A stretch of DNA of 64,000 nt from Lysobacteraceae bacterium. Its GTDB lineage: Bacteria > Pseudomonadota > Gammaproteobacteria > Nitrococcales > AK92. Position 1 is the first letter of the stretch; every line of letters begins with the position of its first letter. The stretch spans positions 42,392 to 106,391 of the forward strand of contig JAAYIK010000029.1 in assembly GCA_012523465.1 (NCBI GenBank), written 5' to 3'. Shown here in pieces: positions 1 through 64,000 of this stretch. A model generated the notes under the pieces. It was not told the origin of the DNA. It ran no database searches and was given only the letters and a program-made list of their open reading frames with translations. The position numbers and the translations under genes were made by a program.

Positions 1-975
1 GCCGAGGCTGTAGCCGATCTCATCGCTGCAAGCACGGAGGCCAGTGCCCGCGCCGCCCTGCGCTCGCTGCAGGGAGAGTTCTCCCAGGCCGTGCGCCAAG
101 TGGCAGACGCCCTGATCGAGCTGCGGGTCTACGTCGAGTCCGCCCTCGATTTCCCCGAGGAGGAAATCGACTTCCTCACCGACGGCGAGGTGGCTTCCCG
201 CCTGCAGCGGATCAGTGACCGGCTGCAGCAGGTGCTGGCCAGCGCCCGCCACGGCCAGATTCTGCGCGACGGCATGACGGTGGTCATCGCCGGCCTGCCC
301 AATGCCGGCAAATCTAGCCTGCTGAATCGCTTGGCCGGCTACGAGGCGGCCATCGTCACCGACATTGCCGGAACCACCCGCGACGTGCTGCGGGAAGCCA
401 TCCATATCGACGGCATGCCGCTGCACGTGATCGACACCGCCGGCCTGCGCAACAGCGCCGATCCGGTGGAGCAGGAAGGCATTCGCCGCGCCTGGCAAGC
501 CATCGAGAAGGCGGACCGCATCCTGCTGGTGGTGGATGACCGCAGCGGCGTCACCGAGGCCGAGCGCGCCATCCTGGCGCGCCTGCCGCAAGGCTGTGCA
601 GTGACGGTGGTGCGCAACAAGATCGACCTCAGCGGCGCGGCGCCTGCCATCGTCGACGGCGAGCTGGGTCCGGAGGTGCGCCTGTCGGCGCTCACCGGCG
701 AGGGCATCAGGCTGCTGCGCGAGCACCTCAAGGCCAGCGTGGGCTTTTCCGGTGACGGTAGTGGCTTTCTCGCTCGCCGCCGGCACATCGACGCGCTGGA
801 GCGGGCCGCGGAGCATCTGGCCCAGGGTCAGCGGCAGCTGCAGGAGCACCGCGCTGGCGAGCTGCTGGCGGAAGACTTGCGCCAGGCCATGGAAGCGCTG
901 GGCGAAATCACCGGCGAGTTCACCAGCGACGACCTGCTGGGTCGGATCTTCTCCACCTTCTGCATCGGCAAGTGA
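1..975 (+). CDS. mnmE: tRNA modification GTPase MnmE, 3' part
   Basis: C-terminal 324 residues of MnmE; the frame is open from the first base, so the start lies upstream of the window. MnmE works with MnmG to install the (carboxymethyl)aminomethyl group at C5 of wobble U34 in certain tRNAs. Visible GTPase motifs in order: G1 GLPNAGKSS (about visible residue 98), TTRD, DTAG and NKID, with the G domain inserted in the helical domain. The protein ends in the diagnostic CIGK, whose Cys is functionally important in the family. MnmG follows about 0.9 kb downstream, separated by gene debris. Confidence 0.97.
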
Positions 976-1178
976 TGCGCCGGCGCCAAGCTTCCAGTCT
1001 GTCGCTGCGCCTCGCTCCCGCGGCGGATCACCCCTGGCTGGGCGGCGTGAATCCGCTTTAGCTGGCGGCCAGCGTCCCGATCTTCCTGGGCGCGATCATG
1101 CCGGACCTGGCCGCGGTCCGCTGAGAAGGCCGGTGCTGGGCGCCGTATACTTCGACAAAAAACGAGCTCCGAACGTCC
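976..1178. other. Non-coding stretch with possible permease C-terminus debris
   Basis: No intact gene. On the plus strand a short reading frame (about 1040-1125) encodes a hydrophobic tail, PLLAASVPIFLGAIMP once a TAG at about 1059 is read through. It is weakly reminiscent of the C-terminus of YjgP/YjgQ (LptF/LptG) permeases, but too short to assign. I read this as decayed sequence between mnmE and the rhomboid fragment. Confidence 0.3.
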
Positions 1179-1234
1179 ATGCTCATCATCCCGTTCGACC
1201 GCCAGTTTGACTGGGGCCGTCCGCCCTGGCTGAC
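1179..1234 (+). pseudogene. 5' fragment of a rhomboid-family intramembrane protease gene
   Basis: The ATG at 1179 opens MLIIPFDRQFDWGRPPWLT, which matches the typical N-terminus of small bacterial rhomboid proteases (basic or aromatic stretch, then RPP-W-T just before the first membrane helix). After the Thr the reading frame loses all resemblance, and no hydrophobic helices follow on this strand. The break coincides with the start of an oppositely oriented membrane-protein fragment, so this looks like a deletion or inversion junction that removed the rest of the gene. The identification rests on about 18 residues. Confidence 0.4.
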
Positions 1235-1653
1235 AGAGCTAGATAAGGCCAGACGATGCGGGCGATCAGCCCGACCACGATGGTCGGCGTGAGCGCCTCC
1301 AGCAGGCTGCCGCTGACGGTCAGCACCGTGGTCATGGCCGGCAGCAGCAGGTTGGCCAGCAGGCCTGGCGCGGCCATGATCAGCCAGGATCCGCTGAGGC
1401 GAGCGAGCAGCTCCTGCAGGATGGCGAGGACGAAATAAACGGCGAACAGCTTGAACGGCAGGCTGTAGCCGTCCGTGGTCAGCGCCGCCGCCAGGCTGGG
1501 CGGGCGCAGCCTGCCTTCGGAAGTTTCAGCCAAGACCTGCAGGTTGTATTTGATGAAGAACAGCAGAAAGGGCAGGCGCAGCAGCAGGCCGTGCGGCTGC
1601 AACGGATAGAGAAAAACCGCGGGATCCGGTTCCAGAAAGGTGTGACCGCCCAC
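1186..1653 (-). pseudogene. Membrane protein fragment, probably truncated
   Basis: The 155-codon frame from a GTG at 1653 encodes three or four hydrophobic helices. A conserved-looking central block (FIKYNLQVL, then RLRPPSLAAALTTDGY) resembles small multi-pass membrane proteins with the pattern helix, K/Y-rich turn, PP-x-L. The open frame continues about 24 codons upstream of the GTG without a start codon or Shine-Dalgarno site, and the last 15 or so residues (from about 1235 down) are antisense to the rhomboid fragment. The likely state is a remnant missing its N-terminal helix and with a foreign C-terminus. A functional protein is possible but less likely. Confidence 0.4.
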
Positions 1654-1836
1654 TGCCTGGCGATCGGCATGGTTTATGCTCTTGTTGTCAGGGCCACTGA
1701 ACCCGCTGTCGCGGCAGCGGTCTCATGCGTTGCGGGCAGTCCGCGGCGGGAGCCTTTCTGGGACGGCTTGCACCGCGGCAAGTATATTCCAGGTCTAAGC
1801 GGTTGGCTGCACTGGGATAAACGCGGACGCAGTCGC

Positions 1837-1866
1837 TTGTTCTGTCAGGTCTTGCGCCAGTACACT
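1837..1866 (+). promoter_or_regulatory. Candidate sigma70 promoter for mnmG
   Basis: TTGTTC (1837-1842), an 18-bp spacer and TACACT (1861-1866). The predicted start near 1873 gives a leader of about 25 nt before the mnmG GTG. Both boxes deviate from consensus, so this is a candidate only. Confidence 0.35.
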
Positions 1867-1897
1867 GCGCGGTTCTCCAGCTTGAGGCGGTAGTTCA

Positions 1898-3787
1898 GTG
1901 CATCACGTGGACCATTACGATGTCATCGTCGTCGGCGGCGGTCATGCCGGCACCGAAGCAGCTCTGGCGGCGGCTCGCATGGGCTGCCGCACCCTGTTGC
2001 TGACCCACAACATCGAGACCATCGGCCAAATGAGCTGCAACCCAGCCATCGGCGGCATCGGCAAGGGCCATCTGGTGAAGGAGATCGATGCGCTGGGCGG
2101 CCTAATGGCGCGAGCCGCCGATCGCAGCGGCATCCAGTTCCGCATTCTCAACGCCCGCAAGGGCCCGGCGGTCCGAGCCACCCGTGCCCAGGCCGATCGG
2201 GTGTTGTACAAGCAGGCGGTGCGCCGGGCAGTGGAAAACCAGCCTAATCTGCAACTGTTCCAGCAAGCGGTGGACGATCTGCTGATCGAGGGCGATCGGG
2301 TACAAGGCGTGGTGACGCAAAGTGGCTTGCGCTTCACGGCGCCGGCCGTGGTGCTCACTGTCGGCACATTTCTCGGCGGCGTAATCCATGTCGGACTGAA
2401 TCGTCATCAGGGCGGTCGCGCCGGCGATCCGCCGGCCAATACCCTGGCGGCGCGGTTGCGCGAGCTGCCGCTGCGAGTGGGCCGGCTCAAGACCGGCACG
2501 CCACCGCGGCTGGACGGCCGCACCATCGATTTCAGCCGGCTACAGGAGCAGCCGGGCGACGTACCGGTGCCGGTGTTCTCCTTCATCGGCAGCCCGGATG
2601 AGCATCCGCGTCAGGTCAGCTGCTGGATCACCCATACCAACGAGCGCACCCACGACATCATCCGGGCTGGTCTGGACCGCTCGCCGATGTACACCGGTGT
2701 CATTGAGGGCGCTGGTCCGCGTTACTGCCCGTCGGTGGAAGACAAGATCGTGCGGTTCGCCGACAAGACCTCGCACCAGGTGTTTCTGGAGCCGGAGGGC
2801 CTGGATACGCACGAGGTATACCCCAACGGCATCTCTACCAGCTTGCCCTTCGACGTTCAGCTAGAGATGGTGCGCTCCATCCGCGGCCTGGAGCGGGCTC
2901 ACATCACCCGCCCCGGCTACGCCATCGAATACGACTATTTCGATCCCCGCGATCTGCAGCCGACGCTGGAGAGCAAGTTCATCCAAGGGCTTTACTTCGC
3001 CGGCCAGATCAACGGCACAACCGGCTACGAGGAAGCTGCTGCCCAAGGTCTGGTGGCCGGCCTCAACGCCGCCCTGCGGGTGCAGGAGCGGGAACCCTGG
3101 TGGCCGCGGCGTGACCAGGCCTACATCGGTGTCCTGATCGACGACCTCATCACGCGCGGCGCTTCCGAGCCCTACCGCATGTTCACCAGCCGCGCCGAGT
3201 ATCGCCTGCTGCTGCGGGAGGACAACGCCGACCTGCGCCTGACCCCGATCGGCCGCGCGCTGGGCCTGGTCGACGACGCCCGCTGGTGTGCCTTCGAGAC
3301 CAAGCGCGAGGCCATCGAACGCGAGCAGGCCAGGTTGGAGTCAAGCTGGCTGCGTCCCGGCGACCTCAGCGAGGAGCAGGCCACGGCCGTGCTGGGTGGT
3401 CCGCTGCGGCGCGAGCAGCGGCTGATCGAGTTGCTGCGCCGGCCGGAGGTGGGCTATGCCAGCCTCATGACGCTGCCTGGCGCCGGTCCCGGTGTCGACG
3501 ACACCAAGGTCGCCGAGCAGGTGGAAATCCAGGCAAAATACGCCGGCTACCTGGAGCGGCAGCAGGAGGAAGTCGCGCGGGTGCGGCGCTATGAATCGCT
3601 ACCAGTGCCGCCGGATCTCGACTACGATCAAGTGGCCGGATTGTCCAGCGAAGTGCGCGAGATCTTCCAACGCCAGCGTCCGGCCACCATAGGCCAGGCG
3701 TCCCGCATTCCGGGCGTCACCCCGGCGGCCATTTCACTGCTGCTGGTGCACCTGAAACGGCGCGGCTTGCTGCGGCAGAGCGCCTGA
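1898..3787 (+). CDS. mnmG: tRNA uridine-5-carboxymethylaminomethyl modification enzyme MnmG
   Basis: 629 residues, the usual length. MnmG is the FAD- and NADH-using partner of MnmE in making cmnm5U34 or related wobble uridines. The N-terminus has the dinucleotide-binding fold [11 protein letters not shown] (about residues 12-22), followed by the family blocks [13 protein letters not shown] and [17 protein letters not shown]; the C-terminal helical domain that contacts MnmE is complete. The start is GTG at 1898 with GAGGCGG seven bases upstream; a second in-frame GTG lies three codons later. It heads the rsmG-parA-parB series, the classic near-origin arrangement. Confidence 0.97.
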
Positions 3788-3795
3788 CGCGTAAA

Positions 3796-4437
3796 ATGCC
3801 TATGATGTCGTCGTTGCGCGCCCCCCTGCAGGCGGGGCTGGCCGAGCTTAACATCGAGCAGGCGGGGCTGGCCGACCGGCTGCTTGACTACCTCGCCCTG
3901 CTGGTCAAGTGGAACCGCGCCTTCAACCTGACGGCCGTCCGTGATCCGGAGCAGATGTTGTACCGTCATCTGCTCGACAGCCTGGCTATTCTCCCCTGGG
4001 TTCAGGGGGCACGGCTGCTGGACGTCGGCAGTGGAGCCGGCCTGCCCGGCATCCCGCTGGCGCTGGCGCGGCCGCAGCTACAGGTGGTGCTACTGGACAG
4101 CAACGGCAAAAAGGCGCGGTTTCTGCGCCAGGCCAAGCTGGAGCTCGACCTCGGCAACGTCGAAGTGGCCGAGACGCGGGTGGAAGCCTATGGTGCCGAG
4201 CCGCGCTTCGACAGCATCGTCTCGCGGGCTTTCGCCAGCCTCGGCGACTTCGTGCGGTTGACCGAGCCGCTGCTGGCCCCGACCGGCCGCTGGCTGGCCA
4301 TGAAGGGGCGGCTCGACGAAAATGAGCTGGCGGAAGTGCATAAGAAACGCTATCAGCTGCACTGCCATCGCCTGACGGTACCAGGACTGGATGCCTTGCG
4401 GCACCTCGTCGAAATCCGCCGCAATCCAGCCGGTTAG
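3796..4437 (+). CDS. rsmG: 16S rRNA (guanine527-N7)-methyltransferase RsmG
   Basis: 213 residues. Methylates N7 of G527 in 16S rRNA using S-adenosylmethionine; loss of this enzyme is known to confer low-level streptomycin resistance. The SAM-binding motif LLDVGSGAGLPG is at residues 74-85 and the family block FNLTAVRD at 43-50. It begins 8 bp after the mnmG stop, so the two are co-transcribed. An exact 18-bp sequence occurs twice in frame (3828-3845 and 3858-3875), duplicating QAGLA in the N-terminal helix. Confidence 0.96.
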   Translation: MPMMSSLRAPLQAGLAELNIEQAGLADRLLDYLALLVKWNRAFNLTAVRDPEQMLYRHLLDSLAILPWVQGARLLDVGSGAGLPGIPLALARPQLQVVLLDSNGKKARFLRQAKLELDLGNVEVAETRVEAYGAEPRFDSIVSRAFASLGDFVRLTEPLLAPTGRWLAMKGRLDENELAEVHKKRYQLHCHRLTVPGLDALRHLVEIRRNPAG

Positions 4438-4476
4438 CATGAACAAGGCGGGGCCGTCCCGCCGGGAACGAATCGC

Positions 4477-5277
4477 ATGAGCAAGGTCATCGCCGTCACC
4501 AATCAAAAAGGCGGGGTAGGCAAAACCACCACCTGCGTCAATCTCGCCGCGGCGCTGGTCAACCTGAGCCAGCGCGTGCTGCTGGTCGATCTCGACCCCC
4601 AGGGCAACGCCACGGTAGGCTCCGGGGTGCACAAGGGAGACTATCGCTATTCCGGCTACGAGGTGCTGATGGATCAGGTGAGCAGCCGGGAAGCCCTGGT
4701 CCACGTGGAGTCGGCCGGCTACATGCTGATACCTGCCGACGGTGACCTGACCGCGGCGGAGGTCGAGCTGCTGGAGCAGCCGGGGCGAGAGCAGCGGCTG
4801 CGGCGGCAGCTGGCGCGCATTCGCGACGATTTCGATTACATCCTCATCGACTGCCCGCCGTCGCTCAACATTCTGACTGTCAATGCCCTGGTGGCGGCCG
4901 ACGGCGTGCTCATTCCCATCCAGTGCGAGTACTACGCCCTTGAGGGCCTGACCGCCCTGCTCGACACCATACGCCGCATCCAGCAGACCGTGAACAAAAA
5001 CCTGCAAATTGAGGGCCTGCTGCGTACCATGTTCGACCCGCGCAATAACCTGGCCAATCAGGTTGGCGCGCAGCTGATCCAGCATTTCAACGACAAGGTC
5101 TATCGCACCATGATTCCGCGCAACGTGCGTCTCGCCGAAGCCCCCAGCCACGGCCTGCCGGCCTTGCAATACGATCGCTACTCGCGCGGCGCCATCGCCT
5201 ACATGACGCTGGCGAGCGAAATCGTGCGCAAGGACCGCAAGGCGGCGCAGCTGCCGAACGCGGCGCGGGAGAACTAA
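4477..5277 (+). CDS. parA: Chromosome partitioning ATPase ParA (Soj)
   Basis: 266 residues. Walker-type ATPase that forms gradients on the nucleoid and moves ParB-parS complexes, segregating the origin region. The deviant Walker A motif KGGVGKTT (residues 11-18) has the signature first lysine; the LIDCPPS motif follows near residue 130. It starts 39 bp after rsmG and is 4 bp from parB, forming the chromosomal rather than plasmid-type parAB pair. Confidence 0.96.
   Translation: MSKVIAVTNQKGGVGKTTTCVNLAAALVNLSQRVLLVDLDPQGNATVGSGVHKGDYRYSGYEVLMDQVSSREALVHVESAGYMLIPADGDLTAAEVELLEQPGREQRLRRQLARIRDDFDYILIDCPPSLNILTVNALVAADGVLIPIQCEYYALEGLTALLDTIRRIQQTVNKNLQIEGLLRTMFDPRNNLANQVGAQLIQHFNDKVYRTMIPRNVRLAEAPSHGLPALQYDRYSRGAIAYMTLASEIVRKDRKAAQLPNAAREN
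4697..4712. promoter_or_regulatory. Possible degenerate parS site inside parA
   Basis: The 16-mer TGGTCCACGTGGAGTC matches the common chromosomal parS consensus TGTTCCACGTGGAACA at 12 of 16 positions and keeps the central ten-base palindrome TCCACGTGGA. True chromosomal parS sites usually match at 14 or more positions, so this may be chance. Confidence 0.25.
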
Positions 5278-5281
5278 GGCG

Positions 5282-6139
5282 ATGGCGGCAAAGCGCAAGG
5301 GACTGGGACGCGGTCTGGACGCCCTGCTCGGGACCAGCCTCGAGCCGGCGAGCACGACGCAGGACGGCGAGCTGCGGCAGCTGCCGGTGGAGTTCCTGCA
5401 GCGGGGCCGCTATCAGCCTCGCACTGGCTTCGATCCGGCGGCGCTGCAGGAGCTGGCCGATTCGATCAAGGCGCAGGGCATCGTCCAGCCCATCGTGGCG
5501 CGGCCGTTAGGCGGCACCAAATACGAGATCATCGCCGGCGAGCGGCGCTGGCGCGCAGCCCAGCTGGCCGGGCTAGCGGAGGTGCCGGTCCTAGTGCGGG
5601 ACGTGCCGGACGAGGCCGCGCTGGCGGTGGCGCTGATCGAGAACATCCAGCGCGAGGACCTCAACCCGCTGGAAGAGGCTACGGCCTTGAAGCGACTGAT
5701 CGACGAGTTCGGCCTCACCCATCAGGAAGTCGCCGAGGCGGTAGGCCGCTCGCGGGCCAGCGTCAGCAATCTGCTGCGGTTGCTCGATTTGCACCCGGAG
5801 GTCAAGGACGCCATCGCCCGCGGTGAGTTGGAAATGGGCCACGCCCGCGCCCTGGCCGGGCTGCCGGAAGCCAAGCAGCCGGCGGCCGCCGCCCAAGTGC
5901 TCGCGCGCGGCATGACCGTGCGCCAGACTGAAGCGCTGGTCAGGCGGTTGCAGCAGGGCGAGCCGGCCGATGCGAGCGCAAAGCGGCTCGATCCGGACAT
6001 CCGCCGCTTGCAGGAGGACCTGTCGGAGCGCCTGGGCGCGGCGGTTCGCATCCAGCACGGCCGCAACGGCAGCGGCAAGCTGGTGATACAGTATTCCAGC
6101 CTGGACGAGCTCGATGGCATTCTGGCGCGGCTGGGCTAG
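5282..6139 (+). CDS. parB: Chromosome partitioning protein ParB (Spo0J)
   Basis: 285 residues. CTP-dependent DNA clamp that loads at parS and spreads. The N-terminus is basic (KRKGLGRGLDALLG); the ParB/sulfiredoxin-like domain contains GRYQPR near residue 43 and the GERRWRAAQLAG motif near 80; a helix-turn-helix (HQEVAEAVGRSRASVSNLL) spans about 146-164. Its ATG is 4 bp after the parA stop, so translation is probably coupled. Confidence 0.96.
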   Translation: MAAKRKGLGRGLDALLGTSLEPASTTQDGELRQLPVEFLQRGRYQPRTGFDPAALQELADSIKAQGIVQPIVARPLGGTKYEIIAGERRWRAAQLAGLAEVPVLVRDVPDEAALAVALIENIQREDLNPLEEATALKRLIDEFGLTHQEVAEAVGRSRASVSNLLRLLDLHPEVKDAIARGELEMGHARALAGLPEAKQPAAAAQVLARGMTVRQTEALVRRLQQGEPADASAKRLDPDIRRLQEDLSERLGAAVRIQHGRNGSGKLVIQYSSLDELDGILARLG

Positions 6140-6208
6140 GCGGGACGGGCGTGGCTGCCCGATTCTGTGCGGCAGATCGCGTTCGGACATCGAATTTGCC
6201 GCCAAACG

Positions 6209-6237
6209 TTGCGCTAAGCCCGCGTTCTTCCTATACT
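6209..6237 (+). promoter_or_regulatory. Sigma70 promoter of the ATP synthase operon
   Basis: TTGCGC (6209-6214), a 17-bp spacer and TATACT (6232-6237). It lies in the 138-bp gap between parB and atpI and would give a leader of roughly 35 nt. Optimal spacing and a 5/6 -10 box make it one of the best promoter matches in the window. Confidence 0.6.
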
Positions 6238-6277
6238 CCGGCCCGCTTCCTTTAAGAGGGTCGGCGGAGGGTGGCAA

Positions 6278-6637
6278 TTGCCTGTCGGGTTGATCGGACG
6301 GCTCATCCTCCTGCAGCTCATGATTGGAATCGGCGGCGGAGTCGTTTGGCTTCTGCTGCGCGGGCCGGACTGGGCAATCGCGGCACTGACCGGCGGCGGA
6401 ATCAGCATCTTTCTGACGCTGTTCGTCGCTCTGCGCTTCTTCCTGCGAACCAGGAATGCGCCTCCAAGGAAGGTGACCGGCGTTCTGTACCAGACCGAAG
6501 CCCTGAAGTTCCTGCTGGCGGTCGTGTTGCTGGGCAGCGCGACCTACCATTACGGAGCAAGTGCCGCTGCCCTGGTCACGACCTTCGCAGCGACGCTGGC
6601 CGCGTACTGGATCATATTGCTCTGGTCGCATCGATAA
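6278..6637 (+). CDS. atpI: ATP synthase subunit I
   Basis: 119 residues with four hydrophobic segments, the usual AtpI layout; the family helps assemble the c-ring. The start is a TTG at 6278 placed 6-7 bases after GGAGGG; the GTG at 6271 is in another frame. It is the first gene of atpIBEFHAGDC. The family is poorly conserved, so the name depends on position and topology as much as on sequence (TEALKF then an Ala-rich last helix). Confidence 0.85.
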   Translation: MPVGLIGRLILLQLMIGIGGGVVWLLLRGPDWAIAALTGGGISIFLTLFVALRFFLRTRNAPPRKVTGVLYQTEALKFLLAVVLLGSATYHYGASAAALVTTFAATLAAYWIILLWSHR

Positions 6638-6657
6638 CTCAAAGCGCTAGGGGTTGA

Positions 6658-7746
<1,089 letters not shown>

Positions 7747-7790
7747 GCCATTCGGTCTAACGCAAACGCACCACGAGGGGAGGCTCTAGC

Positions 7791-8261
7791 GTGGCAATCA
7801 ACCTCACCCTGATCGGACAGGGCATCACGTTCTTCGTGTTCGTCCTGTTCACGATGAAATTCGTCTGGCCGCACGTCAACAGGGCCTTGGCGGAGCGCCA
7901 GCGCAAGATTGCGGAGGGCCTCTCCGCTGCCGAGCGGAGCTCCCGCGAGCTGGAGTTGGCGAAGAAGCAGGCCGAGGAAGAGTTGCGCAAGGCGCGGCTG
8001 CAGGCATCGGAAATCATTGAGCAGGCCAACAAGACCAGTGCCGACCTGATCGAGCGGGCCAAGCTCGATGCCCGAGCCAAGGCAGAGCGTGAGCGAGCCG
8101 CCGTCCTGGCTCAGCTCGAGCAGGAAATCAACAAGGCGCGCAGCGAGCTGCGCAAGGAAGTGGTTGCACTGGCGTTGGCTGGCGCGGCCAAGATCCTGGA
8201 GCGCGAGGTGGACGCCAAGGCTCACCAGGAGATGCTCGAACGCCTCGCGGCGCAACTCTAA
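7791..8261 (+). CDS. atpF: ATP synthase F0 subunit b
   Basis: 156 residues. A single N-terminal membrane helix (about 4-26) is followed by a long charged helix that dimerises as the peripheral stalk linking F0 to F1 through delta. The start is GTG at 7791 behind GAGGGGAGG; the [10 protein letters not shown] opening matches gammaproteobacterial AtpF. Confidence 0.96.
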
Positions 8262-8283
8262 GCAGACGATAGGCGGATGATAG

Positions 8284-8820
8284 ATGGCGGAGCGTAGCAC
8301 CATCGCGCGACCTTATGCGCAGGCAATCTTCCAATTGGCGGAGGCCAGCGGCGATTTCAGCCGCTGGTCGGAAGCGCTGCAAGTGCTGTCCCTGGCAGCC
8401 CGTGATCCGAACTTGCGCCCCCTGCTCAACAGTCCCCGGATCAGCCGGCAGCAGCTGGCCGATCTGCTGATCGAGGTGGCGGGCGAGCGACTGGATCAGC
8501 TGGGACGGAACTTCGTGCGCGTGCTGGCCGAAGGGCGACGGCTTGCGTTGCTGCCGGATATCGCGGCCCTCTACGAGGAGCTGCGGGCCCGCGCCGAAGG
8601 AACTATCGACGCCCGCCTGATTACGGCACAGCCGGTGGATGCCACCGCCTGCGAGAAGATCGCGGCGGCGCTCTCGAAGCGTCTTAACCGGAAGGTCAAC
8701 CTCACGACGGAAACCGATCCCAGTCTGCTGGGCGGCGCCGTGGTCCGGGCAGGGGATTTGGTCATTGACGGTTCGGTCCGCGGGCGCCTGGAACGCATGG
8801 CCGCGACCCTGAACCGCTAA
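8284..8820 (+). CDS. atpH: ATP synthase F1 subunit delta
   Basis: 178 residues. Sits on top of the F1 head and joins it to the b dimer. The N-terminal six-helix domain starts with TIARPYAQAIF, and the C-terminal part carries the family block LLGGAVVRAGDLVIDGSVRGRL. It lies 22 bp after atpF and 12 bp before atpA. Confidence 0.96.
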   Translation: MAERSTIARPYAQAIFQLAEASGDFSRWSEALQVLSLAARDPNLRPLLNSPRISRQQLADLLIEVAGERLDQLGRNFVRVLAEGRRLALLPDIAALYEELRARAEGTIDARLITAQPVDATACEKIAAALSKRLNRKVNLTTETDPSLLGGAVVRAGDLVIDGSVRGRLERMAATLNR

Positions 8821-8832
8821 GAGGACGAAGTA

Positions 8833-10374
<1,542 letters not shown>

Positions 10375-10394
10375 ACCTGAGCGAGGGAATACCG

Positions 10395-11255
10395 ATGGCC
10401 GGTGCAAAAGAGATACGAGCGCAGATCCGAAGCATCCAAAGCACGCAGAAGATCACCCGGGCGATGGAGATGGTCGCCGCCTCCAAGATGCGCAGCGCGC
10501 AGCAGCGGATGGTGGCGGCCCGCCCCTACGCCGAGAAGATCCGCCAGGTGATCGGTCACCTGGCGCATGCCAACCCTGAATACCAGCACCCCTTCATGCA
10601 GGAGCGGGAGCTGAAACGGGCGGGCTTTATCATCGTCTCGTCCGATCGCGGCCTGTGCGGAGGCTTGAACACCAACCTGTTCCGCAATGTCCTGGCCGAA
10701 ATGAAGCGGCTGCAGGAACAGGGCGTCGAGCTGGATCTGTGCCTGATCGGCAACAAGGCAATCCAGTTCTTCCGCCGTTACGGCGGCACCGTGGTGGCGC
10801 AAACCTCCAACCTCGGCGATGCGCCGCAGCTGACCGATCTCATCGGCACCGTCAAGGTGATGCTGGATGCCTATCGGGAAGGTCGCATCGACCGGCTGGT
10901 GCTCTGCTACAACAATTTCGTCAACACCATGACCCAGCGGCCGGTCCTGGAGATCATTCTGCCGCTGCCGGCCAACGGCAAGGTCGAGCAGACCCACCAG
11001 TGGGACTACCTGTACGAGCCGGACCCGGCGTCGGTGCTGGAGCTGCTGCTCGGTCGCTACGTGGAATCGCTGGTCTACCAGTCGGTGGTCGAGAACATCG
11101 CGAGCGAACAGGCTGCGCGCATGGTCGCCATGAAGGCGGCGTCCGATAACGCCGGTACTCTCATCGACGAGCTGCAGCTGGCCTTTAACAAGGCCCGACA
11201 GGCGGCGATCACCAAGGAGCTGGCGGAAATCGTCGGCGGCGCCGAAGCAGTCTAG
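10395..11255 (+). CDS. atpG: ATP synthase F1 subunit gamma
   Basis: 286 residues. Central rotor shaft. The N-terminal helix begins [20 protein letters not shown] and the C-terminal helix carries [25 protein letters not shown], the two ends that form the coiled coil inside the head. It lacks the regulatory insert found in plant plastids, as expected for a bacterium. Confidence 0.97.
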
Positions 11256-12674
<1,419 letters not shown>

Positions 12675-12692
12675 GCGACGGAGGCGGGTGAT

Positions 12693-13115
12693 ATGGCCCA
12701 GACCATGCAACTGGACATCGTTAGTGCGGAGAAGTCGATCTTCTCCGGCGCCGTGGAGTTCGTATCCGCACGCGCTGTCCATGGAGATGTCGGCATTCTG
12801 CCCCGCCACGCGCCGCTATTGGTCCAGCTGCAGCCGGGCGAAGTGCGTGTCAAGATGCCGGGTGGCGAGGAGGAGTACTTCTACGTCTCCGGCGGCATCA
12901 TGGAAGTTCAGCCCAACATCGTCACGGTGCTTGCCGATACCGCTGCCCGGGCCAAGGACCTGGACGAGGCCGCGGCCCTGGAGGCCAAGGCCAGGGCGGA
13001 ACGTGCCCTCAAGGACCGCTCGGCTGACATCGATTACGCCAAGGCCCAGGCCGAGCTGGCAGCGGCAATGGCGCAGCTTCGCGCGATTCAAAACCTGCGC
13101 AAGAATCTGCGCTGA
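12693..13115 (+). CDS. atpC: ATP synthase F1 subunit epsilon
   Basis: 140 residues. The N-terminal ten-strand sandwich ([26 protein letters not shown]) joins the rotor to the c-ring, and a two-helix C-terminal domain rich in Ala and charged residues can act as the intrinsic inhibitor of ATP hydrolysis. Last gene of the operon; two hairpins follow. Confidence 0.96.
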
Positions 13116-13121
13116 GGCGAA

Positions 13122-13145
13122 GACGGATCTTGAAAAGGATCCGTC
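13122..13145. repeat. Perfect 8-bp inverted repeat after atpC
   Basis: GACGGATC, an 8-base loop, then GATCCGTC. It has no T-run of its own and lies 18 bp before the terminator below; it could protect the 3' end of the atp mRNA. Confidence 0.45.
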
Positions 13146-13162
13146 GCAGCGCAATTACACTA

Positions 13163-13196
13163 GAGCCGTGTGTCAGCTCTGACCACGGCTCTTTTT
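13163..13196 (+). terminator. Intrinsic terminator of the atp operon
   Basis: Stem GAGCCGTG / CACGGCTC (8 bp, 13-base loop) followed directly by TTTTT. It ends just before the glmU ATG at 13220, so glmU probably needs its own promoter or depends on read-through. Confidence 0.8.
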
Positions 13197-13219
13197 CATC
13201 CTGCGATGCATAGTCAAAA

Positions 13220-14587
13220 ATGAAACTAACGGTTGTCATACTGGCCGCGGGCCAGGGAACCCGAATGCACTCGGACCTGCCCAAGGTGCTGCATCCGCTG
13301 GGCGGGCAACCCATGCTCAGCCATGTCATCCGCACCGCCCAGGCGCTGCAGCCAGCGCAGACCATCGTCGTCCACGGTCACGGTGGGGCGCTGGTGCGCG
13401 AGCGCATGGTCGACCATGAGGTGCGTTGGGTGCTGCAGGCAGAGCAGCTGGGCACAGGGCACGCCGTCGCCCAAGCGCTGCCGGAGATTCCCGACGACCA
13501 CTTGGTGCTGGTGCTCTATGGTGACGTGCCACTGACGCGTCCGGAAACGCTGCGGCCGCTGCTGGCGGTTGCCGCCGAAGGCGGACTGGCGCTACTCACC
13601 GTGGAGCTGGACGATCCCAGCGGCTACGGCCGTATCGTGCGCAATCAAAGCGGGGCGGTTGTCGGCATCGTCGAGCACAAGGATGCCAGCCCCGAGCAGC
13701 TGCGGATACGGGAGTGCAACAGCGGCCTGCTGGCCGCGCCAGCGGCGCTGCTGCGAGGCTGGCTGGGACGGCTGCGCAACGACAATGCACAAGGGGAATA
13801 CTATCTCACCGACGTGATCGCCATGGCGGTGCAGGAAGGCAAGGCGGTCCAGGCCATTGCGGTATCTGATCCGATGGAGGTGGCCGGCGTCAACGATCGC
13901 TGTCAGCTGGCCGCCCTGGAGCGGGAGCTACAAGCCCGCCAGGCCCGGCGGCTGATGGAAGCCGGGCTTACCCTGGCCGACCCGGCCCGCTTCGATCTGC
14001 GAGGCGAGCTCCTCCATGGCCGCGATTGCAGCATCGATGTCAACGTGGTGCTGGAGGGCCGGGTCGTGCTGGGCGACCGGGTCAAAATCGGCCCCAACTG
14101 CGTAATCCGCAATGCCGAGATCGGCGACGACGTGGTCATCCTCCCCAATTCCGTGATCGACGATGCTCGCATCGGCCCATCCTGCCAGGTCGGTCCGTTC
14201 GCTCGCTTGCGGCCAGGCAGCGAGCTACAGGAGCGGGCCAGGGTCGGCAATTTCGTGGAGATCAAGGCGGCGCGCCTGCAGCGGGGTTCCAAGGTCAACC
14301 ATCTCAGCTACATCGGCGACGCCGATGTCGGCGCCGACGTCAACATCGGCGCGGGCACCATCACCTGCAACTACGATGGCGCCAATAAGCACCGTACTGT
14401 CATCGGCGATGGTGCCTTCATTGGCTCGGGCACCAATCTGGTGGCGCCGATCACGGTCGGTCCCGGCGCGACCATCGGGGCCGGCACCACCCTGACGCGG
14501 GATGCCCCGGCCGACAAGCTTACCTTGGCGAGAGCGCGGCAAAAGACCGTCGAGGGATGGCGAAGGCCGGTAAAAAAGCAGTCTTGA
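13220..14587 (+). CDS. glmU: Bifunctional UDP-GlcNAc pyrophosphorylase / glucosamine-1-phosphate acetyltransferase GlmU
   Basis: 455 residues. The N-terminal uridyltransferase domain shows [18 protein letters not shown] (residues 8-25) for UTP binding; the C-terminal left-handed beta helix shows repeated hexads (IGDDVVI, IGPSCQV) and the acetyl-CoA region [13 protein letters not shown]. Together they make UDP-GlcNAc from glucosamine-1-phosphate for peptidoglycan and LPS. It is followed by glmS, which starts the same pathway. Confidence 0.97.
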
Positions 14588-14669
14588 GAAGAATTGACAA
14601 CTCGCCACATTTTTGCAGACTTGGCGGAGCTAAGCTAGGCCGGGACCGAGCAAACGAGAGGAATTATCG

Positions 14670-16502
14670 ATGTGCGGCATCGTCGGCGCAGTAGCGGAAC
14701 GCGACGTTACCCCCATCCTTTTGGAGGGATTGCAGCGGCTGGAATACCGCGGCTACGACTCGGCCGGTCTGGTCGTGCTGAACCAGGATGGGGAGCTGCA
14801 GCGAGTGCGCACCACCGGCAAGGTGGCCCGACTGCGCGAGGCGATTGCTGAGAACCCGGTCAGCGGCAGCTGCGGCCTGGCCCACACCCGCTGGGCCACG
14901 CATGGCAGTCCCAGCGATCGCAATGCCCATCCGCATGTCTCGGCCGACGAGCTGGCCATCGTTCACAACGGCATCATCGAGAATTTCGAGCAGCTGCGGG
15001 CTCGGCAGGAAGCCTTGGGCTACGGCTTCAGCTCCGACACCGACACCGAGGTGGCTGCACACCAGATCCATTACTACTACGCCCACAGCGGCGATTTGCT
15101 GCAGGCGGTTCAGGCGGCGCTCAAAGACCTGGAAGGCGCTTACGCCTTCGGCGTGGTCTGCCGCCGCGAGCCGGGACGGCTGATCGCCGCCCGCAAAGGC
15201 AGTCCGCTGGTGATCGGCATTGGCATCGGCGAGCATTTCATCGCCTCGGACCCGGCTGCCCTGCTGCTGGTCACGCACCGCTTCATTTATCTCGAGGATG
15301 GCGATGTGGCTGACGTGCGGCGTGATTCGTTGCGCATCTACGACCGCCACGGGCAGCCGGTGGAGCGCGAGATCAAGGTTTCGCAGCTGTCGCCCGATGC
15401 GGTCGAGAAGGGCGAATACCGCCATTTCATGATCAAGGAGATTTACGAGCAGCCGCGCGCCATCGCGGCCACGCTCGAGGGCCGTATCACTGAGGACAGG
15501 GTGCTGGAAGCAGCCTTCGGTCCGCAAGCTGCCCAGCTGTTCCCGACCATCAAGCGGGTGCAAATCGTGGCCTGCGGGACCAGCTTCCATGCCGGCATGG
15601 TGGCCCGCTATTGGATGGAAGACTACGCCGGCCTCCCCTGCGACGTGGAAATCGCCAGCGAATTCCGCTACCGGCGCCACGTGGTTGGCCCCGATACGCT
15701 GTTCGTGACCATTTCCCAGTCCGGGGAAACCGCCGACACCCTGTCGGCCCTGCGGGTCGCCAAGGAGCTCGGCTATGTGGCGACGCTGACGATCTGCAAC
15801 GTGCCGGACAGCTCGTTGGTGCGGGAGTCGGACATGGCCATCATCACCCGCGCCGGCCCCGAGATTGGCGTCGCTTCCACCAAGGCCTTCACCACCCAGC
15901 TGAGCGTGCTGCTGATGCTGGTCGCGGCGCTGGGCCGTCACCATCGTCTGACGCCCGAGACCGAACAGCGCCTGGTGCAGGGGCTGCGCCAGCTGCCGAC
16001 CTTGATCGACCAGGCGCTGCAGCTGGAAGCGCAGATCGAGAAGCTGGCTGAGCTGTTCGCCGACCGGGAGCACACGTTGTTCCTCGGACGCGGTCCGCAG
16101 TACCCGATCGCCATGGAGGGAGCTCTCAAGCTCAAGGAGACCTCCTACATCCACGCCGAAGCGTATCCGGCTGGCGAGCTCAAGCACGGCCCGATGGCGC
16201 TGATCGACGACACCATGCCGGTGGTGGCGGTAGCGCCGTGCGATGCCCTGGTCGACAAGCTGAAATCCAATCTGCAGGAAGTGCATGCCCGCGGCGGCCT
16301 GCTGGTGGTGTTCGCCGATGGCGAGATCGGCCTGGAAAGCAGCCAGGGCTTCCAGGTGCTGCGGATGCCGCCTGTAGATGACGTGGTGGCACCCATCCTC
16401 TACACCGTGCCGCTGCAGCTACTGGCTTATCATGTGGCGGTGCTCAAGGGTACCGATGTGGACCAGCCGCGCAATCTCGCCAAGGCGGTGACCGTGGAAT
16501 GA
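14670..16502 (+). CDS. glmS: Glutamine--fructose-6-phosphate aminotransferase GlmS
   Basis: 610 residues. Makes glucosamine-6-phosphate from fructose-6-phosphate and glutamine. Cys2 of MCGIVGA is the glutaminase nucleophile exposed after Met removal; two SIS domains follow ([35 protein letters not shown]); the C-terminus ends in the catalytic-loop motif AKAVTVE. The leader contains a TTGACA at 14594-14599 but no convincing -10 box. No glmS ribozyme is present. Confidence 0.98.
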
Positions 16503-16654
16503 ACCGTTCGGCTTGAGCCTGGACGGACGGGGTCATATGTCCCAAAGGACGGCGCAGGCCGTATTGGCGGCCGTGCGTTCGTCTCTACAACGCAGGAAGC
16601 GCCGGCGGCGGGAGCGCACGGCTGCCACCGCCGCGGGCTCGAGGAGATGTGTGC

Positions 16655-17308
16655 ATGCAGGTTCCCCCGCAGATCAGTTTCCACGGTATCGACCACTCCA
16701 GCTACAACGAAGAGTACATCCGCGAGCGCATCAGCCGGTTGGAGAAAATCCACGACAGAATCATTGCCTGCCGGGTAGTAGTGGAAAGGCCGCACCAGAA
16801 CCGGCAAACCGGAAATCCCTACCGTTGCCGGGTGGAGTTGAGCCTGCCCCGCAAGCGCGAGTTGGTTGCCAGCAAGGAGGCGATGACAGAGCGGCACGTG
16901 GAGCTGCGGACGGTGATCGGACGGGCCTTCGATGCCATGGAAAGGCAGTTACGGGCGGCGACAAAGCCGCATGAGCGCAGACTGCCGCTAGGCCGGGCGC
17001 AAGAAGAGGAGCCGCTGCAAGGGACCGTGGTCCGCCTGTTCGAGGATGACGGCTATGGTTTTATCCTCAGCGAGGACGGCAGGGAGTTCTACATGCATGA
17101 GGGCGCCGTGCTCAACGGCGCCTTCGAGCGGCTGGAGATCGGCTCGGAAGTGCACTTTCTCGCCGAGGCGGGCGAACAAGGGCCGCAGGCCAGCTCGGTT
17201 CGCCTGATGTCGAGCCCGGGCTCGGCCAGCACCAGTTCGCCCGAGATTGCCGCACCTCCGCTGGACTGGGAGCAGCTGGACGACCAGGAGGACGCCCAGC
17301 TGCGCTGA
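16655..17308 (+). CDS. Ribosome hibernation factor (HPF/RaiA-like) with C-terminal cold-shock domain
   Basis: 217 residues from ATG 16655 (GAGGAG eight bases upstream). Residues 1-105 match the HPF/RaiA S30AE fold: HGIDHSSYNEEYIRERISRLEKI, then RVVVERPHQ and YRCRVEL. A linker leads to a cold-shock/OB domain (about 122-185) with GTVVRLFEDDGYGFI and the RNA-binding-like EFYMHEGAV. The family is thought to bind ribosomes in stressed cells; the cold-shock part probably adds RNA contact. The two-domain architecture is known but functionally little studied. It converges on the acyltransferase gene with only 8 bp between stops. Confidence 0.8.
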   Translation: MQVPPQISFHGIDHSSYNEEYIRERISRLEKIHDRIIACRVVVERPHQNRQTGNPYRCRVELSLPRKRELVASKEAMTERHVELRTVIGRAFDAMERQLRAATKPHERRLPLGRAQEEEPLQGTVVRLFEDDGYGFILSEDGREFYMHEGAVLNGAFERLEIGSEVHFLAEAGEQGPQASSVRLMSSPGSASTSSPEIAAPPLDWEQLDDQEDAQLR

Positions 17309-17316
17309 CCGGGGAC

Positions 17317-18108
17317 TCAGTTGCCGGCGCCAGCGGAACTGGAGGTGGCGGTCCGCTGCGCGGCGCTGGCGGCAGCCGGCGGATCGATTTCCTGCATCTG
17401 CGCTTCGATCCACTCCTCCACCAGGCGCAGGATTTCGCTGGCGCGCTTTCCCTTGGGATCAATGGGGGGGCCGATACGCACCTGGATCGTACCCGGGCGC
17501 TTGATGAAGCTGTTGCGGCCCCAGCAGCGGCCGGCGTTATGGGCGACCGGCACCACCACGGCGCCGGTGCGCTCGGCCAACACCGCACCGCCGGGCTGAT
17601 ACTGGCCGCGGGTACCGGGCGGCACCCTGGTGCCCTCGGGGAAGACCACCACCCAGCGGCCTTCGGCCAGCCGTTCGGCCCCCTGGCGGCAGAGCTGGCG
17701 CAGGGCGCTGGCGGCGCTGCCGCGATCAATGGCGATAGGATTGAGCAGCGAAATGGCCCAGCCAAACAGCGGCAGCCACAGCAGCTCGCGCTTCAGCACC
17801 CAGGTCTGGGGAGTGAACCAGCGCTGCAAGGCCAGCGTTTCCCAGGCCGACTGGTGCTTGGCCATGACAATGCCGCCACCGCTGGCTGGAATGTTTTCCA
17901 GTCCTTGCACTTCAACCCGAATGCGGCATAGCCGCTCGACCACCCAGAGGTTGAAATGGGTCCAGCGGGTGATGATCCAGTAGCGCTGGCGGTACGGCAG
18001 CGGCGCCGACAGCAGCGAGACGACGGCCCAGATCATGGTGGAGCCGACATAAAGCATCATCTGCAGCAAGGAGCGGATGAACAAATCAATCTGCCGCAAC
18101 CACTTCAC
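17317..18108 (-). CDS. 1-acyl-sn-glycerol-3-phosphate acyltransferase (PlsC family)
   Basis: 263 residues, GTG start behind GGGAGG. N-terminal membrane helices (about 8-37) precede the acyltransferase motifs: I, KHQSAWE (84-90, the H-x4-E variant common in this branch); III, FPEGTR; and a VPVAHNAG block. Likely makes phosphatidic acid from lysophosphatidic acid at the inner membrane. It is downstream of gmhB in the glyQ-glyS-gmhB-plsC order often seen in gammaproteobacteria, which suggests a shared transcript. Confidence 0.88.
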   Translation of the reverse strand: MKWLRQIDLFIRSLLQMMLYVGSTMIWAVVSLLSAPLPYRQRYWIITRWTHFNLWVVERLCRIRVEVQGLENIPASGGGIVMAKHQSAWETLALQRWFTPQTWVLKRELLWLPLFGWAISLLNPIAIDRGSAASALRQLCRQGAERLAEGRWVVVFPEGTRVPPGTRGQYQPGGAVLAERTGAVVVPVAHNAGRCWGRNSFIKRPGTIQVRIGPPIDPKGKRASEILRLVEEWIEAQMQEIDPPAAASAAQRTATSSSAGAGN

Positions 18109-18144
18109 TCGTTCTTTCCTCCCTGAAGTGGACGGGGAAGCGCT

Positions 18145-18687
18145 TCAGCTGGAAACGGCGGCCAGCAGCCGGTCGGCTACCGCTGCCAAGTCGGCATGGA
18201 CCTCGGTTTCCGGCGGCAGCGGCTGCCGCAGGGTGCGCAGACCCTTTCCGGTCTTGACCAGCAGCGGCTTGGCGCCGACCGCCACGGCGGCTTCCAGATC
18301 GCGCAGACTGTCCCCCACCACCGGCACCCCATGCAGATCGCGACCGAGATCGCGCTCAATGCGATGCAGCAGCCCGGGGCGCGGCTTGCGGCAGTCGCAG
18401 CCGTCGTCGGGTCCATGCGGGCAATAATAAATCCCGCGCAGTCGACCGCCGACCGCGGCCAGCTGCGCCTCCATGTGGCGATGAATGGCGTGCAGGGTAG
18501 CTTCGTCGAAATAGCCGCGGGCGATCCCGGACTGATTGGTGAACACCACCACCTCGAAGCCGGCCCGGTTGAGGCGGGCAATGGCTTCCAGGCTGCCCGG
18601 AATGGGCCGCCAGTCGGCCACGCTGCGGATGTAGTGATCCGAGTCTTCGTTGATTACCCCATCCCTGTCTAGCACGACCAACAGCAT
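18145..18687 (-). CDS. gmhB: D-glycero-beta-D-manno-heptose 1,7-bisphosphate 7-phosphatase GmhB
   Basis: 180 residues, HAD superfamily. Removes the 7-phosphate in ADP-heptose synthesis for LPS inner core. The nucleophile/acid pair is Asp7 and Asp9 in LDRDGVINED; TNQSGIARGYF is motif II; the family zinc loop CPHGPDDGCDCRKP supplies the Cys/His ligands. It sits 2 bp after the glyS stop in the same operon. Confidence 0.93.
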   Translation of the reverse strand: MLLVVLDRDGVINEDSDHYIRSVADWRPIPGSLEAIARLNRAGFEVVVFTNQSGIARGYFDEATLHAIHRHMEAQLAAVGGRLRGIYYCPHGPDDGCDCRKPRPGLLHRIERDLGRDLHGVPVVGDSLRDLEAAVAVGAKPLLVKTGKGLRTLRQPLPPETEVHADLAAVADRLLAAVSS

Positions 18688-18689
18688 GG

Positions 18690-20764
18690 TCAGCTTCCCG
18701 GCAGGCGCGAGATGTCGGCGATACGCAGGAACAGGTTCTCCAGGCGCTGCAGCAAGGCCAGCCGGTTGGACCGCAGCCGAGCGTCGTCGGCCATCACCAT
18801 GACCTCGTCGAAGAAGTGGTCGACGGGCCCGCGCAGCTGGGCCAGGCGGGTCAGAGCTGACTCGTAGCGATGCTCGGCCAGCAGCGGCGCAACCTCGACT
18901 GCGGCTTCCTCGACAGCCTGGTGCAGCGCCCGCTCGGCAGCGTCCTGCAGCGCCTGCGGATCGACCGCGTCTGGAATGTCTGTGTCTGCCCGCCGCAGGA
19001 TGTTGCGGATACGCTTGTTGGCGGCTGCCAGGGCCTCCGCCTCCGGCAGCTGCACGAAGGCGCGGCAGGCCTGCAGGCGGTGATGGAAATCCAGCGGTTG
19101 GCTGGGCCGCAGCGCCGCCACGGCGTCGTAAAGCTCGGTGGCCACCCCCTGGTCGGTGTAGTACACCCGCAGCCGCTCCAGGCAGAAGTCGAACACTTGC
19201 TCTACCCGCTTGCCAGCCTCAAGCTCGTCCGGCAGCAGCTCGGCCGCTGCTTGCAGCAGCGCCTGCAGGTCGACGTCAAGCTCCCGTTCGATCAGCGTGC
19301 GCATCATGCCTAGCGCTGCCCGCCGCAGGGCGAAGGGGTCACGGTCGCCGGTTGGCTCGCGGCCGATGGCGAAAATGCCGATCAGGGTGTCTGCGCGGTC
19401 GGCGATGGCGAGAATCTGGCCCAGGGTGCTGGCGGGAACGTCGTCACCGGCGAAGCGCGGCTGATACAGCTCGTCCAGGGCAACCGCGACTTCAGCCGGC
19501 TCGCCGTCGTGAGTGGCGTAGTAACGACCCATGATGCCCTGCAACTCCGGGAATTCGCCCACCATCTCGGTGTAGAGATCGCAGCGGCTGAGCCAGCCAG
19601 CACGCTCGGCCAGCGCCACGTCGGCGCCCAGCCGCTCGGCCAGCCAGCGGCACAAGGCGACCACTCGCTCGGTCTTGGCGTAGACGGAGCCGAGCTGCTG
19701 CTGGAAAACCACCGAGCGCTGCTGCTCGATGCGGTCGGCCAGGGGACGCTTGCGGTCTTGCTCCCAGAAGAAGGCGGCGTCGGCCAAGCGGGGCCGGATG
19801 ACCCGCTCGTTGCCCTGCCGCACCAGCTCCGGCTGGCGGCTTTCGATGTTGGCGACGGCGATGAAGACGGGCAGCAACCGACCGTCGGCATCGCGCACGG
19901 GGAAGTAGCGCTGGTGGCCTTGCATGCTGGAGATGAGCGCCTCGGGCGGGACCTCGAGGAACTTCTCTTCGAAGCGGCCGGCGATGGCGACCGGCCACTC
20001 CACCAGCGCCGTCACCTCGTCCAGCAGCTCGTCGTCTAGCACGGCCTTGCCACCAGCAGCGCTGGCGGCGGCTTCCACCTGGCTGCGCACCCGCTCCCGA
20101 CGCTCGGCGAAGTCGACGATGACCCGACCCTCCTCGGCCAGCCGCGCTCGGTATTCCCGTGGATTGCGCAGGGTGATGGGAGCGGGCGCATGGAAGCGAT
20201 GGCCGTAGGTGCGGTTGCCGCTTTCAACGCCCAGCACCGAAGCGGGCACCACCTCCTCACCCAGAAACATCACCAGCCAGTGCACTGGGCGCACGAATTC
20301 GCTGCGGCCACTGCCCCAGCGCATGCGCTTGGGGATGGGCAGCCGGTCCAGCGCCTGCTGTACCAGCCCGGGCAGCAGTTCCGCCGCCGGTGCTCCGGGC
20401 TGCACGCCACGATGCACCAGCCAGGCGCCCTTGTCGGTTTCCAACCTCTGCAGCGCGTCAACCTCGACGCCGCACGATCTGGCGAAGCCCAGGGCGGCCT
20501 GGGTCGGTTTGCCGGCGGCATCGAAGGCGGCGCTGACAGCCGGGCCGCGGCGCTCGAACCGCTGGTCGGGCTGCCGCAACAGTAAGTCTTCCACCAGCAC
20601 GGCCAGTCGGCGCGGCGTGGCGTAGGCGCTCACTTCGCCGTGGTCGAGGTGGCTGCTGGCCAGGCCGCGCACGAGCTCGTCGCGGAAACTGTGGGACAGC
20701 CGCAGCAGGGCTTTCGGCGGCAGCTCCTCGGTGCCCAGCTCGACCAGAAAATCACGCCGCTCCG

Positions 20765-20768
<4 letters not shown>
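18690..20768 (-). CDS. glyS: Glycyl-tRNA synthetase beta subunit
   Basis: 692 residues, the normal size for the bacterial alpha2-beta2 enzyme. Starts [18 protein letters not shown], the conserved N-terminus; the middle contains [13 protein letters not shown]; the C-terminal part resembles an anticodon-binding domain and ends in RLPGS. It overlaps the glyQ stop by 4 bp, so the two subunits are translationally coupled. Confidence 0.97.
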
Positions 20769-21688
<920 letters not shown>

Positions 21689-21997
21689 AACGGCCTCTCC
21701 CAAAGGCAGTGGAGCGCGTGGACGCCGGCATGGGCGAAAATCGCTGCGGCGATCTGCGGCAGCTCGCTGGATTGCAGGAACTCGCTCACCCGCCCTGACA
21801 GGGGCGGGGCGGCGCCATCAGGCTATCCGCAGGAGCTCCGAACAGCCGGCTAGTATAGCGCGGCCAAGTCCGCTATTTCACGCCGCACGTAAAGCCGTTA
21901 CCATTGCCCGCTGTGCCGATGCTGGAGTGGGGCCTGGAAGGCTTGGTTTCGTTGCCGGCACGCACCATCGATCGCTTCCACCGGAGGCTGAGAAGCA
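21689..21997. other. Divergent intergenic region between glyQ and glnA
   Basis: 309 bp without a gene. On the minus strand TATACT (21852-21857) could be the glyQS -10 box, lacking a good -35. On the plus strand TGG (21928-21930) and GC (21941-21942) have the spacing of a sigma54 -24/-12 pair, as expected for glnA, but the surrounding bases fit poorly and no NtrC palindrome is visible. Nothing else stands out. Confidence 0.3.
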
Positions 21998-23413
21998 ATG
22001 TCTCGCAGCGCAGACGACGTCCTGACCATGATCAAGGAGCTCGATGTCAAATACATCGACTTCCGCTTTACTGACACCCGCGGCCAGCAGCAGCATCTGA
22101 CCATCCCGGCCAGTCAGGCCGACCCCGAGCTGTTCGAGCAAGGCAAGATGTTCGACGGCTCCTCCATCGCCGGTTGGAAGGGAATCAACGAGTCCGACAT
22201 GGTGCTGTTGCCGGATCCGACCACCGCCGTGCTCGACCCCTTCTTCGACGAGCCGACCTTGGTCCTGGTCTGCGACGTCATCGAGCCAAGCACCATGCAG
22301 GGCTACGGGCGCGACCCCCGCTCCATCGCCCGCCGCGCTGAACTCTACCTGCAGTCGACCGGCATCGCCGACGCCGCCTATTTCGGCCCCGAGAACGAGT
22401 TCTTCATTTTCGACGACGTGCGCTGGGGCACCGACATGAGCGGCAGCTTCTACAAGGTGGACTCGGAAGAAGCCTGCTGGAGTGCGTCACGGAGCTACCC
22501 GGACGGCAATATGGGGCATCGTCCCGGCATGCGCGGCGGCTATGTCCCGGTGCCGCCGGTCGATTCCCTGCACAACATCCGCACCGCCATGTGCGAGGGG
22601 TTGCGGGAGATGGGACTGACGGTGGAGGTCCACCATCACGAGGTCGCCACCGCGGGCCAATGCGAGATCGGGGTGCGCTACAACACCCTGCTGCGCAAGG
22701 CCGATGAGGTGCAAATCCTGAAATACGTGGTCCACAACGTAGCCCACGCCTACGGCAAGACGGCGACCTTCATGCCCAAGCCCATTGTCGGCGACAACGG
22801 TTCCGGCATGCACGTGCACCAGTCGTTGGCCAAGGACGGCAAGAACCTGTTCACCGGCGAGCTCTACGGCGGGCTGTCGGAAACCGCCCTCTACTACATC
22901 GGCGGCATCATCAGGCATGCCCATGCCCTCAATGCCTTCACCAACGCTTCCACTAACAGCTACAAGCGGCTGGTGCCCCATTTCGAAGCGCCGGTGCTGC
23001 TGGCTTACTCCGCCAGCAACCGCTCGGCCGCGATCCGCATCCCCTACGTGGCAGATCCCAGGGCGCGTCGCATCGAGGTGCGATTCCCGGACGGCACCGC
23101 TAACCCTTACCTGGCGTTTGCCGCCATGCTGATGGCCGGGCTCGACGGGATCCAGAACAAGATCCATCCGGGTGATGCCGCCGACAAGGATCTTTACGAC
23201 CTGCCGCCGGAGGAGGAGAAGAATCTGCCCAAGGTGGCGCTTTCGCTGGAGCAGGCTCTGCAAGCGCTGGATCAGGACCGAGAGTTCCTCAAGCGCGGCG
23301 GCGTGTTCACCGACGACATGATCGATGCCTACATCGCGCTCAAGATGCAGGACGTGCAGCGGCTGCGCATGGCTACCCATCCGCTGGAGTTCGAGCTCTA
23401 CTACAGTCTGTGA
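21998..23413 (+). CDS. glnA: Glutamine synthetase, type I
   Basis: 471 residues. Makes glutamine from glutamate, ammonia and ATP. Signatures: [27 protein letters not shown], the ATP site [12 protein letters not shown], and [14 protein letters not shown] with the tyrosine that adenylyltransferase GlnE modifies, indicating a GS-I-beta enzyme under adenylylation control. ATG 21998 follows GGAGGCTGAGAAGCA. No ntrBC genes follow here. Confidence 0.98.
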
Positions 23414-23458
23414 GCGGCTCTATTGCCGTCCGGCGCTGGCTGGCCTATATCTAGAAGC

Positions 23459-23989
23459 ATGAACCGGAAAGCGCTTCTGCTCGCGCTGGCGTTGCTGCCG
23501 CTGCCGGCCTGGAGCCAAGTCTACAAATGGCAGGACGAAAGCGGTCGCTGGCATTACAGCGACTCGCCGCGCCCAGGCGCCGTGGAGCTCGACCTGCCGC
23601 CCATCCAGACCTATCAGGCGCCGCCAAGCGAGCGCCAGCTGCAGGCCCTGTCGCGGTCGTCGGCGGAGCAGTCGGCGCCGGAACCCGAGATCAGCTATGC
23701 GCGGGTCGAGTTCGCCGCGCCGGGCCCGGAGGCGACCATACGCAACGCCATCGGCGAGGTCGGGGTGGTGCTGGTGCTGGAGCCAGGCCTGCGCGAAGGG
23801 CACACAGTGCGCCTCTTGCTGGACGGCCAGCCGGCCGCCGAGCCGGTCGCCTCGACCGCATTTACCCTCATGAACGTCGACCGCGGCGCGCACCAGCTCA
23901 GCGCCGAAATCCTCGACGCCCGGGGCCGGGTGGTGGCCCGGGCCGGCCCGCAGGTCTTCTACATGCATCGGCCGTCGCGCCTGCACTAG
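23459..23989 (+). CDS. DUF4124-domain periplasmic protein
   Basis: 176 residues from ATG 23459. A signal peptide (about 1-19, cleavage after AWS) is followed directly by the DUF4124 signature VYKWQDESGRWHYSDSP. The rest is a beta-rich segment (VEFAAPGPEATIRN, VVLVLEPGLREGHTVRLLLDG) resembling a small immunoglobulin-like or carbohydrate-associated domain. Proteins with this layout often sit next to glnA in gammaproteobacteria; the function is unknown. Confidence 0.85.
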   Translation: MNRKALLLALALLPLPAWSQVYKWQDESGRWHYSDSPRPGAVELDLPPIQTYQAPPSERQLQALSRSSAEQSAPEPEISYARVEFAAPGPEATIRNAIGEVGVVLVLEPGLREGHTVRLLLDGQPAAEPVASTAFTLMNVDRGAHQLSAEILDARGRVVARAGPQVFYMHRPSRLH

Positions 23990-24026
23990 TTGCTTGCGCC
24001 CGCGCGGAGCGCGACAATGCCGCGCC

Positions 24027-24491
24027 ATGTTCCACGTCGCTCTCATCCAGCCCGAGATCCCGCCCAACACCGGCAATGTGATTCGTCTCTGCGCCAATGC
24101 CGGCGTGCGGCTGCATCTGGTGCATCCGCTCGGCTTCGTCATGGATGACAGTCGCCTGCGCCGGGCCGGCCTGGACTATCGGGAATGGGCGCGGGTGGAG
24201 GAGCATGCCGATATCCCTGCACTGCTCGCCGCCATCCGGCCCAGGCGGTTGTTCGCCCTCAGCAGCAAGGCCAGCATCGGCTACCACCAGGTCCGCTTCC
24301 AGCCGGACGACTGCTTCGTGTTCGGCCCGGAAACCCGCGGCCTCGATGCCGCCATGCTGGAAGCACTGGCGCCGACCGCCATGCTGCGCATTCCCATGGT
24401 TCCGCAGAGCCGCAGCCTCAACCTGTCGAACGCGGTCGCCGTGGTGGTGTACGAGGCCTGGCGCCAGCAGGGGTTCGCAGGGGCAGTCTAG
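24027..24491 (+). CDS. trmL: tRNA (cytidine/uridine-2'-O-)-methyltransferase TrmL
   Basis: 154 residues, SPOUT superfamily. Methylates the ribose of the wobble base in leucine tRNAs. Signatures: LIQPEIPPNTGNVIRLCANAG (N-terminus), LFALSSKA, FGPETRGLD, and the C-terminal knot PMVPQSRSLNLSNAVAVVVYEA. Start chosen at ATG 24027. Converges on gpsA with a 19-bp gap. Confidence 0.95.
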   Translation: MFHVALIQPEIPPNTGNVIRLCANAGVRLHLVHPLGFVMDDSRLRRAGLDYREWARVEEHADIPALLAAIRPRRLFALSSKASIGYHQVRFQPDDCFVFGPETRGLDAAMLEALAPTAMLRIPMVPQSRSLNLSNAVAVVVYEAWRQQGFAGAV

Positions 24492-24510
24492 GCGCGTTCG
24501 GCGGCAGGCG

Positions 24511-25512
24511 TCAGCGGTAGAACTCGGGTTTTTGCGATCGCTGCATCAACTTCTGCATGGCAGCGGTGACGCTGATCTCGTCTTGCAGGACGCGATAGAC
24601 CTGTTCGCAGACGGGGATTTCGACCCCGACCCGCTGGGCCAGCGCGTAGACCTCGGCGGCGGTGCGTATCCCCTCCACAGTCTGGCCGATGTCCTGTAGC
24701 GCCTGCGCGATGCACTGGCCGCGACCAAGCGCCAGGCCGAGCCGGCGGTTGCGGGATTGGTCGTCGGTGCAGGTGAGGATGAGGTCGCCGACCCCGCTTA
24801 GCCCCATCAAGGTTTGTGGATTGGCGTTCAGCGCCGCGCCCAGGCGCATCAGCTCGGCTAGGCCGCGGGTGACCAGGGCGGCGCGAGCATTGGCGCCGGC
24901 ATTGATCCCGTCCGAGATGCCAGTGGCGATGGCCAGCACGTTCTTCACCGACCCGCCCAGCTCCACCCCGATGATGTCCTGACTGGTGTAAACGCGGAAG
25001 CTTTCGCTGTGGAAGCTCTGCGCCACCGCGGTGGCGAAGTCGGCGTCCGGCGAGGCGACTACCACCGCGGTCGGTAGCCCGCGCGCCACCTCCATCGCGA
25101 AGCTGGGGCCGGAGAGCACCGCGCAGGAGCCGGCTTGCGGCAGCAGAGCCTGGGCGACCTGGTGGAGAAAGCCGCCGGAAGCCGCGTCCAGGCCCTTGGT
25201 GGCCCAGGCCAGCGGCCGCCCCGGAGCCAGCAGCGGCCGCATGCGCTCCAGCATGCCGCGAAAGGCATGGCTGGGAACTGCCACCAGCAGCTGGCGCTCG
25301 GGCTGCAGCGCCAGCTGCAGATCGCCGCTGACCTGCAGATTCTCCGGCAACGGAACGCCGGGCAGATAGCGCCGGTTCTCCCGCTGCACCGCCATTTGCG
25401 CGGCCCGTTCCGGCCGATGGTCCCACAGCAGCACGTCATGGCCGTTGCGGGCCAGGACCAGCGCCAACGCCGTGCCCCAGGAGCCGGCGCCTAGAATCGT
25501 CCAAGATGCCAT
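24511..25512 (-). CDS. gpsA: Glycerol-3-phosphate dehydrogenase [NAD(P)+]
   Basis: 333 residues. Reduces dihydroxyacetone phosphate to sn-glycerol-3-phosphate for phospholipid synthesis. The NAD(P)-binding GAGSWG is at residues 8-13; the substrate-binding helix includes GVELGGSVKNVLAIATGISDG and later GDLILTCT. It lies 3 bp after secB; the secB-gpsA pairing is conserved in enterics and relatives. Confidence 0.97.
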   Translation of the reverse strand: MASWTILGAGSWGTALALVLARNGHDVLLWDHRPERAAQMAVQRENRRYLPGVPLPENLQVSGDLQLALQPERQLLVAVPSHAFRGMLERMRPLLAPGRPLAWATKGLDAASGGFLHQVAQALLPQAGSCAVLSGPSFAMEVARGLPTAVVVASPDADFATAVAQSFHSESFRVYTSQDIIGVELGGSVKNVLAIATGISDGINAGANARAALVTRGLAELMRLGAALNANPQTLMGLSGVGDLILTCTDDQSRNRRLGLALGRGQCIAQALQDIGQTVEGIRTAAEVYALAQRVGVEIPVCEQVYRVLQDEISVTAAMQKLMQRSQKPEFYR

Positions 25513-25515
25513 GGC

Positions 25516-26022
25516 TCAGTGACTGTTGCTTGGGCCTGCCTGCTGCTGCTTTTGCTGCGCCGCGGCCTGCTGCAGGCGCTGAGCATAAAGGGCATCGAAG
25601 TTGACCGGCCCCAGCAGCATTTGCGGGAACCCGGCCTTGGCAACCAGGTCGGAGACCGCTTCGCGGGCGTAAGGGAATAGAATGGACGGGCAGTAGCTGC
25701 CCAGCAGCCCGTTCAGGGTGGGCGCGTCGAAACCGCTCAGTTGGAAGATGCCGCTCTGATGGACCTCGCACAAGTAGGCGGTCATCTCCTTCAGCTTGGC
25801 GGTCACGGTGACCCGCAGCACCACCTCATAGGTCTGGTTGTCGATGGCCTGGCCTTCGGTGGCGAGATCGACGCTGATCTCCGGCGCCCATTCACCCGCC
25901 TGGAAGATCTTGGGGGCGTTTGGCACCTCCATGGAGGCGTCCTTGAGGTAGATCTTGGCGATATGAAAGGTCTGGGCGCTGTTCGACTGCTGTTGGCCGC
26001 CTTGCTTGATGTCGTCTGCCAT
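25516..26022 (-). CDS. secB: Protein-export chaperone SecB
   Basis: 168 residues from the ATG at 26022 (GAGG seven bases upstream); a GTG six codons earlier is in frame but overlaps the Shine-Dalgarno site. Holds precursors unfolded and hands them to SecA. Family blocks: FHIAKIYLKDASMEVPNAP, TAYLCEVHQSGIFQLSGF, CPSILFPYAREAVSDLVAKAGFPQMLLGPVNFDALYAQ. The tail is Gln/Ala-rich. Confidence 0.97.
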   Translation of the reverse strand: MADDIKQGGQQQSNSAQTFHIAKIYLKDASMEVPNAPKIFQAGEWAPEISVDLATEGQAIDNQTYEVVLRVTVTAKLKEMTAYLCEVHQSGIFQLSGFDAPTLNGLLGSYCPSILFPYAREAVSDLVAKAGFPQMLLGPVNFDALYAQRLQQAAAQQKQQQAGPSNSH

Positions 26023-26042
26023 GGAGTATCCTCGAGTCACAC

Positions 26043-26468
26043 TTACTTGCTTTCGACCGGAAAGCCGCCTTCCTGCCAGCTGGTAAGGCCGCCACGCAGC
26101 TGATAGACACGGTCAAAGCCGCGCTTTTTCAGCTGGGCCACCACGCGGCCAGTCGACATGCCGGTATTGCAGTAGACGATGATGGGCTTGTCTTGGTAGC
26201 GCTTGAGCCTGTCGAGGCTTTGCTCAAGCGCGGAGGCCGAGACATGCAGCGCGCCCGGGAGGTGGGCTTTGCGATAGTCCGCTTCCGGGCGGACATCGAC
26301 GAAGACCGCGCCTTCTCTGTTGAAGAGCAAGGTCGCTGCAGAGGGATCGAGGCTGCTGGGGCCCGCCTTCAGACGCCGGATCTCGGTCACCAATAGCGTG
26401 ACCGCGACGACGACTGTGGCGAGCACCAGCAGCGGGTGGTTGCCAATGAATTCTACGATTCGTTCCAT
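26043..26468 (-). CDS. Membrane-anchored rhodanese-domain protein (YibN-like)
   Basis: 141 residues. One N-terminal membrane helix (about 12-30) and a cytosolic rhodanese domain with active-site Cys100 in YCNTGMS. Sulfurtransferase or persulfide carrier; the substrate is unknown. Position next to secB-gpsA matches yibN in enterics, where grxC usually lies between yibN and secB; grxC is missing here. Confidence 0.9.
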   Translation of the reverse strand: MERIVEFIGNHPLLVLATVVVAVTLLVTEIRRLKAGPSSLDPSAATLLFNREGAVFVDVRPEADYRKAHLPGALHVSASALEQSLDRLKRYQDKPIIVYCNTGMSTGRVVAQLKKRGFDRVYQLRGGLTSWQEGGFPVESK

Positions 26469-26516
26469 ACGTGCGCCGTTCCGTGTTGAGCGAACGGCGC
26501 CGCACGATTCAAGGCA

Positions 26517-26828
26517 TCAGGGCAATGCCCGTGGGTAGCGCGGCGCCGCAAACACGTCGCGCATCATACCAATAAGATTCAGGATTCGCTTGTCCTGAAC
26601 GCGATAGTAGACGCGGTTCGCATCTTTGCGGGCCGTGATGATGCCTTTCTCGCGGAGTATGGCGAGGTGCTGCGAGATGTTGCTCTGCGAGGTGCCCACC
26701 TCGGAGACGATTTCTTGGACGTTGACCTCGGAGTCCGCCAGGACGCACAGGATGTGCAGCCGAAGCGGATGAGCCAACGCCTTGAGTGCACGTGCTGCGG
26801 GCTGGATATCATCAACGATCGAGACCAT
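26517..26828 (-). CDS. ArsR/SmtB-family transcriptional regulator
   Basis: 103 residues, winged helix: ALAHPLRLHILCVLADSEVNVQEIV, then recognition helix TSQSNISQHLAILREKGII, then wing DANRVYYRVQD. It has a single cysteine (Cys28) and no ELCVCDL metal motif, so it is unlikely to be a classical arsenic or cadmium sensor. The signal is unknown. It heads the rhodanese-secB-gpsA minus-strand series and is divergent from envC; an AT-rich 172-bp gap with a hairpin separates them. Confidence 0.88.
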   Translation of the reverse strand: MVSIVDDIQPAARALKALAHPLRLHILCVLADSEVNVQEIVSEVGTSQSNISQHLAILREKGIITARKDANRVYYRVQDKRILNLIGMMRDVFAAPRYPRALP

Positions 26829-26902
26829 TCCCTGGACCCTCTTGTTGTTGCTATGTTCCCGGCTAGCCGGGGCGCCTTCTTCCCTTCTTGGAAGACGTTC
26901 CT

Positions 26903-26922
26903 GTCGGCTCCGAAGAGCCGAC
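26903..26922 (-). promoter_or_regulatory. Leader hairpin with UUCG tetraloop ahead of the ArsR-type gene
   Basis: Perfect 8-bp stem GTCGGCTC / GAGCCGAC. As minus-strand RNA the loop reads C(UUCG)G, an exceptionally stable tetraloop. It lies about 75 nt before the regulator's start and just after a -10 box. No T-run follows, so it is not a normal terminator; it may stabilise the mRNA or form an operator. Confidence 0.5.
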
Positions 26923-26931
26923 CGTTAAGTC

Positions 26932-26937
26932 ATTATA
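26932..26937 (-). promoter_or_regulatory. -10 box TATAAT for the ArsR-type regulator gene
   Basis: Perfect TATAAT on the minus strand in an AT-rich island (26924-26990) that is striking in this GC-rich genome. No good -35 box occurs at 16-18 bp, so activation or autoregulation by the ArsR-type protein is plausible. Confidence 0.45.
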
Positions 26938-27000
26938 CCTAACTTGTAATAAATTCGACGTTTGTCGATATATTTCATACTAATACGTTGCAGCCAGGGC

Positions 27001-28170
27001 ATGAAAGCTTTCCATCTAGCGTTTTCCCTAGCGATCGTTTGCGCTTTCGCACCAGCGCTGGCTGCCTCTTCCGTTGCCGAACCGGACTTCCACAGCTCGC
27101 GGGCCAGGCTGGAGCAGGTGCGGCGGCAAATCCAACAGCTGCAGGACCAGCTGCGGCAAGAGCAAAAGCGGCAGGATCAGGCCAGCGCCCGGCTGCGGCA
27201 GGCAGACCAGGCGGTCGCTGCCGTCGCCCAGCGCCTGCATGTCCTGGAGCGGCAGCAGGCCGAGGTGGCCAGGCGGGTGGCAGCCCTGGAACAGGCGGTG
27301 GCGGAGCAGCAAGGCCGCATCGGCGAGCATCGCGAGCTGCTGGCGCGGCAGCTGCGGGCGGCCTACGTCAACAGCCAGGGCAGCTATCTGAAGGTGCTGC
27401 TCAATGCCGACTATCCCATGCGGTTGGGGCGCATGCTGGCCTACCATCGCTATCTGCAGGATGCCCGCCGCCAGCAAATGGAGGCCGCCGCCGCCGCACT
27501 GCGCGAGCTGGCCGCGCTGGAGCGGAGGCTGACGGCGGAGGCGCGCGAGCTGGAAACGTTGCGGCAGCAGACGCTTGCTAGCAAGCAGTCGCTGCAGGCG
27601 GCGCGCGCCGAGAGGGCCGAAGCGCTGGCGGCGATCGAGGCCCGGTTGGCGGCCCAGGGCAGTCAGCTGGAGCGGCTGCAAGGCGATGCCGCTGCCCTGG
27701 AGCAGCTGCTGAACCGCCTGCGCGACGCCCTGGCCGACGTGCGCGGGATCGAGCTGAGCCAGCAGCCCTTCAGCAGCCGTCGCGGTCAGCTGGATTGGCC
27801 CATCGACGGCCAGCTGCTGGCCCGCTTCGGGCAGAAGCGCGGGATTGGCGAGATGCGCTGGAACGGCGTGCTGATCGCCGGCCAGGAAGGGCAGCCGGTG
27901 CGCTCGGTGGCGCGGGGACATGTGGTGTTCGCCGACTGGCTGCGTGGCTTCGGCCTGCTGCTGATCATCGATCACGGCGACGGCTACATGACCCTCTATG
28001 GCAACAACGAGGCCATGTTCAAGGAACACGGCGATTGGGTGCAGGCGGGTGAGATCATCGCCGCGGTCGGCACCAGCGGAGTTCCACCACGCGCCGGGTT
28101 ATACTTCGAGGTGCGCTCTGGGGGGAAACCGGTAAATCCGCTGCAATGGCTACGGCCGGTCAAGGGATGA
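27001..28170 (+). CDS. envC: Murein hydrolase activator EnvC
   Basis: 389 residues from ATG 27001. Signal peptide (1-21), a long coiled coil (about 30-250, Gln/Arg/Leu rich) and a C-terminal LytM/M23 domain. The domain is degenerate: the second metal/catalytic His region reads TLYGNN where active M23 enzymes have a TLY-x-H-type motif. This fits the family's role as a non-catalytic activator of cell-separation amidases, recruited by FtsEX. It is followed by ctpA and yibQ; envC-yibQ linkage is common in gammaproteobacteria. Confidence 0.93.
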   Translation: MKAFHLAFSLAIVCAFAPALAASSVAEPDFHSSRARLEQVRRQIQQLQDQLRQEQKRQDQASARLRQADQAVAAVAQRLHVLERQQAEVARRVAALEQAVAEQQGRIGEHRELLARQLRAAYVNSQGSYLKVLLNADYPMRLGRMLAYHRYLQDARRQQMEAAAAALRELAALERRLTAEARELETLRQQTLASKQSLQAARAERAEALAAIEARLAAQGSQLERLQGDAAALEQLLNRLRDALADVRGIELSQQPFSSRRGQLDWPIDGQLLARFGQKRGIGEMRWNGVLIAGQEGQPVRSVARGHVVFADWLRGFGLLLIIDHGDGYMTLYGNNEAMFKEHGDWVQAGEIIAAVGTSGVPPRAGLYFEVRSGGKPVNPLQWLRPVKG

Positions 28171-28313
28171 GTCCTGGCTCACAACTCCGGCTATCCTCCG
28201 CCCGGGTGTCGCCCGGGGGTGACAGCGGTCACGGAACGACCTCGCCATTGATTGTTTACTGGCCCTAACAAGCGCCAGCGGGCGCTGCAACGATTATTCG
28301 CCAGGAGCAGCAA

Positions 28314-29627
28314 ATGCGGATCAGACCTACATTCCTTGCGCTGTGCACCGGAATTTCCCTTGGTTTCTTCGGCTCGATGGCGCCCATCGTCTCGGCCGAC
28401 AGCGAACCGCGGGTCCAGTTGCCGCTCGAGGAATTGCGCGCATTCAGCGAAGCCTATGCGCGCATCAAACGCGATTACGTCGACCAGGTCGATGACAAGA
28501 CCCTGATCGAGAACGCCGTGCGAGGCATGCTGTCCGGGCTGGACCCGCACTCGACCTATCTGGACGTCGCCCAGTACCAGGAGCTGCAAGCTAACACCAG
28601 CGGCGAGTTCGGTGGGCTGGGCATTGAGGTCGGCATGCAGGACGGCTTCGTCAAAATCATCGCCCCCATCGACGATACGCCCGCCGCCGAGGCCGGGCTG
28701 CAGGCGGGCGACCTGATCCTGCGGCTGGACGGCCGCTCGGTGAAGGGCATGTCGCTGTCCGAGGCGGTCAAGCTGATGCGCGGCGAGCCGGGCACCAACA
28801 TCGAGCTGACCATCCTGCGTGAGGGGCAAGGCGAGCCGTTCACCGTCACCCTGACGCGGGCCGTGGTGCAGGTGAAAAGCGTGCGCAGCCGGCTCATCGA
28901 GGACGGCCTGGGCTACGTGCGCATCAGCCAGTTCCAGTCCCGCACCGGCAAGGATCTGGTCGCGGCGATCAACAAGCTAAAGGAAGAAGCCGGCGGCCAG
29001 CTGTCCGGGCTGGTGCTGGATCTGCGCAACAATCCCGGCGGGGTGCTGAACGCGGCGGTCGAGGTCGCCGACGCCTTCCTGCGCGAGGGCACCATCGTCT
29101 ACACCGACGGCCGCCGCAAGAGCTTGCAGAACAGCTGGAGCGCCAAGCCGGACGACGTGCTGGACGATGCGCCCATGGTGGTGCTGGTGAACTCCGGCTC
29201 GGCCTCGGCCTCGGAAATCGTAGCCGGCGCCCTGCAGGACCATCGCCGGGCCATCATCATGGGCACCACTACCTTCGGCAAGGGCTCGGTGCAGACCATC
29301 ATGCCGCTGCAGGAAGGCGGCGCGGTCAAGATCACCACGGCTCGCTACTACACGCCGTCGGGGCGCTCGATCCAAGCTGAAGGCATCAAGCCGGACGTGG
29401 AGATCGGCAACTACGTCCTGGCAAAGGCCGAGGCCGCGCCGACCAGGCAGCTGCGTGAGGTCGACCTCAAGGGCCATATCAGCAACCCCCAGGGTCGCAT
29501 TGAGACGCCTGCCGACGAGGCCGGTAGCAAGCGCTTCGACGCCGGCGAGGACTATGCCCTGAGCGAGGCCATCAACCTGCTGCGCGCTCTGGCCATCTAC
29601 CATGACCGCGTCATGCGGCGAGGCTAG
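28314..29627 (+). CDS. ctpA: Carboxyl-terminal processing protease, S41 family
   Basis: 437 residues with signal peptide (about 1-28). Periplasmic serine protease: N-terminal helices, PDZ domain (about 95-170, GGLGIEVGMQDGFVKI to VKLMRGEPGTNIELTI), then the catalytic core with Ser in NSGSASASEI (near 298) and Lys in FGKGSV (near 322). Processes C-termini of envelope proteins and often regulates murein endopeptidases. Placement between envC and yibQ fits a cell-wall role. The 143-bp leader has two small inverted repeats (CCCGGG pair, and GTGAC-AGCG-GTCAC). Confidence 0.93.
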   Translation: MRIRPTFLALCTGISLGFFGSMAPIVSADSEPRVQLPLEELRAFSEAYARIKRDYVDQVDDKTLIENAVRGMLSGLDPHSTYLDVAQYQELQANTSGEFGGLGIEVGMQDGFVKIIAPIDDTPAAEAGLQAGDLILRLDGRSVKGMSLSEAVKLMRGEPGTNIELTILREGQGEPFTVTLTRAVVQVKSVRSRLIEDGLGYVRISQFQSRTGKDLVAAINKLKEEAGGQLSGLVLDLRNNPGGVLNAAVEVADAFLREGTIVYTDGRRKSLQNSWSAKPDDVLDDAPMVVLVNSGSASASEIVAGALQDHRRAIIMGTTTFGKGSVQTIMPLQEGGAVKITTARYYTPSGRSIQAEGIKPDVEIGNYVLAKAEAAPTRQLREVDLKGHISNPQGRIETPADEAGSKRFDAGEDYALSEAINLLRALAIYHDRVMRRG

Positions 29628-29630
29628 GCT

Positions 29631-30404
29631 TTGCTGCGACGAGGGTTGCTGCTGATCCTGCTGCTGACGCTCGGCCGGGTCGCAACGGCCGCAGCGCCGG
29701 CGGCGATCAGCATCATCATCGACGACATTGGCCCAGCCTTGCAGCCGGGCCTGCGGGCGATCGACCTTCCGGGGCCGGTCGCCTTCGCCTTTCTGCCCCA
29801 TACGCCCCATAGCGTGCGCCTGGCCGAGCTGGCCGCGCAGCGGCAAAAGGAGGTGTTGCTGCACTTGCCCATGCAGGCAGTCCAGGACGGCCCGCTCGGC
29901 CCGGGGGCGGTAACCATGGACATGACCCGGGAGGAGTTCGCTGCCGCCGTCGACGCCGCGCTGGCGGCCATTCCCCACCGCGTCGGCGTCAACAACCACA
30001 TGGGTAGCCTGCTGACTCGCCATCCCGGCCACATGACCTGGCTGATGCAGGAGCTCAAGCAGCGCGGCGGGCTGTTCTTCGTCGACAGCCGCACCAGCGC
30101 CAAGACCGTGGCCGAGCAGATGGCGCGGGAGCAAGGCGTGCCGGTGCTGCGACGGCACGTGTTTCTGGATCACAACCCCTCGCCGGAGGCCGTCGAGGCT
30201 GAATTCGACCGTCTGCTGGCGCTGGCCCGCCGCCAGGGGCTGGCGGTCGCCATCGGCCACCCTTACCCGTCCACCCTGTCGGTGCTGGAGAGGCGGTTGC
30301 CGGAGCTGCCGGCGCATGGCATCGAGCTGATTCCGCTGCGGGAGATGCTGGTCCGCCAGCAGCGGCTGGAAGAGGGCGCTCTGGACGTCCTTCCCCTGCC
30401 CTAG
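29631..30404 (+). CDS. Divergent polysaccharide deacetylase family protein (YibQ/DUF610)
   Basis: 257 residues, TTG start 3 bp after the ctpA stop with GAGG seven bases upstream. Signal peptide, then a NodB-like barrel with variant motifs: IIIDDIG (motif 1), LLHLPMQ, NNHMGS (motif 2) and FFVDSRTS. Periplasmic, probably cleaves or deacetylates a glycan, but no activity is established for the family. Its link with envC suggests septal cell-wall processing. Confidence 0.88.
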   Translation: MLRRGLLLILLLTLGRVATAAAPAAISIIIDDIGPALQPGLRAIDLPGPVAFAFLPHTPHSVRLAELAAQRQKEVLLHLPMQAVQDGPLGPGAVTMDMTREEFAAAVDAALAAIPHRVGVNNHMGSLLTRHPGHMTWLMQELKQRGGLFFVDSRTSAKTVAEQMAREQGVPVLRRHVFLDHNPSPEAVEAEFDRLLALARRQGLAVAIGHPYPSTLSVLERRLPELPAHGIELIPLREMLVRQQRLEEGALDVLPLP

Positions 30405-30415
30405 CCGGCCACGTT

Positions 30416-32083
30416 TTAGCGGCGCAGCCAGGTGGCTAGCAGCAGAATCAGGCCCAGCCCGCCCAGCAGCCAGGCCAGCGCGGACTCATCGGTGGGAAGT
30501 AGGCGCGGCAGCGAGGCCTCACCGGCCAGCAGCACGGCCGCGCTGAGCACGAGGGCGCCGCCGCCAATGGCGGTGACATGGCGCCGGTTGCCACGGCGCT
30601 CTTCCTCCTGCAGGCGCTGCAGCTCCTCGACCTGCCGCTGCAGCTGCTGGCGAACGGCGCTCAGATCGTCGAGGGCCTGATTGATGCGCGCCGGCAGCCC
30701 GGGCAGGCGCTCGCTCCAGATCGGCAGCTCTTTGCGGATGCGGCGCAGGGCCGAGGCGAAGCCGATCTGCTCGTGCATCCAGCGCTCCATGAACGGCTTG
30801 GCGGTCTTCCACAGGTCCAGCTCCGGGTACAGGTCCCGACCCAGGCCTTCGATGTTGAGTAGGGTCTTCTGCAGCAGCACCAGCTGCGGCTGGATCTCCA
30901 TGTCGAAGCGCCGCCCGGTCTGGAACAGGCGCAGCAGCAGGTTGCCGAAGGAAATCTCCCGCAGCGGCCGCTCGAAGATAGGCTCGCACACGGTGCGCAT
31001 AGCCGCCTCGAATTCGTTGACCCGGGTATGGGGCGGCACCCAGCCCGATTCGATGTGCAGCTCGGCTACCCGGCGGTAGTCGCGATTGAAGAAGGCGATG
31101 AAGTTCTCGGCCAGATAGCGGTGATCGGCCGGCGCCAGGGTGCCGACGATGCCGAAGTCGACCGCAATGTACTTGGGATTGGCGGGATCGCTGGCGTCGA
31201 CGAAGATGTTGCCGGGGTGCATGTCGGCGTGAAAAAAGCTGTCCCGGAACACCTGGGTGAAGAAGATCTCCACGCCTCGCTCGGCCAGTACGCGCATGTC
31301 CACTCCGCGCGCCCGCAGCTGGGCGACGTCGCTGATGGGAATGCCATGGATGCGTTCCATGACCATGACGTTGCGGCGCACGTGCGGCCAGTAGACTTCC
31401 GGGATGTGCAGCAGCGGCGAGTTCTGGAAGTTGCGCTTAAGCTGGGAGGCATTGGCCGCTTCTCGCATCAAGTCCAGCTCGTCGTAAATGGTTTTTTCGA
31501 ACTCGGCGACCACTTGCCGCGGCTGCAGGCGACGGGCGTCCGGAATGTAGCGCTCCACTAGCTCGGCTATGGCGTACATGAGCTGGATGTCGTCGCGGAT
31601 GATCTTCTCGATGCCGGGGCGGATGACCTTGACCACGGCCCGGGTGCCGTCGAGCAGCTCCGCCGCGTGCACCTGGGCGATGGAGGCCGAGGCCAGCGGA
31701 GTTTCGTCGAAGTGAGCGAAGATGGTCTCCAGCGGCGCCCCGAGCGAGGCCTCGACGATGCGGCGGGCATCAGCTCCGGGGAAGGGGGGGACCTGATCCT
31801 GGAGGCGCGCCAGCTCGGCGGCGATGTCGGGCGGCAGGAGGTCGCGACGGGTGGAGAGGATTTGGCCGAACTTGATAAAGATCGGTCCGAGGTCTTCCAG
31901 CGCACCGCGGATGCGCTCGCCGCGGGTGCCGCTGGGCGCCTTCAGCCAGCGCCAGAACATGAACAGCTTCAGCCAGCGCACGGGCCGGAACAGCGGAACG
32001 TCCAGCAGCAGCTCGTCCAGGCCGTGCCGGAGCAGCACCAGATTGATCCGCCCGACCCGCAGCAGCTGACGCAGCCTCATCAA
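30416..32083 (-). CDS. ubiB: Ubiquinone biosynthesis accessory kinase UbiB
   Basis: 555 residues, ABC1/ADCK/UbiB atypical kinase family. KxGQ signature [16 protein letters not shown], Ala-rich nucleotide loop ASASIAQVH, then [13 protein letters not shown] and VDFGIVG. Two C-terminal membrane helices anchor it. ATPase needed for ubiquinone synthesis, probably extracting lipid intermediates from the membrane. Overlaps ubiJ by 4 bp. Confidence 0.96.
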
Positions 32084-32718
32084 CGGCTCCCGGGTTTGCC
32101 CTGGCAGGCGCGCTCCAGCCGCGCGAGGCGGGCTTCCAACCGGTCGGCGTCCTGCCGCAGCCGGTCGACCTCATCCAGGAAGGTCGCCACCTCCGCCGCC
32201 GGCGGTAGCTGCCGCGTCTCTTCGGTGAGGTATTCACCCAGGTTGGCCTCGAAGGTTTGCCGGGCGTGATCCAGCCAGCCGAGCAGGCCGCGGGCGGCTA
32301 GGCCGACGCAGTGGGCGACGATGTCGCCGGTGAGGCGTGCCAGCTGCGCTTCCCAGTCGATTTCCAGGCCACCGGCGAGCCGCCGCAGGGCGTGGACCAC
32401 CGCCACGTCGCCGCGGAACTCCACCCCCTGGGCCTGCTCCCCGCGCGAGCGCAGCAGGCTCACGGCGGCGGCCAGCGGCAGGCGCACGCTGGCATCCACC
32501 GGTGGCTGCTCCTCGGGGACGAACGGCCGCAGGCTGATGCCCTGCCCGTCGAAGCAGGCGCGCAGGGTCAGGCCGGCCTCCGGTAGCTCAACCCGCACGC
32601 TGCGGCCGGCCAGGGACTTGAGCCGCAGCGGCGTTTCCGGATCGAGGGACAGGATGCGGTTGACGGCGGCTTCCAGTGGCTTGAGCAAAGGTGTCGTCGT
32701 GGTCGCGGCGTTGGACAT
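32080..32718 (-). CDS. ubiJ: Ubiquinone biosynthesis accessory factor UbiJ
   Basis: 212 residues. The N-terminal SCP2-like lipid-binding domain ([28 protein letters not shown]) and a C-terminal helical part with coiled coil ([24 protein letters not shown]) fit UbiJ, which with UbiK scaffolds the Ubi complex. Sits between ubiE and ubiB in the standard order, with overlapping or abutting stops. Confidence 0.93.
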
Positions 32719-33468
32719 TTAGTATTTGCGGCCCCGATGGATGGCGACGATGCCCATGGTCAGGTTGAAGTATTCGCAGTCTTCGAAACCCGCCTGCTCT
32801 ATCATGGAGCGCAGGGTTTCCTGGTTGGGGTGCATGCGGATGGACTCCGCTAGATAGCGGTAGCTGTCGGCGTCGCCTGCCACCAGCCGGCCCAGCCGCG
32901 GCAGCACCTCGAAGGAGTAAAGGTCGTACAGGGGCCGGAGCGGCTTGAGATAAACCTCAGAGAACTCCAGCACCAGGGCCATGCCGCCCGGCTTGAGCAC
33001 CCGGTACATTTCGTTCAGCGCCTGCTGCTTGTCGGTGACGTTGCGCAGACCGAAGCCAATAGTCACCCGGTCGAAGCTGTTGTCCGGCAGCGGCAGCCGC
33101 TCGGCGTTGGCAATCAGGAATTCGGTATTGCCGACCAGGCCTTCGTCGATGAGCCGGTCGCGGCCGCGGCCGAGCATGGCCGGGTTGATGTCCGACACTA
33201 CCACCAGACCCTGCGGCCCAATCCGCCGCGCCAGCTTGGCGGACAGGTCGCCGGTGCCGGCCGCCAGGTCCAGGCAGCGCATGCCGGGGCGCACTTGGGC
33301 GAGATTGATGGCATGGCTTTTCCACAGCCGATGCAGGCCCAGCGACATCAGGTCGTTCATCAAGTCGTATTTGTCCGAGACGGAACGGAAGACTTGCTCG
33401 ACCCGGCGCACCTTCTCGTGGGCGGGAACCTGCTCGTAGCCGAAGTCGACGGTCTCTTTGTTGCTCAT
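32719..33468 (-). CDS. ubiE: Bifunctional demethylmenaquinone / 2-methoxy-6-polyprenyl-1,4-benzoquinol methylase
   Basis: 249 residues. SAM-dependent C-methyltransferase of quinone synthesis. Motif I is [10 protein letters not shown] (65-74); family blocks [25 protein letters not shown] and [11 protein letters not shown] are intact. First ubi gene of the operon, 7 bp after the DUF971 gene. Confidence 0.97.
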
Positions 33469-33475
33469 GGCGGCC

Positions 33476-33838
33476 TCAGGAGTCGGAGGGTGGGCGACGC
33501 TCGATGCCCGCCTTTTGCAGGGCTTCCAGATAGCGCTGCCAATATTGTTTCTGATTGCTGCCCAGCTCGTACAGGTACTCCCAAGTGTACAGGCCGGTGG
33601 CGTGGCCGTCGTCGAAGACCAGCCGGACGGCGTAGTTGCCGACCGGCTGGACGTCGTCGATGTTGACGTTTTCCTTGCCGACCTGCAGGACCGCGGTGTT
33701 AGGGCCGTGGCCGCGGACTTCCGCCGACGGCGAGTGCACCCGCAAATATTCGGCCGGCAGATTGAACACCTTGCCGTCCTCGAAATGGATTTCCAGGATG
33801 CGCGACTTGCGGTGCAGTTTGATTTCGGTCGGGAACAT
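33476..33838 (-). CDS. DUF971-family protein
   Basis: 120 residues from ATG 33838 (GAGG nine bases upstream); a GTG five codons earlier is in frame. Matches the domain named after the N-terminus of gamma-butyrobetaine hydroxylase: [55 protein letters not shown]. Small stand-alone members are frequent beside hslVU/ubiE in proteobacteria; one proposed role is in iron-sulfur or metal handling, not established. Confidence 0.9.
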
Positions 33839-33894
33839 GGGAGCGATCCTCACGGGCAGCCACGGCCGGCAATCGTGCCGCGGGGCTTCCTACC

Positions 33895-35226
33895 TTACAG
33901 GATGTAGCGGCTCAGGTCCTCATTGCGGGCCAGATCGGCCAGGGCGGCATCGACAAAGGCGGCGTCGATCACGATCTGCTCGCCGCCGCGGTCGGCGGCG
34001 GTGAAGGAGACGTCTTCCAGCAGCCGTTCCATTACAGTGTGCAGTCGCCGGGCACCGATGTTCTCGGTGCGCGCGTTGACCTCCCAGGCTACCTGGGCGA
34101 TGCGGGCCAGGCCGTCTTCGGTGAAGCTCAACTGCACACCCTCGGTGGCGAGCAGGGCCTGGTACTGGCGTACCAGCGAGGCATCGGGCTCGGTCAGGAT
34201 GCGCACGAAGTCCTCCACCGACAGCGGATCCAGCTCGACTCGTATCGGCAGCCGCCCCTGCAGTTCGGGGATCAGATCCGAGGGCTTGGAGAGGTGGAAC
34301 GCGCCGGAGGCGATGAACAGGATGTGGTCGGTGCGGACCATGCCGTACTTGGTGGAGACGGTGCAGCCTTCCACCAGCGGCAGCAGGTCGCGCTGCACTC
34401 CCTCGCGCGATACATCGGGGCCGCCGTGCTCGGAGCGGCGCGCGATCTTGTCGATTTCGTCGATGAAGATGATGCCGTTCTGCTCAGCGCGCTGCAGGGC
34501 CTTGAGCTTGATCTCCTCTTCGTTGACCATCTTGGCTGCCTCTTCTTCCTGCAGCAGCTTGAGCGCCTCCCGCACGGGCAGCTTGCGGGTCTTGGTGCGC
34601 TCGCCGCCCAGGCCCTGGAACAGCGATTGCAGCTGGCTGGTCATCTCTTCCATGCCTGGCGGGGCCATGATTTCCACGCCGATCGGCATGGCCCGCACCT
34701 CGATCTCCACTTCACGGTCGTCCAGCTTACCCTCGCGCAGCAGCTTGCGGAATTTCTGCCGGGTGCTGTCGTCGGGCGGCGGCTGCTGCGGTTCGAAGCG
34801 CATGCTGGAACGGGGCCGCGGCAGCAAGGCGTCCAGCAACCGCTCCTCGGCAGCGTCTTCGGCGCGGGTGCGAACCTTGGCGATTTCCTCCTCGCGGGTC
34901 ATCTTGACCGCGATCTCGACCAGGTCGCGCACCATGGACTCGACGTCGCGGCCGACATAGCCGACCTCGGTGAACTTGGTGGCTTCCACCTTGATGAAGG
35001 GCGCCCGGGCCAGCTTGGCCAGCCGGCGGGCGATCTCGGTCTTGCCGACACCGGTGGGACCGATCATCAGAATGTTCTTGGGCGTGATCTCGTTGCGCAG
35101 CGGTTCTGCCACCTGCATGCGCCGCCAGCGGTTGCGCAGGGCGATGGCGACCGCGCGTTTGGCTTTGGTCTGGCCAATGATGTGCTTGTCGAGTTCCTGG
35201 ACGATTTCGCGAGGGGTCATCGACAT
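33895..35226 (-). CDS. hslU: ATP-dependent protease ATPase subunit HslU
   Basis: 443 residues, AAA+ unfoldase of the HslVU protease. Walker A GPTGVGKT (56-63), pore-loop region GYVGRDVE, Walker [11 protein letters not shown], and the C-terminal RYIL that inserts into HslV to open it. About 100 bp separates it from hslV, longer than usual. Confidence 0.98.
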
Positions 35227-35327
35227 GGGTTCACTCCTTCAGGCCCTGCCATGGTAAGGCGCTGGTCGCTGGTGGCGCCGGGTGCGGCAGCCGGTTCCCT
35301 TGGCCGGCGTTGCGCAGCGCCAGGTGC

Positions 35328-35864
35328 CTACGGCAGTTCCTCGATGGTCAGGTGGCGGTTGGTGTAGATGCAGATGTCGCCGGCGATGTGGAGCGCTTTC
35401 TCGACGATCTCGCGGGCCGACAGATCGGTGTTCTCCAGCAGCGCCGTGGCCGCGGCCTGGGCATAGGGGCCCCCGGAGCCGATCGCGATCAGCCCATTCT
35501 CCGGCTCCACCACGTCGCCGTTGCCAGAGATCATTAGGATGGTGTCCTTGTCGGCGACCACCAGCAGCGCTTCGCGCCGCCGCAATACCCGGTCGCTGCG
35601 CCAGTCCTTGGCCATTTCCACCGCGGCCCGGGTCAGGTTGCCACGGTGCTTCTCGAGCTGCCCCTCGAAGCGCTCGAACAGGGTGAAGGCATCGGCGGTG
35701 CCCCCGGCGAAGCCGGCCACCACCTGATCGTTGTGCAGGCGGCGCACCTTGCGCGCGTTGCTCTTCATGATGGTCTGGCCGAGGGTCACCTGGCCGTCGC
35801 CGCCAACGGCAACGCGGCCGTCGCGCCGCACCGCGAGTATGGTCGTACCTCTGAATTGCTCCAC
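35328..35864 (-). CDS. hslV: ATP-dependent protease peptidase subunit HslV
   Basis: 178 residues from GTG 35864, with GGAG six bases upstream. The longer open frame (to 35948) adds unrelated residues. A six-residue propeptide (MEQFRG) is followed by the catalytic N-terminal Thr-Thr; [23 protein letters not shown] and [14 protein letters not shown] are family marks. Forms dodecameric proteasome-like particles with HslU. A heat-shock-type promoter lies upstream. Confidence 0.96.
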
Positions 35865-35924
35865 AGCGGACTCCAGCTCTAGAGAATGGACGGTGGCGGA
35901 CCGTGTGTATGCGCGCAGCCATCG

Positions 35925-35949
35925 TAACGGGGCCGCGGCCCGCGTCAAG
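35925..35949 (-). promoter_or_regulatory. Candidate sigma32 (heat-shock) promoter for hslVU
   Basis: On the minus strand CTTGAC (35949-35944), 11 bp, then CCCCGTTA (35932-35925). Both half-sites resemble the RpoH consensus CTTGAA / CCCCATnTA, though the spacer is about 2 bp shorter than usual. Start near 35918 gives a leader of about 54 nt. hslVU is a classic sigma32 target. Confidence 0.4.
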
Positions 35950-36035
35950 AACTATGAGGGCGGCCGCGGTGCCAGCCCATGCCGCCGCAAGGCTGAGGTG
36001 AGGGCGCTGGCCGGTGCGCAGCCCAGCATGGCGGG

Positions 36036-36041
36036 ATTATA
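36036..36041 (-). promoter_or_regulatory. TATAAT box between xerC and hslV
   Basis: Perfect -10 hexamer on the minus strand just after the xerC stop, with no recognisable -35 at 16-18 bp. Could be a second, vegetative promoter for hslVU. Confidence 0.3.
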
Positions 36042-36058
36042 GCGCCAATGGAGCTGGC

Positions 36059-36967
36059 TTACTCTTTTTGCGAGCGCCGCCGGGCGCGGGGATGGGCGGC
36101 GTCGTAGACCTTGGCCAGGTGCTGGAAATCCAGATGGGTATAGATCTGGGTGGTGCCGATGTCGGCATGGCCTAGCAGCTCTTGCACTGCGCGCAGGTCG
36201 CCGCTGGATTCCAGCAGGTGGCTGGCGAAGGAGTGGCGCAGCATGTGAGGATGCACCGGCCGGCCCAGGCCCTGCTGCTGGCTGAGGCGGGTTAGGCGGG
36301 CCTGGATGGAGCGGGCCGAGAGGCGGCTGCCGCGCCGGCTGACGAACAGGGCCGGCTGGTCAGCGACAGCAAAGCCTGGACGCAGCTGCAGCCATCGCTG
36401 CAGCGCCTGTCGGGCCTGGCGGCCTACCGGCACCACGCGGACCTTGCCGCCTTTACCGAGCACGCGCACTTCGCCTTCGGCGAGGTCGAGGTCGGTCAGA
36501 TCGAGCCGCACCGTCTCGGCCAGGCGCAGGCCGGACGAATAGATCAGCTCAAAGATGGCCTTGTCCCGCACCAGCAGCGGATCGTCGGTGGGCATCTCCA
36601 GCAAGGCGGCCGTGGTGTCTACGTCCAGGGCCTTGGGCAGCCGGCGCGGCGATTTGGGTGCTTTGAGGTCGGCAGCCGGATCGTGCCTGGCCACCCCCTC
36701 GCGGATCAGGAAACGGTAGAAGCTGCGGATGGCCGACAGCTGCCGCTGCAGGCTGCGGCCGGACAGACCGGCGCGATGACGGGCACTGATGAACGCGCGC
36801 ACGTGATGGTTGTCGAGGTCCTGCCAGCGTGCCAACCGCTGGCGCTGGCGGAATTCGTCGAACAGCTCGAGATCGCGCCGGTAATGGCGGCAGGTCAGCG
36901 GCGACAGCCGCCGCTCGTGGCGCAGGTGGGCTTCGAAGCGGTCGAGCCAGGCGCTGGCCTCGGTCAT
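36059..36967 (-). CDS. xerC: Site-specific tyrosine recombinase XerC
   Basis: 302 residues. Resolves chromosome dimers at dif with XerD. N-terminal SAM-like core-binding domain (LDRFEAHLRHERRLSPLTCRHYRRDL); catalytic residues in SSGLRLAE, GKGGKVR, HMLRHSFASHLLE, LGHADIGTTQIYTHLD (R-K-H-R-H-Y set). Overlaps the DUF484 gene by 4 bp, the usual pairing. Confidence 0.96.
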   Translation of the reverse strand: MTEASAWLDRFEAHLRHERRLSPLTCRHYRRDLELFDEFRQRQRLARWQDLDNHHVRAFISARHRAGLSGRSLQRQLSAIRSFYRFLIREGVARHDPAADLKAPKSPRRLPKALDVDTTAALLEMPTDDPLLVRDKAIFELIYSSGLRLAETVRLDLTDLDLAEGEVRVLGKGGKVRVVPVGRQARQALQRWLQLRPGFAVADQPALFVSRRGSRLSARSIQARLTRLSQQQGLGRPVHPHMLRHSFASHLLESSGDLRAVQELLGHADIGTTQIYTHLDFQHLAKVYDAAHPRARRRSQKE

Positions 36968-37656
36968 GGCGCGGCCGGCAGGTAGCGCTGCAGGGCGCGG
37001 CCGGCGACGGCGCCGAGCTGGCGCAGGAAGACCGTGCCCATGCCGGGCTGGAAGCGTTCGGGCCAGTAGCTGCCGATGGCCAGCAGGCCAAGGAGGCGGC
37101 CGTCAAACAGCGGCACCAGTGCGGTCGAGCCGATGGCCACGGCGCTGTCGCCGAACAGGAAGTGCAGCTGCTCGCGGGTGAGACGGCCGCAGAGGGGGCG
37201 CGGCGCCTTGAGCAGCGGCGCGAACAGCTCAAGCTCGGGTGCCTCCGGCGCCACCCAGTCGGGGCCGTCTCCGGAGCCCAGCAGCCGGATCACGATGGCG
37301 TCGCAGTCGAAGTTCCGCCGTAGCTCGTCCTTAAGCACGAAGAGGACCGCTTCGAGATGCGGCGCGCTGATCAGCTCCAGGGTCAGGTGGTGGATGCGCT
37401 CGGCCAGGCGGTCGTTGTCGCGCGCCACCGCCAGCAGCTCATCTAGGCGCTGCTGCAGCTGCCGGTTGCGTTCCCGCAGCACGCGGGCCTGGTATTCCAG
37501 CAGGGAGACCGCGGCGCCACAAGGGTGGGGAATGTCCAGCTGCGCCAGCAGGTCCGGGTGCTGCCGCAGAAACTGCGGATTCCTGATGAGGAAATCGGTG
37601 ACGACAGCTTCGACCGAATCATCGGCCGCTTGCTGCGGCTGTTGGCTGAATGTCAT
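36964..37656 (-). CDS. DUF484-family GAF-like protein
   Basis: 230 residues from ATG 37656; the frame extends to a TTG at 37692. N-terminus VTDFLIRNPQFLRQHPDLLAQL is the DUF484 hallmark, followed by a coiled coil (LRERNRQLQQRLDELLAVARDNDRL) and a GAF-like domain. Always near xerC and dapF in gammaproteobacteria; function unknown. A possible promoter with -35 TTGTCA (minus strand, 37718-37713) and a poor -10 sits in the gap to lysA, where dapF would normally be. Confidence 0.9.
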   Translation of the reverse strand: MTFSQQPQQAADDSVEAVVTDFLIRNPQFLRQHPDLLAQLDIPHPCGAAVSLLEYQARVLRERNRQLQQRLDELLAVARDNDRLAERIHHLTLELISAPHLEAVLFVLKDELRRNFDCDAIVIRLLGSGDGPDWVAPEAPELELFAPLLKAPRPLCGRLTREQLHFLFGDSAVAIGSTALVPLFDGRLLGLLAIGSYWPERFQPGMGTVFLRQLGAVAGRALQRYLPAAP

Positions 37657-37753
37657 GTGATCGGGTCCTGGCGCTGCGTTTGTCCGTTGCAATTAACGAT
37701 AAACCAAACCGCTGACAAAACCCTAGCACGGATGCGCGGCAGCCGCCGGCCGC

Positions 37754-39004
37754 CTACGCCGGCAGCAGCGTCTCGCCGCGCAGCAAGTCCTCCATGGTTT
37801 CCCGACGACGGATCAGATGCATCCGGTCGCCGTCCACCATCAGTTCGGCGGCGCGCGGCCGGCTGTTGTAGTTGGAGCTCATCACGAAGCCGTAGGCGCC
37901 GGCAGAGTGCACCGCCAGCAGGTCGCCAGGGGCGATGGCGAGCCGGCGCTGCTTGCCGAGAAAGTCGGCGCTTTCGCAGACCGGTCCGACCACGTCGTAG
38001 ATATCCTCGGCGGCGGCCGGATTCTCGGTCACCGGCTCGATGCGCTGCCAGGAGTCGTACAGGGCCGGCCGCAGTAGGTCGTTCATGGCGGCATCCACCA
38101 CGGCGAAGCTTTTGGCCGGGCCGCGCTTGAGATATTCCACCCGGGTAAGCAGCACCCCGGCGTTGCCGACGATGGCACGCCCCGGCTCCATGATGAGCTT
38201 GAGCGGGCGCTGCCCCAGCCGCTCGAGCACCACGGCAGCGTACTCGGCTGCCGTCGGCGGTTGCTCGTCGTGGTAGCGAATGCCGAGGCCGCCACCGATG
38301 TTGATGTGCGTCAGCGCGATGCCGGCGGCCTGCAGCCGGTCGATCAGGACCAGCAGGCGCTCCAGAGCGTCGCCGATGGGTTCCAGGCTGGTCAGCTGGG
38401 AGCCGATGTGACAGTCCACGCCGATCAGCTCGATGTGCTCCAGCGCCCGGGCTTGCAGAAACAGCCGCTCGGCCTGGTTGATCTCGATGCCAAACTTGTT
38501 GTCCCGCAGGCCGGTGGAAATATAGGGATGGGTGCGGGCGTCGACGTCCGGATTGACCCGCAGCGAGACCGGAGCCTTGACGCCCAGCTCCTCGGCCACC
38601 GCGTTCAGCCGCTGTAGCTCCGGCTCGGACTCGACATTGAAGCAGAGGATGCCTGCCTGCAGGGCCTGGCGCATTTCCGCGGCCGTTTTGCCGACGCCGG
38701 AGAAGACCACCTTGCGCGGATCGCCGCCGGCCCGGATGACGCGCTCCAGCTCGCCGCCGGAGACGATGTCGAAGCCGCTGCCCAGCCGCGCCAGGCAGTT
38801 CAGCACGGCCAGGTTGGAGTTGGCCTTGACGGCGTAGCAGATCAGGTGGTCGCGCCCCTGGAAGGCCTGGTTGAAGGCGCGCCAGGCGGTTTCGATGGCG
38901 CGCCGGGAGTAAACGTAGCAGGGTGTGCCATGACGCGCGGCTGCGTCGGCGAGATCGACGTCTTCCAGGAACAGGCGGCCGTTGCGGCGGGAGAGCGTCT
39001 GCAT
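37754..39004 (-). CDS. lysA: Diaminopimelate decarboxylase
   Basis: 416 residues from ATG 39004; the longer frame would overlap lptM. PLP-dependent last step of lysine synthesis. Lys60 in CYAVKANSN binds PLP; HIGSQL, GGGLGIRY, EPGRAIVGNAG and the C-terminal GPVCESADF / GAYGF blocks are present. Directly follows lptM; dapF, usually next, is absent. Confidence 0.97.
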   Translation of the reverse strand: MQTLSRRNGRLFLEDVDLADAAARHGTPCYVYSRRAIETAWRAFNQAFQGRDHLICYAVKANSNLAVLNCLARLGSGFDIVSGGELERVIRAGGDPRKVVFSGVGKTAAEMRQALQAGILCFNVESEPELQRLNAVAEELGVKAPVSLRVNPDVDARTHPYISTGLRDNKFGIEINQAERLFLQARALEHIELIGVDCHIGSQLTSLEPIGDALERLLVLIDRLQAAGIALTHINIGGGLGIRYHDEQPPTAAEYAAVVLERLGQRPLKLIMEPGRAIVGNAGVLLTRVEYLKRGPAKSFAVVDAAMNDLLRPALYDSWQRIEPVTENPAAAEDIYDVVGPVCESADFLGKQRRLAIAPGDLLAVHSAGAYGFVMSSNYNSRPRAAELMVDGDRMHLIRRRETMEDLLRGETLLPA

Positions 39005-39023
39005 CGGGGAATCCCTTTGTGAA

Positions 39024-39146
39024 TCAGCGGGAGGCGGCCTGTCCGTTGGTCTCGGCCGGCAGGTAGAGAGGGCCTTTCTGGCCACAGCCGTGAAGCGCGG
39101 CGGCCGACACCAGCATGAGCAGCGTGAGAAGCAAGCGCTTGGACAT
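39024..39146 (-). CDS. lptM: LPS translocon maturation chaperone LptM (small lipoprotein)
   Basis: 40 residues, outside typical gene-length cut-offs. Signal peptide with lipobox LHGC, then the family signature CGQKGPLYLP. LptM is an outer-membrane lipoprotein that helps LptD mature its disulfides. Good ribosome-binding site (GGGAG six bases before ATG 39146) and a strong promoter just upstream. The lptM-lysA arrangement is conserved in gammaproteobacteria. Confidence 0.9.
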   Translation of the reverse strand: MSKRLLLTLLMLVSAAALHGCGQKGPLYLPAETNGQAASR

Positions 39147-39171
39147 GACCGGCTCCCTGCGAAAGAAAGGC

Positions 39172-39199
39172 ATTATAGCGGCTGCGGCCGCTGTGTCGA
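39172..39199 (-). promoter_or_regulatory. Sigma70 promoter of lptM-lysA
   Basis: Minus strand TCGACA (39199-39194), 16 bp, TATAAT (39177-39172). Start near 39165, about 19 nt before lptM. One of the strongest promoter matches in the window. Confidence 0.65.
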
Positions 39200-39249
39200 A
39201 GGACCGGCGCCGTCCGTGGCCAGTCCATTGCGCGTTGCCGCAGGGTTGG

Positions 39250-39471
39250 TCAGCGCAGCAGCCGGTCCTTGGCGGTCAGCAGGAACAGCTCCCGGAACAG
39301 GCTGTGTAGCGCTTCTTCCGCCAGCAGCGCCCGGGCGAGCGGGTCCTCCGGCGGGTCGTTCCGGGTCGCCGCCGGATGCTGCCACAGCAGACGGACGGCA
39401 CCGGTGGAGGCGTCGCGGATTTCCAGGCAAGGGCGGCCGTGCGTGGCGCGGGCATTGATGCGATATCCCAT
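39250..39471 (-). CDS. Small protein of unknown function behind a Fur box
   Basis: 73 residues, no family recognised. AAGGAG eight bases before the ATG supports real translation. The first half looks like a short beta sheet (GYRINARATHGRPCLEIRD, GAVRLLW), the second half an amphipathic helix (LLAEEALHSLFRELFLLTA). No membrane segment or signal peptide; one cysteine. The Fur operator 35 bp upstream predicts iron-repressed expression. It could be the first gene of a transcript running into lptM-lysA, but lptM has its own promoter. Confidence 0.65.
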   Translation of the reverse strand: MGYRINARATHGRPCLEIRDASTGAVRLLWQHPAATRNDPPEDPLARALLAEEALHSLFRELFLLTAKDRLLR

Positions 39472-39506
39472 CCTCGGGACTCCTTTCCATGGCGAGAGTT
39501 AATGAA

Positions 39507-39525
39507 GTTAATAGTAATCATTATC
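39507..39525. promoter_or_regulatory. Fur box
   Basis: Matches the 19-bp consensus GATAATGATAATCATTATC at 16 of 19 positions, with the right half (AATCATTATC) perfect. It lies inside a possible minus-strand promoter (TTGCAA at 39533-39528, 17-bp spacer, poor -10), where Fur binding would block transcription of the 73-residue ORF. The plus-strand SirB-like gene starts 80 bp away and could also be affected. Confidence 0.75.
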
Positions 39526-39605
39526 TTTTGCAATAACTTTGTGAGCCTGCCGCCCGTCTCCTCGTGCTAATCTCATTGCCGAGTCCATCACGGTTTTGAG
39601 CAGCC

Positions 39606-39986
39606 ATGTACCTCGGAATCAAACATTTGCACATCACCACGGTCTACATCACCATCGCGCTGTTCGTGCTGCGCGGCATCTGGATGGTGTTCAGCCCCGG
39701 CATGCTGGAGAAGCGCTGGGTCCGCATCGTGCCGCACATCAACGATACCGTGTTGCTGCTAAGCGCGATCGCCCTGGCCGTGATGCTGCGGCAATATCCG
39801 TTCGTCCACGGCTGGCTGACGGCGAAGGTGATCGGCCTGGTGGTTTATATCGGGCTCGGAATGGTCGCCTTACGGCGAGGGAAGACCAAGGCGGTGCGCA
39901 TCGCCGCTTTCTTCGCTGCGCTGGTGACGATCGCCTACGTCTACAGCGTCGCCCGCGCTCATCATCCGTGGCCATGGGCATTGTGA
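39606..39986 (+). CDS. SirB family integral membrane protein
   Basis: 126 residues with four membrane helices: YLGIKHLHITTVYITIALFVLRG, then NDTVLLLSAIALAVML, KVIGLVVYIGLGMVAL and IAAFFAALVTIAYV. The pattern and the conserved R-G and PHIND motifs match the SirB2/YchQ-like family, whose function is not known. Confidence 0.85.
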   Translation: MYLGIKHLHITTVYITIALFVLRGIWMVFSPGMLEKRWVRIVPHINDTVLLLSAIALAVMLRQYPFVHGWLTAKVIGLVVYIGLGMVALRRGKTKAVRIAAFFAALVTIAYVYSVARAHHPWPWAL

Positions 39987-40067
39987 GCCGGTTGCGGGAC
40001 AATCGTTTCACGCGCTGGCTGGAGCCAGCCTGCTGTTGCAACCGCAGGGACGCGGTGGAGGAGACAC

Positions 40068-40715
40068 ATGCGTCGAACCACTCGCGGCCTGCGCCAGCGG
40101 CTTGCCCGCCTGGTGCTTCGTCTGTGCGGCTGGACCGTGGAAACGCCCGCCCCCGAGGCGCCCAAGTACGTCTTGGTTGTCGCGCCGCATACCTCCAACT
40201 GGGATTTCCCTTGGGGTTATCTGGGCAAGGTCACCCTAGGGCTGCATCTGAACTGGATGGGCAAGCACACCTTGTTCCGCTGGCCCTATGGCTGGTTCAT
40301 GCGCTGGCTGGGCGGGATTCCGGTGGATCGGCGGGGGCGCCACAACCTGAGCCAGCAGATGGCAGCCGTGTTCGCCCGGCGCGAGCGGCTGGTACTGGCC
40401 ATCATGCCGGAAGGCACACGCAGCTATACCAAGGGTTGGAAGACGGGCTTTTACTACATCGCCCTGGCGGCCCAGGTGCCGCTGGCGCTGGGCTACATCG
40501 ACTATCGGCGCAAGGCCATGGGCATCAGCGAGCCCTTTTATCCCAGCGGCAACCTGGAGGCCGACCTGCAGCGGATCCGAGAGTTTTATGCCGATAAAAT
40601 AGGCCGTTATCCGGAGAAGACCGGCGAGATCGCCATTCTGCCGTCCAGCCGGCCAGCGCCGGTAGCTGCTGACGGGCGGTCGGCGACGATGGAGAACGTA
40701 CGAAAAGCGTCCTGA
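40068..40715 (+). CDS. Glycerol acyltransferase-like protein (PlsC superfamily)
   Basis: 215 residues. The acyltransferase motif HTSNWD (41-46) is the full H-x4-D catalytic pair, and MPEGTRSYTKGWKTGFYYIA contains motif III plus the downstream signature of small soluble-looking PlsC relatives. There is no N-terminal membrane helix, unlike the paralogue near 17.3 kb. The acyl acceptor is unknown. Confidence 0.85.
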   Translation: MRRTTRGLRQRLARLVLRLCGWTVETPAPEAPKYVLVVAPHTSNWDFPWGYLGKVTLGLHLNWMGKHTLFRWPYGWFMRWLGGIPVDRRGRHNLSQQMAAVFARRERLVLAIMPEGTRSYTKGWKTGFYYIALAAQVPLALGYIDYRRKAMGISEPFYPSGNLEADLQRIREFYADKIGRYPEKTGEIAILPSSRPAPVAADGRSATMENVRKAS

Positions 40716-40790
40716 GGGACGGCCGGCCAGCGAGGGAGCTCGAACGAGGCTCGGCAGGTCCGGGACGGCGAGCGCGGGAAGGAGGAGATC

Positions 40791-41735
40791 ATGCTGCAGC
40801 CTCGCTACGACGATTACGACCATGGCATCACGGCTATCGACACCGACTACGTGCGGCCTTACCTCGATGCCAGCCACTTGATCGTGCGCGATGGCCGCGC
40901 CGCCTTCGTCGACACCGGGGTCAACAGCTCGGTGCCGCATCTGCTGGCGGTGCTGGAACGCAAGGGCATCGCTCCGGATCAAGTCGATTACGTGCTGGTG
41001 ACGCATGTCCATCTGGACCATGCCGGCGGCGCCGGCCAACTGATGCAGGCGCTGCCCAACGCCAGGCTGGTGGTGCATCCGCGTGGTGCGCGCCACATGA
41101 TCGACCCGCAGCGGCTGATCGAAGGCTCGATCGCGGTCTATGGCGCCGAGGCCTTCAAGTCCATGTTCGGCGAGATCCGGCCAGTGCCGGCCGAGCGAGT
41201 GATCGCCATCAGCGACGGCGAGGAGCTGAAGCTGGGCAACAGCCGGCTACTGTTCATTCACACGCCCGGCCATGCCGCCCATCACTACTGCATCGTCGAC
41301 TACGACTCCAACAGCGTCTTCACCGGCGATACCTTCGGCGTTTCCTATCGGGAGCTGGACTCTGCCAAGGGTCCCATCGCTTTCGTGACCAGCACCCCGG
41401 TTCAGTTCGACCCCGACGCCCTGCACGCTTCCATCGACCGGTTGCTGGGGTTCGAGCCGCAGGCGGCCTATCTGACCCATTACAGCCGGGTGGAGGACCT
41501 GCCGCGCCTGGCGGCGGAGCTGCACCAGGACATCGATGCCTACGTCGCCATTGCGCGCCGGGCGCAGGGTACGGACAATCCAGCCGAGCGCATCGGCGCG
41601 GGCCTGCGCGAGTACATGCTGGGACGACTGGAGGCGCACGGCTGCCCGCTGGAGCCGGACCGCGCTGCGCAGTTTCTCGCCGTCGACATCACCCTCAACA
41701 CCCAGGGGCTTTTGGTGTGGCTAGCGCGACAATGA
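40791..41735 (+). CDS. MBL-fold metallo-hydrolase
   Basis: 314 residues, metallo-beta-lactamase fold. Metal-binding THVHLDHAGG at 71-80, HTPGHAAHH and FTGDTFG downstream, and a C-terminal His near TLNTQGL. It has GGAGGAG just upstream of ATG. Substrate unknown; resembles the flavoprotein- or quorum-lactonase-like branch only in the general motifs. Confidence 0.88.
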   Translation: MLQPRYDDYDHGITAIDTDYVRPYLDASHLIVRDGRAAFVDTGVNSSVPHLLAVLERKGIAPDQVDYVLVTHVHLDHAGGAGQLMQALPNARLVVHPRGARHMIDPQRLIEGSIAVYGAEAFKSMFGEIRPVPAERVIAISDGEELKLGNSRLLFIHTPGHAAHHYCIVDYDSNSVFTGDTFGVSYRELDSAKGPIAFVTSTPVQFDPDALHASIDRLLGFEPQAAYLTHYSRVEDLPRLAAELHQDIDAYVAIARRAQGTDNPAERIGAGLREYMLGRLEAHGCPLEPDRAAQFLAVDITLNTQGLLVWLARQ

Positions 41736-41747
41736 GGGAAACCGGTT

Positions 41748-42065
41748 GTGTCCGCGTTTAGCGAATCGCCGCCGGAGTGGCTGCTGGGCCGCTGGCGCCT
41801 GCAGCGGGCCGAAGCAGGGCTGGAGATCTTGCCGGATACCCGCATGGATTTCCGCCGCGACGGGGAGCTATTCTACACCATCACCGTGGCAGGGCAGCAG
41901 GCCTTCTTCGAGCTGAAGTACCGCGTCGAGGGCACGATGCTGCACACCATCCATCCTGCCGGCGGCCATCAGGCCAGCGCCAGCATAAGGCTGGAGGACG
42001 ATGGCCGGCTGCAGTTCGACTTCGCCGGTCGTCGCGCCTGGTTCGTGCGGGAGCGGCTAATGTAG
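41748..42065 (+). CDS. Hypothetical protein with a lipocalin-like pattern
   Basis: 105 residues, GTG start 12 bp after the MBL gene. The sequence alternates like a small beta barrel: WLLGRWRLQRA, MDFRRDGELFYTITV, FELKYRVEGTMLHTIHP, IRLEDDGRLQFDFAG. The layout (LxGxW, then DG-x-L repeats) resembles lipocalin-like or META-type domains, but no family can be named. Converges on cysK with a 9-bp gap. Confidence 0.7.
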   Translation: MSAFSESPPEWLLGRWRLQRAEAGLEILPDTRMDFRRDGELFYTITVAGQQAFFELKYRVEGTMLHTIHPAGGHQASASIRLEDDGRLQFDFAGRRAWFVRERLM

Positions 42066-42074
42066 GGAGCCGCT

Positions 42075-43043
<969 letters not shown>

Positions 43044-43082
43044 GGCAGGCCTCCTCCTGAGAAGACGGTTTCATTAGGCGGT

Positions 43083-44480
43083 TCAGGGAAACTGGGCAAG
43101 GCGTTCGCGCGCCGCCGTCACCTGGGCGCGCACCTGCGCCGGCGCCGTGCCACCGAGGTGGTCGCGGGCGGCTACTGAACCCTCCAGGGTGAGCACAGCG
43201 AACACGTCCTCGGTGATGGCGGGCGAGAACTGCCGCAGCTCCTCCAGCGACATCTCGCTGAGATCCTTGCTCTGCTCGACACCGTAGCGCACCGCCTTGC
43301 CGACGATCTCGTGGGCGTCGCGGAACGGCACGCCCTTGCGCACCAGGTAGTCGGCAAGGTCGGTCGCCGTGGCGAAGCCCTGGCGCGCGGCCTGGTACAT
43401 GCGCGCGGCGTTCACCTGCAGGTTCGGCACCATGTCGGCGAAGGCATGCAGGGAGTCGCGCACGGTGTCGATGGTGTCGAACAGCGGCTCCTTGTCCTCC
43501 TGGTTGTCGCGGTTGTAGGCCAGCGGCTGGCCCTTCATGAGGGTGAGCAGGGCGGTGAGGTGGCCCTGCACGCGCGCCGTCTTGCCGCGCACCAGCTCCG
43601 CCACGTCCGGATTCTTCTTCTGCGGCATGATGCTGGAGCCGGTGCAGTAGCGGTCCGGTAGCTCGATGAAGCCGAGGATGGGCGAAGCCCAGAGGATCAG
43701 CTCCTCCGCCATGCGCGACAGGTGCATCATGATCATGGCGCAAGCAGCGACGAACTCGATGGCGAAGTCGCGGTCGGACACCGCGTCCAGAGAATTGCGG
43801 CTGGGCCGGTCGAAGCCCAGTTCGCGGGCGGTGAACTCGCGATCGACGGGGAAGCTGGTGCCGGCCAGCGCTGCCGAGCCCAGTGGCATCACGTTGACCC
43901 GCTTGCGGCAGTCCGCCAGCCGCTCCTGGTCGCGCACCAGCATCTCGTACCAGGCCAGCATGTGGTGGCCGAAGGTGACCGGCTGCGCCACCTGCATGTG
44001 GGTGAAGCCCGGCATGATGACGTCGGCGTGCTGCTCGGCGAGGTCCACCAGCCCGCGCTGGAAGCGGATGAGCTCGGCGGTGATGGCGTCGATGGCGTCG
44101 CGCACGTAAAGACGCACGTCGGTCGCCACCTGGTCGTTGCGAGAGCGCGCCGTGTGCAGCTTCTTGCCGGCCTCGCCGATGCGGTCGGTGAGCCGCTTCT
44201 CAATATTCATGTGCACGTCCTCGAGCTCCGGCAGCCAGGCGAAGTCGCCGCGCTCGATATCGGCCAGGATGGCTTCCAGGCCGCCGAGGATGGCCTCGAG
44301 CTCGGCGCTGCTGAGCACGCCGATCTTGTGCAGCATGCGAGCATGGGCCATGGAGCCCTGAATGTCGTGCCGGTACAGCCGGCGATCGAAGTGCTCGGAC
44401 GCCGTGAACTTTTCGACGAACTTATCCGTCGCCTCGCTGAAGCGACCGGTCCAAAGCTGGCTCGAGGTGGTATCGCCCAT
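43083..44480 (-). CDS. argH: Argininosuccinate lyase
   Basis: 465 residues from ATG 44480 (GGAG six bases upstream); in-frame ATG 44492 and TTG 44498 are alternatives. Cleaves argininosuccinate to arginine and fumarate. Signature [12 protein letters not shown] near residue 281; N-terminus [27 protein letters not shown] box at 44520-44515 (minus strand) is a probable -10. The argH / algZ divergent pair is conserved from Pseudomonas. Confidence 0.97.
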
Positions 44481-44635
44481 CCGACTCTCCATGGACAAGT
44501 TTGGCGGGTGCCACAGTATAACAGGACCACCTTGCAGGGTGCCGCCGCAGCGTGGAAACTCGGACTGGATCCGCCGGCAGGCGGCTGCGGGCTGCCCGGG
44601 AGAGGGTGCACCGGCGAAAAGGAGAACCGCGGCTT

Positions 44636-45676
44636 GTGCGGCAAGGAACTATTTCTACCAGATTTCTACCAGATTTCTGCCAGATCGGCGCCGTCTTCGC
44701 CCTGGTGCTAAGCGGCCAGCTGCTGGCCTTCGTGCTGGCGTTGGCGGCACCGAGCGAGGCCGGCTTTTGGCAGGATCTCAGCCTGTTGTCGCTGCTGATC
44801 CAGTGGATCGTGCTGACCTGCGCTGCCCTGCTGTGCGCCGTCCGGCGCTGGCTTGGCCGGCTGTCCAACGTCGCCGCCGCCCTGCTGAGCTATCTGCTGG
44901 TGCTGCTGGTCACCGCCGTCATTAGCGAGTGCGCCTACCGGCTGCTGCACGACTTCAGCCTGGTCGAGATCGACCATGCCTTCGTCCTGCGCGCGCTGGG
45001 CATCAGCGCTATCGTGGCCGCGCTGGCGCTGCGCTACTTGTATGTCGCCCATCAATGGTGGCAGCGCCTGGAAAGCGAGACCAATGCGCGGGTGGAGGCG
45101 CTGCAAGCGCGCATCCGGCCGCATTTCCTCTTCAACAGCCTCAACACCATTGCCGCCATGATTCCCGTGGCGCCGGACAAGGCCGAGGCGGCGGTCGAGG
45201 ATCTGGCCGATTTGCTCCGGGCCAGCCTCGCCCGCAGCGGTCAACTGGTGACCTTTGCCGAGGAGCTAGCGTTGGCCAAGGGCTATGTGCGCATGGAAAG
45301 CCTGCGCCTGGATCAGCGTCTGCTGGTGCGCTGGGAGGTGGCGGCGGTGCCGGGGGACGTGCTGCTGCCGCCGCTGACGCTGCAGCCACTGCTGGAGAAC
45401 GCCGTGTATTATGGGGTGGAGCCGCGGCAGGAGCCGAGCGAGATCCGGGTGGAAGGCCGCTGCGAGCGCGGTCGGCTGGTGCTGAGCGTCACTAATCCGT
45501 TGCCGCCGGAGTCGCATGCGCAGCGGCCGGGACTGGGGATTGCCCAGGACAACATCCGCCAGCGCCTGGTCCTGGCTTTCGGCAGCGCCGCCAGCCTGAC
45601 GACCTCGACCGACGGCGGCGAGTACCGGGTGGAGCTGCGCCTGCCCTGCCGGCAAGTTGCGAGTGCCGTGCCATGA
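44636..45676 (+). CDS. algZ: AlgZ/FimS-type sensor histidine kinase
   Basis: 346 residues from GTG 44636. N-terminal conserved [16 protein letters not shown] leads into four membrane helices (to about residue 115); then the LytS/YehU-type kinase domain with [16 protein letters not shown] (phospho-acceptor His near 163), N box [14 protein letters not shown] and the G box region [13 protein letters not shown]. Partner of the LytTR regulator that overlaps its 3' end by 4 bp. Three copies of an 11-bp repeat lie at codons 6-16, so the start (GTG in this frame, TTG at 44634 in the other) depends on copy number. Confidence 0.88.
44651..44683 (+). repeat. Three-copy 11-bp tandem repeat at the 5' end of algZ
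   Basis: ATTTCTACCAG (44651-44661), an identical copy (44662-44672) and ATTTCTGCCAG (44673-44683). Eleven is not a multiple of three, so each gain or loss changes the frame between the start codon and the conserved FLPDFCQIG. With three copies GTG 44636 is in frame; with two, TTG 44634. Confidence 0.9.
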
Positions 45677-46413
45677 GAATCCTCATCGTCGACGACGAAG
45701 CGCCGGCCCGCCAGCGGCTGCGCGCGATGATCGCGACGCTGGACGGGCACCAGGTGGTGGGAGAGGCTGCCACCGGACAGGAGGCGATTGCCGCCTGCCG
45801 GCGGCTGCAGCCTGATCTGGTGCTGCTCGACATCCGCATGCCGGGCGGCGACGGTCTGCAGGCTGCCGCTGGCATCAACCAGATGGCCGAGCCGCCGGCC
45901 ATCGTTTTCGTCACCGCCTATGGCGACCACGCCCTGGCGGCCTTCGAGGCCGAGGCGGTGGACTACCTACTCAAGCCGGTGCGGCGGGAGCGATTGGCGG
46001 AGGCGCTGCAAAAGGCGCGCCGGCTGAACCGCGCCCAGCTTGCTGCGCTGCAGTTGCGGCAGCAGGACGGCGGCCAGCACCTGCTCTGCCGCCGCCGCGG
46101 CGACCTGGAACTCATCCCCATAGACGACGTGCGTTTCCTGCAGGCCGACCACAAATACGTTACGGTCAATCACCTCGGCGGTGAGGATCTGATCGAGGAC
46201 TCGCTGCGGCAGCTGGAGGAGCGGTTCGGCGACCGCTTCATCCGCATCCACCGCAATGCCCTCGTGGCCCGCCGCTACCTGGCCGGCCTGGAGCGGCGGC
46301 CGGACGGCGGCTACCAGGTGCGCATCCGCGGCTGCGACGTCCTGCTTGACGTCAGCCGCCGCCATACGGCAGCGGTGCGAGAATTCGTCAGGCGCCTGGC
46401 GGAATCGGGCTGA
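45673..46413 (+). CDS. algR: LytTR-family response regulator (AlgR-type)
   Basis: 246 residues. Receiver domain with acceptor Asp53 in LLDIRMPGGDG and KPV switch region; C-terminal LytTR DNA-binding domain (DDVRFLQADHKYVTVN, IRIHRNALVARRYLAGLERR). In Pseudomonas AlgR controls alginate and motility genes; here the regulon is unknown. Its ATG overlaps the kinase stop. Confidence 0.93.
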   Translation: MRILIVDDEAPARQRLRAMIATLDGHQVVGEAATGQEAIAACRRLQPDLVLLDIRMPGGDGLQAAAGINQMAEPPAIVFVTAYGDHALAAFEAEAVDYLLKPVRRERLAEALQKARRLNRAQLAALQLRQQDGGQHLLCRRRGDLELIPIDDVRFLQADHKYVTVNHLGGEDLIEDSLRQLEERFGDRFIRIHRNALVARRYLAGLERRPDGGYQVRIRGCDVLLDVSRRHTAAVREFVRRLAESG

Positions 46414-46461
46414 AGGCGAAAGGCGCGGGCCGGGGCGCCGGTCCTGGCCAAGGCCGGCCGC

Positions 46462-46479
46462 GCCGCCGGCAACGGCGGC
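46462..46479. terminator. GNRA hairpin between algR and the FMN reductase gene
   Basis: GCCGCCG-GCAA-CGGCGGC: seven G-C pairs closed by a GCAA tetraloop between two convergent genes. No T-run; likely a bidirectional end structure. Confidence 0.45.
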
Positions 46480-46480
46480 T

Positions 46481-47044
46481 CTACTGCCGCATGGCCTTGA
46501 GGGCGGTGGCCCACTTGTGCAGCTCGTCCAGCATGGTCACGGCGGAGTCGTCGATCAGCTCGTTCGACTGCAGCTCGCCCTGCTCGCTCAGCAGCTGCCA
46601 CACGTTGGGGATGGCCACGCCTTCCACCATCGGCATCATCTTCAGCGTGGTGACCAGCTGCTTTTCCAGCTGCACCGCCCGCAGGCCGCCGGAGACGCCG
46701 CCGTAGCTGACGAAGCCGCAGGGCTTGTAGTTCCATTCGTGATAGACGTAGTTGAGCGCGTTGACGAAGGACGGCGGCGGGCCGTAGTTGTACTCCGGCG
46801 TCACGAAGACGTAGGCGTCGGCGGCGGCCACGCTCGCTGCCCAAGCCTTGGTGTGTTCGTGCTCGTAGTTCTGCTGCCTGGGATGATGAGGCTCGTCGTA
46901 GACGGGCAGATCGAAGTCCGCCAGATCCACCAGCACGGCCTCGAATTTGCCGTGGCGGGTGGCGAAGTCGTTGAACCAGCGGCCGACGGCCGGACCGACG
47001 CGTCCTGGGCGAGTGCTGCAAATTATCGTATGGAGCTTGAGCAC
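46481..47044 (-). CDS. NADPH-dependent FMN reductase family protein
   Basis: 187 residues, flavodoxin-like fold. Phosphate-binding loop STRPGRVGPAVGRW near the N-terminus; PEYNYGPPPSFVNALNYVYHEW and SYGGVSGGLRA are typical of the chromate/azo/quinone reductase group (Lot6/ChrR-like). Probably reduces quinones or flavin using NADPH. It is inserted on the opposite strand between algR and hemC, breaking the usual algR-hemC adjacency. Confidence 0.9.
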   Translation of the reverse strand: MLKLHTIICSTRPGRVGPAVGRWFNDFATRHGKFEAVLVDLADFDLPVYDEPHHPRQQNYEHEHTKAWAASVAAADAYVFVTPEYNYGPPPSFVNALNYVYHEWNYKPCGFVSYGGVSGGLRAVQLEKQLVTTLKMMPMVEGVAIPNVWQLLSEQGELQSNELIDDSAVTMLDELHKWATALKAMRQ

Positions 47045-47086
47045 GATTCCTCCTGGTCTATGTCAGAATCAAGAATGCAAGGTTAA

Positions 47087-47108
47087 GGCGGCCGCAATAA
47101 TGGCCGCC
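47087..47108. repeat. Inverted repeat upstream of hemC
   Basis: GGCGGCC, eight bases, GGCCGCC, in the 161-bp divergent gap between the FMN reductase gene and hemC. Role unknown; possible operator or attenuator. Confidence 0.35.
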
Positions 47109-47205
47109 GCTATTCTAGCGCCGGGCGGGAACGTTGCCGTGACCTGAGCAGGGCAGGCATGCCATGCTTGTCGCGGTTTAGGTCTTTCGGCAGGCTCGAG
47201 GTGTT

Positions 47206-48135
47206 ATGTCCGACAATATCATTCGCATCGCCACCCGCAAAAGCCCGCTGGCCATGTGGCAGGCCGAGCACGTGGCCGCCGAGCTGAAGCGGCACCATTC
47301 CGGGCTCCAGGTCGAGATCGTCGGCATGAGCACCAAGGGCGACCGCATCCTGGATACGCCGCTGGCCAAGATCGGCGGCAAGGGGTTGTTCCTCAAGGAG
47401 TTGGAAGAGGGTCTGCTGGACGGCCGCGCTGACATCGCCGTGCACTCCATGAAGGACGTGCCGCCGGACCTGCCGCCGGGGTTGCTGCTGGCGGTGATCA
47501 TGGAGCGGGAAGATCCCTGCGACGCTTTCGTCTCCAACCGCTATCCCAGCATCGACGCCCTGCCGCCGGGGGCGCACGTCGGTACCGCTAGCCTGCGGCG
47601 ACAATGCCAGCTGCTGGCGCGGCGGCCGGATCTGCGGGTCGGCGTGCTGCGCGGCAATGTCAACACGCGGCTTGCCAAGCTGGATGCGGGCGAATACGAC
47701 GCCATTATTCTAGCTGCTTCGGGCTTGAAGCGGCTGGGCCTGCAAGAGCGCATCCGCGGCATTATCAGTCCCGAGGAAAGCCTACCGGCGGTCGGCCAGG
47801 GAGCGCTCGGGATCGAGTGTCGGGAGGGGGACCAGCGAGTGCTGGACCTGATCCGGCCGCTGCAGCACTGGCCATCGCAGATTCGGGTGCAGGCCGAGCG
47901 GGCCTTCAGCGGCCGGCTGCAGGGCAGCTGCCAGGTGCCGCTGGGCGCTTATGCGGTGCTCGAGGAGGGCGAGCTGTATTTGCGCGGCATGGTCGGCACG
48001 CCCGACGGCAAGACGATCATTCGCGGCGAGATTCGCGGCGCGCCGGAGCAAGCTCAGGCGCTGGGCATTAAACTTGGCGACGAGCTGCTTGCCCGAGGCG
48101 GCGATCGCATCCTGGCCGCGCTCAAGAACGGCTAG
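47206..48135 (+). CDS. hemC: Porphobilinogen deaminase (hydroxymethylbilane synthase)
   Basis: 309 residues. Polymerises four porphobilinogens into hydroxymethylbilane. [17 protein letters not shown] and the Asp-containing SMKDVP are conserved; the dipyrromethane cofactor attaches to the Cys of QGSCQVP (about residue 242). GAGGTGTT precedes ATG 47206. hemD would be expected next but is not there. Confidence 0.97.
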
Positions 48136-48230
48136 GCCGGTCGGCTTGCCTGCTGCCGTGGCGAGGTTTATTTCAATCTGACTGGCTGCCGACCTGATCG
48201 GGTCGGATCAAAACGAGAAACGGAAGGCCC

Positions 48231-49343
48231 ATGACCGAACCAACGGATAAGGCGCCGGAGCCGGAATCGCCAGCCCAGGAAGAGGCTGCCGCTTTGCCGG
48301 CGGTACCGGCTCCCTCCCCGGCGCGGCCGCCGCGGCAGGCCATCGCCCTGCTGGCGCTGCTGGTCGCCCTGTCGGCCTTGGCGCTGGCCGCTGCCGGCGG
48401 CTATTACCTCTGGCAGCAACAGCAGCGGTTGCTGGAGACGCAGCGAACGCTAGCGAGCCAGGACGATTTGCAGGCCCAGGTCAGCCAGCTGTCCCTGGCC
48501 GACCGCCGCCTGCGCCAGGACTTGGAGACTGTGGAGCAGGCGGCGGCAGCCGCGACCGGCGACAATGCCGAAATCCAGCAGCAGCTGGCTGAGCTGGCCG
48601 CAGCCCAGCAGCGCCTGACCGACCGCCTGGCACAGCTCGATGTGGAAACGCGGGCCCGCCAGGGCGATTGGCTGCGGGCCGAGGCGGTGTATCTGGCCCG
48701 CCTGGCCATCCTCAGGGCCGAGCTACAGCGCGACGTCGACGGTGCCCTGGCGGCGCTCAGGCTTGCTGACGAGCTGCTGAGCCGGCTCGGCAGCGGCGCC
48801 ATCGGCGAGCGGCAGGCGCTGCACCGCGCTATCAACCAGCTGGTCGCGGTCAATCTCCCCGACATCCCTGCACTGGCCGCCCGCATCGAGGAGCTGATCC
48901 AGCGTATCGACGTGCTGCCGCTGCAGCAGCAGTTGCACGAGCTAGCCGCGCCGCAGCCGGCGGCCAACCGGCAGGTCGAGCACCCAGCCTGGCGGGACAA
49001 GCTGCTGCGGGCCTGGGAGCGCTTCAAGCAGACGCTGGGGCAGCTGGTCATCGTGCAGCGGGGCCAGCCCGCCGAGCCGCTGCTAGCTCCGGAAGAGCGC
49101 TATTTCCTCCACCACAACCTGCGGCTGCAGCTGGAAGCCGCCCGCCTCGCCCTGCTGCAGAGCGAGCAGGCCATCTACCAGCGCAGCCTGGCGCGGGCAG
49201 CGGAGTGGATAGAGCGCTACTACCTCCGCGGCGAGCCGGAAGTCGACCGGATGCTGCGCGAGCTCGCCACGCTGCAGGCGGTCGAGCTCAGGCCCAAGCT
49301 GCCGGCGCTGACGCCGCTGCTGGAGCCGGTCACGGGGCACTGA
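48231..49343 (+). CDS. hemX: HemX-type uroporphyrinogen-III C-methyltransferase-like membrane protein
   Basis: 370 residues. A Pro/Ala/Glu-rich cytoplasmic N-terminus (1-33), one membrane helix (about 37-58), then a long helical periplasmic part rich in Gln, Leu and Arg with coiled-coil character. Matches the HemX family of the hemCDXY operon. The historical methyltransferase annotation is doubtful; a scaffold role in haem synthesis is more likely. It carries no HemD domain. Confidence 0.88.
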   Translation: MTEPTDKAPEPESPAQEEAAALPAVPAPSPARPPRQAIALLALLVALSALALAAAGGYYLWQQQQRLLETQRTLASQDDLQAQVSQLSLADRRLRQDLETVEQAAAAATGDNAEIQQQLAELAAAQQRLTDRLAQLDVETRARQGDWLRAEAVYLARLAILRAELQRDVDGALAALRLADELLSRLGSGAIGERQALHRAINQLVAVNLPDIPALAARIEELIQRIDVLPLQQQLHELAAPQPAANRQVEHPAWRDKLLRAWERFKQTLGQLVIVQRGQPAEPLLAPEERYFLHHNLRLQLEAARLALLQSEQAIYQRSLARAAEWIERYYLRGEPEVDRMLRELATLQAVELRPKLPALTPLLEPVTGH

Positions 49344-49345
49344 GC

Positions 49346-50611
49346 ATGCGCAAGCTGATCCTCGCACTCCTCATCCTGCTGCTCAGCGTCGCCGCGGCGT
49401 TGGTCCTGTACCGCTGGGGCGGCCTGGTCATCATCACCCTGGGTGAATGGACGCTGCAGACCAGCGTGTTGTTCTTCGTGCTGGCGCTAGTTGCTGCCCT
49501 GGCCTTGCTGCAGCTGGCGGTGGCGTTGCTGCGCGGCTTGTTCGGCGTGCCGGGACGATTGGGTCAATGGCGCCAGCAGCGCCGCGAGCGTCAGGTTCGC
49601 AACCGCCTCATCAAGGGCCTGCTCCGCCTGGCGGAAGGGCGCAGCGAGGAGGCGGAGAAGCTGCTGACTTGGAATGTCCACCTGAGCGAAGCGCCGCTGC
49701 TGCATTATCTGGGCGCCGCCATCGCCGCCCAGCGCCAAGGCGCGCACGAGCAGCGTGATGCTTATTTGGCGCAGGCGGACAAATCCAGTCCCAAGGCCAG
49801 TCTTGCGGTTGGATTGATCCAGGCCCAGCTGCAGCTGGAAGCGCGGCAGTGGGAACAGGCGCTGGCCACTTTGCACTATTTGCACGATCTCGCTCCCAAC
49901 CATCCCCGGGTGCAGGCCATGCTGCTGCGGGCCTGCGAGGCGCTGGGCGAATGGAAACGGATCGAACTTCTGCTGCCGGCGGCGCGGCGGCAGAAGGCAG
50001 TCAGCAGCGGCGAGCTCAGCAGGTTGGAATGGACGGCCGCGCTGCGGCGGCTGCAGCAGGCACAGGCGCAAGGGGCGGCCGCGGTGGAGGCGGCCTGGAA
50101 CAGCCTGGATCGGCGGCTGCGCCAGGACACGGACCTGGAAATCGTCTATGTGGACGGCCTGGCCGCCAACGGGCAGGGCGAGCAGGCGGAGCGCCTTCTG
50201 CGGACGCGCCTCAACAAGAGTTACGATCCCCGGCTGGCCCAGCGCTACGGCCAGCTGCCGCTGGCAGCTCCGGAGAAGGCATTGAGCCAGGTGGAGAAAT
50301 GGCTGCTGGAGCGGCCGGACGATCCGGTGCTGCTGCAGGCCGCAGGCCGCCTGGCACTGCAAGCGCGCCTGTGGGGCCGTGCCCGCGATTACCTGGAAGC
50401 CGCCAGCGCCCGTCAGTCCGCCCCGGATGCTTTGTACTTGCTGGGCCGCTTGCTGGAGCAGATGGGCGAGCTGGAGCCGGCGCGGGAGCGCTACCGCCAG
50501 GCCTTGGAGCGGCTCAGCGGCAACGGCGGCGCGTTGCTGCCGCTGAATAGCGCCGAGCAGCGCGCCCTGATCCAAGCCAAGGACGAGCAAAGCCGGCAGG
50601 CGAGGCCATAA
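49346..50611 (+). CDS. hemY: HemY-type TPR membrane protein
   Basis: 421 residues from ATG 49346, 2 bp after the hemX stop. Two N-terminal membrane helices (about 1-22 and 37-64) and then TPR-like helical repeats (SPKASLAVGLIQAQLQLEAR, PDALYLLGRLLEQMGELEPA). HemY of proteobacteria is thought to help late haem synthesis; it is unrelated to the protoporphyrinogen oxidase of the same name in Gram-positives. Confidence 0.9.
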   Translation: MRKLILALLILLLSVAAALVLYRWGGLVIITLGEWTLQTSVLFFVLALVAALALLQLAVALLRGLFGVPGRLGQWRQQRRERQVRNRLIKGLLRLAEGRSEEAEKLLTWNVHLSEAPLLHYLGAAIAAQRQGAHEQRDAYLAQADKSSPKASLAVGLIQAQLQLEARQWEQALATLHYLHDLAPNHPRVQAMLLRACEALGEWKRIELLLPAARRQKAVSSGELSRLEWTAALRRLQQAQAQGAAAVEAAWNSLDRRLRQDTDLEIVYVDGLAANGQGEQAERLLRTRLNKSYDPRLAQRYGQLPLAAPEKALSQVEKWLLERPDDPVLLQAAGRLALQARLWGRARDYLEAASARQSAPDALYLLGRLLEQMGELEPARERYRQALERLSGNGGALLPLNSAEQRALIQAKDEQSRQARP

Positions 50612-50707
50612 CGGTCCTCGTGCCTTCAGTGACGCGGCCGGGCCGTCCGGAACGGCAGCTTTCTTCGTCGCCGCCGGGAGTCGCGGCGCCAGCGCACCCA
50701 GGCCGCT

Positions 50708-50734
50708 GGGCCGTCAGCTGAAGCTGGACGGCCC
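50708..50734. terminator. Hairpin between convergent hemY and quinone oxidoreductase genes
   Basis: GGGCCGTC / GACGGCCC stem (8 bp) extended by an inner AGC-TGAA-GCT hairpin with one bulged G. No T-run. Likely shared 3' end structure in the 144-bp gap. Confidence 0.5.
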
Positions 50735-50755
50735 GATGGCACCGCTGGCGGCGGT

Positions 50756-51733
50756 TCAGGGCAGCAGCACCGTGGAGCCGGTGGTGCGCCGCTCTTCCAG
50801 TGCTTGCTGGGCGGCGGCCGCCTCCTTGAGCGGGAAGCGTTGGCCGATGTCGATGCGAACCTTGCCGCTGCCCACCACCTCGAACAGCTCCTCGGCCGTC
50901 GCCACCAGGTCCTCGCGGGTCGCAGTGTAGGTGAACAGCGTGGGCCGGGTGAGGAACAGGCAGCCCTTCTGCGCCAGTATTCCCACGTCGAAGGGCGGGA
51001 TCTTGCCGGAGGACTGACCGAAGCTGACCATCATCCCCAGCGGCCGCAGGCAGTCCAGCGACTTCATGAAAGTGTCGGCGCCCACCGAGTCGTAGACGAC
51101 ATCGACCCCGCGGCCGTCTGTAATTTCGCGCACCCGGGCGACGAAATCCTCGCGGCTGTAGACGATGACGTGGTCGCAGCCCAGCTGGCGCACTTCCTCG
51201 GCCTTCTCGTCGCTGCCGACGGTGCCGATCACGCGGGCGCCCAGCAGCTTGGCCCACTGGCAGACGATCTTGCCGACGCCGCCGGCGGCGGCATGAATGA
51301 GGATGGTGTCGCCCGCCTCGACCCGATAGGTACGGCGCAGCAGGTATTGGGCCGTCATGCCCTTGAGCATCATGGCCGCGGCGGTGGCGTCGTCGATATT
51401 GTCCGGGAGGTGCACGACCCGGTCGGCGGCCACTAGGCGTTGCTCGCTGTAAGCACCCAGGCTGGCGCTGCCGTAGGCGACCCGGTCGCCGGGCTTGAAG
51501 CCTTCGACGCCCTCGCCCACTTCCTCGACCACGCCGGCAGCTTCGGAGCCGGGCGTGAACGGTAGGCCGGGTGGCTGGTATAGGCCGGTGCGGTAGTAGA
51601 TGTCAATGAAGTTGAGACCGACGGCGGTATGGCGAATCCGCAGTTCGCCGGGGCCGGGTGCGGGCACCTCGACCGGCTCCCAGCGCAGGACCTCTGGTCC
51701 ACCGTGCTCATGGATGCGTATGGCGTGCGGCAT
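50756..51733 (-). CDS. NADPH:quinone oxidoreductase, zinc-independent MDR family
   Basis: 325 residues. Medium-chain dehydrogenase fold without zinc ligands: RIHEHGGPEVLRWEPVEVPAPGPGE at the N-terminus (split here as RIHEHGGPEVLRW), PGSEAAGVVEEVGEGV, and the nucleotide loop HAAAGGVGKIVCQWAKLLGA. Closely resembles QorA. Reduces quinones one electron at a time or acts on enones. It follows the TonB receptor on the same strand but with a 71-bp gap. Confidence 0.93.
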   Translation of the reverse strand: MPHAIRIHEHGGPEVLRWEPVEVPAPGPGELRIRHTAVGLNFIDIYYRTGLYQPPGLPFTPGSEAAGVVEEVGEGVEGFKPGDRVAYGSASLGAYSEQRLVAADRVVHLPDNIDDATAAAMMLKGMTAQYLLRRTYRVEAGDTILIHAAAGGVGKIVCQWAKLLGARVIGTVGSDEKAEEVRQLGCDHVIVYSREDFVARVREITDGRGVDVVYDSVGADTFMKSLDCLRPLGMMVSFGQSSGKIPPFDVGILAQKGCLFLTRPTLFTYTATREDLVATAEELFEVVGSGKVRIDIGQRFPLKEAAAAQQALEERRTTGSTVLLP

Positions 51734-51804
51734 GTTCTCCCTCCTTCAGAATGCGATCTCAGGCAAGCCTAGCGGATTTCCGCGCGGCGGGAAAAAGGCG
51801 GGGC

Positions 51805-53856
51805 CTAGTATCGCAATGCCACGCCGGCATAGAAATACCGCCCCGGCCCTGGCTCGTAGTAACGCTCAAAGGCGGCATTGGGGCGCACATTGGAAATGTA
51901 GTCGCGATCGAACAGATTGCGCACGCCGGCGAAGACCTCCGCCTGCAAGCCGTCTAGTGGGCGGCGCAGGCCGGCGCGCGCGTTGATCAGCGCATGGCCG
52001 GGCGCGGCAGCCGAGTTGGCGTCGTCAGCATGGATGCGAGCGACCGCCAGCAGATCCACCGCTGCGTAATGGCGGGAGGTGTCATAGGCCAGCTCCAGGA
52101 ACAGGTGCTGGCGGGGAATGCCCGGCAGCCGATTGCCGCTGAAGGCGGGGTTTTCGCTGTAGCGATCGAAGACGGCGCGCAGATGGGTGTAAGCGGCGCT
52201 CAGGTGCCAAGCCGGGGACGGCTGCCAGTCGACGCTCAGCTCCAGGCCGCGGCGCTGGGAGCGGTCGGCATTGCGATAGTAGGCGCGCCCTGTCTGGCCG
52301 GGCAGCTCGAAGCGGACCAGCTCGTCGCGCACCCGCGCCGCGAACAGGGTGGCTTCGTAGCGCAGCCGAGCCAGTTGGCCCTTGAGTCCCAATTCGAGGC
52401 TGCGCGCCTGCTGCGGCTCCAGGTCCGGATTGAAGCCGCGCCCGGCGGGGTTGGCCAGCTCGCTGGTGGTCGGCGCCTCGAAGCCGGTGCCGATGTTAGC
52501 GTACAGCCGGTGCTGCGGGGCGAGCGCATAGCCGATGCCGGCCAGGACGCTGAGCTCGTTCAGTCGTCGGCTGCCGGACTGATCCGCTCCGCGCGGGAAG
52601 CGATCGTCCACCGCCAGCCGGATGGAATCGATGCGCGCCGCCGCCGCCGTGGTCCAGCGCGAGGCCGGCTGCCAGCTGCCGCTCATGTACAGCCCCAGTG
52701 ACTCCACCTGCTCCAGTTGCGCTAGCATCCTGCTGCCGCGGCCGCCGCCGGGCAGGTTTTCATGACGGCGCCGGTCGTCGCGCTGCGCCTCGATGTCGGC
52801 TCCGATGCTGAGCCTGCCCGGCTGGCCCAGTAGCAGCCCGTCCAGGTTGTACTGGAGGCCCAGGCCGCCGTGCAGGCGATCGAAGACGACCTGGCCGCCG
52901 GAGTCGTCATTGATTCCCAGCGCCGGCTGCGCGCCGAACGGCAGGCGGTTGGCAAATTCGCGATAGCCGCCAAACAGCCGCAGCTGCAGCTCGCGCCCGC
53001 TGTCCAGCGGGCGCTGTAGCAGCCAGCCAAGCCGGATCTCGGTGGAGCTCTCGCCGGCATCGAACAGCAGGCTGTTCGGCGCGGCTTGGCGGCGGTTGCC
53101 AGCCAGCTCGGCTTGGGTCAGCGCGCCGGGATCGTCTGCCCTGGAGTCGGAGAGGCTGAGGATGAAGGTGGAGTTGTAGGCGTCGCCGTCATAGACCAGC
53201 TTGCCGTAGAAGCCCGCTTCCTCGAAGCCGCTGTGCCGACGGCTGCCGTCGAAGCTGGAGCGCTCGGCGGCTGCCAGCACGGCCAGGCGGCCGCGGCGAC
53301 CGCCTGCTTCCAGGCGCAAGGCTTGATGGCCGAATTCGCCGCCGGTCAGGCTGAGCCCCAGCTCGCGCTGCGGTGGCTCCCGCGTCGACAGCAGCAACAC
53401 GCCGCCGGCGGCATTGCCGTAGAGGGCTGAGGCAGGACCGCGTATCAGCTCGGCGCGTTCCACCAGGTCCAGATCCACGGCATCCAGCTGGGTCTGTCCG
53501 TCCGGCATGGTCAGCGGCAGGCCGTCCAGCAGGACCCGTAGGCCGCGGATGCCGAAGCTGGAACGGGCGCCGAAGCCGCGCACCGACAGTCGCTCGCCCT
53601 GCGCGAAGTTGTAGCGATTCTGGATGTAGATGCCGGGCAGGCGATGCAGCGCCTCGTCCACCGCCAGATTGAGGGTGCCTTGCTGGCTGCGCTCCAGCTC
53701 GACCGTACCGATGGCGGCCGGCGTATCCAACCAGTCGGCCGCGCTGCGCCGGGCGGTGATCACGATGGGCTCCAGGAGGAGCGCTTCAGCTTGCGCCGCG
53801 AGCGGCGGCGCAGCGAGGATCAGGGTAACGGCAAGCGCGATCCGGACGGCTCCCAT
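51805..53856 (-). CDS. TonB-dependent outer membrane receptor
   Basis: 683 residues from ATG 53856 (AGGAG seven bases upstream). Signal peptide (1-26), TonB-box-like EPIVITAR, plug domain (LPGIYIQNRYNFAQGERLSVRGFG, GLPLTMPDGQTQLD) and a long beta barrel ending in the aromatic-terminated YFYAGVALRY. Imports a siderophore, vitamin or other large ligand; the substrate is not evident and there is no Fur box nearby. Its start overlaps the mutarotase-like gene by 37 bp, implying co-translation. Confidence 0.93.
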   Translation of the reverse strand: MGAVRIALAVTLILAAPPLAAQAEALLLEPIVITARRSAADWLDTPAAIGTVELERSQQGTLNLAVDEALHRLPGIYIQNRYNFAQGERLSVRGFGARSSFGIRGLRVLLDGLPLTMPDGQTQLDAVDLDLVERAELIRGPASALYGNAAGGVLLLSTREPPQRELGLSLTGGEFGHQALRLEAGGRRGRLAVLAAAERSSFDGSRRHSGFEEAGFYGKLVYDGDAYNSTFILSLSDSRADDPGALTQAELAGNRRQAAPNSLLFDAGESSTEIRLGWLLQRPLDSGRELQLRLFGGYREFANRLPFGAQPALGINDDSGGQVVFDRLHGGLGLQYNLDGLLLGQPGRLSIGADIEAQRDDRRRHENLPGGGRGSRMLAQLEQVESLGLYMSGSWQPASRWTTAAAARIDSIRLAVDDRFPRGADQSGSRRLNELSVLAGIGYALAPQHRLYANIGTGFEAPTTSELANPAGRGFNPDLEPQQARSLELGLKGQLARLRYEATLFAARVRDELVRFELPGQTGRAYYRNADRSQRRGLELSVDWQPSPAWHLSAAYTHLRAVFDRYSENPAFSGNRLPGIPRQHLFLELAYDTSRHYAAVDLLAVARIHADDANSAAAPGHALINARAGLRRPLDGLQAEVFAGVRNLFDRDYISNVRPNAAFERYYEPGPGRYFYAGVALRY

Positions 53857-54632
53857 GCGGTGGCTCCTGCAGGATGAAGGTGGCTGTGGGCGTCGGTGCC
53901 TGCTACCAGGCGCAGCGCGGCCCGCCATGGCTGGCCAGGTGGCAGCACCAGTGGGTTGTTGCTTTCCGCACGCAGGCTCAGGCGCAGGACCGAGCCTGCC
54001 GGCGTTGGTGGCGGCAGACAAGACAAGGCCTGGCTACTGATCTCCAGCGTGCGGTCGCCGTCGCGTAACAGCAAGGGTTGCCTAGGCTGCGCCCTGGCCG
54101 GAGCCAGGTACTCGACGGTACCGGTCGCCAGCCGCAACGGCAGCTGCGCCTCGGGGAAGCACTCCAGCGAGCTCTGGCCGGTGTTCTTGAGCTGCCAATG
54201 AAGGTTCAGCGTCGCGCCGCCGAGCGTCACCAGCAAATCCAACTGGAAGCGCCAACGCCAGCGGTCGCGGCTGCTGCGGGAGTCAGTCAGCCGCAGGCGC
54301 GCAGTCACGACGGCGCTGGTCTGGCTGACCTGCACCAGCTGCCAGTCCGAGCGCGCGGCGAAGTCGGCCGAGCCCGCTTGCGGGAAGGTCAAGCCGATTC
54401 CGCCGGGTGGCGGGCCGGTGCCATCGGCGCCCTCTTCCGCGTTCAGGTCCAGCCATTCACCGCCACCGGACGGCACCCAGGATGTCAGCCGCGCGCCGTG
54501 CAAGCAGAGCTCAGCGCGGGCGCCGTCGTCGCCGGCCATGACCAGCCTGGGATGGCCGTTCCGGCCCCCAAGCAGGACCGGTCGTTTTGGTGGCACATAG
54601 GGATTCTTGATGATTTGCCTGCTTTCGGTCAT
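53820..54632 (-). CDS. Aldose-1-epimerase / hexose-6-phosphate mutarotase-like protein, active site degenerate
   Basis: 270 residues from ATG 54632. The galactose-mutarotase sandwich is recognisable from AELCLHGARLTSWVPSGG, DLNAEEG and GGIGLTFPQAG. In YeaD-type enzymes the next motif is HGFAR and a later His lies in the ALHTYF strand; here these read ADFAA and CFPEAQL, so both catalytic histidines appear lost. It may bind rather than convert sugar. Upstream of, and overlapping, the TonB receptor gene. Confidence 0.7.
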   Translation of the reverse strand: MTESRQIIKNPYVPPKRPVLLGGRNGHPRLVMAGDDGARAELCLHGARLTSWVPSGGGEWLDLNAEEGADGTGPPPGGIGLTFPQAGSADFAARSDWQLVQVSQTSAVVTARLRLTDSRSSRDRWRWRFQLDLLVTLGGATLNLHWQLKNTGQSSLECFPEAQLPLRLATGTVEYLAPARAQPRQPLLLRDGDRTLEISSQALSCLPPPTPAGSVLRLSLRAESNNPLVLPPGQPWRAALRLVAGTDAHSHLHPAGATAWEPSGSRLPLP

Positions 54633-54654
54633 GACGCTCCCGCTGCCCAGGCGT

Positions 54655-54770
54655 GTCGACTGCTGCCAGGAAGGCAAGCTGGGTTCGCCGGACCGGCTGG
54701 TCCAGCGTTCACGGTATCCCCATCTCGTTGAGTGGGCTCGGAACAAAAGCAGTGGCCGGCACGCCCCAAT
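54655..54770 (-). promoter_or_regulatory. Structured leader with partial TPP-riboswitch resemblance
   Basis: Minus-strand leader of the mutarotase-TonB receptor operon. In order it contains GGGGCGTGCC, CGAGA, GGGATACC, GTGAAC and a GGACC-AGCC-GGTCC hairpin followed by GGCGAACCC. The order resembles the THI element (GGGGTGCC, CTGAGA, GATACCC, GAACCTGA, CCGG hairpin, GCG-AGGGA), but invariant positions differ (CTGAGA becomes ACGAGA; GAACCTGAT becomes GAACGCTGG). A degenerate riboswitch or a coincidence are both possible. Confidence 0.22.
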
Positions 54771-54779
54771 GCCTTGGGG
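54764..54779. repeat. Perfect hairpin in the divergent intergenic region
   Basis: CCCCAA-TGCC-TTGGGG, six base pairs and a four-base loop, between the minus-strand mutarotase operon and the plus-strand BON gene. Without a T-run; possible operator or leader element. Confidence 0.4.
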
Positions 54780-54815
54780 CTAGGAAGAGTCAATGATAGG
54801 AAACGGGAGACCGGC

Positions 54816-55118
54816 ATGGCAGCAACGAGCTTGGGGAGAGTCGCGGTTGTCCTCTTGTTGTCGTCGGCTTTGGCGCCGGCCGCGGCGCAGCAGCGCCCGG
54901 AAGGCGTGATGTCCGATGCAATCGCCCAGCGCGTGATCGCCGCCTGGGGTGCGCAGCGGGTCGTCATCATCGTCAAGGTCAGCGACGGCGTGGTCGAGCT
55001 GTGGGGCGAGGCGCTCTCGGCTGCGGCTGCCGCCGAAGCGGAGCGGATCGCGCGCGGCACGGCCGGCGTGCGCGCGGTGATCTCGTATCTCAGCGTCAAC
55101 GCTGCGGCTGCGCTATAG
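54816..55118 (+). CDS. BON-domain periplasmic protein
   Basis: 100 residues from ATG 54816 (GGGAGA five bases upstream). Signal peptide (about 1-25) followed by one BON domain (ITSAV-type fold: VIIVKVSDGVVELWGEALSA, AERIARGTAGVRAVISYL). BON domains bind phospholipid surfaces or act as envelope stress proteins. 7 bp before modA-like gene. Confidence 0.8.
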   Translation: MAATSLGRVAVVLLLSSALAPAAAQQRPEGVMSDAIAQRVIAAWGAQRVVIIVKVSDGVVELWGEALSAAAAAEAERIARGTAGVRAVISYLSVNAAAAL

Positions 55119-55125
55119 TCGTGGC

Positions 55126-55905
55126 ATGAACAGGGGTCTTGTCAGTCGCCGATTCGCTTTACACCTGGCGCTACCGCTGCTTGCCGGGGCGGCTTCGGCT
55201 GCGGCTGCGGCAGAGCAGGTGATGGTGGCGGCCGCTACCAATGTGCAGGCGCCGCTGGAGCATATCGCTCGGCTGTTTGAGCAAGAAACCGGGCATCGGC
55301 TGGTATTCAGCTTCGGCGCCACTGGCAAGCACTACGCGCAGATCAGGCGGCGGGCGCCATTCGACGCGTTTCTGGCCGCTGACTCCGAGCGGCCCGGGCG
55401 CCTGGAGCAGGAGGGAATTGCGGTCGCCGGCACCCGTTTTACCTATGCGGTCGGGCGTCTGGCGCTTTGGAGTCCGCAGCCCGGCGTGGTCGATCCCCAG
55501 GGAGAAGTGCTCGAGCACGGTCGCTACCGTCATTTGGCCATTGCCAATCCGCGTTTGGCGCCCTATGGAGTCGCCGCCGAGGCCGTTCTGCGAGCGCGAG
55601 GCCTGTGGGAAGGCGTACAGGGCAAGCTGGTGCAGGGCGAGAGCATTGGTCAGGCCTATCAGTTCGTCGGCAGCGGCAACGCCGAGCTGGGCTTCGTCGC
55701 CTTGGCGCAGATCCGGCGGCCTGGTGGGTTCATCGTCGGCAGCGCCTGGATCGTGCCGGCGGACCTGCATCCGCCCATCGAGCAGCAGGCCGTTTTGCTG
55801 CGGGATACGCCCCCCGCCCGCGCCTTCTGGCGGTTCCTCCAGTCGCCGCCAGCGCGCGAGGTTTTCCGTCAGTATGGCTACGATGTGCCCGAGTCGTCGT
55901 CCTAG
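55126..55905 (+). CDS. modA: Molybdate ABC transporter substrate-binding protein (ModA-like), orphan
   Basis: 259 residues. The signal peptide has a Tat-like SRRFALHLALPL stretch. Mature part: VAAATNVQAPLEHIARLFEQETGH, FGATGKHYAQI (oxyanion-binding loop), APFDAFLAADSERP, NPRLAPYGVAAE and GSGNAELGFVALAQI, all ModA family marks. Binds molybdate or tungstate in the periplasm. No modB or modC follows, so it must use a distant permease or have another role. Confidence 0.88.
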   Translation: MNRGLVSRRFALHLALPLLAGAASAAAAAEQVMVAAATNVQAPLEHIARLFEQETGHRLVFSFGATGKHYAQIRRRAPFDAFLAADSERPGRLEQEGIAVAGTRFTYAVGRLALWSPQPGVVDPQGEVLEHGRYRHLAIANPRLAPYGVAAEAVLRARGLWEGVQGKLVQGESIGQAYQFVGSGNAELGFVALAQIRRPGGFIVGSAWIVPADLHPPIEQQAVLLRDTPPARAFWRFLQSPPAREVFRQYGYDVPESSS

Positions 55906-55960
55906 CTGTCTCGGGCGGGCATTGGCGCTACGCTGGGCTTGCGCGGATGACCGGTTTTGA
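55906..55960. other. Gap between modA-like gene and the small RNA terminator
   Basis: No gene. modA has no plus-strand T-run terminator here; the GC-rich RNA structure immediately downstream could also stop plus-strand transcription. Confidence 0.3.
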
Positions 55961-56120
55961 AATAAAAACGGACTGCCGAGACATTCCTGTCTTCATCACC
56001 ATCCCTTGGTGGCGGCAGTCCTGCGAGCGGCCTTCCTGGCCGTACGCGTCGTCCCTGATACCTTCGTTTCTTTAGTGTTTACCGCATCCGCTGCGGCTCG
56101 ATCACTCTCCTCCCTAAGAC
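55961..56120 (-). ncRNA. Probable CsrB/RsmZ-family CsrA-sequestering small RNA
   Basis: Minus-strand RNA with repeated GGA motifs in hairpin loops: CCGCA-GCGGA-TGCGG (56096-56082), CGGCC-AGGAA-GGCCG (56042-56028), CACCA-AGGGA-TGGTG (56011-55997; plus-strand arms 55997-56001/56007-56011) and AGACA-GGAA-TGTCT (55992-55979). The last two sit inside a perfect 9-bp closing stem GGACTGCCG / CGGCAGTCC (56021-56013 with 55978-55970), making a three-way junction followed by GTTTTTATT, an intrinsic terminator. Single-stranded GGA also occurs in GGGAGGAGAG (about 56114-56105) and AGGGACG (56055-56049). This is the design of CsrB, RsmY and RsmZ, which titrate CsrA/RsmA. The 3' end is clear; the 5' end is not, and the transcript may start anywhere from about 56110 to 56200. 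Confidence 0.7.
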
Positions 56121-56379
56121 GCCATCAACTCTAGCCAAGCGGGACGGTGAGCGTAACCGCGGGAAATCCTAGGCCACCCCAGGAATGTCCCAAGGGGGCT
56201 GCCGTCGCGGCCCAAGTGCGCTGCGCGACCGGTCGGTGAGAGCGCAGCGAGGGAAGCATGACGAAGCGACGAGGTAGGTGGAAGCGGCAGCATGACCTCG
56301 GTCGTTGCCTAGCTCGTCAGCTTGGGCGGGATGCCCCTACCATATTTGCCAACGTCTCAACGGGTCGGAGCGTACAACA
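56121..56379. other. Upstream region of the small RNA and of the 152-residue hypothetical gene
   Basis: No gene. On the minus strand TTGGGA, 16 bp, TAGGAT (about 56193-56166) could be a promoter for the small RNA. The GacA-type palindrome TGTAAG-N6-CTTACA is absent. Inverted repeats such as CGGT-GAGCGTA-ACCG (about 56145-56159) may bind a regulator. Confidence 0.3.
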
Positions 56380-56838
56380 ATGGAAACACGCATCGGCGAG
56401 TGGTATCTGTGCGAAAGCTACATCCAGGAACCCGTGCTGGTGGAGGCACTGGAGAGCGATAAGATCCTGGTGCGCTACCTGACCACGGGCAGAACCCGCT
56501 GGCTGGGCTACCCCAGGATCTGGTACGCCTGCAAGCCGAAACCCATCAAGCGCGATGTCAGCTACGATCCGCAGACCCAGCTCATCACCCTGACGTCCCG
56601 CGACGGCTCCGAAGAGCCCCAGCAGCTTGGCCTGGCGCAACTGCGGGCCCAGCTGTTTCCGCAGGCGGCACGGCCGCGGCTGGTGCGCCCGCGCCGTGCG
56701 GCGCAGCCGGCAGCAGGCATCGCTGCAGGTTTCAACGAGCCGGCCGACTGGGACAAGGACGACCAGGTGTGGCCGCTGGATGACGACATCGACGTCAGCG
56801 ACGATGAGGCGGACTACGCGCTCGACATGAGCCTGTAG
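56380..56838 (+). CDS. Hypothetical protein, unknown family
   Basis: 152 residues from ATG 56380 (GGAG about nine bases upstream). The N-terminal 75 residues look like a small beta barrel (GEWYLCESYIQEPVLVEAL, KILVRYLTTGRTRWLGYPRIW), perhaps Tudor/SH3-like; the middle is basic (RPRLVRPRRAAQ); the last 30 residues are strongly acidic (DWDKDDQVWPLDDDID). No signal peptide or membrane segment. Acidic-basic architecture hints at nucleic-acid or ribosome contact, but this is speculation. Confidence 0.75.
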   Translation: METRIGEWYLCESYIQEPVLVEALESDKILVRYLTTGRTRWLGYPRIWYACKPKPIKRDVSYDPQTQLITLTSRDGSEEPQQLGLAQLRAQLFPQAARPRLVRPRRAAQPAAGIAAGFNEPADWDKDDQVWPLDDDIDVSDDEADYALDMSL

Positions 56839-56844
56839 CGGTGC

Positions 56845-56878
56845 CGCTCAGGAAGACCGCGCCTGGTCTTCCTGAGCG
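56845..56878. terminator. Bidirectional hairpin between convergent genes
   Basis: A 14-bp perfect stem (5' arm CGCTCAGGAAGACC, six-base loop) fills the 46-bp gap between the 152-residue ORF and fpr. No T-run either side, but its size and position make it a likely shared terminator. Confidence 0.6.
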
Positions 56879-56884
56879 TGGTGG

Positions 56885-57667
56885 CTACTGGTGCTTCTCG
56901 ACGAAGGCTCGCTCGATGACATAGTCGCCAGGCTCGCCGATGCGGGGCGAGATCTTGAAGCCCAGTTTGTCGAGACGCGCAGTGGTGTCGGCGAGCATGC
57001 TCGGGCTGCCGCAGACCATGGCCCGGTCTCGGGCCGGGTCCAGCGGCGGCAGGCCGATGTCCTTGAATAGCTTGCCGCTGTCGATGAGCTCGGTCAGTCG
57101 GCCACGGTTGCGGAACGGCTCGCGGGTGACGGTCGGGTAGTAAATCAGTTTCTCCCGGACCATGTCGCCGAAATATTCGTTTTGCGGCAGTTCCTTGGTG
57201 ATGTAGTCGGCGTAGGCCAGCTCGCTGACCAGGCGCACACCGTGGACCAGGATGACCTTGTTGAACCGCTCATAGGTCTCCGGGTCCTTGATGATGCTCA
57301 TGAACGGCGCCAGGCCGGTGCCGGTGCTGAAGAGATAGAGATTCTCGCCCGGCAGCAGGTCGTGCAACAGCAGCGTCCCCGTCGGCTTGCGACTAACGAA
57401 GAGCGGGTCGCCTACCTTGATGTGCTGTAGCCGGGAAGTCAGGGGGCCGTTCGGCACCTTGATGCTCAGGAATTCCAGATGATCGTCGTAATTCGCGCTG
57501 ACGATGCTGTAAGCGCGCATCAACGGTCGGCCGTCGACCTCGATCCCGATCATCACGAACTGGCCATTCTGGAAGCGCAGCGTCGGATCGCGCGTCGTGG
57601 TGAAGCTGAACAGGGTGTCATTCCAGTGATGCACGCTGAGCACGCGCTCGGTACCAACAGTCGACAT
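56885..57667 (-). CDS. fpr: Ferredoxin--NADP+ reductase
   Basis: 260 residues. FAD-binding RAYSIVSANY (51-60), GPLTSRLQHIKVGD, NADP-binding STGTGLAPFMSIIKD and the C-terminal VEKH tail of bacterial Fpr. Exchanges electrons between NADPH and ferredoxin or flavodoxin, often in oxidative-stress or iron-sulfur repair. A TATAAA element about 45 bp upstream on the minus strand is a possible -10 box. Confidence 0.95.
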   Translation of the reverse strand: MSTVGTERVLSVHHWNDTLFSFTTTRDPTLRFQNGQFVMIGIEVDGRPLMRAYSIVSANYDDHLEFLSIKVPNGPLTSRLQHIKVGDPLFVSRKPTGTLLLHDLLPGENLYLFSTGTGLAPFMSIIKDPETYERFNKVILVHGVRLVSELAYADYITKELPQNEYFGDMVREKLIYYPTVTREPFRNRGRLTELIDSGKLFKDIGLPPLDPARDRAMVCGSPSMLADTTARLDKLGFKISPRIGEPGDYVIERAFVEKHQ

Positions 57668-57752
57668 GATTACTCGTCACCAAAATATTTTTGCGGAGAA
57701 CGGATTTTATAACCGAAGGCCGGCCGCATGAAGCCGCAAAAGTCCCAAATTC

Positions 57753-57780
57753 TTGTCCTGGATCAACAATTTGCTACTAT
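57753..57780 (+). promoter_or_regulatory. Candidate sigma70 promoter for the thioesterase gene
   Basis: TTGTCC (57753-57758), 16 bp, TACTAT (57775-57780). Start near 57787, upstream of the preferred ATG at 57851; this argues against the longer open frame from 57728. Confidence 0.45.
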
Positions 57781-57850
57781 CCATATTCCATCGGCGCCTT
57801 GCCGCCCATGCATGGATTTTCCCGCCAGAGACGTCGACCGGCCATCGTCT

Positions 57851-58348
57851 ATGATCCTCGAAAAGCTACTGACAACGATCAGCCGCCGGCTTTGGTTCCG
57901 GCGGCTGCTGGCACGCGCCTTCTTCCGCCGCATTCCGCACGGTCGGCAGCTGGGCATGCGGATTGTCGCGGTCGAGCCCAATGCCTTGATTGCGGAATTG
58001 CCCTACCAGGAAAGCGTCATCGGGCATCCGGAAGCAGGCTTCGTCCACGGCGGCGCCGTCACGGTGCTGATAGATCAGACCTGCGGGTCGGTGGCCAGCC
58101 TGGCGTTCTCGCCGCCGGCGTTGGTCGCAACCCTTGATCTGCGGATGGATTGGCTGCGGCCAGCCAGGCCGGGGCTGCCGATTTATGCCCGCGCCGAGTG
58201 CGTCAGCGTCAAGCGCCAAGTGGCCTTCGTGCGCGCAACGGCGTACCACGAAGGCCGTGGCGAGCCCATTGCCCATGCCAGCGCCACCTTCATGCGTTCC
58301 GGCGTCTTACTGGCGGCGCCGTGGTCGCGGCGAAGCAGGCAGGCTTAG
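57851..58348 (+). CDS. PaaI-family hotdog-fold thioesterase
   Basis: 165 residues from ATG 57851, chosen for family length and the promoter position; ATG 57812 and 57728 are in frame. Hotdog fold with GFVHGGAVTVLIDQTCGSVA, the PaaI/YbgC-like active-site helix, then TLDLRMDWLRPA and AECVSVKRQVAFVRATAY. Hydrolyses acyl-CoA thioesters; the natural substrate is unknown. Confidence 0.85.
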   Translation: MILEKLLTTISRRLWFRRLLARAFFRRIPHGRQLGMRIVAVEPNALIAELPYQESVIGHPEAGFVHGGAVTVLIDQTCGSVASLAFSPPALVATLDLRMDWLRPARPGLPIYARAECVSVKRQVAFVRATAYHEGRGEPIAHASATFMRSGVLLAAPWSRRSRQA

Positions 58349-58682
58349 CAGCCGGGCTGCTGCCAGCGCGGCAAGTGCGCCCATTATACGCCACCTTGCC
58401 GCCCCCGGCCCGCTGCATATGTCGCAACACGGCCCAGTTGTTATAGATATAGGGGACGGGCACGGTTGCCGCGGTAGCGCAGGGCCTGGCCCGCCGGACA
58501 GCGAGCAATCGGTCCGGTGCGCCGTGCGCCAGGCCACGGCCCTGTTGCTCCCTGCACGGTGGAGCGGAGAGCTGCTGGCATTCCTCCATGCGCAACTGGC
58601 ACGATGAAAAAGTAGGAGGAAAGCGCGGGCGGCCATGGGAATGGCCGCCTGTCGCCGTTCATGTGGAGGGGGTTTGCGGTCG
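58349..58682. other. Intergenic region ahead of the NarL-type regulator
   Basis: 334 bp without a credible gene. AGCAGC-CGG-GCTGCT just after the thioesterase stop could end its transcript. A short AT-rich patch (GTTGTTATAGATATAG, about 58438-58453) is a possible promoter core without a good -35. A strong 9-bp hairpin lies at 58628-58649. Confidence 0.3.
58628..58649 (+). promoter_or_regulatory. Leader hairpin with GGGA loop upstream of the NarL-type regulator
   Basis: GGCGGCCAT-GGGA-ATGGCCGCC, nine perfect base pairs, 33 bases before ATG 58683. The loop contains GGA, and the Shine-Dalgarno region (GTGGAGGGGG) contains another; such pairs are typical CsrA/RsmA targets. Confidence 0.45.
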
Positions 58683-59348
58683 ATGATACGTATCCTCATT
58701 GCCGACGATCATCCCGTCGTACGCAATGGACTCAAGCAGATGATTTCCGAGCAGGGTGACATGGAAGTCGCCGGCGAAGTGACCAACGGCGACGAACTGA
58801 TGGCACACCTGCGGCAGGAGCTGCCGGATGTGGTGCTTTGCGACATGTCCATGCCCGGGCGCAGTGGGATCGATCTGATCAAGGCGATTAAGGCGCAATG
58901 GCCGCGGCTGCCGTTGCTGGTCCTCAGCGTGCACGAAGACGACATGTATGCCGTGCGCACCATCAAGGCGGGCGCCATGGGCTATGTCACCAAGTCCAGT
59001 CCTTCCGAACAGCTGCTGGCGGCGATCCGCCGGGTTGCCTCGGGGCGTCTTTACATCAACGAGGACGTGGCGGAGAAGCTGGCGCTGCAGGTCATCGGTG
59101 GCGATCAGCTGCCGCATACCGAGCTTTCCGACCGCGAGCATCAGGTGTTCATCATGCTGGCCGAGGGACTGACGGTGTCGGAAATCGCCAAGGAGCTGCA
59201 TCTCAGCGTCAAGACCATCAGCACCCACAAAACCAACATCATGCAGAAGATGAATTGGACCAACATGGCTGAGCTGATCCGCTACGCCATCGAGCACAAC
59301 CTAGTCAACATCCCCTCCTCCGGCCCGCGCTCCAGCGACAAGCGCTGA
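58683..59348 (+). CDS. NarL/FixJ-family response regulator
   Basis: 221 residues from ATG 58683. Receiver domain (ILIADDHPVVRNGLKQMI; acceptor Asp54 in LCDMSMPG) and C-terminal LuxR-type helix-turn-helix (ELSDREHQVFIMLAEGLTVS, KELHLSVKTISTHKTNIMQK). No cognate kinase gene adjoins it. GacA belongs to the same family, but this sequence alone does not identify it as GacA. Confidence 0.92.
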   Translation: MIRILIADDHPVVRNGLKQMISEQGDMEVAGEVTNGDELMAHLRQELPDVVLCDMSMPGRSGIDLIKAIKAQWPRLPLLVLSVHEDDMYAVRTIKAGAMGYVTKSSPSEQLLAAIRRVASGRLYINEDVAEKLALQVIGGDQLPHTELSDREHQVFIMLAEGLTVSEIAKELHLSVKTISTHKTNIMQKMNWTNMAELIRYAIEHNLVNIPSSGPRSSDKR

Positions 59349-59410
59349 TCTCCAGCGCCTGCGAGCCGCCCTCCCCGATCGACACGCCCTCTCGGAATTT
59401 TCCTGCTCCG

Positions 59411-59439
59411 GCTCGGACTTTACCGATTCCGCTCGGACT
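59411..59439 (+). repeat. Direct repeat upstream of the chemotaxis cluster
   Basis: GCTCGGACT occurs at 59411-59419 and 59431-59439, exactly 20 bp apart (two helical turns), a geometry typical of tandem activator binding sites. Confidence 0.4.
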
Positions 59440-59466
59440 GGCGGAACCTGCCGACAGGCAAAGTCC

Positions 59467-59493
59467 TAGCAGCAAATCAGCGGCTGCCGATAC
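59467..59493 (+). promoter_or_regulatory. Candidate sigma28 (flagellar) promoter for the chemotaxis genes
   Basis: GCCGATAC (59486-59493) matches the sigma28 -10 consensus GCCGATAA at 7 of 8 positions; a poor -35 (TAGC, 59467-59470) lies 15 bp upstream. Location 90 bp before the first chemotaxis gene fits. Confidence 0.35.
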
Positions 59494-59581
59494 TCCGACG
59501 TCGGCCGATTTTCGATGATGTCCTGGGCGTTTCCCGCTGCTTGCCGGCGAGCATTGGTTTTGCCAGGACACGGAGGCCGAT

Positions 59582-60784
59582 TTGCCTAAGACCTCTTCGC
59601 TCCAGCTGATTCTGCTGCCTGTCTACGCCGCGATTCCGGGCGCCGTCGCCGTCGTCGTGGCGGGCGGTCTGGCCTGGCTGCCGTTGGCGGTCGCAGTGAT
59701 GATGATCGCCGGGCTGCAGAGCCTGCACGGCCGCAGGCAGCTCGCGCGGCTGCAGTCGCTGGCAGCAGCTGCGAAGGAGCCCATGGATGCCCGGGACGGC
59801 GACGCGGGAACGCCGCCAAGCGCGACGCCTCCGGGGGCGGCGGCTTTCGCCGACGGCATCGCCGAGATGGGGCGGGCCCTGGCGCCGGTGTGGGCACGAC
59901 AGATCAATACCGCTCGGGAGCAGACCGAGACCGCCATCGTCGCGCTCAGCAATCAATTTGCCAGCATCGTGCAACAGCTGGACGACGCCATTGAGGTTTC
60001 CAAGCAAGTGGCGGGCGACGGCGAAAGCGTCGCTTCGGTGCTGGCTTCCAGCGAAGCCGCGCTGCTGAAGGTGGTGAACACCCTGCGGGTGGTGTTGGAT
60101 GAGAAGGTCGCGCTGATGCGTGAGCTCGACAGCCTGATGGGCTTCACCGCCGAGCTCGATCAGATGGCGCACGACGTCGCTCGGGTCGCCGCCCAGACCA
60201 ACCTGCTGGCCCTAAACGCTGCCATCGAGGCGGCGCGCGCTGGCGAGCAAGGACGCGGCTTCGCCGTGGTGGCCGACGAAGTGCGGCAGCTCTCGCAGCT
60301 GTCCGGGGCTACCGGCAAGCGCATCGGTGAAAAGATCAAGATCATCAATGAAGCCATCGCCTCGGCCTTCAGCGCCGGGGAGGCGTCGACGGAGCGCGAC
60401 AGCAAGGCGGTTGCAGGCGCCGAGGAGACCATCCGGCAAGTGCTGAATGAATTCCGCACGGTGGCCGATGGCTTGAGCAAGGCCAGCGAAACGCTGCGTC
60501 GGAGCAGCGCCAGCATCCAGAACCAGATTTCGGGCGCCATCGTCGAGCTGCAGTTCCAAGACCGCAGCAGTCAGATTCTGTCCCATGTCTGCGACAACAT
60601 CCGCGCCGCCGCAGACGAGCTCCTGCGGGTCCAGCAGCGCTTCCAGGCCGAGGGCGTGCTGGTCGCCCCCAACACGGAGGCGCTGCTGGTGGGGTTGGAG
60701 CGCTCCTACGCGATGGCGGAGGAGCGGCAAAACCACAACGGCGAGGCGACCACGACGGCGGTCGGGGATGTCACTTTCTTTTGA
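59582..60784 (+). CDS. Membrane methyl-accepting chemotaxis-like protein without a ligand domain
   Basis: 400 residues, TTG start with GGAGG five or six bases upstream. Two closely spaced membrane helices (about 8-45) with almost no periplasmic loop, a variable linker, then a coiled-coil signalling domain whose tip reads [37 protein letters not shown]. No HAMP or sensory domain. It likely senses an internal or membrane signal and couples to the CheA encoded downstream. Confidence 0.88.
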
Positions 60785-60827
60785 GAACGACCGGGCAATC
60801 AGCTTGCTCTGGTGAAGGGGTAAAACG

Positions 60828-61196
60828 ATGAGCAAAACGGTATTGGTGGTGGACGACTCGGCAGCGATCCGGCAGGTGGTGTCGATAACCCTCAAGGGTG
60901 CCGGCTATGAGGTGATCGAGGCCTGCGACGGCAAGGACGCGCTGGAAAAGCTCAACGGCCAGCGGGTCCACCTGATCATCTCCGACGTCAACATGCCGGT
61001 GATGGACGGGCTGACCTTTCTGAAGGAAGTCAAGGCGCGGCCCGAGTACAAGTTCACCCCGGTCATCATGCTGACGACCGAGTCGGCCGAGGACAAGAAG
61101 CAAGAGGGCCAGGCAGCCGGCGCCAAGGCCTGGATGGTGAAGCCGTTCGAGCCGGCTCAGATGTTGAATGCGGTGTCCAAGCTGGTCATGGCCTAA
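60828..61196 (+). CDS. CheY-like single-domain response regulator
   Basis: 122 residues. DD pair at 9-10, acceptor Asp53 in IISDVNMPVMDG, Thr in MLTTES and Lys in WMVKPF. Probably the phosphate output of the adjacent CheA, acting on a motor or another effector. Confidence 0.93.
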   Translation: MSKTVLVVDDSAAIRQVVSITLKGAGYEVIEACDGKDALEKLNGQRVHLIISDVNMPVMDGLTFLKEVKARPEYKFTPVIMLTTESAEDKKQEGQAAGAKAWMVKPFEPAQMLNAVSKLVMA

Positions 61197-61199
61197 GCC

Positions 61200-61514
61200 A
61201 TGTTCACCATCGAAGAAAAGCAAGAGCGGCTGCGTCTCCATTGCAGCCTGACCATTTATCAGGCCGCGCAGCTGTGGTCGGAGCTGAAAGGCGCGCTGGG
61301 GCGGGTGCGCGAGATCGACTTGGCCGAAGTCGATGAGTGCGACACCGCCGGCGTGCAGCTGTTGCTGATGCTCAAGCGCGCAGCCGCCGAGCAAGGCCGG
61401 TCCTTGCAGTTGGTCAATCACAGCAAGGCCGTGATCGATGTGCTGGGGCTGATCAATGTCGCCGGCCTGCTAGGGGATCCGGTGGTATTGCCGTCGGAGC
61501 AGGAGGTGCACTAA
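61200..61514 (+). CDS. STAS-domain protein
   Basis: 104 residues. STAS fold with the phospho-site motif in VDECDTAGVQLLLML (Thr in place of the more common Ser). Begins 3 bp after cheY, and its TAA overlaps the cheA ATG. STAS proteins in chemotaxis-like clusters are thought to be phospho-switches, as in anti-sigma antagonists. Confidence 0.88.
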   Translation: MFTIEEKQERLRLHCSLTIYQAAQLWSELKGALGRVREIDLAEVDECDTAGVQLLLMLKRAAAEQGRSLQLVNHSKAVIDVLGLINVAGLLGDPVVLPSEQEVH

Positions 61515-63679
61515 TGAGCCTCGATGCCGCCCTGCAGACCTTCCTGGTAGAAAGCCGGGAGCTGCTGGAGCAGATGGAATATGATCTGCTGCAACTGGAG
61601 AGCGCGCCAGACGACGGCGAGCTGCTCAATGCCCTGTTCCGCAGCGTCCACACGGTGAAGGGGGCAGCCGGCATTTTCGGCCTGCAGCCCATCGTCGACT
61701 TTACCCATGTGGTCGAGAACCTGTTGGACCAGCTGCGACAGCGCAAGCTCGACCTAGATGCCGATCTCGCCGCTCTGCTCTTGCAGTGCCGCGACTACAT
61801 CCTCGAGCTGGTGGAGCTCTGCCCCACCTCGCTGGACGATCTTAACGAGGCGCAGCAGGCGGCCGGCGCACGGCTGCTGGACGCCTTGGAGGACTACCTG
61901 CCCGAAGGGGGTGGCGAGACGATGCCGGTGGCCGCCACCGAGCGGACGGAGGTGGAGAGCTTCGGCGGTGGACCGGTGGACAGCGATACCTGGCACATCT
62001 CGCTGCGTTTCAGCCGCGAGGTGCTGCAGCACGGCATGGATCCGCTCGGCTTCATCCGCTACCTTGGCAAGTTGGGGGAGCTGGTGCACGTGGAGCCGGT
62101 GGCCGACGCGCTGCCGGTGCCGGCCGACTACGATCCGGAAGCCTGCTATCTGGGCTTCGAGATCGCCTTCCGCGGCGACGTCGACAAGAAGACCATCGAG
62201 GACGTCTTCGAGTTCGTCCGCGATGACTGCGAACTGCGTATCCTGCCACCGCGCAGCCAGCTTAGCGAATACATGCGCCTGATCAGCGAGCTGCCCGAGG
62301 ACGAGGCCCGGCTGGGCGAGTTGCTGGTCGCCTGCGGCGCGCTGACGCCGAACGAGCTGGAGCGCGGGCTCAAGCTGCAGCAGAGCGCCCAGGCCGACAA
62401 CAAGAGCAAGCTCGGCAAGCTGCTGGTCGAACAGGGCGCGGTGCAGCCGGAGCTGGTGGAAGCAGCGCTGCACAAGCAGCGCAAGAACCGCGAAAGCCGC
62501 TCGCTGGCCAGCCAGTACATCCGGGTGCGGGCGGACAAGCTGGACAGCCTGATTAACCTGGTGGGCGAGCTGGTGATCGCCAGCGCGGCCGCGGAGCTGA
62601 TCGCCTCTGCCTCCGGCGATACCGCCACCCTGGAGTCGGTGGCGGAGCTGTCACGCCTGGTGGAAGAGATCCGTGACAGCTCGCTGCAGCTGCGGATGGT
62701 GCCCATCGGCGAGACCTTCCAGCGCTTCACCCGGGTGGTGCGGGATACCGCGGCCGAGTTGGGCAAGGACATCGAGCTGCAGATCAGCGGCGCCGACACC
62801 GAGCTCGACAAGACGGTGGTGGAGAAAATCTCCGATCCGCTCACCCATCTGGTGCGCAACGCGGTGGACCACGGCATCGAGCCGGTGGAGGTGCGCGTGG
62901 CGCGCGGCAAGCCGTCTCGTGGGCTGGTCCAGCTCAATGCCTACCACGACTCCGGCAGCATCGTGATCGAGGTCAGCGACGACGGCGGCGGCCTGGACCG
63001 CGACAAGATTTTCGCCAAGGCCGTGGAGCGGGGGCTGGTGCGGCCGGATCAGGAGCTCAGTACGCAGGAGATCTTCAATCTGATTTTCGAGCCGGGCTTC
63101 TCCACCGCGCCTCAGGTGACCAATTTGTCCGGCCGCGGCGTGGGTATGGACGTCGTCCGGCGCAGCATCGAGGCGCTGCGCGGCACGGTCGATCTGGAGT
63201 CCACGCCGGGCAAGGGCAGCGTGTTCCGCATTCGCCTGCCGCTCACGCTCGCCATCATCGACGGCTTCCTGATCCGCTCTGGCAACGAGGACTTCGTGGT
63301 GCCGCTGGAGAGCGTGGTCGAGTGCATCGAGCTGTCCGGCGATCTGCGCACCCAAGCGCTGGAGCGCAACTACATCAATCTGCGCGGGGAAGTGCTGCCG
63401 TTCGTGCGACTGCGCGAGCACTTCCGCATCGAGGGCCCGGTCGGGCGGCGCGAGAACATGGTGGTCGTCCAGTACGCGGGGCAGAAGGCCGGCTTGCTGG
63501 TGGATGAGCTGCTGGGCGAGCACCAGACCGTCATCAAACCCTTGGGAACCCTGTTCAGGCATATCAACGGAATCAGCGGGGCCACCATTCTCGGCAACGG
63601 TCGGGTCGCGCTGATTCTGGACATTCCCAATCTGATGCAGCGCCTACAGCAAGAGGGGGGCGGCCGAGTAGCGGCCTGA
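61514..63679 (+). CDS. cheA: Chemotaxis histidine kinase CheA
   Basis: 721 residues from ATG 61514 (AGGAGG upstream; ATG overlaps the STAS stop). Hpt domain with phospho-His46 in SVHTVKGAAG; a middle region without a clear P2 domain but with a conserved-looking DPLGFIRYLGKLGELV block; dimerisation domain (LVGELVIASAAAELI); HATPase with NAVDHGIEP, SDDGGGLDRDKI and LSGRGVGMDVVR; C-terminal CheW-like domain. The CheW-like domain couples it to receptors. Confidence 0.95.
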   Translation: MSLDAALQTFLVESRELLEQMEYDLLQLESAPDDGELLNALFRSVHTVKGAAGIFGLQPIVDFTHVVENLLDQLRQRKLDLDADLAALLLQCRDYILELVELCPTSLDDLNEAQQAAGARLLDALEDYLPEGGGETMPVAATERTEVESFGGGPVDSDTWHISLRFSREVLQHGMDPLGFIRYLGKLGELVHVEPVADALPVPADYDPEACYLGFEIAFRGDVDKKTIEDVFEFVRDDCELRILPPRSQLSEYMRLISELPEDEARLGELLVACGALTPNELERGLKLQQSAQADNKSKLGKLLVEQGAVQPELVEAALHKQRKNRESRSLASQYIRVRADKLDSLINLVGELVIASAAAELIASASGDTATLESVAELSRLVEEIRDSSLQLRMVPIGETFQRFTRVVRDTAAELGKDIELQISGADTELDKTVVEKISDPLTHLVRNAVDHGIEPVEVRVARGKPSRGLVQLNAYHDSGSIVIEVSDDGGGLDRDKIFAKAVERGLVRPDQELSTQEIFNLIFEPGFSTAPQVTNLSGRGVGMDVVRRSIEALRGTVDLESTPGKGSVFRIRLPLTLAIIDGFLIRSGNEDFVVPLESVVECIELSGDLRTQALERNYINLRGEVLPFVRLREHFRIEGPVGRRENMVVVQYAGQKAGLLVDELLGEHQTVIKPLGTLFRHINGISGATILGNGRVALILDIPNLMQRLQQEGGGRVAA

Positions 63680-63684
63680 ACACT

Positions 63685-64000
63685 ATGGACAAGAAGCAAG
63701 AGCAAAGCGGATTCATGAACATCAAGCGGTGGCTGAGCCAACTTTCGATTACCGTCAAGCTTTCCCTGACTGCCTTCGTGGTCATTGCCATCGCGCTCGG
63801 TCTGATGACCCTGTCGATTGCGCGCACCGCGACCGGGATATTGGACCGGAATGCGCTGGACGCGATGAAGACCCAGCTCGAGCTCAGCAAGTCAGTGCTG
63901 GCCGCCATCGACCGCCAGGCCCGTGCCTCCCTGGCGCATGCTCGCGAGCAAATGGACGAGCGGCTAGGGCAGCTGGCTACCCAGGAAGGCGATGTCCTGA
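63685..64000 (+). CDS. Methyl-accepting chemotaxis protein, 5' part
   Basis: 105 visible residues, cut by the window edge. ATG 63685; alternative ATG at 63715. One membrane helix (about 25-47, LSLTAFVVIAIALGLMTLSI) and the start of a periplasmic helical segment (NALDAMKTQLELSKSVLAAI) typical of Cache-type sensors. Confidence 0.8.
   Translation, partial: MDKKQEQSGFMNIKRWLSQLSITVKLSLTAFVVIAIALGLMTLSIARTATGILDRNALDAMKTQLELSKSVLAAIDRQARASLAHAREQMDERLGQLATQEGDVL

Follow-up and report, generated by a model that had tools for sequence, protein, structure and literature searches.

A predicted CsrA-sequestering RNA with conserved GGA-loop hairpins on the minus strand of an intergenic locus

The presence of several short hairpins displaying GGA in their loops on the minus strand of an intergenic locus raises the question as to whether this locus encodes a stand-alone regulatory RNA of the Csr/Rsm class, or whether the hairpins reflect chance structure, the tail of a longer transcript or a DNA repeat. 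Within the window, by which we mean the whole 64-kb stretch of DNA that was analysed, we regard it as highly likely that the minus strand from about 56121 to 55960 is a stand-alone non-coding RNA of ~160 nt, predicted to bind and sequester CsrA. This reading is built on computed features, namely the structure, its covariation, the conservation of the GGA motifs, the further copies of the gene and the presence of CsrA and UvrY/BarA homologs in the genome, with the comparison among relatives weighing most.

Structure and setting of the minus-strand locus

The predicted CsrA-sponge RNA gene (55960..56121, minus strand, as are all elements described here) was delimited using the fold, the homologs, their covariation and an alignment with its ortholog in a same-genus genome, with an approximate 5' end and a 3' end set at the U-run. 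The first-pass annotation had described four GGA-loop hairpins; these are present in the fold but their number is five, with one additional unpaired GGA and a total of eight GGA motifs in the 164-nt window copy. Hairpin 1 (TCTT-AGGGAG-GAGA, 56106..56119), placed by the fold together with the ortholog alignment (ortholog TCTC-AAGGAC-GAGA), is the weakest and is absent from the minimum-energy fold of a long segment. It is followed by hairpin 2 (GCCGC-AGCGGAT-GCGGT, 56081..56097; ortholog GCCGC-ATCGGACTC-GCGGC), by the unpaired GGA in CAGGGACG (56050..56057), which lies outside any hairpin and has the same sequence in the ortholog, and by hairpin 3 (CGGCC-AGGAA-GGCCG, 56028..56042), both hairpins being taken from the fold. 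Folding also confirmed the proposed three-way junction, in which a perfect 9-bp stem (5' strand GGACTGCCG, 56013..56021; 3' strand CGGCAGTCC, 55970..55978) encloses hairpin A (CACCA-AGGGA-TGGTG, 55997..56011) and hairpin B (AGACA-GGAA-TGTCT, 55979..55992), each of these elements being backed by both fold and covariation. The closing stem leads into UUUUUAUUU, with the U-run TTTTTATTT read from the sequence at 55960..55968. Hairpin B (GACAGGAATGTC) had been called close to the CsrA SELEX core and indeed differs by a single mismatch from the consensus ACARGGAUGU (PMC7652899); if its innermost A-U pair opens, the loop has the favoured size of six bases, with AC/GU closing it.

Five GGA hairpins in 164 nt compares with a mean of 0.82 in shuffled sequences, none of 1000 shuffles reaching five, and folding gave z-scores of -3.5 (97-nt core) and -2.8 (164 nt). 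Clusters of four GGA hairpins per 160 nt nevertheless recur in the 64-kb window (nine start points, both strands), so the motif count alone is insufficient and the case for an RNA is made from the U-run, the non-coding location and conservation. On the modelled fold the closing stem and U-run are probably an intrinsic terminator, which a simple terminator scan of the locus left unflagged because the scanner permits loops of 3-8 only.

The locus is intergenic with both flanking genes on the plus strand, a setting that rules the RNA out as the leader or riboswitch of a gene that follows it. Taken together, the intergenic position, the neighbours on the opposite strand and the stem with its U-run are the features of a stand-alone non-coding gene with an intrinsic terminator. 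Directly upstream in the sense of the RNA, and on the opposite strand, lies a predicted 152-aa protein (56380-56838, plus strand) with no Pfam match.

Homologous copies, covariation and promoters

A DNA search across 59 genomes gave matches of 80% in G001, a genome of the same genus, and of 78% on a separate contig of the window's own genome, the latter being a paralog; plasmid records gave no match. The G001 copy is an ortholog by position, since it and the window copy are each found upstream of two genes on their own strand, one aldose-epimerase-like and one for a TonB-type receptor. Conservation with the ortholog peaks between 56057 and 55965 and is partial through hairpins 1 and 2. A covariance model, R1, built from the window copy, ortholog and paralog (scoring 99.8, 93.6 and 87.7 bits respectively as its own source sequences) further detected a second copy lying in tandem in G001 (39.4 bits, E 7.5e-7) and, in G005, a genome from another family of the order, a homolog (33.2 bits, E 4e-5), the latter scoring 69 bits in a model, R2, that includes it. 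The G005 homolog is located after an rluB-like gene and has five GGA hairpins, while the paralog folds with a z-score of -6.2; in both, additional GGA hairpins precede the junction. The tandem copy (L002, 154-225) sits ~140 nt upstream of the ortholog and has no U-run, so both G001 copies may belong to one transcript of ~350-390 nt with ~17 GGA motifs.

In order to examine covariation, the window copy, ortholog, paralog, tandem copy and G005 homolog were aligned to the model's own structure. Covarying stems in relatives, proposed by the first-pass annotation as a check, were found: 7 of the 22 base pairs have changed on both sides with pairing kept, and standard pairs make up 97.2% of pair cells, with 0 of 500 shuffles as good. 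Sliding the pairing partners reduced pairing to 28-44%, and RNAalifold, making its own structure prediction from the same five-sequence alignment, returned identical helices. Loss of the GGA loops while the stems drift had been named as the pattern that would speak against a regulatory RNA; the opposite is seen, as GGA is kept in all three core loops in five out of five sequences.

These data bear directly on the likeliest alternative, that the locus is an intrinsic terminator only, or structured intergenic DNA, with GGAs falling in the loops by chance. The four-hairpin GGA clusters elsewhere in this GC-rich window and the want of a good promoter at the window copy are in its favour, but it does not fit loop GGAs that are kept while the stems covary in five sequences, nor the extra upstream GGA hairpins of the paralog and the other-family homolog. 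As the U-run is on the minus strand only, the structure is moreover no terminator for the preceding plus-strand gene, and we judge this explanation improbable.

A search for a consensus sigma-70 promoter upstream of the window copy found none. A weak TAGAGT (56128..56133, minus strand), 7-8 nt upstream of hairpin 1, is suggestive of a -10 element, with TATCCT at about the same place in the ortholog. The paralog is preceded by a sigma-70 promoter with 11/12 matches (TTGACC-18-TATAAT), whose end falls right in front of the first GGA hairpin, in support of a stand-alone gene ~150 nt long. A site scan for GacA sites with at least 8/12 matches found none upstream of the window copy, ortholog or paralog and gave 9/12 upstream of the G005 homolog, where CCTAAGCATTTGCCTACA matches the published GacA site of rsmY, TGTAAGCATTCTCTTACA (PMC4353343), at 13 of 18 positions.

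The paralog also counts against a second alternative, that the structure is a 3' UTR fragment or antisense RNA, perhaps still able to bind CsrA, that arises when transcription continues beyond the minus-strand gene at 57667-56885. This gene is the next upstream on the minus strand and could read through from its end at 56885, and predictions for Vibrio fischeri include CsrA-binding RNAs derived from 3' UTRs (PMC5568370). However, ~765 nt and the opposite-strand gene at 56380-56838 intervene, the paralog has a strong promoter of its own and the copies lie in differing gene neighbourhoods, which leaves read-through a shade less probable again than a chance terminator. That the locus is a dispersed palindromic repeat and not an RNA gene is most improbable of all, since the 78%-identical second copy and the tandem copy in G001 that would suit a repeat are set against just two strong copies in a 3.0-Mb genome, an asymmetric layout with a one-sided U-run and a conservation of GGA loops for which a DNA repeat gives no reason.

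Strong homologs occur in only 3 of the 54 genomes of the order despite CsrA being found in 50 of them, pointing to a family that is narrow or fast-diverging. Covariance searching of 369 genomes sampled from the class gave weak hits, of which those read were mostly in long open frames or hairpin repeats and were rejected. One locus of G005 (L119, minus strand, ~1501-1650) was retained for its four closely spaced GGA hairpins; it is a second, differently built candidate sponge RNA near an FKBP-type isomerase gene, with TATACT and a CTTACA half-site upstream, and it raises the possibility that genomes usually have two sponge RNAs. Possible diverged members are L126, L124, L009 and L019. At L019 (G019, 1516-1583) two strong AGGGA hairpins are enclosed by a long stem that no U-run follows, and this may be a relative in another family with a score at noise level. 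At L009 (G003, minus strand, 1501-1584), also a possible diverged member, a 13-bp stem encloses GGGCAAGGAAGCCC and is followed by U-rich sequence.

Csr partners and a proposed mode of action

The window's genome contains homologs of the partners in a Csr system. The best hits of a ferredoxin reductase were betaproteobacterial and gave no guidance on taxonomy; the host is probably a gammaproteobacterium. CsrA is present in a single copy whose first 38 residues are those of E. coli CsrA 1Y00, and the RNA-binding residues L4 and R44 are both conserved. The UvrY/GacA ortholog lies directly before uvrC and is 58% identical to E. coli UvrY. A BarA-like hybrid kinase with Hpt is found ~12 kb away, at 600 bits, a score below the NCBIfam curated cut-off. 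The window itself encodes a NarL/UvrY-type response regulator (58635-59348, plus strand) that is 35% identical to UvrY and is followed at 59582 by a gene with chemoreceptor-like sequence; this regulator was rejected as the UvrY ortholog, which is the one elsewhere beside uvrC.

In the CsrB/RsmZ logic GGA loops hold CsrA dimers and so titrate CsrA off mRNAs (PMC7652899). By analogy we infer that the window RNA is transcribed under promoter control, binds CsrA and sequesters it. Each GGA loop would be a candidate site for CsrA; five to six such sites could accommodate two to three CsrA dimers on a single RNA, which may free mRNA targets from CsrA. Synthesis is probably under the BarA-UvrY (GacS-GacA) system of this genome, and as the genome has a second such RNA the two sibling sponges probably act together. 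Transcription would probably end at the three-way junction, with the 9-bp closing stem and U-run doubling as terminator. A bolder proposal, which we hold to be rather unlikely, is that this is an order-specific sponge family in which the two-site three-way junction is itself the transcription terminator; if so, CsrA binding at the junction could link sponge occupancy to termination or to 3'-end stability.

CsrA is widespread in the order, in the 50 genomes noted above, yet G000, G001 and G005 are without a CsrB or RsmZ recognised by Rfam. For at least three genomes the five-sequence covariance model puts a name to the presumed missing CsrA antagonist, and it offers a start for Rfam-type searches. 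It also illustrates that GGA-loop RNAs evolving too fast for similarity search are recoverable through covariation.

Comparison with known Csr and Rsm RNAs

The locus had originally been described as a CsrB/RsmZ-type RNA, which holds for the class, by its architecture of GGA loops and by covariation, and does not extend to membership of a known family. An Rfam scan at gathering and lax thresholds returned no family at threshold and only a sub-threshold rsmX, so that searches for CsrB, RsmX, RsmY and RsmZ, suggested by the first-pass annotation, failed to place it, the nearest being rsmX at 14-21 bits versus 56. RsmX (RF02144) was the best Csr-type Rfam hit, at 14.1 bits for the window copy and 20.7 bits for the paralog (gathering 56), and the window's own genome yielded no rsmX. 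PrrB_RsmZ (RF00166, gathering 44 bits) had no match in G000, G001 or G005; the RsmZ and rsmX models were above threshold in no control genome, making these genome-wide negatives weaker. The CsrB model (RF00018, gathering 71 bits) gave no match, the E. coli control being positive, and neither RsmY nor RsmZ had an Rfam hit in the window. A search of the literature on CsrA RNAs in Ectothiorhodospiraceae returned nothing relevant. As it matches none of the Rfam CsrB, RsmX or RsmZ models we assign the RNA to Csr/Rsm by architecture, and it very probably represents a new family of this functional class, specific to its gammaproteobacterial order and separate from CsrB, RsmX and RsmZ.

The Pseudomonas RsmX shares the GGA-loop hairpins and its consensus, a 114-position model, also has two hairpins inside a closing stem, but its terminator is a distinct hairpin that follows the enclosed pair, whereas in the window RNA it is the closing stem that leads into the U-run. 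RsmY and RsmZ (RF00195, RF00166), also from Pseudomonas, have eight GGA motifs, several of them in loops, in 118-133 nt (PMC4353343), similar to the eight GGAs found here. The enterobacterial CsrB and CsrC (RF00018, RF00084) likewise use repeated GGA loops to titrate a near-identical CsrA and likewise occur as two siblings per genome; CsrB carries 22 GGA motifs (PMC7652899), and the window RNA differs from this pair in being less than half the length with far fewer sites.
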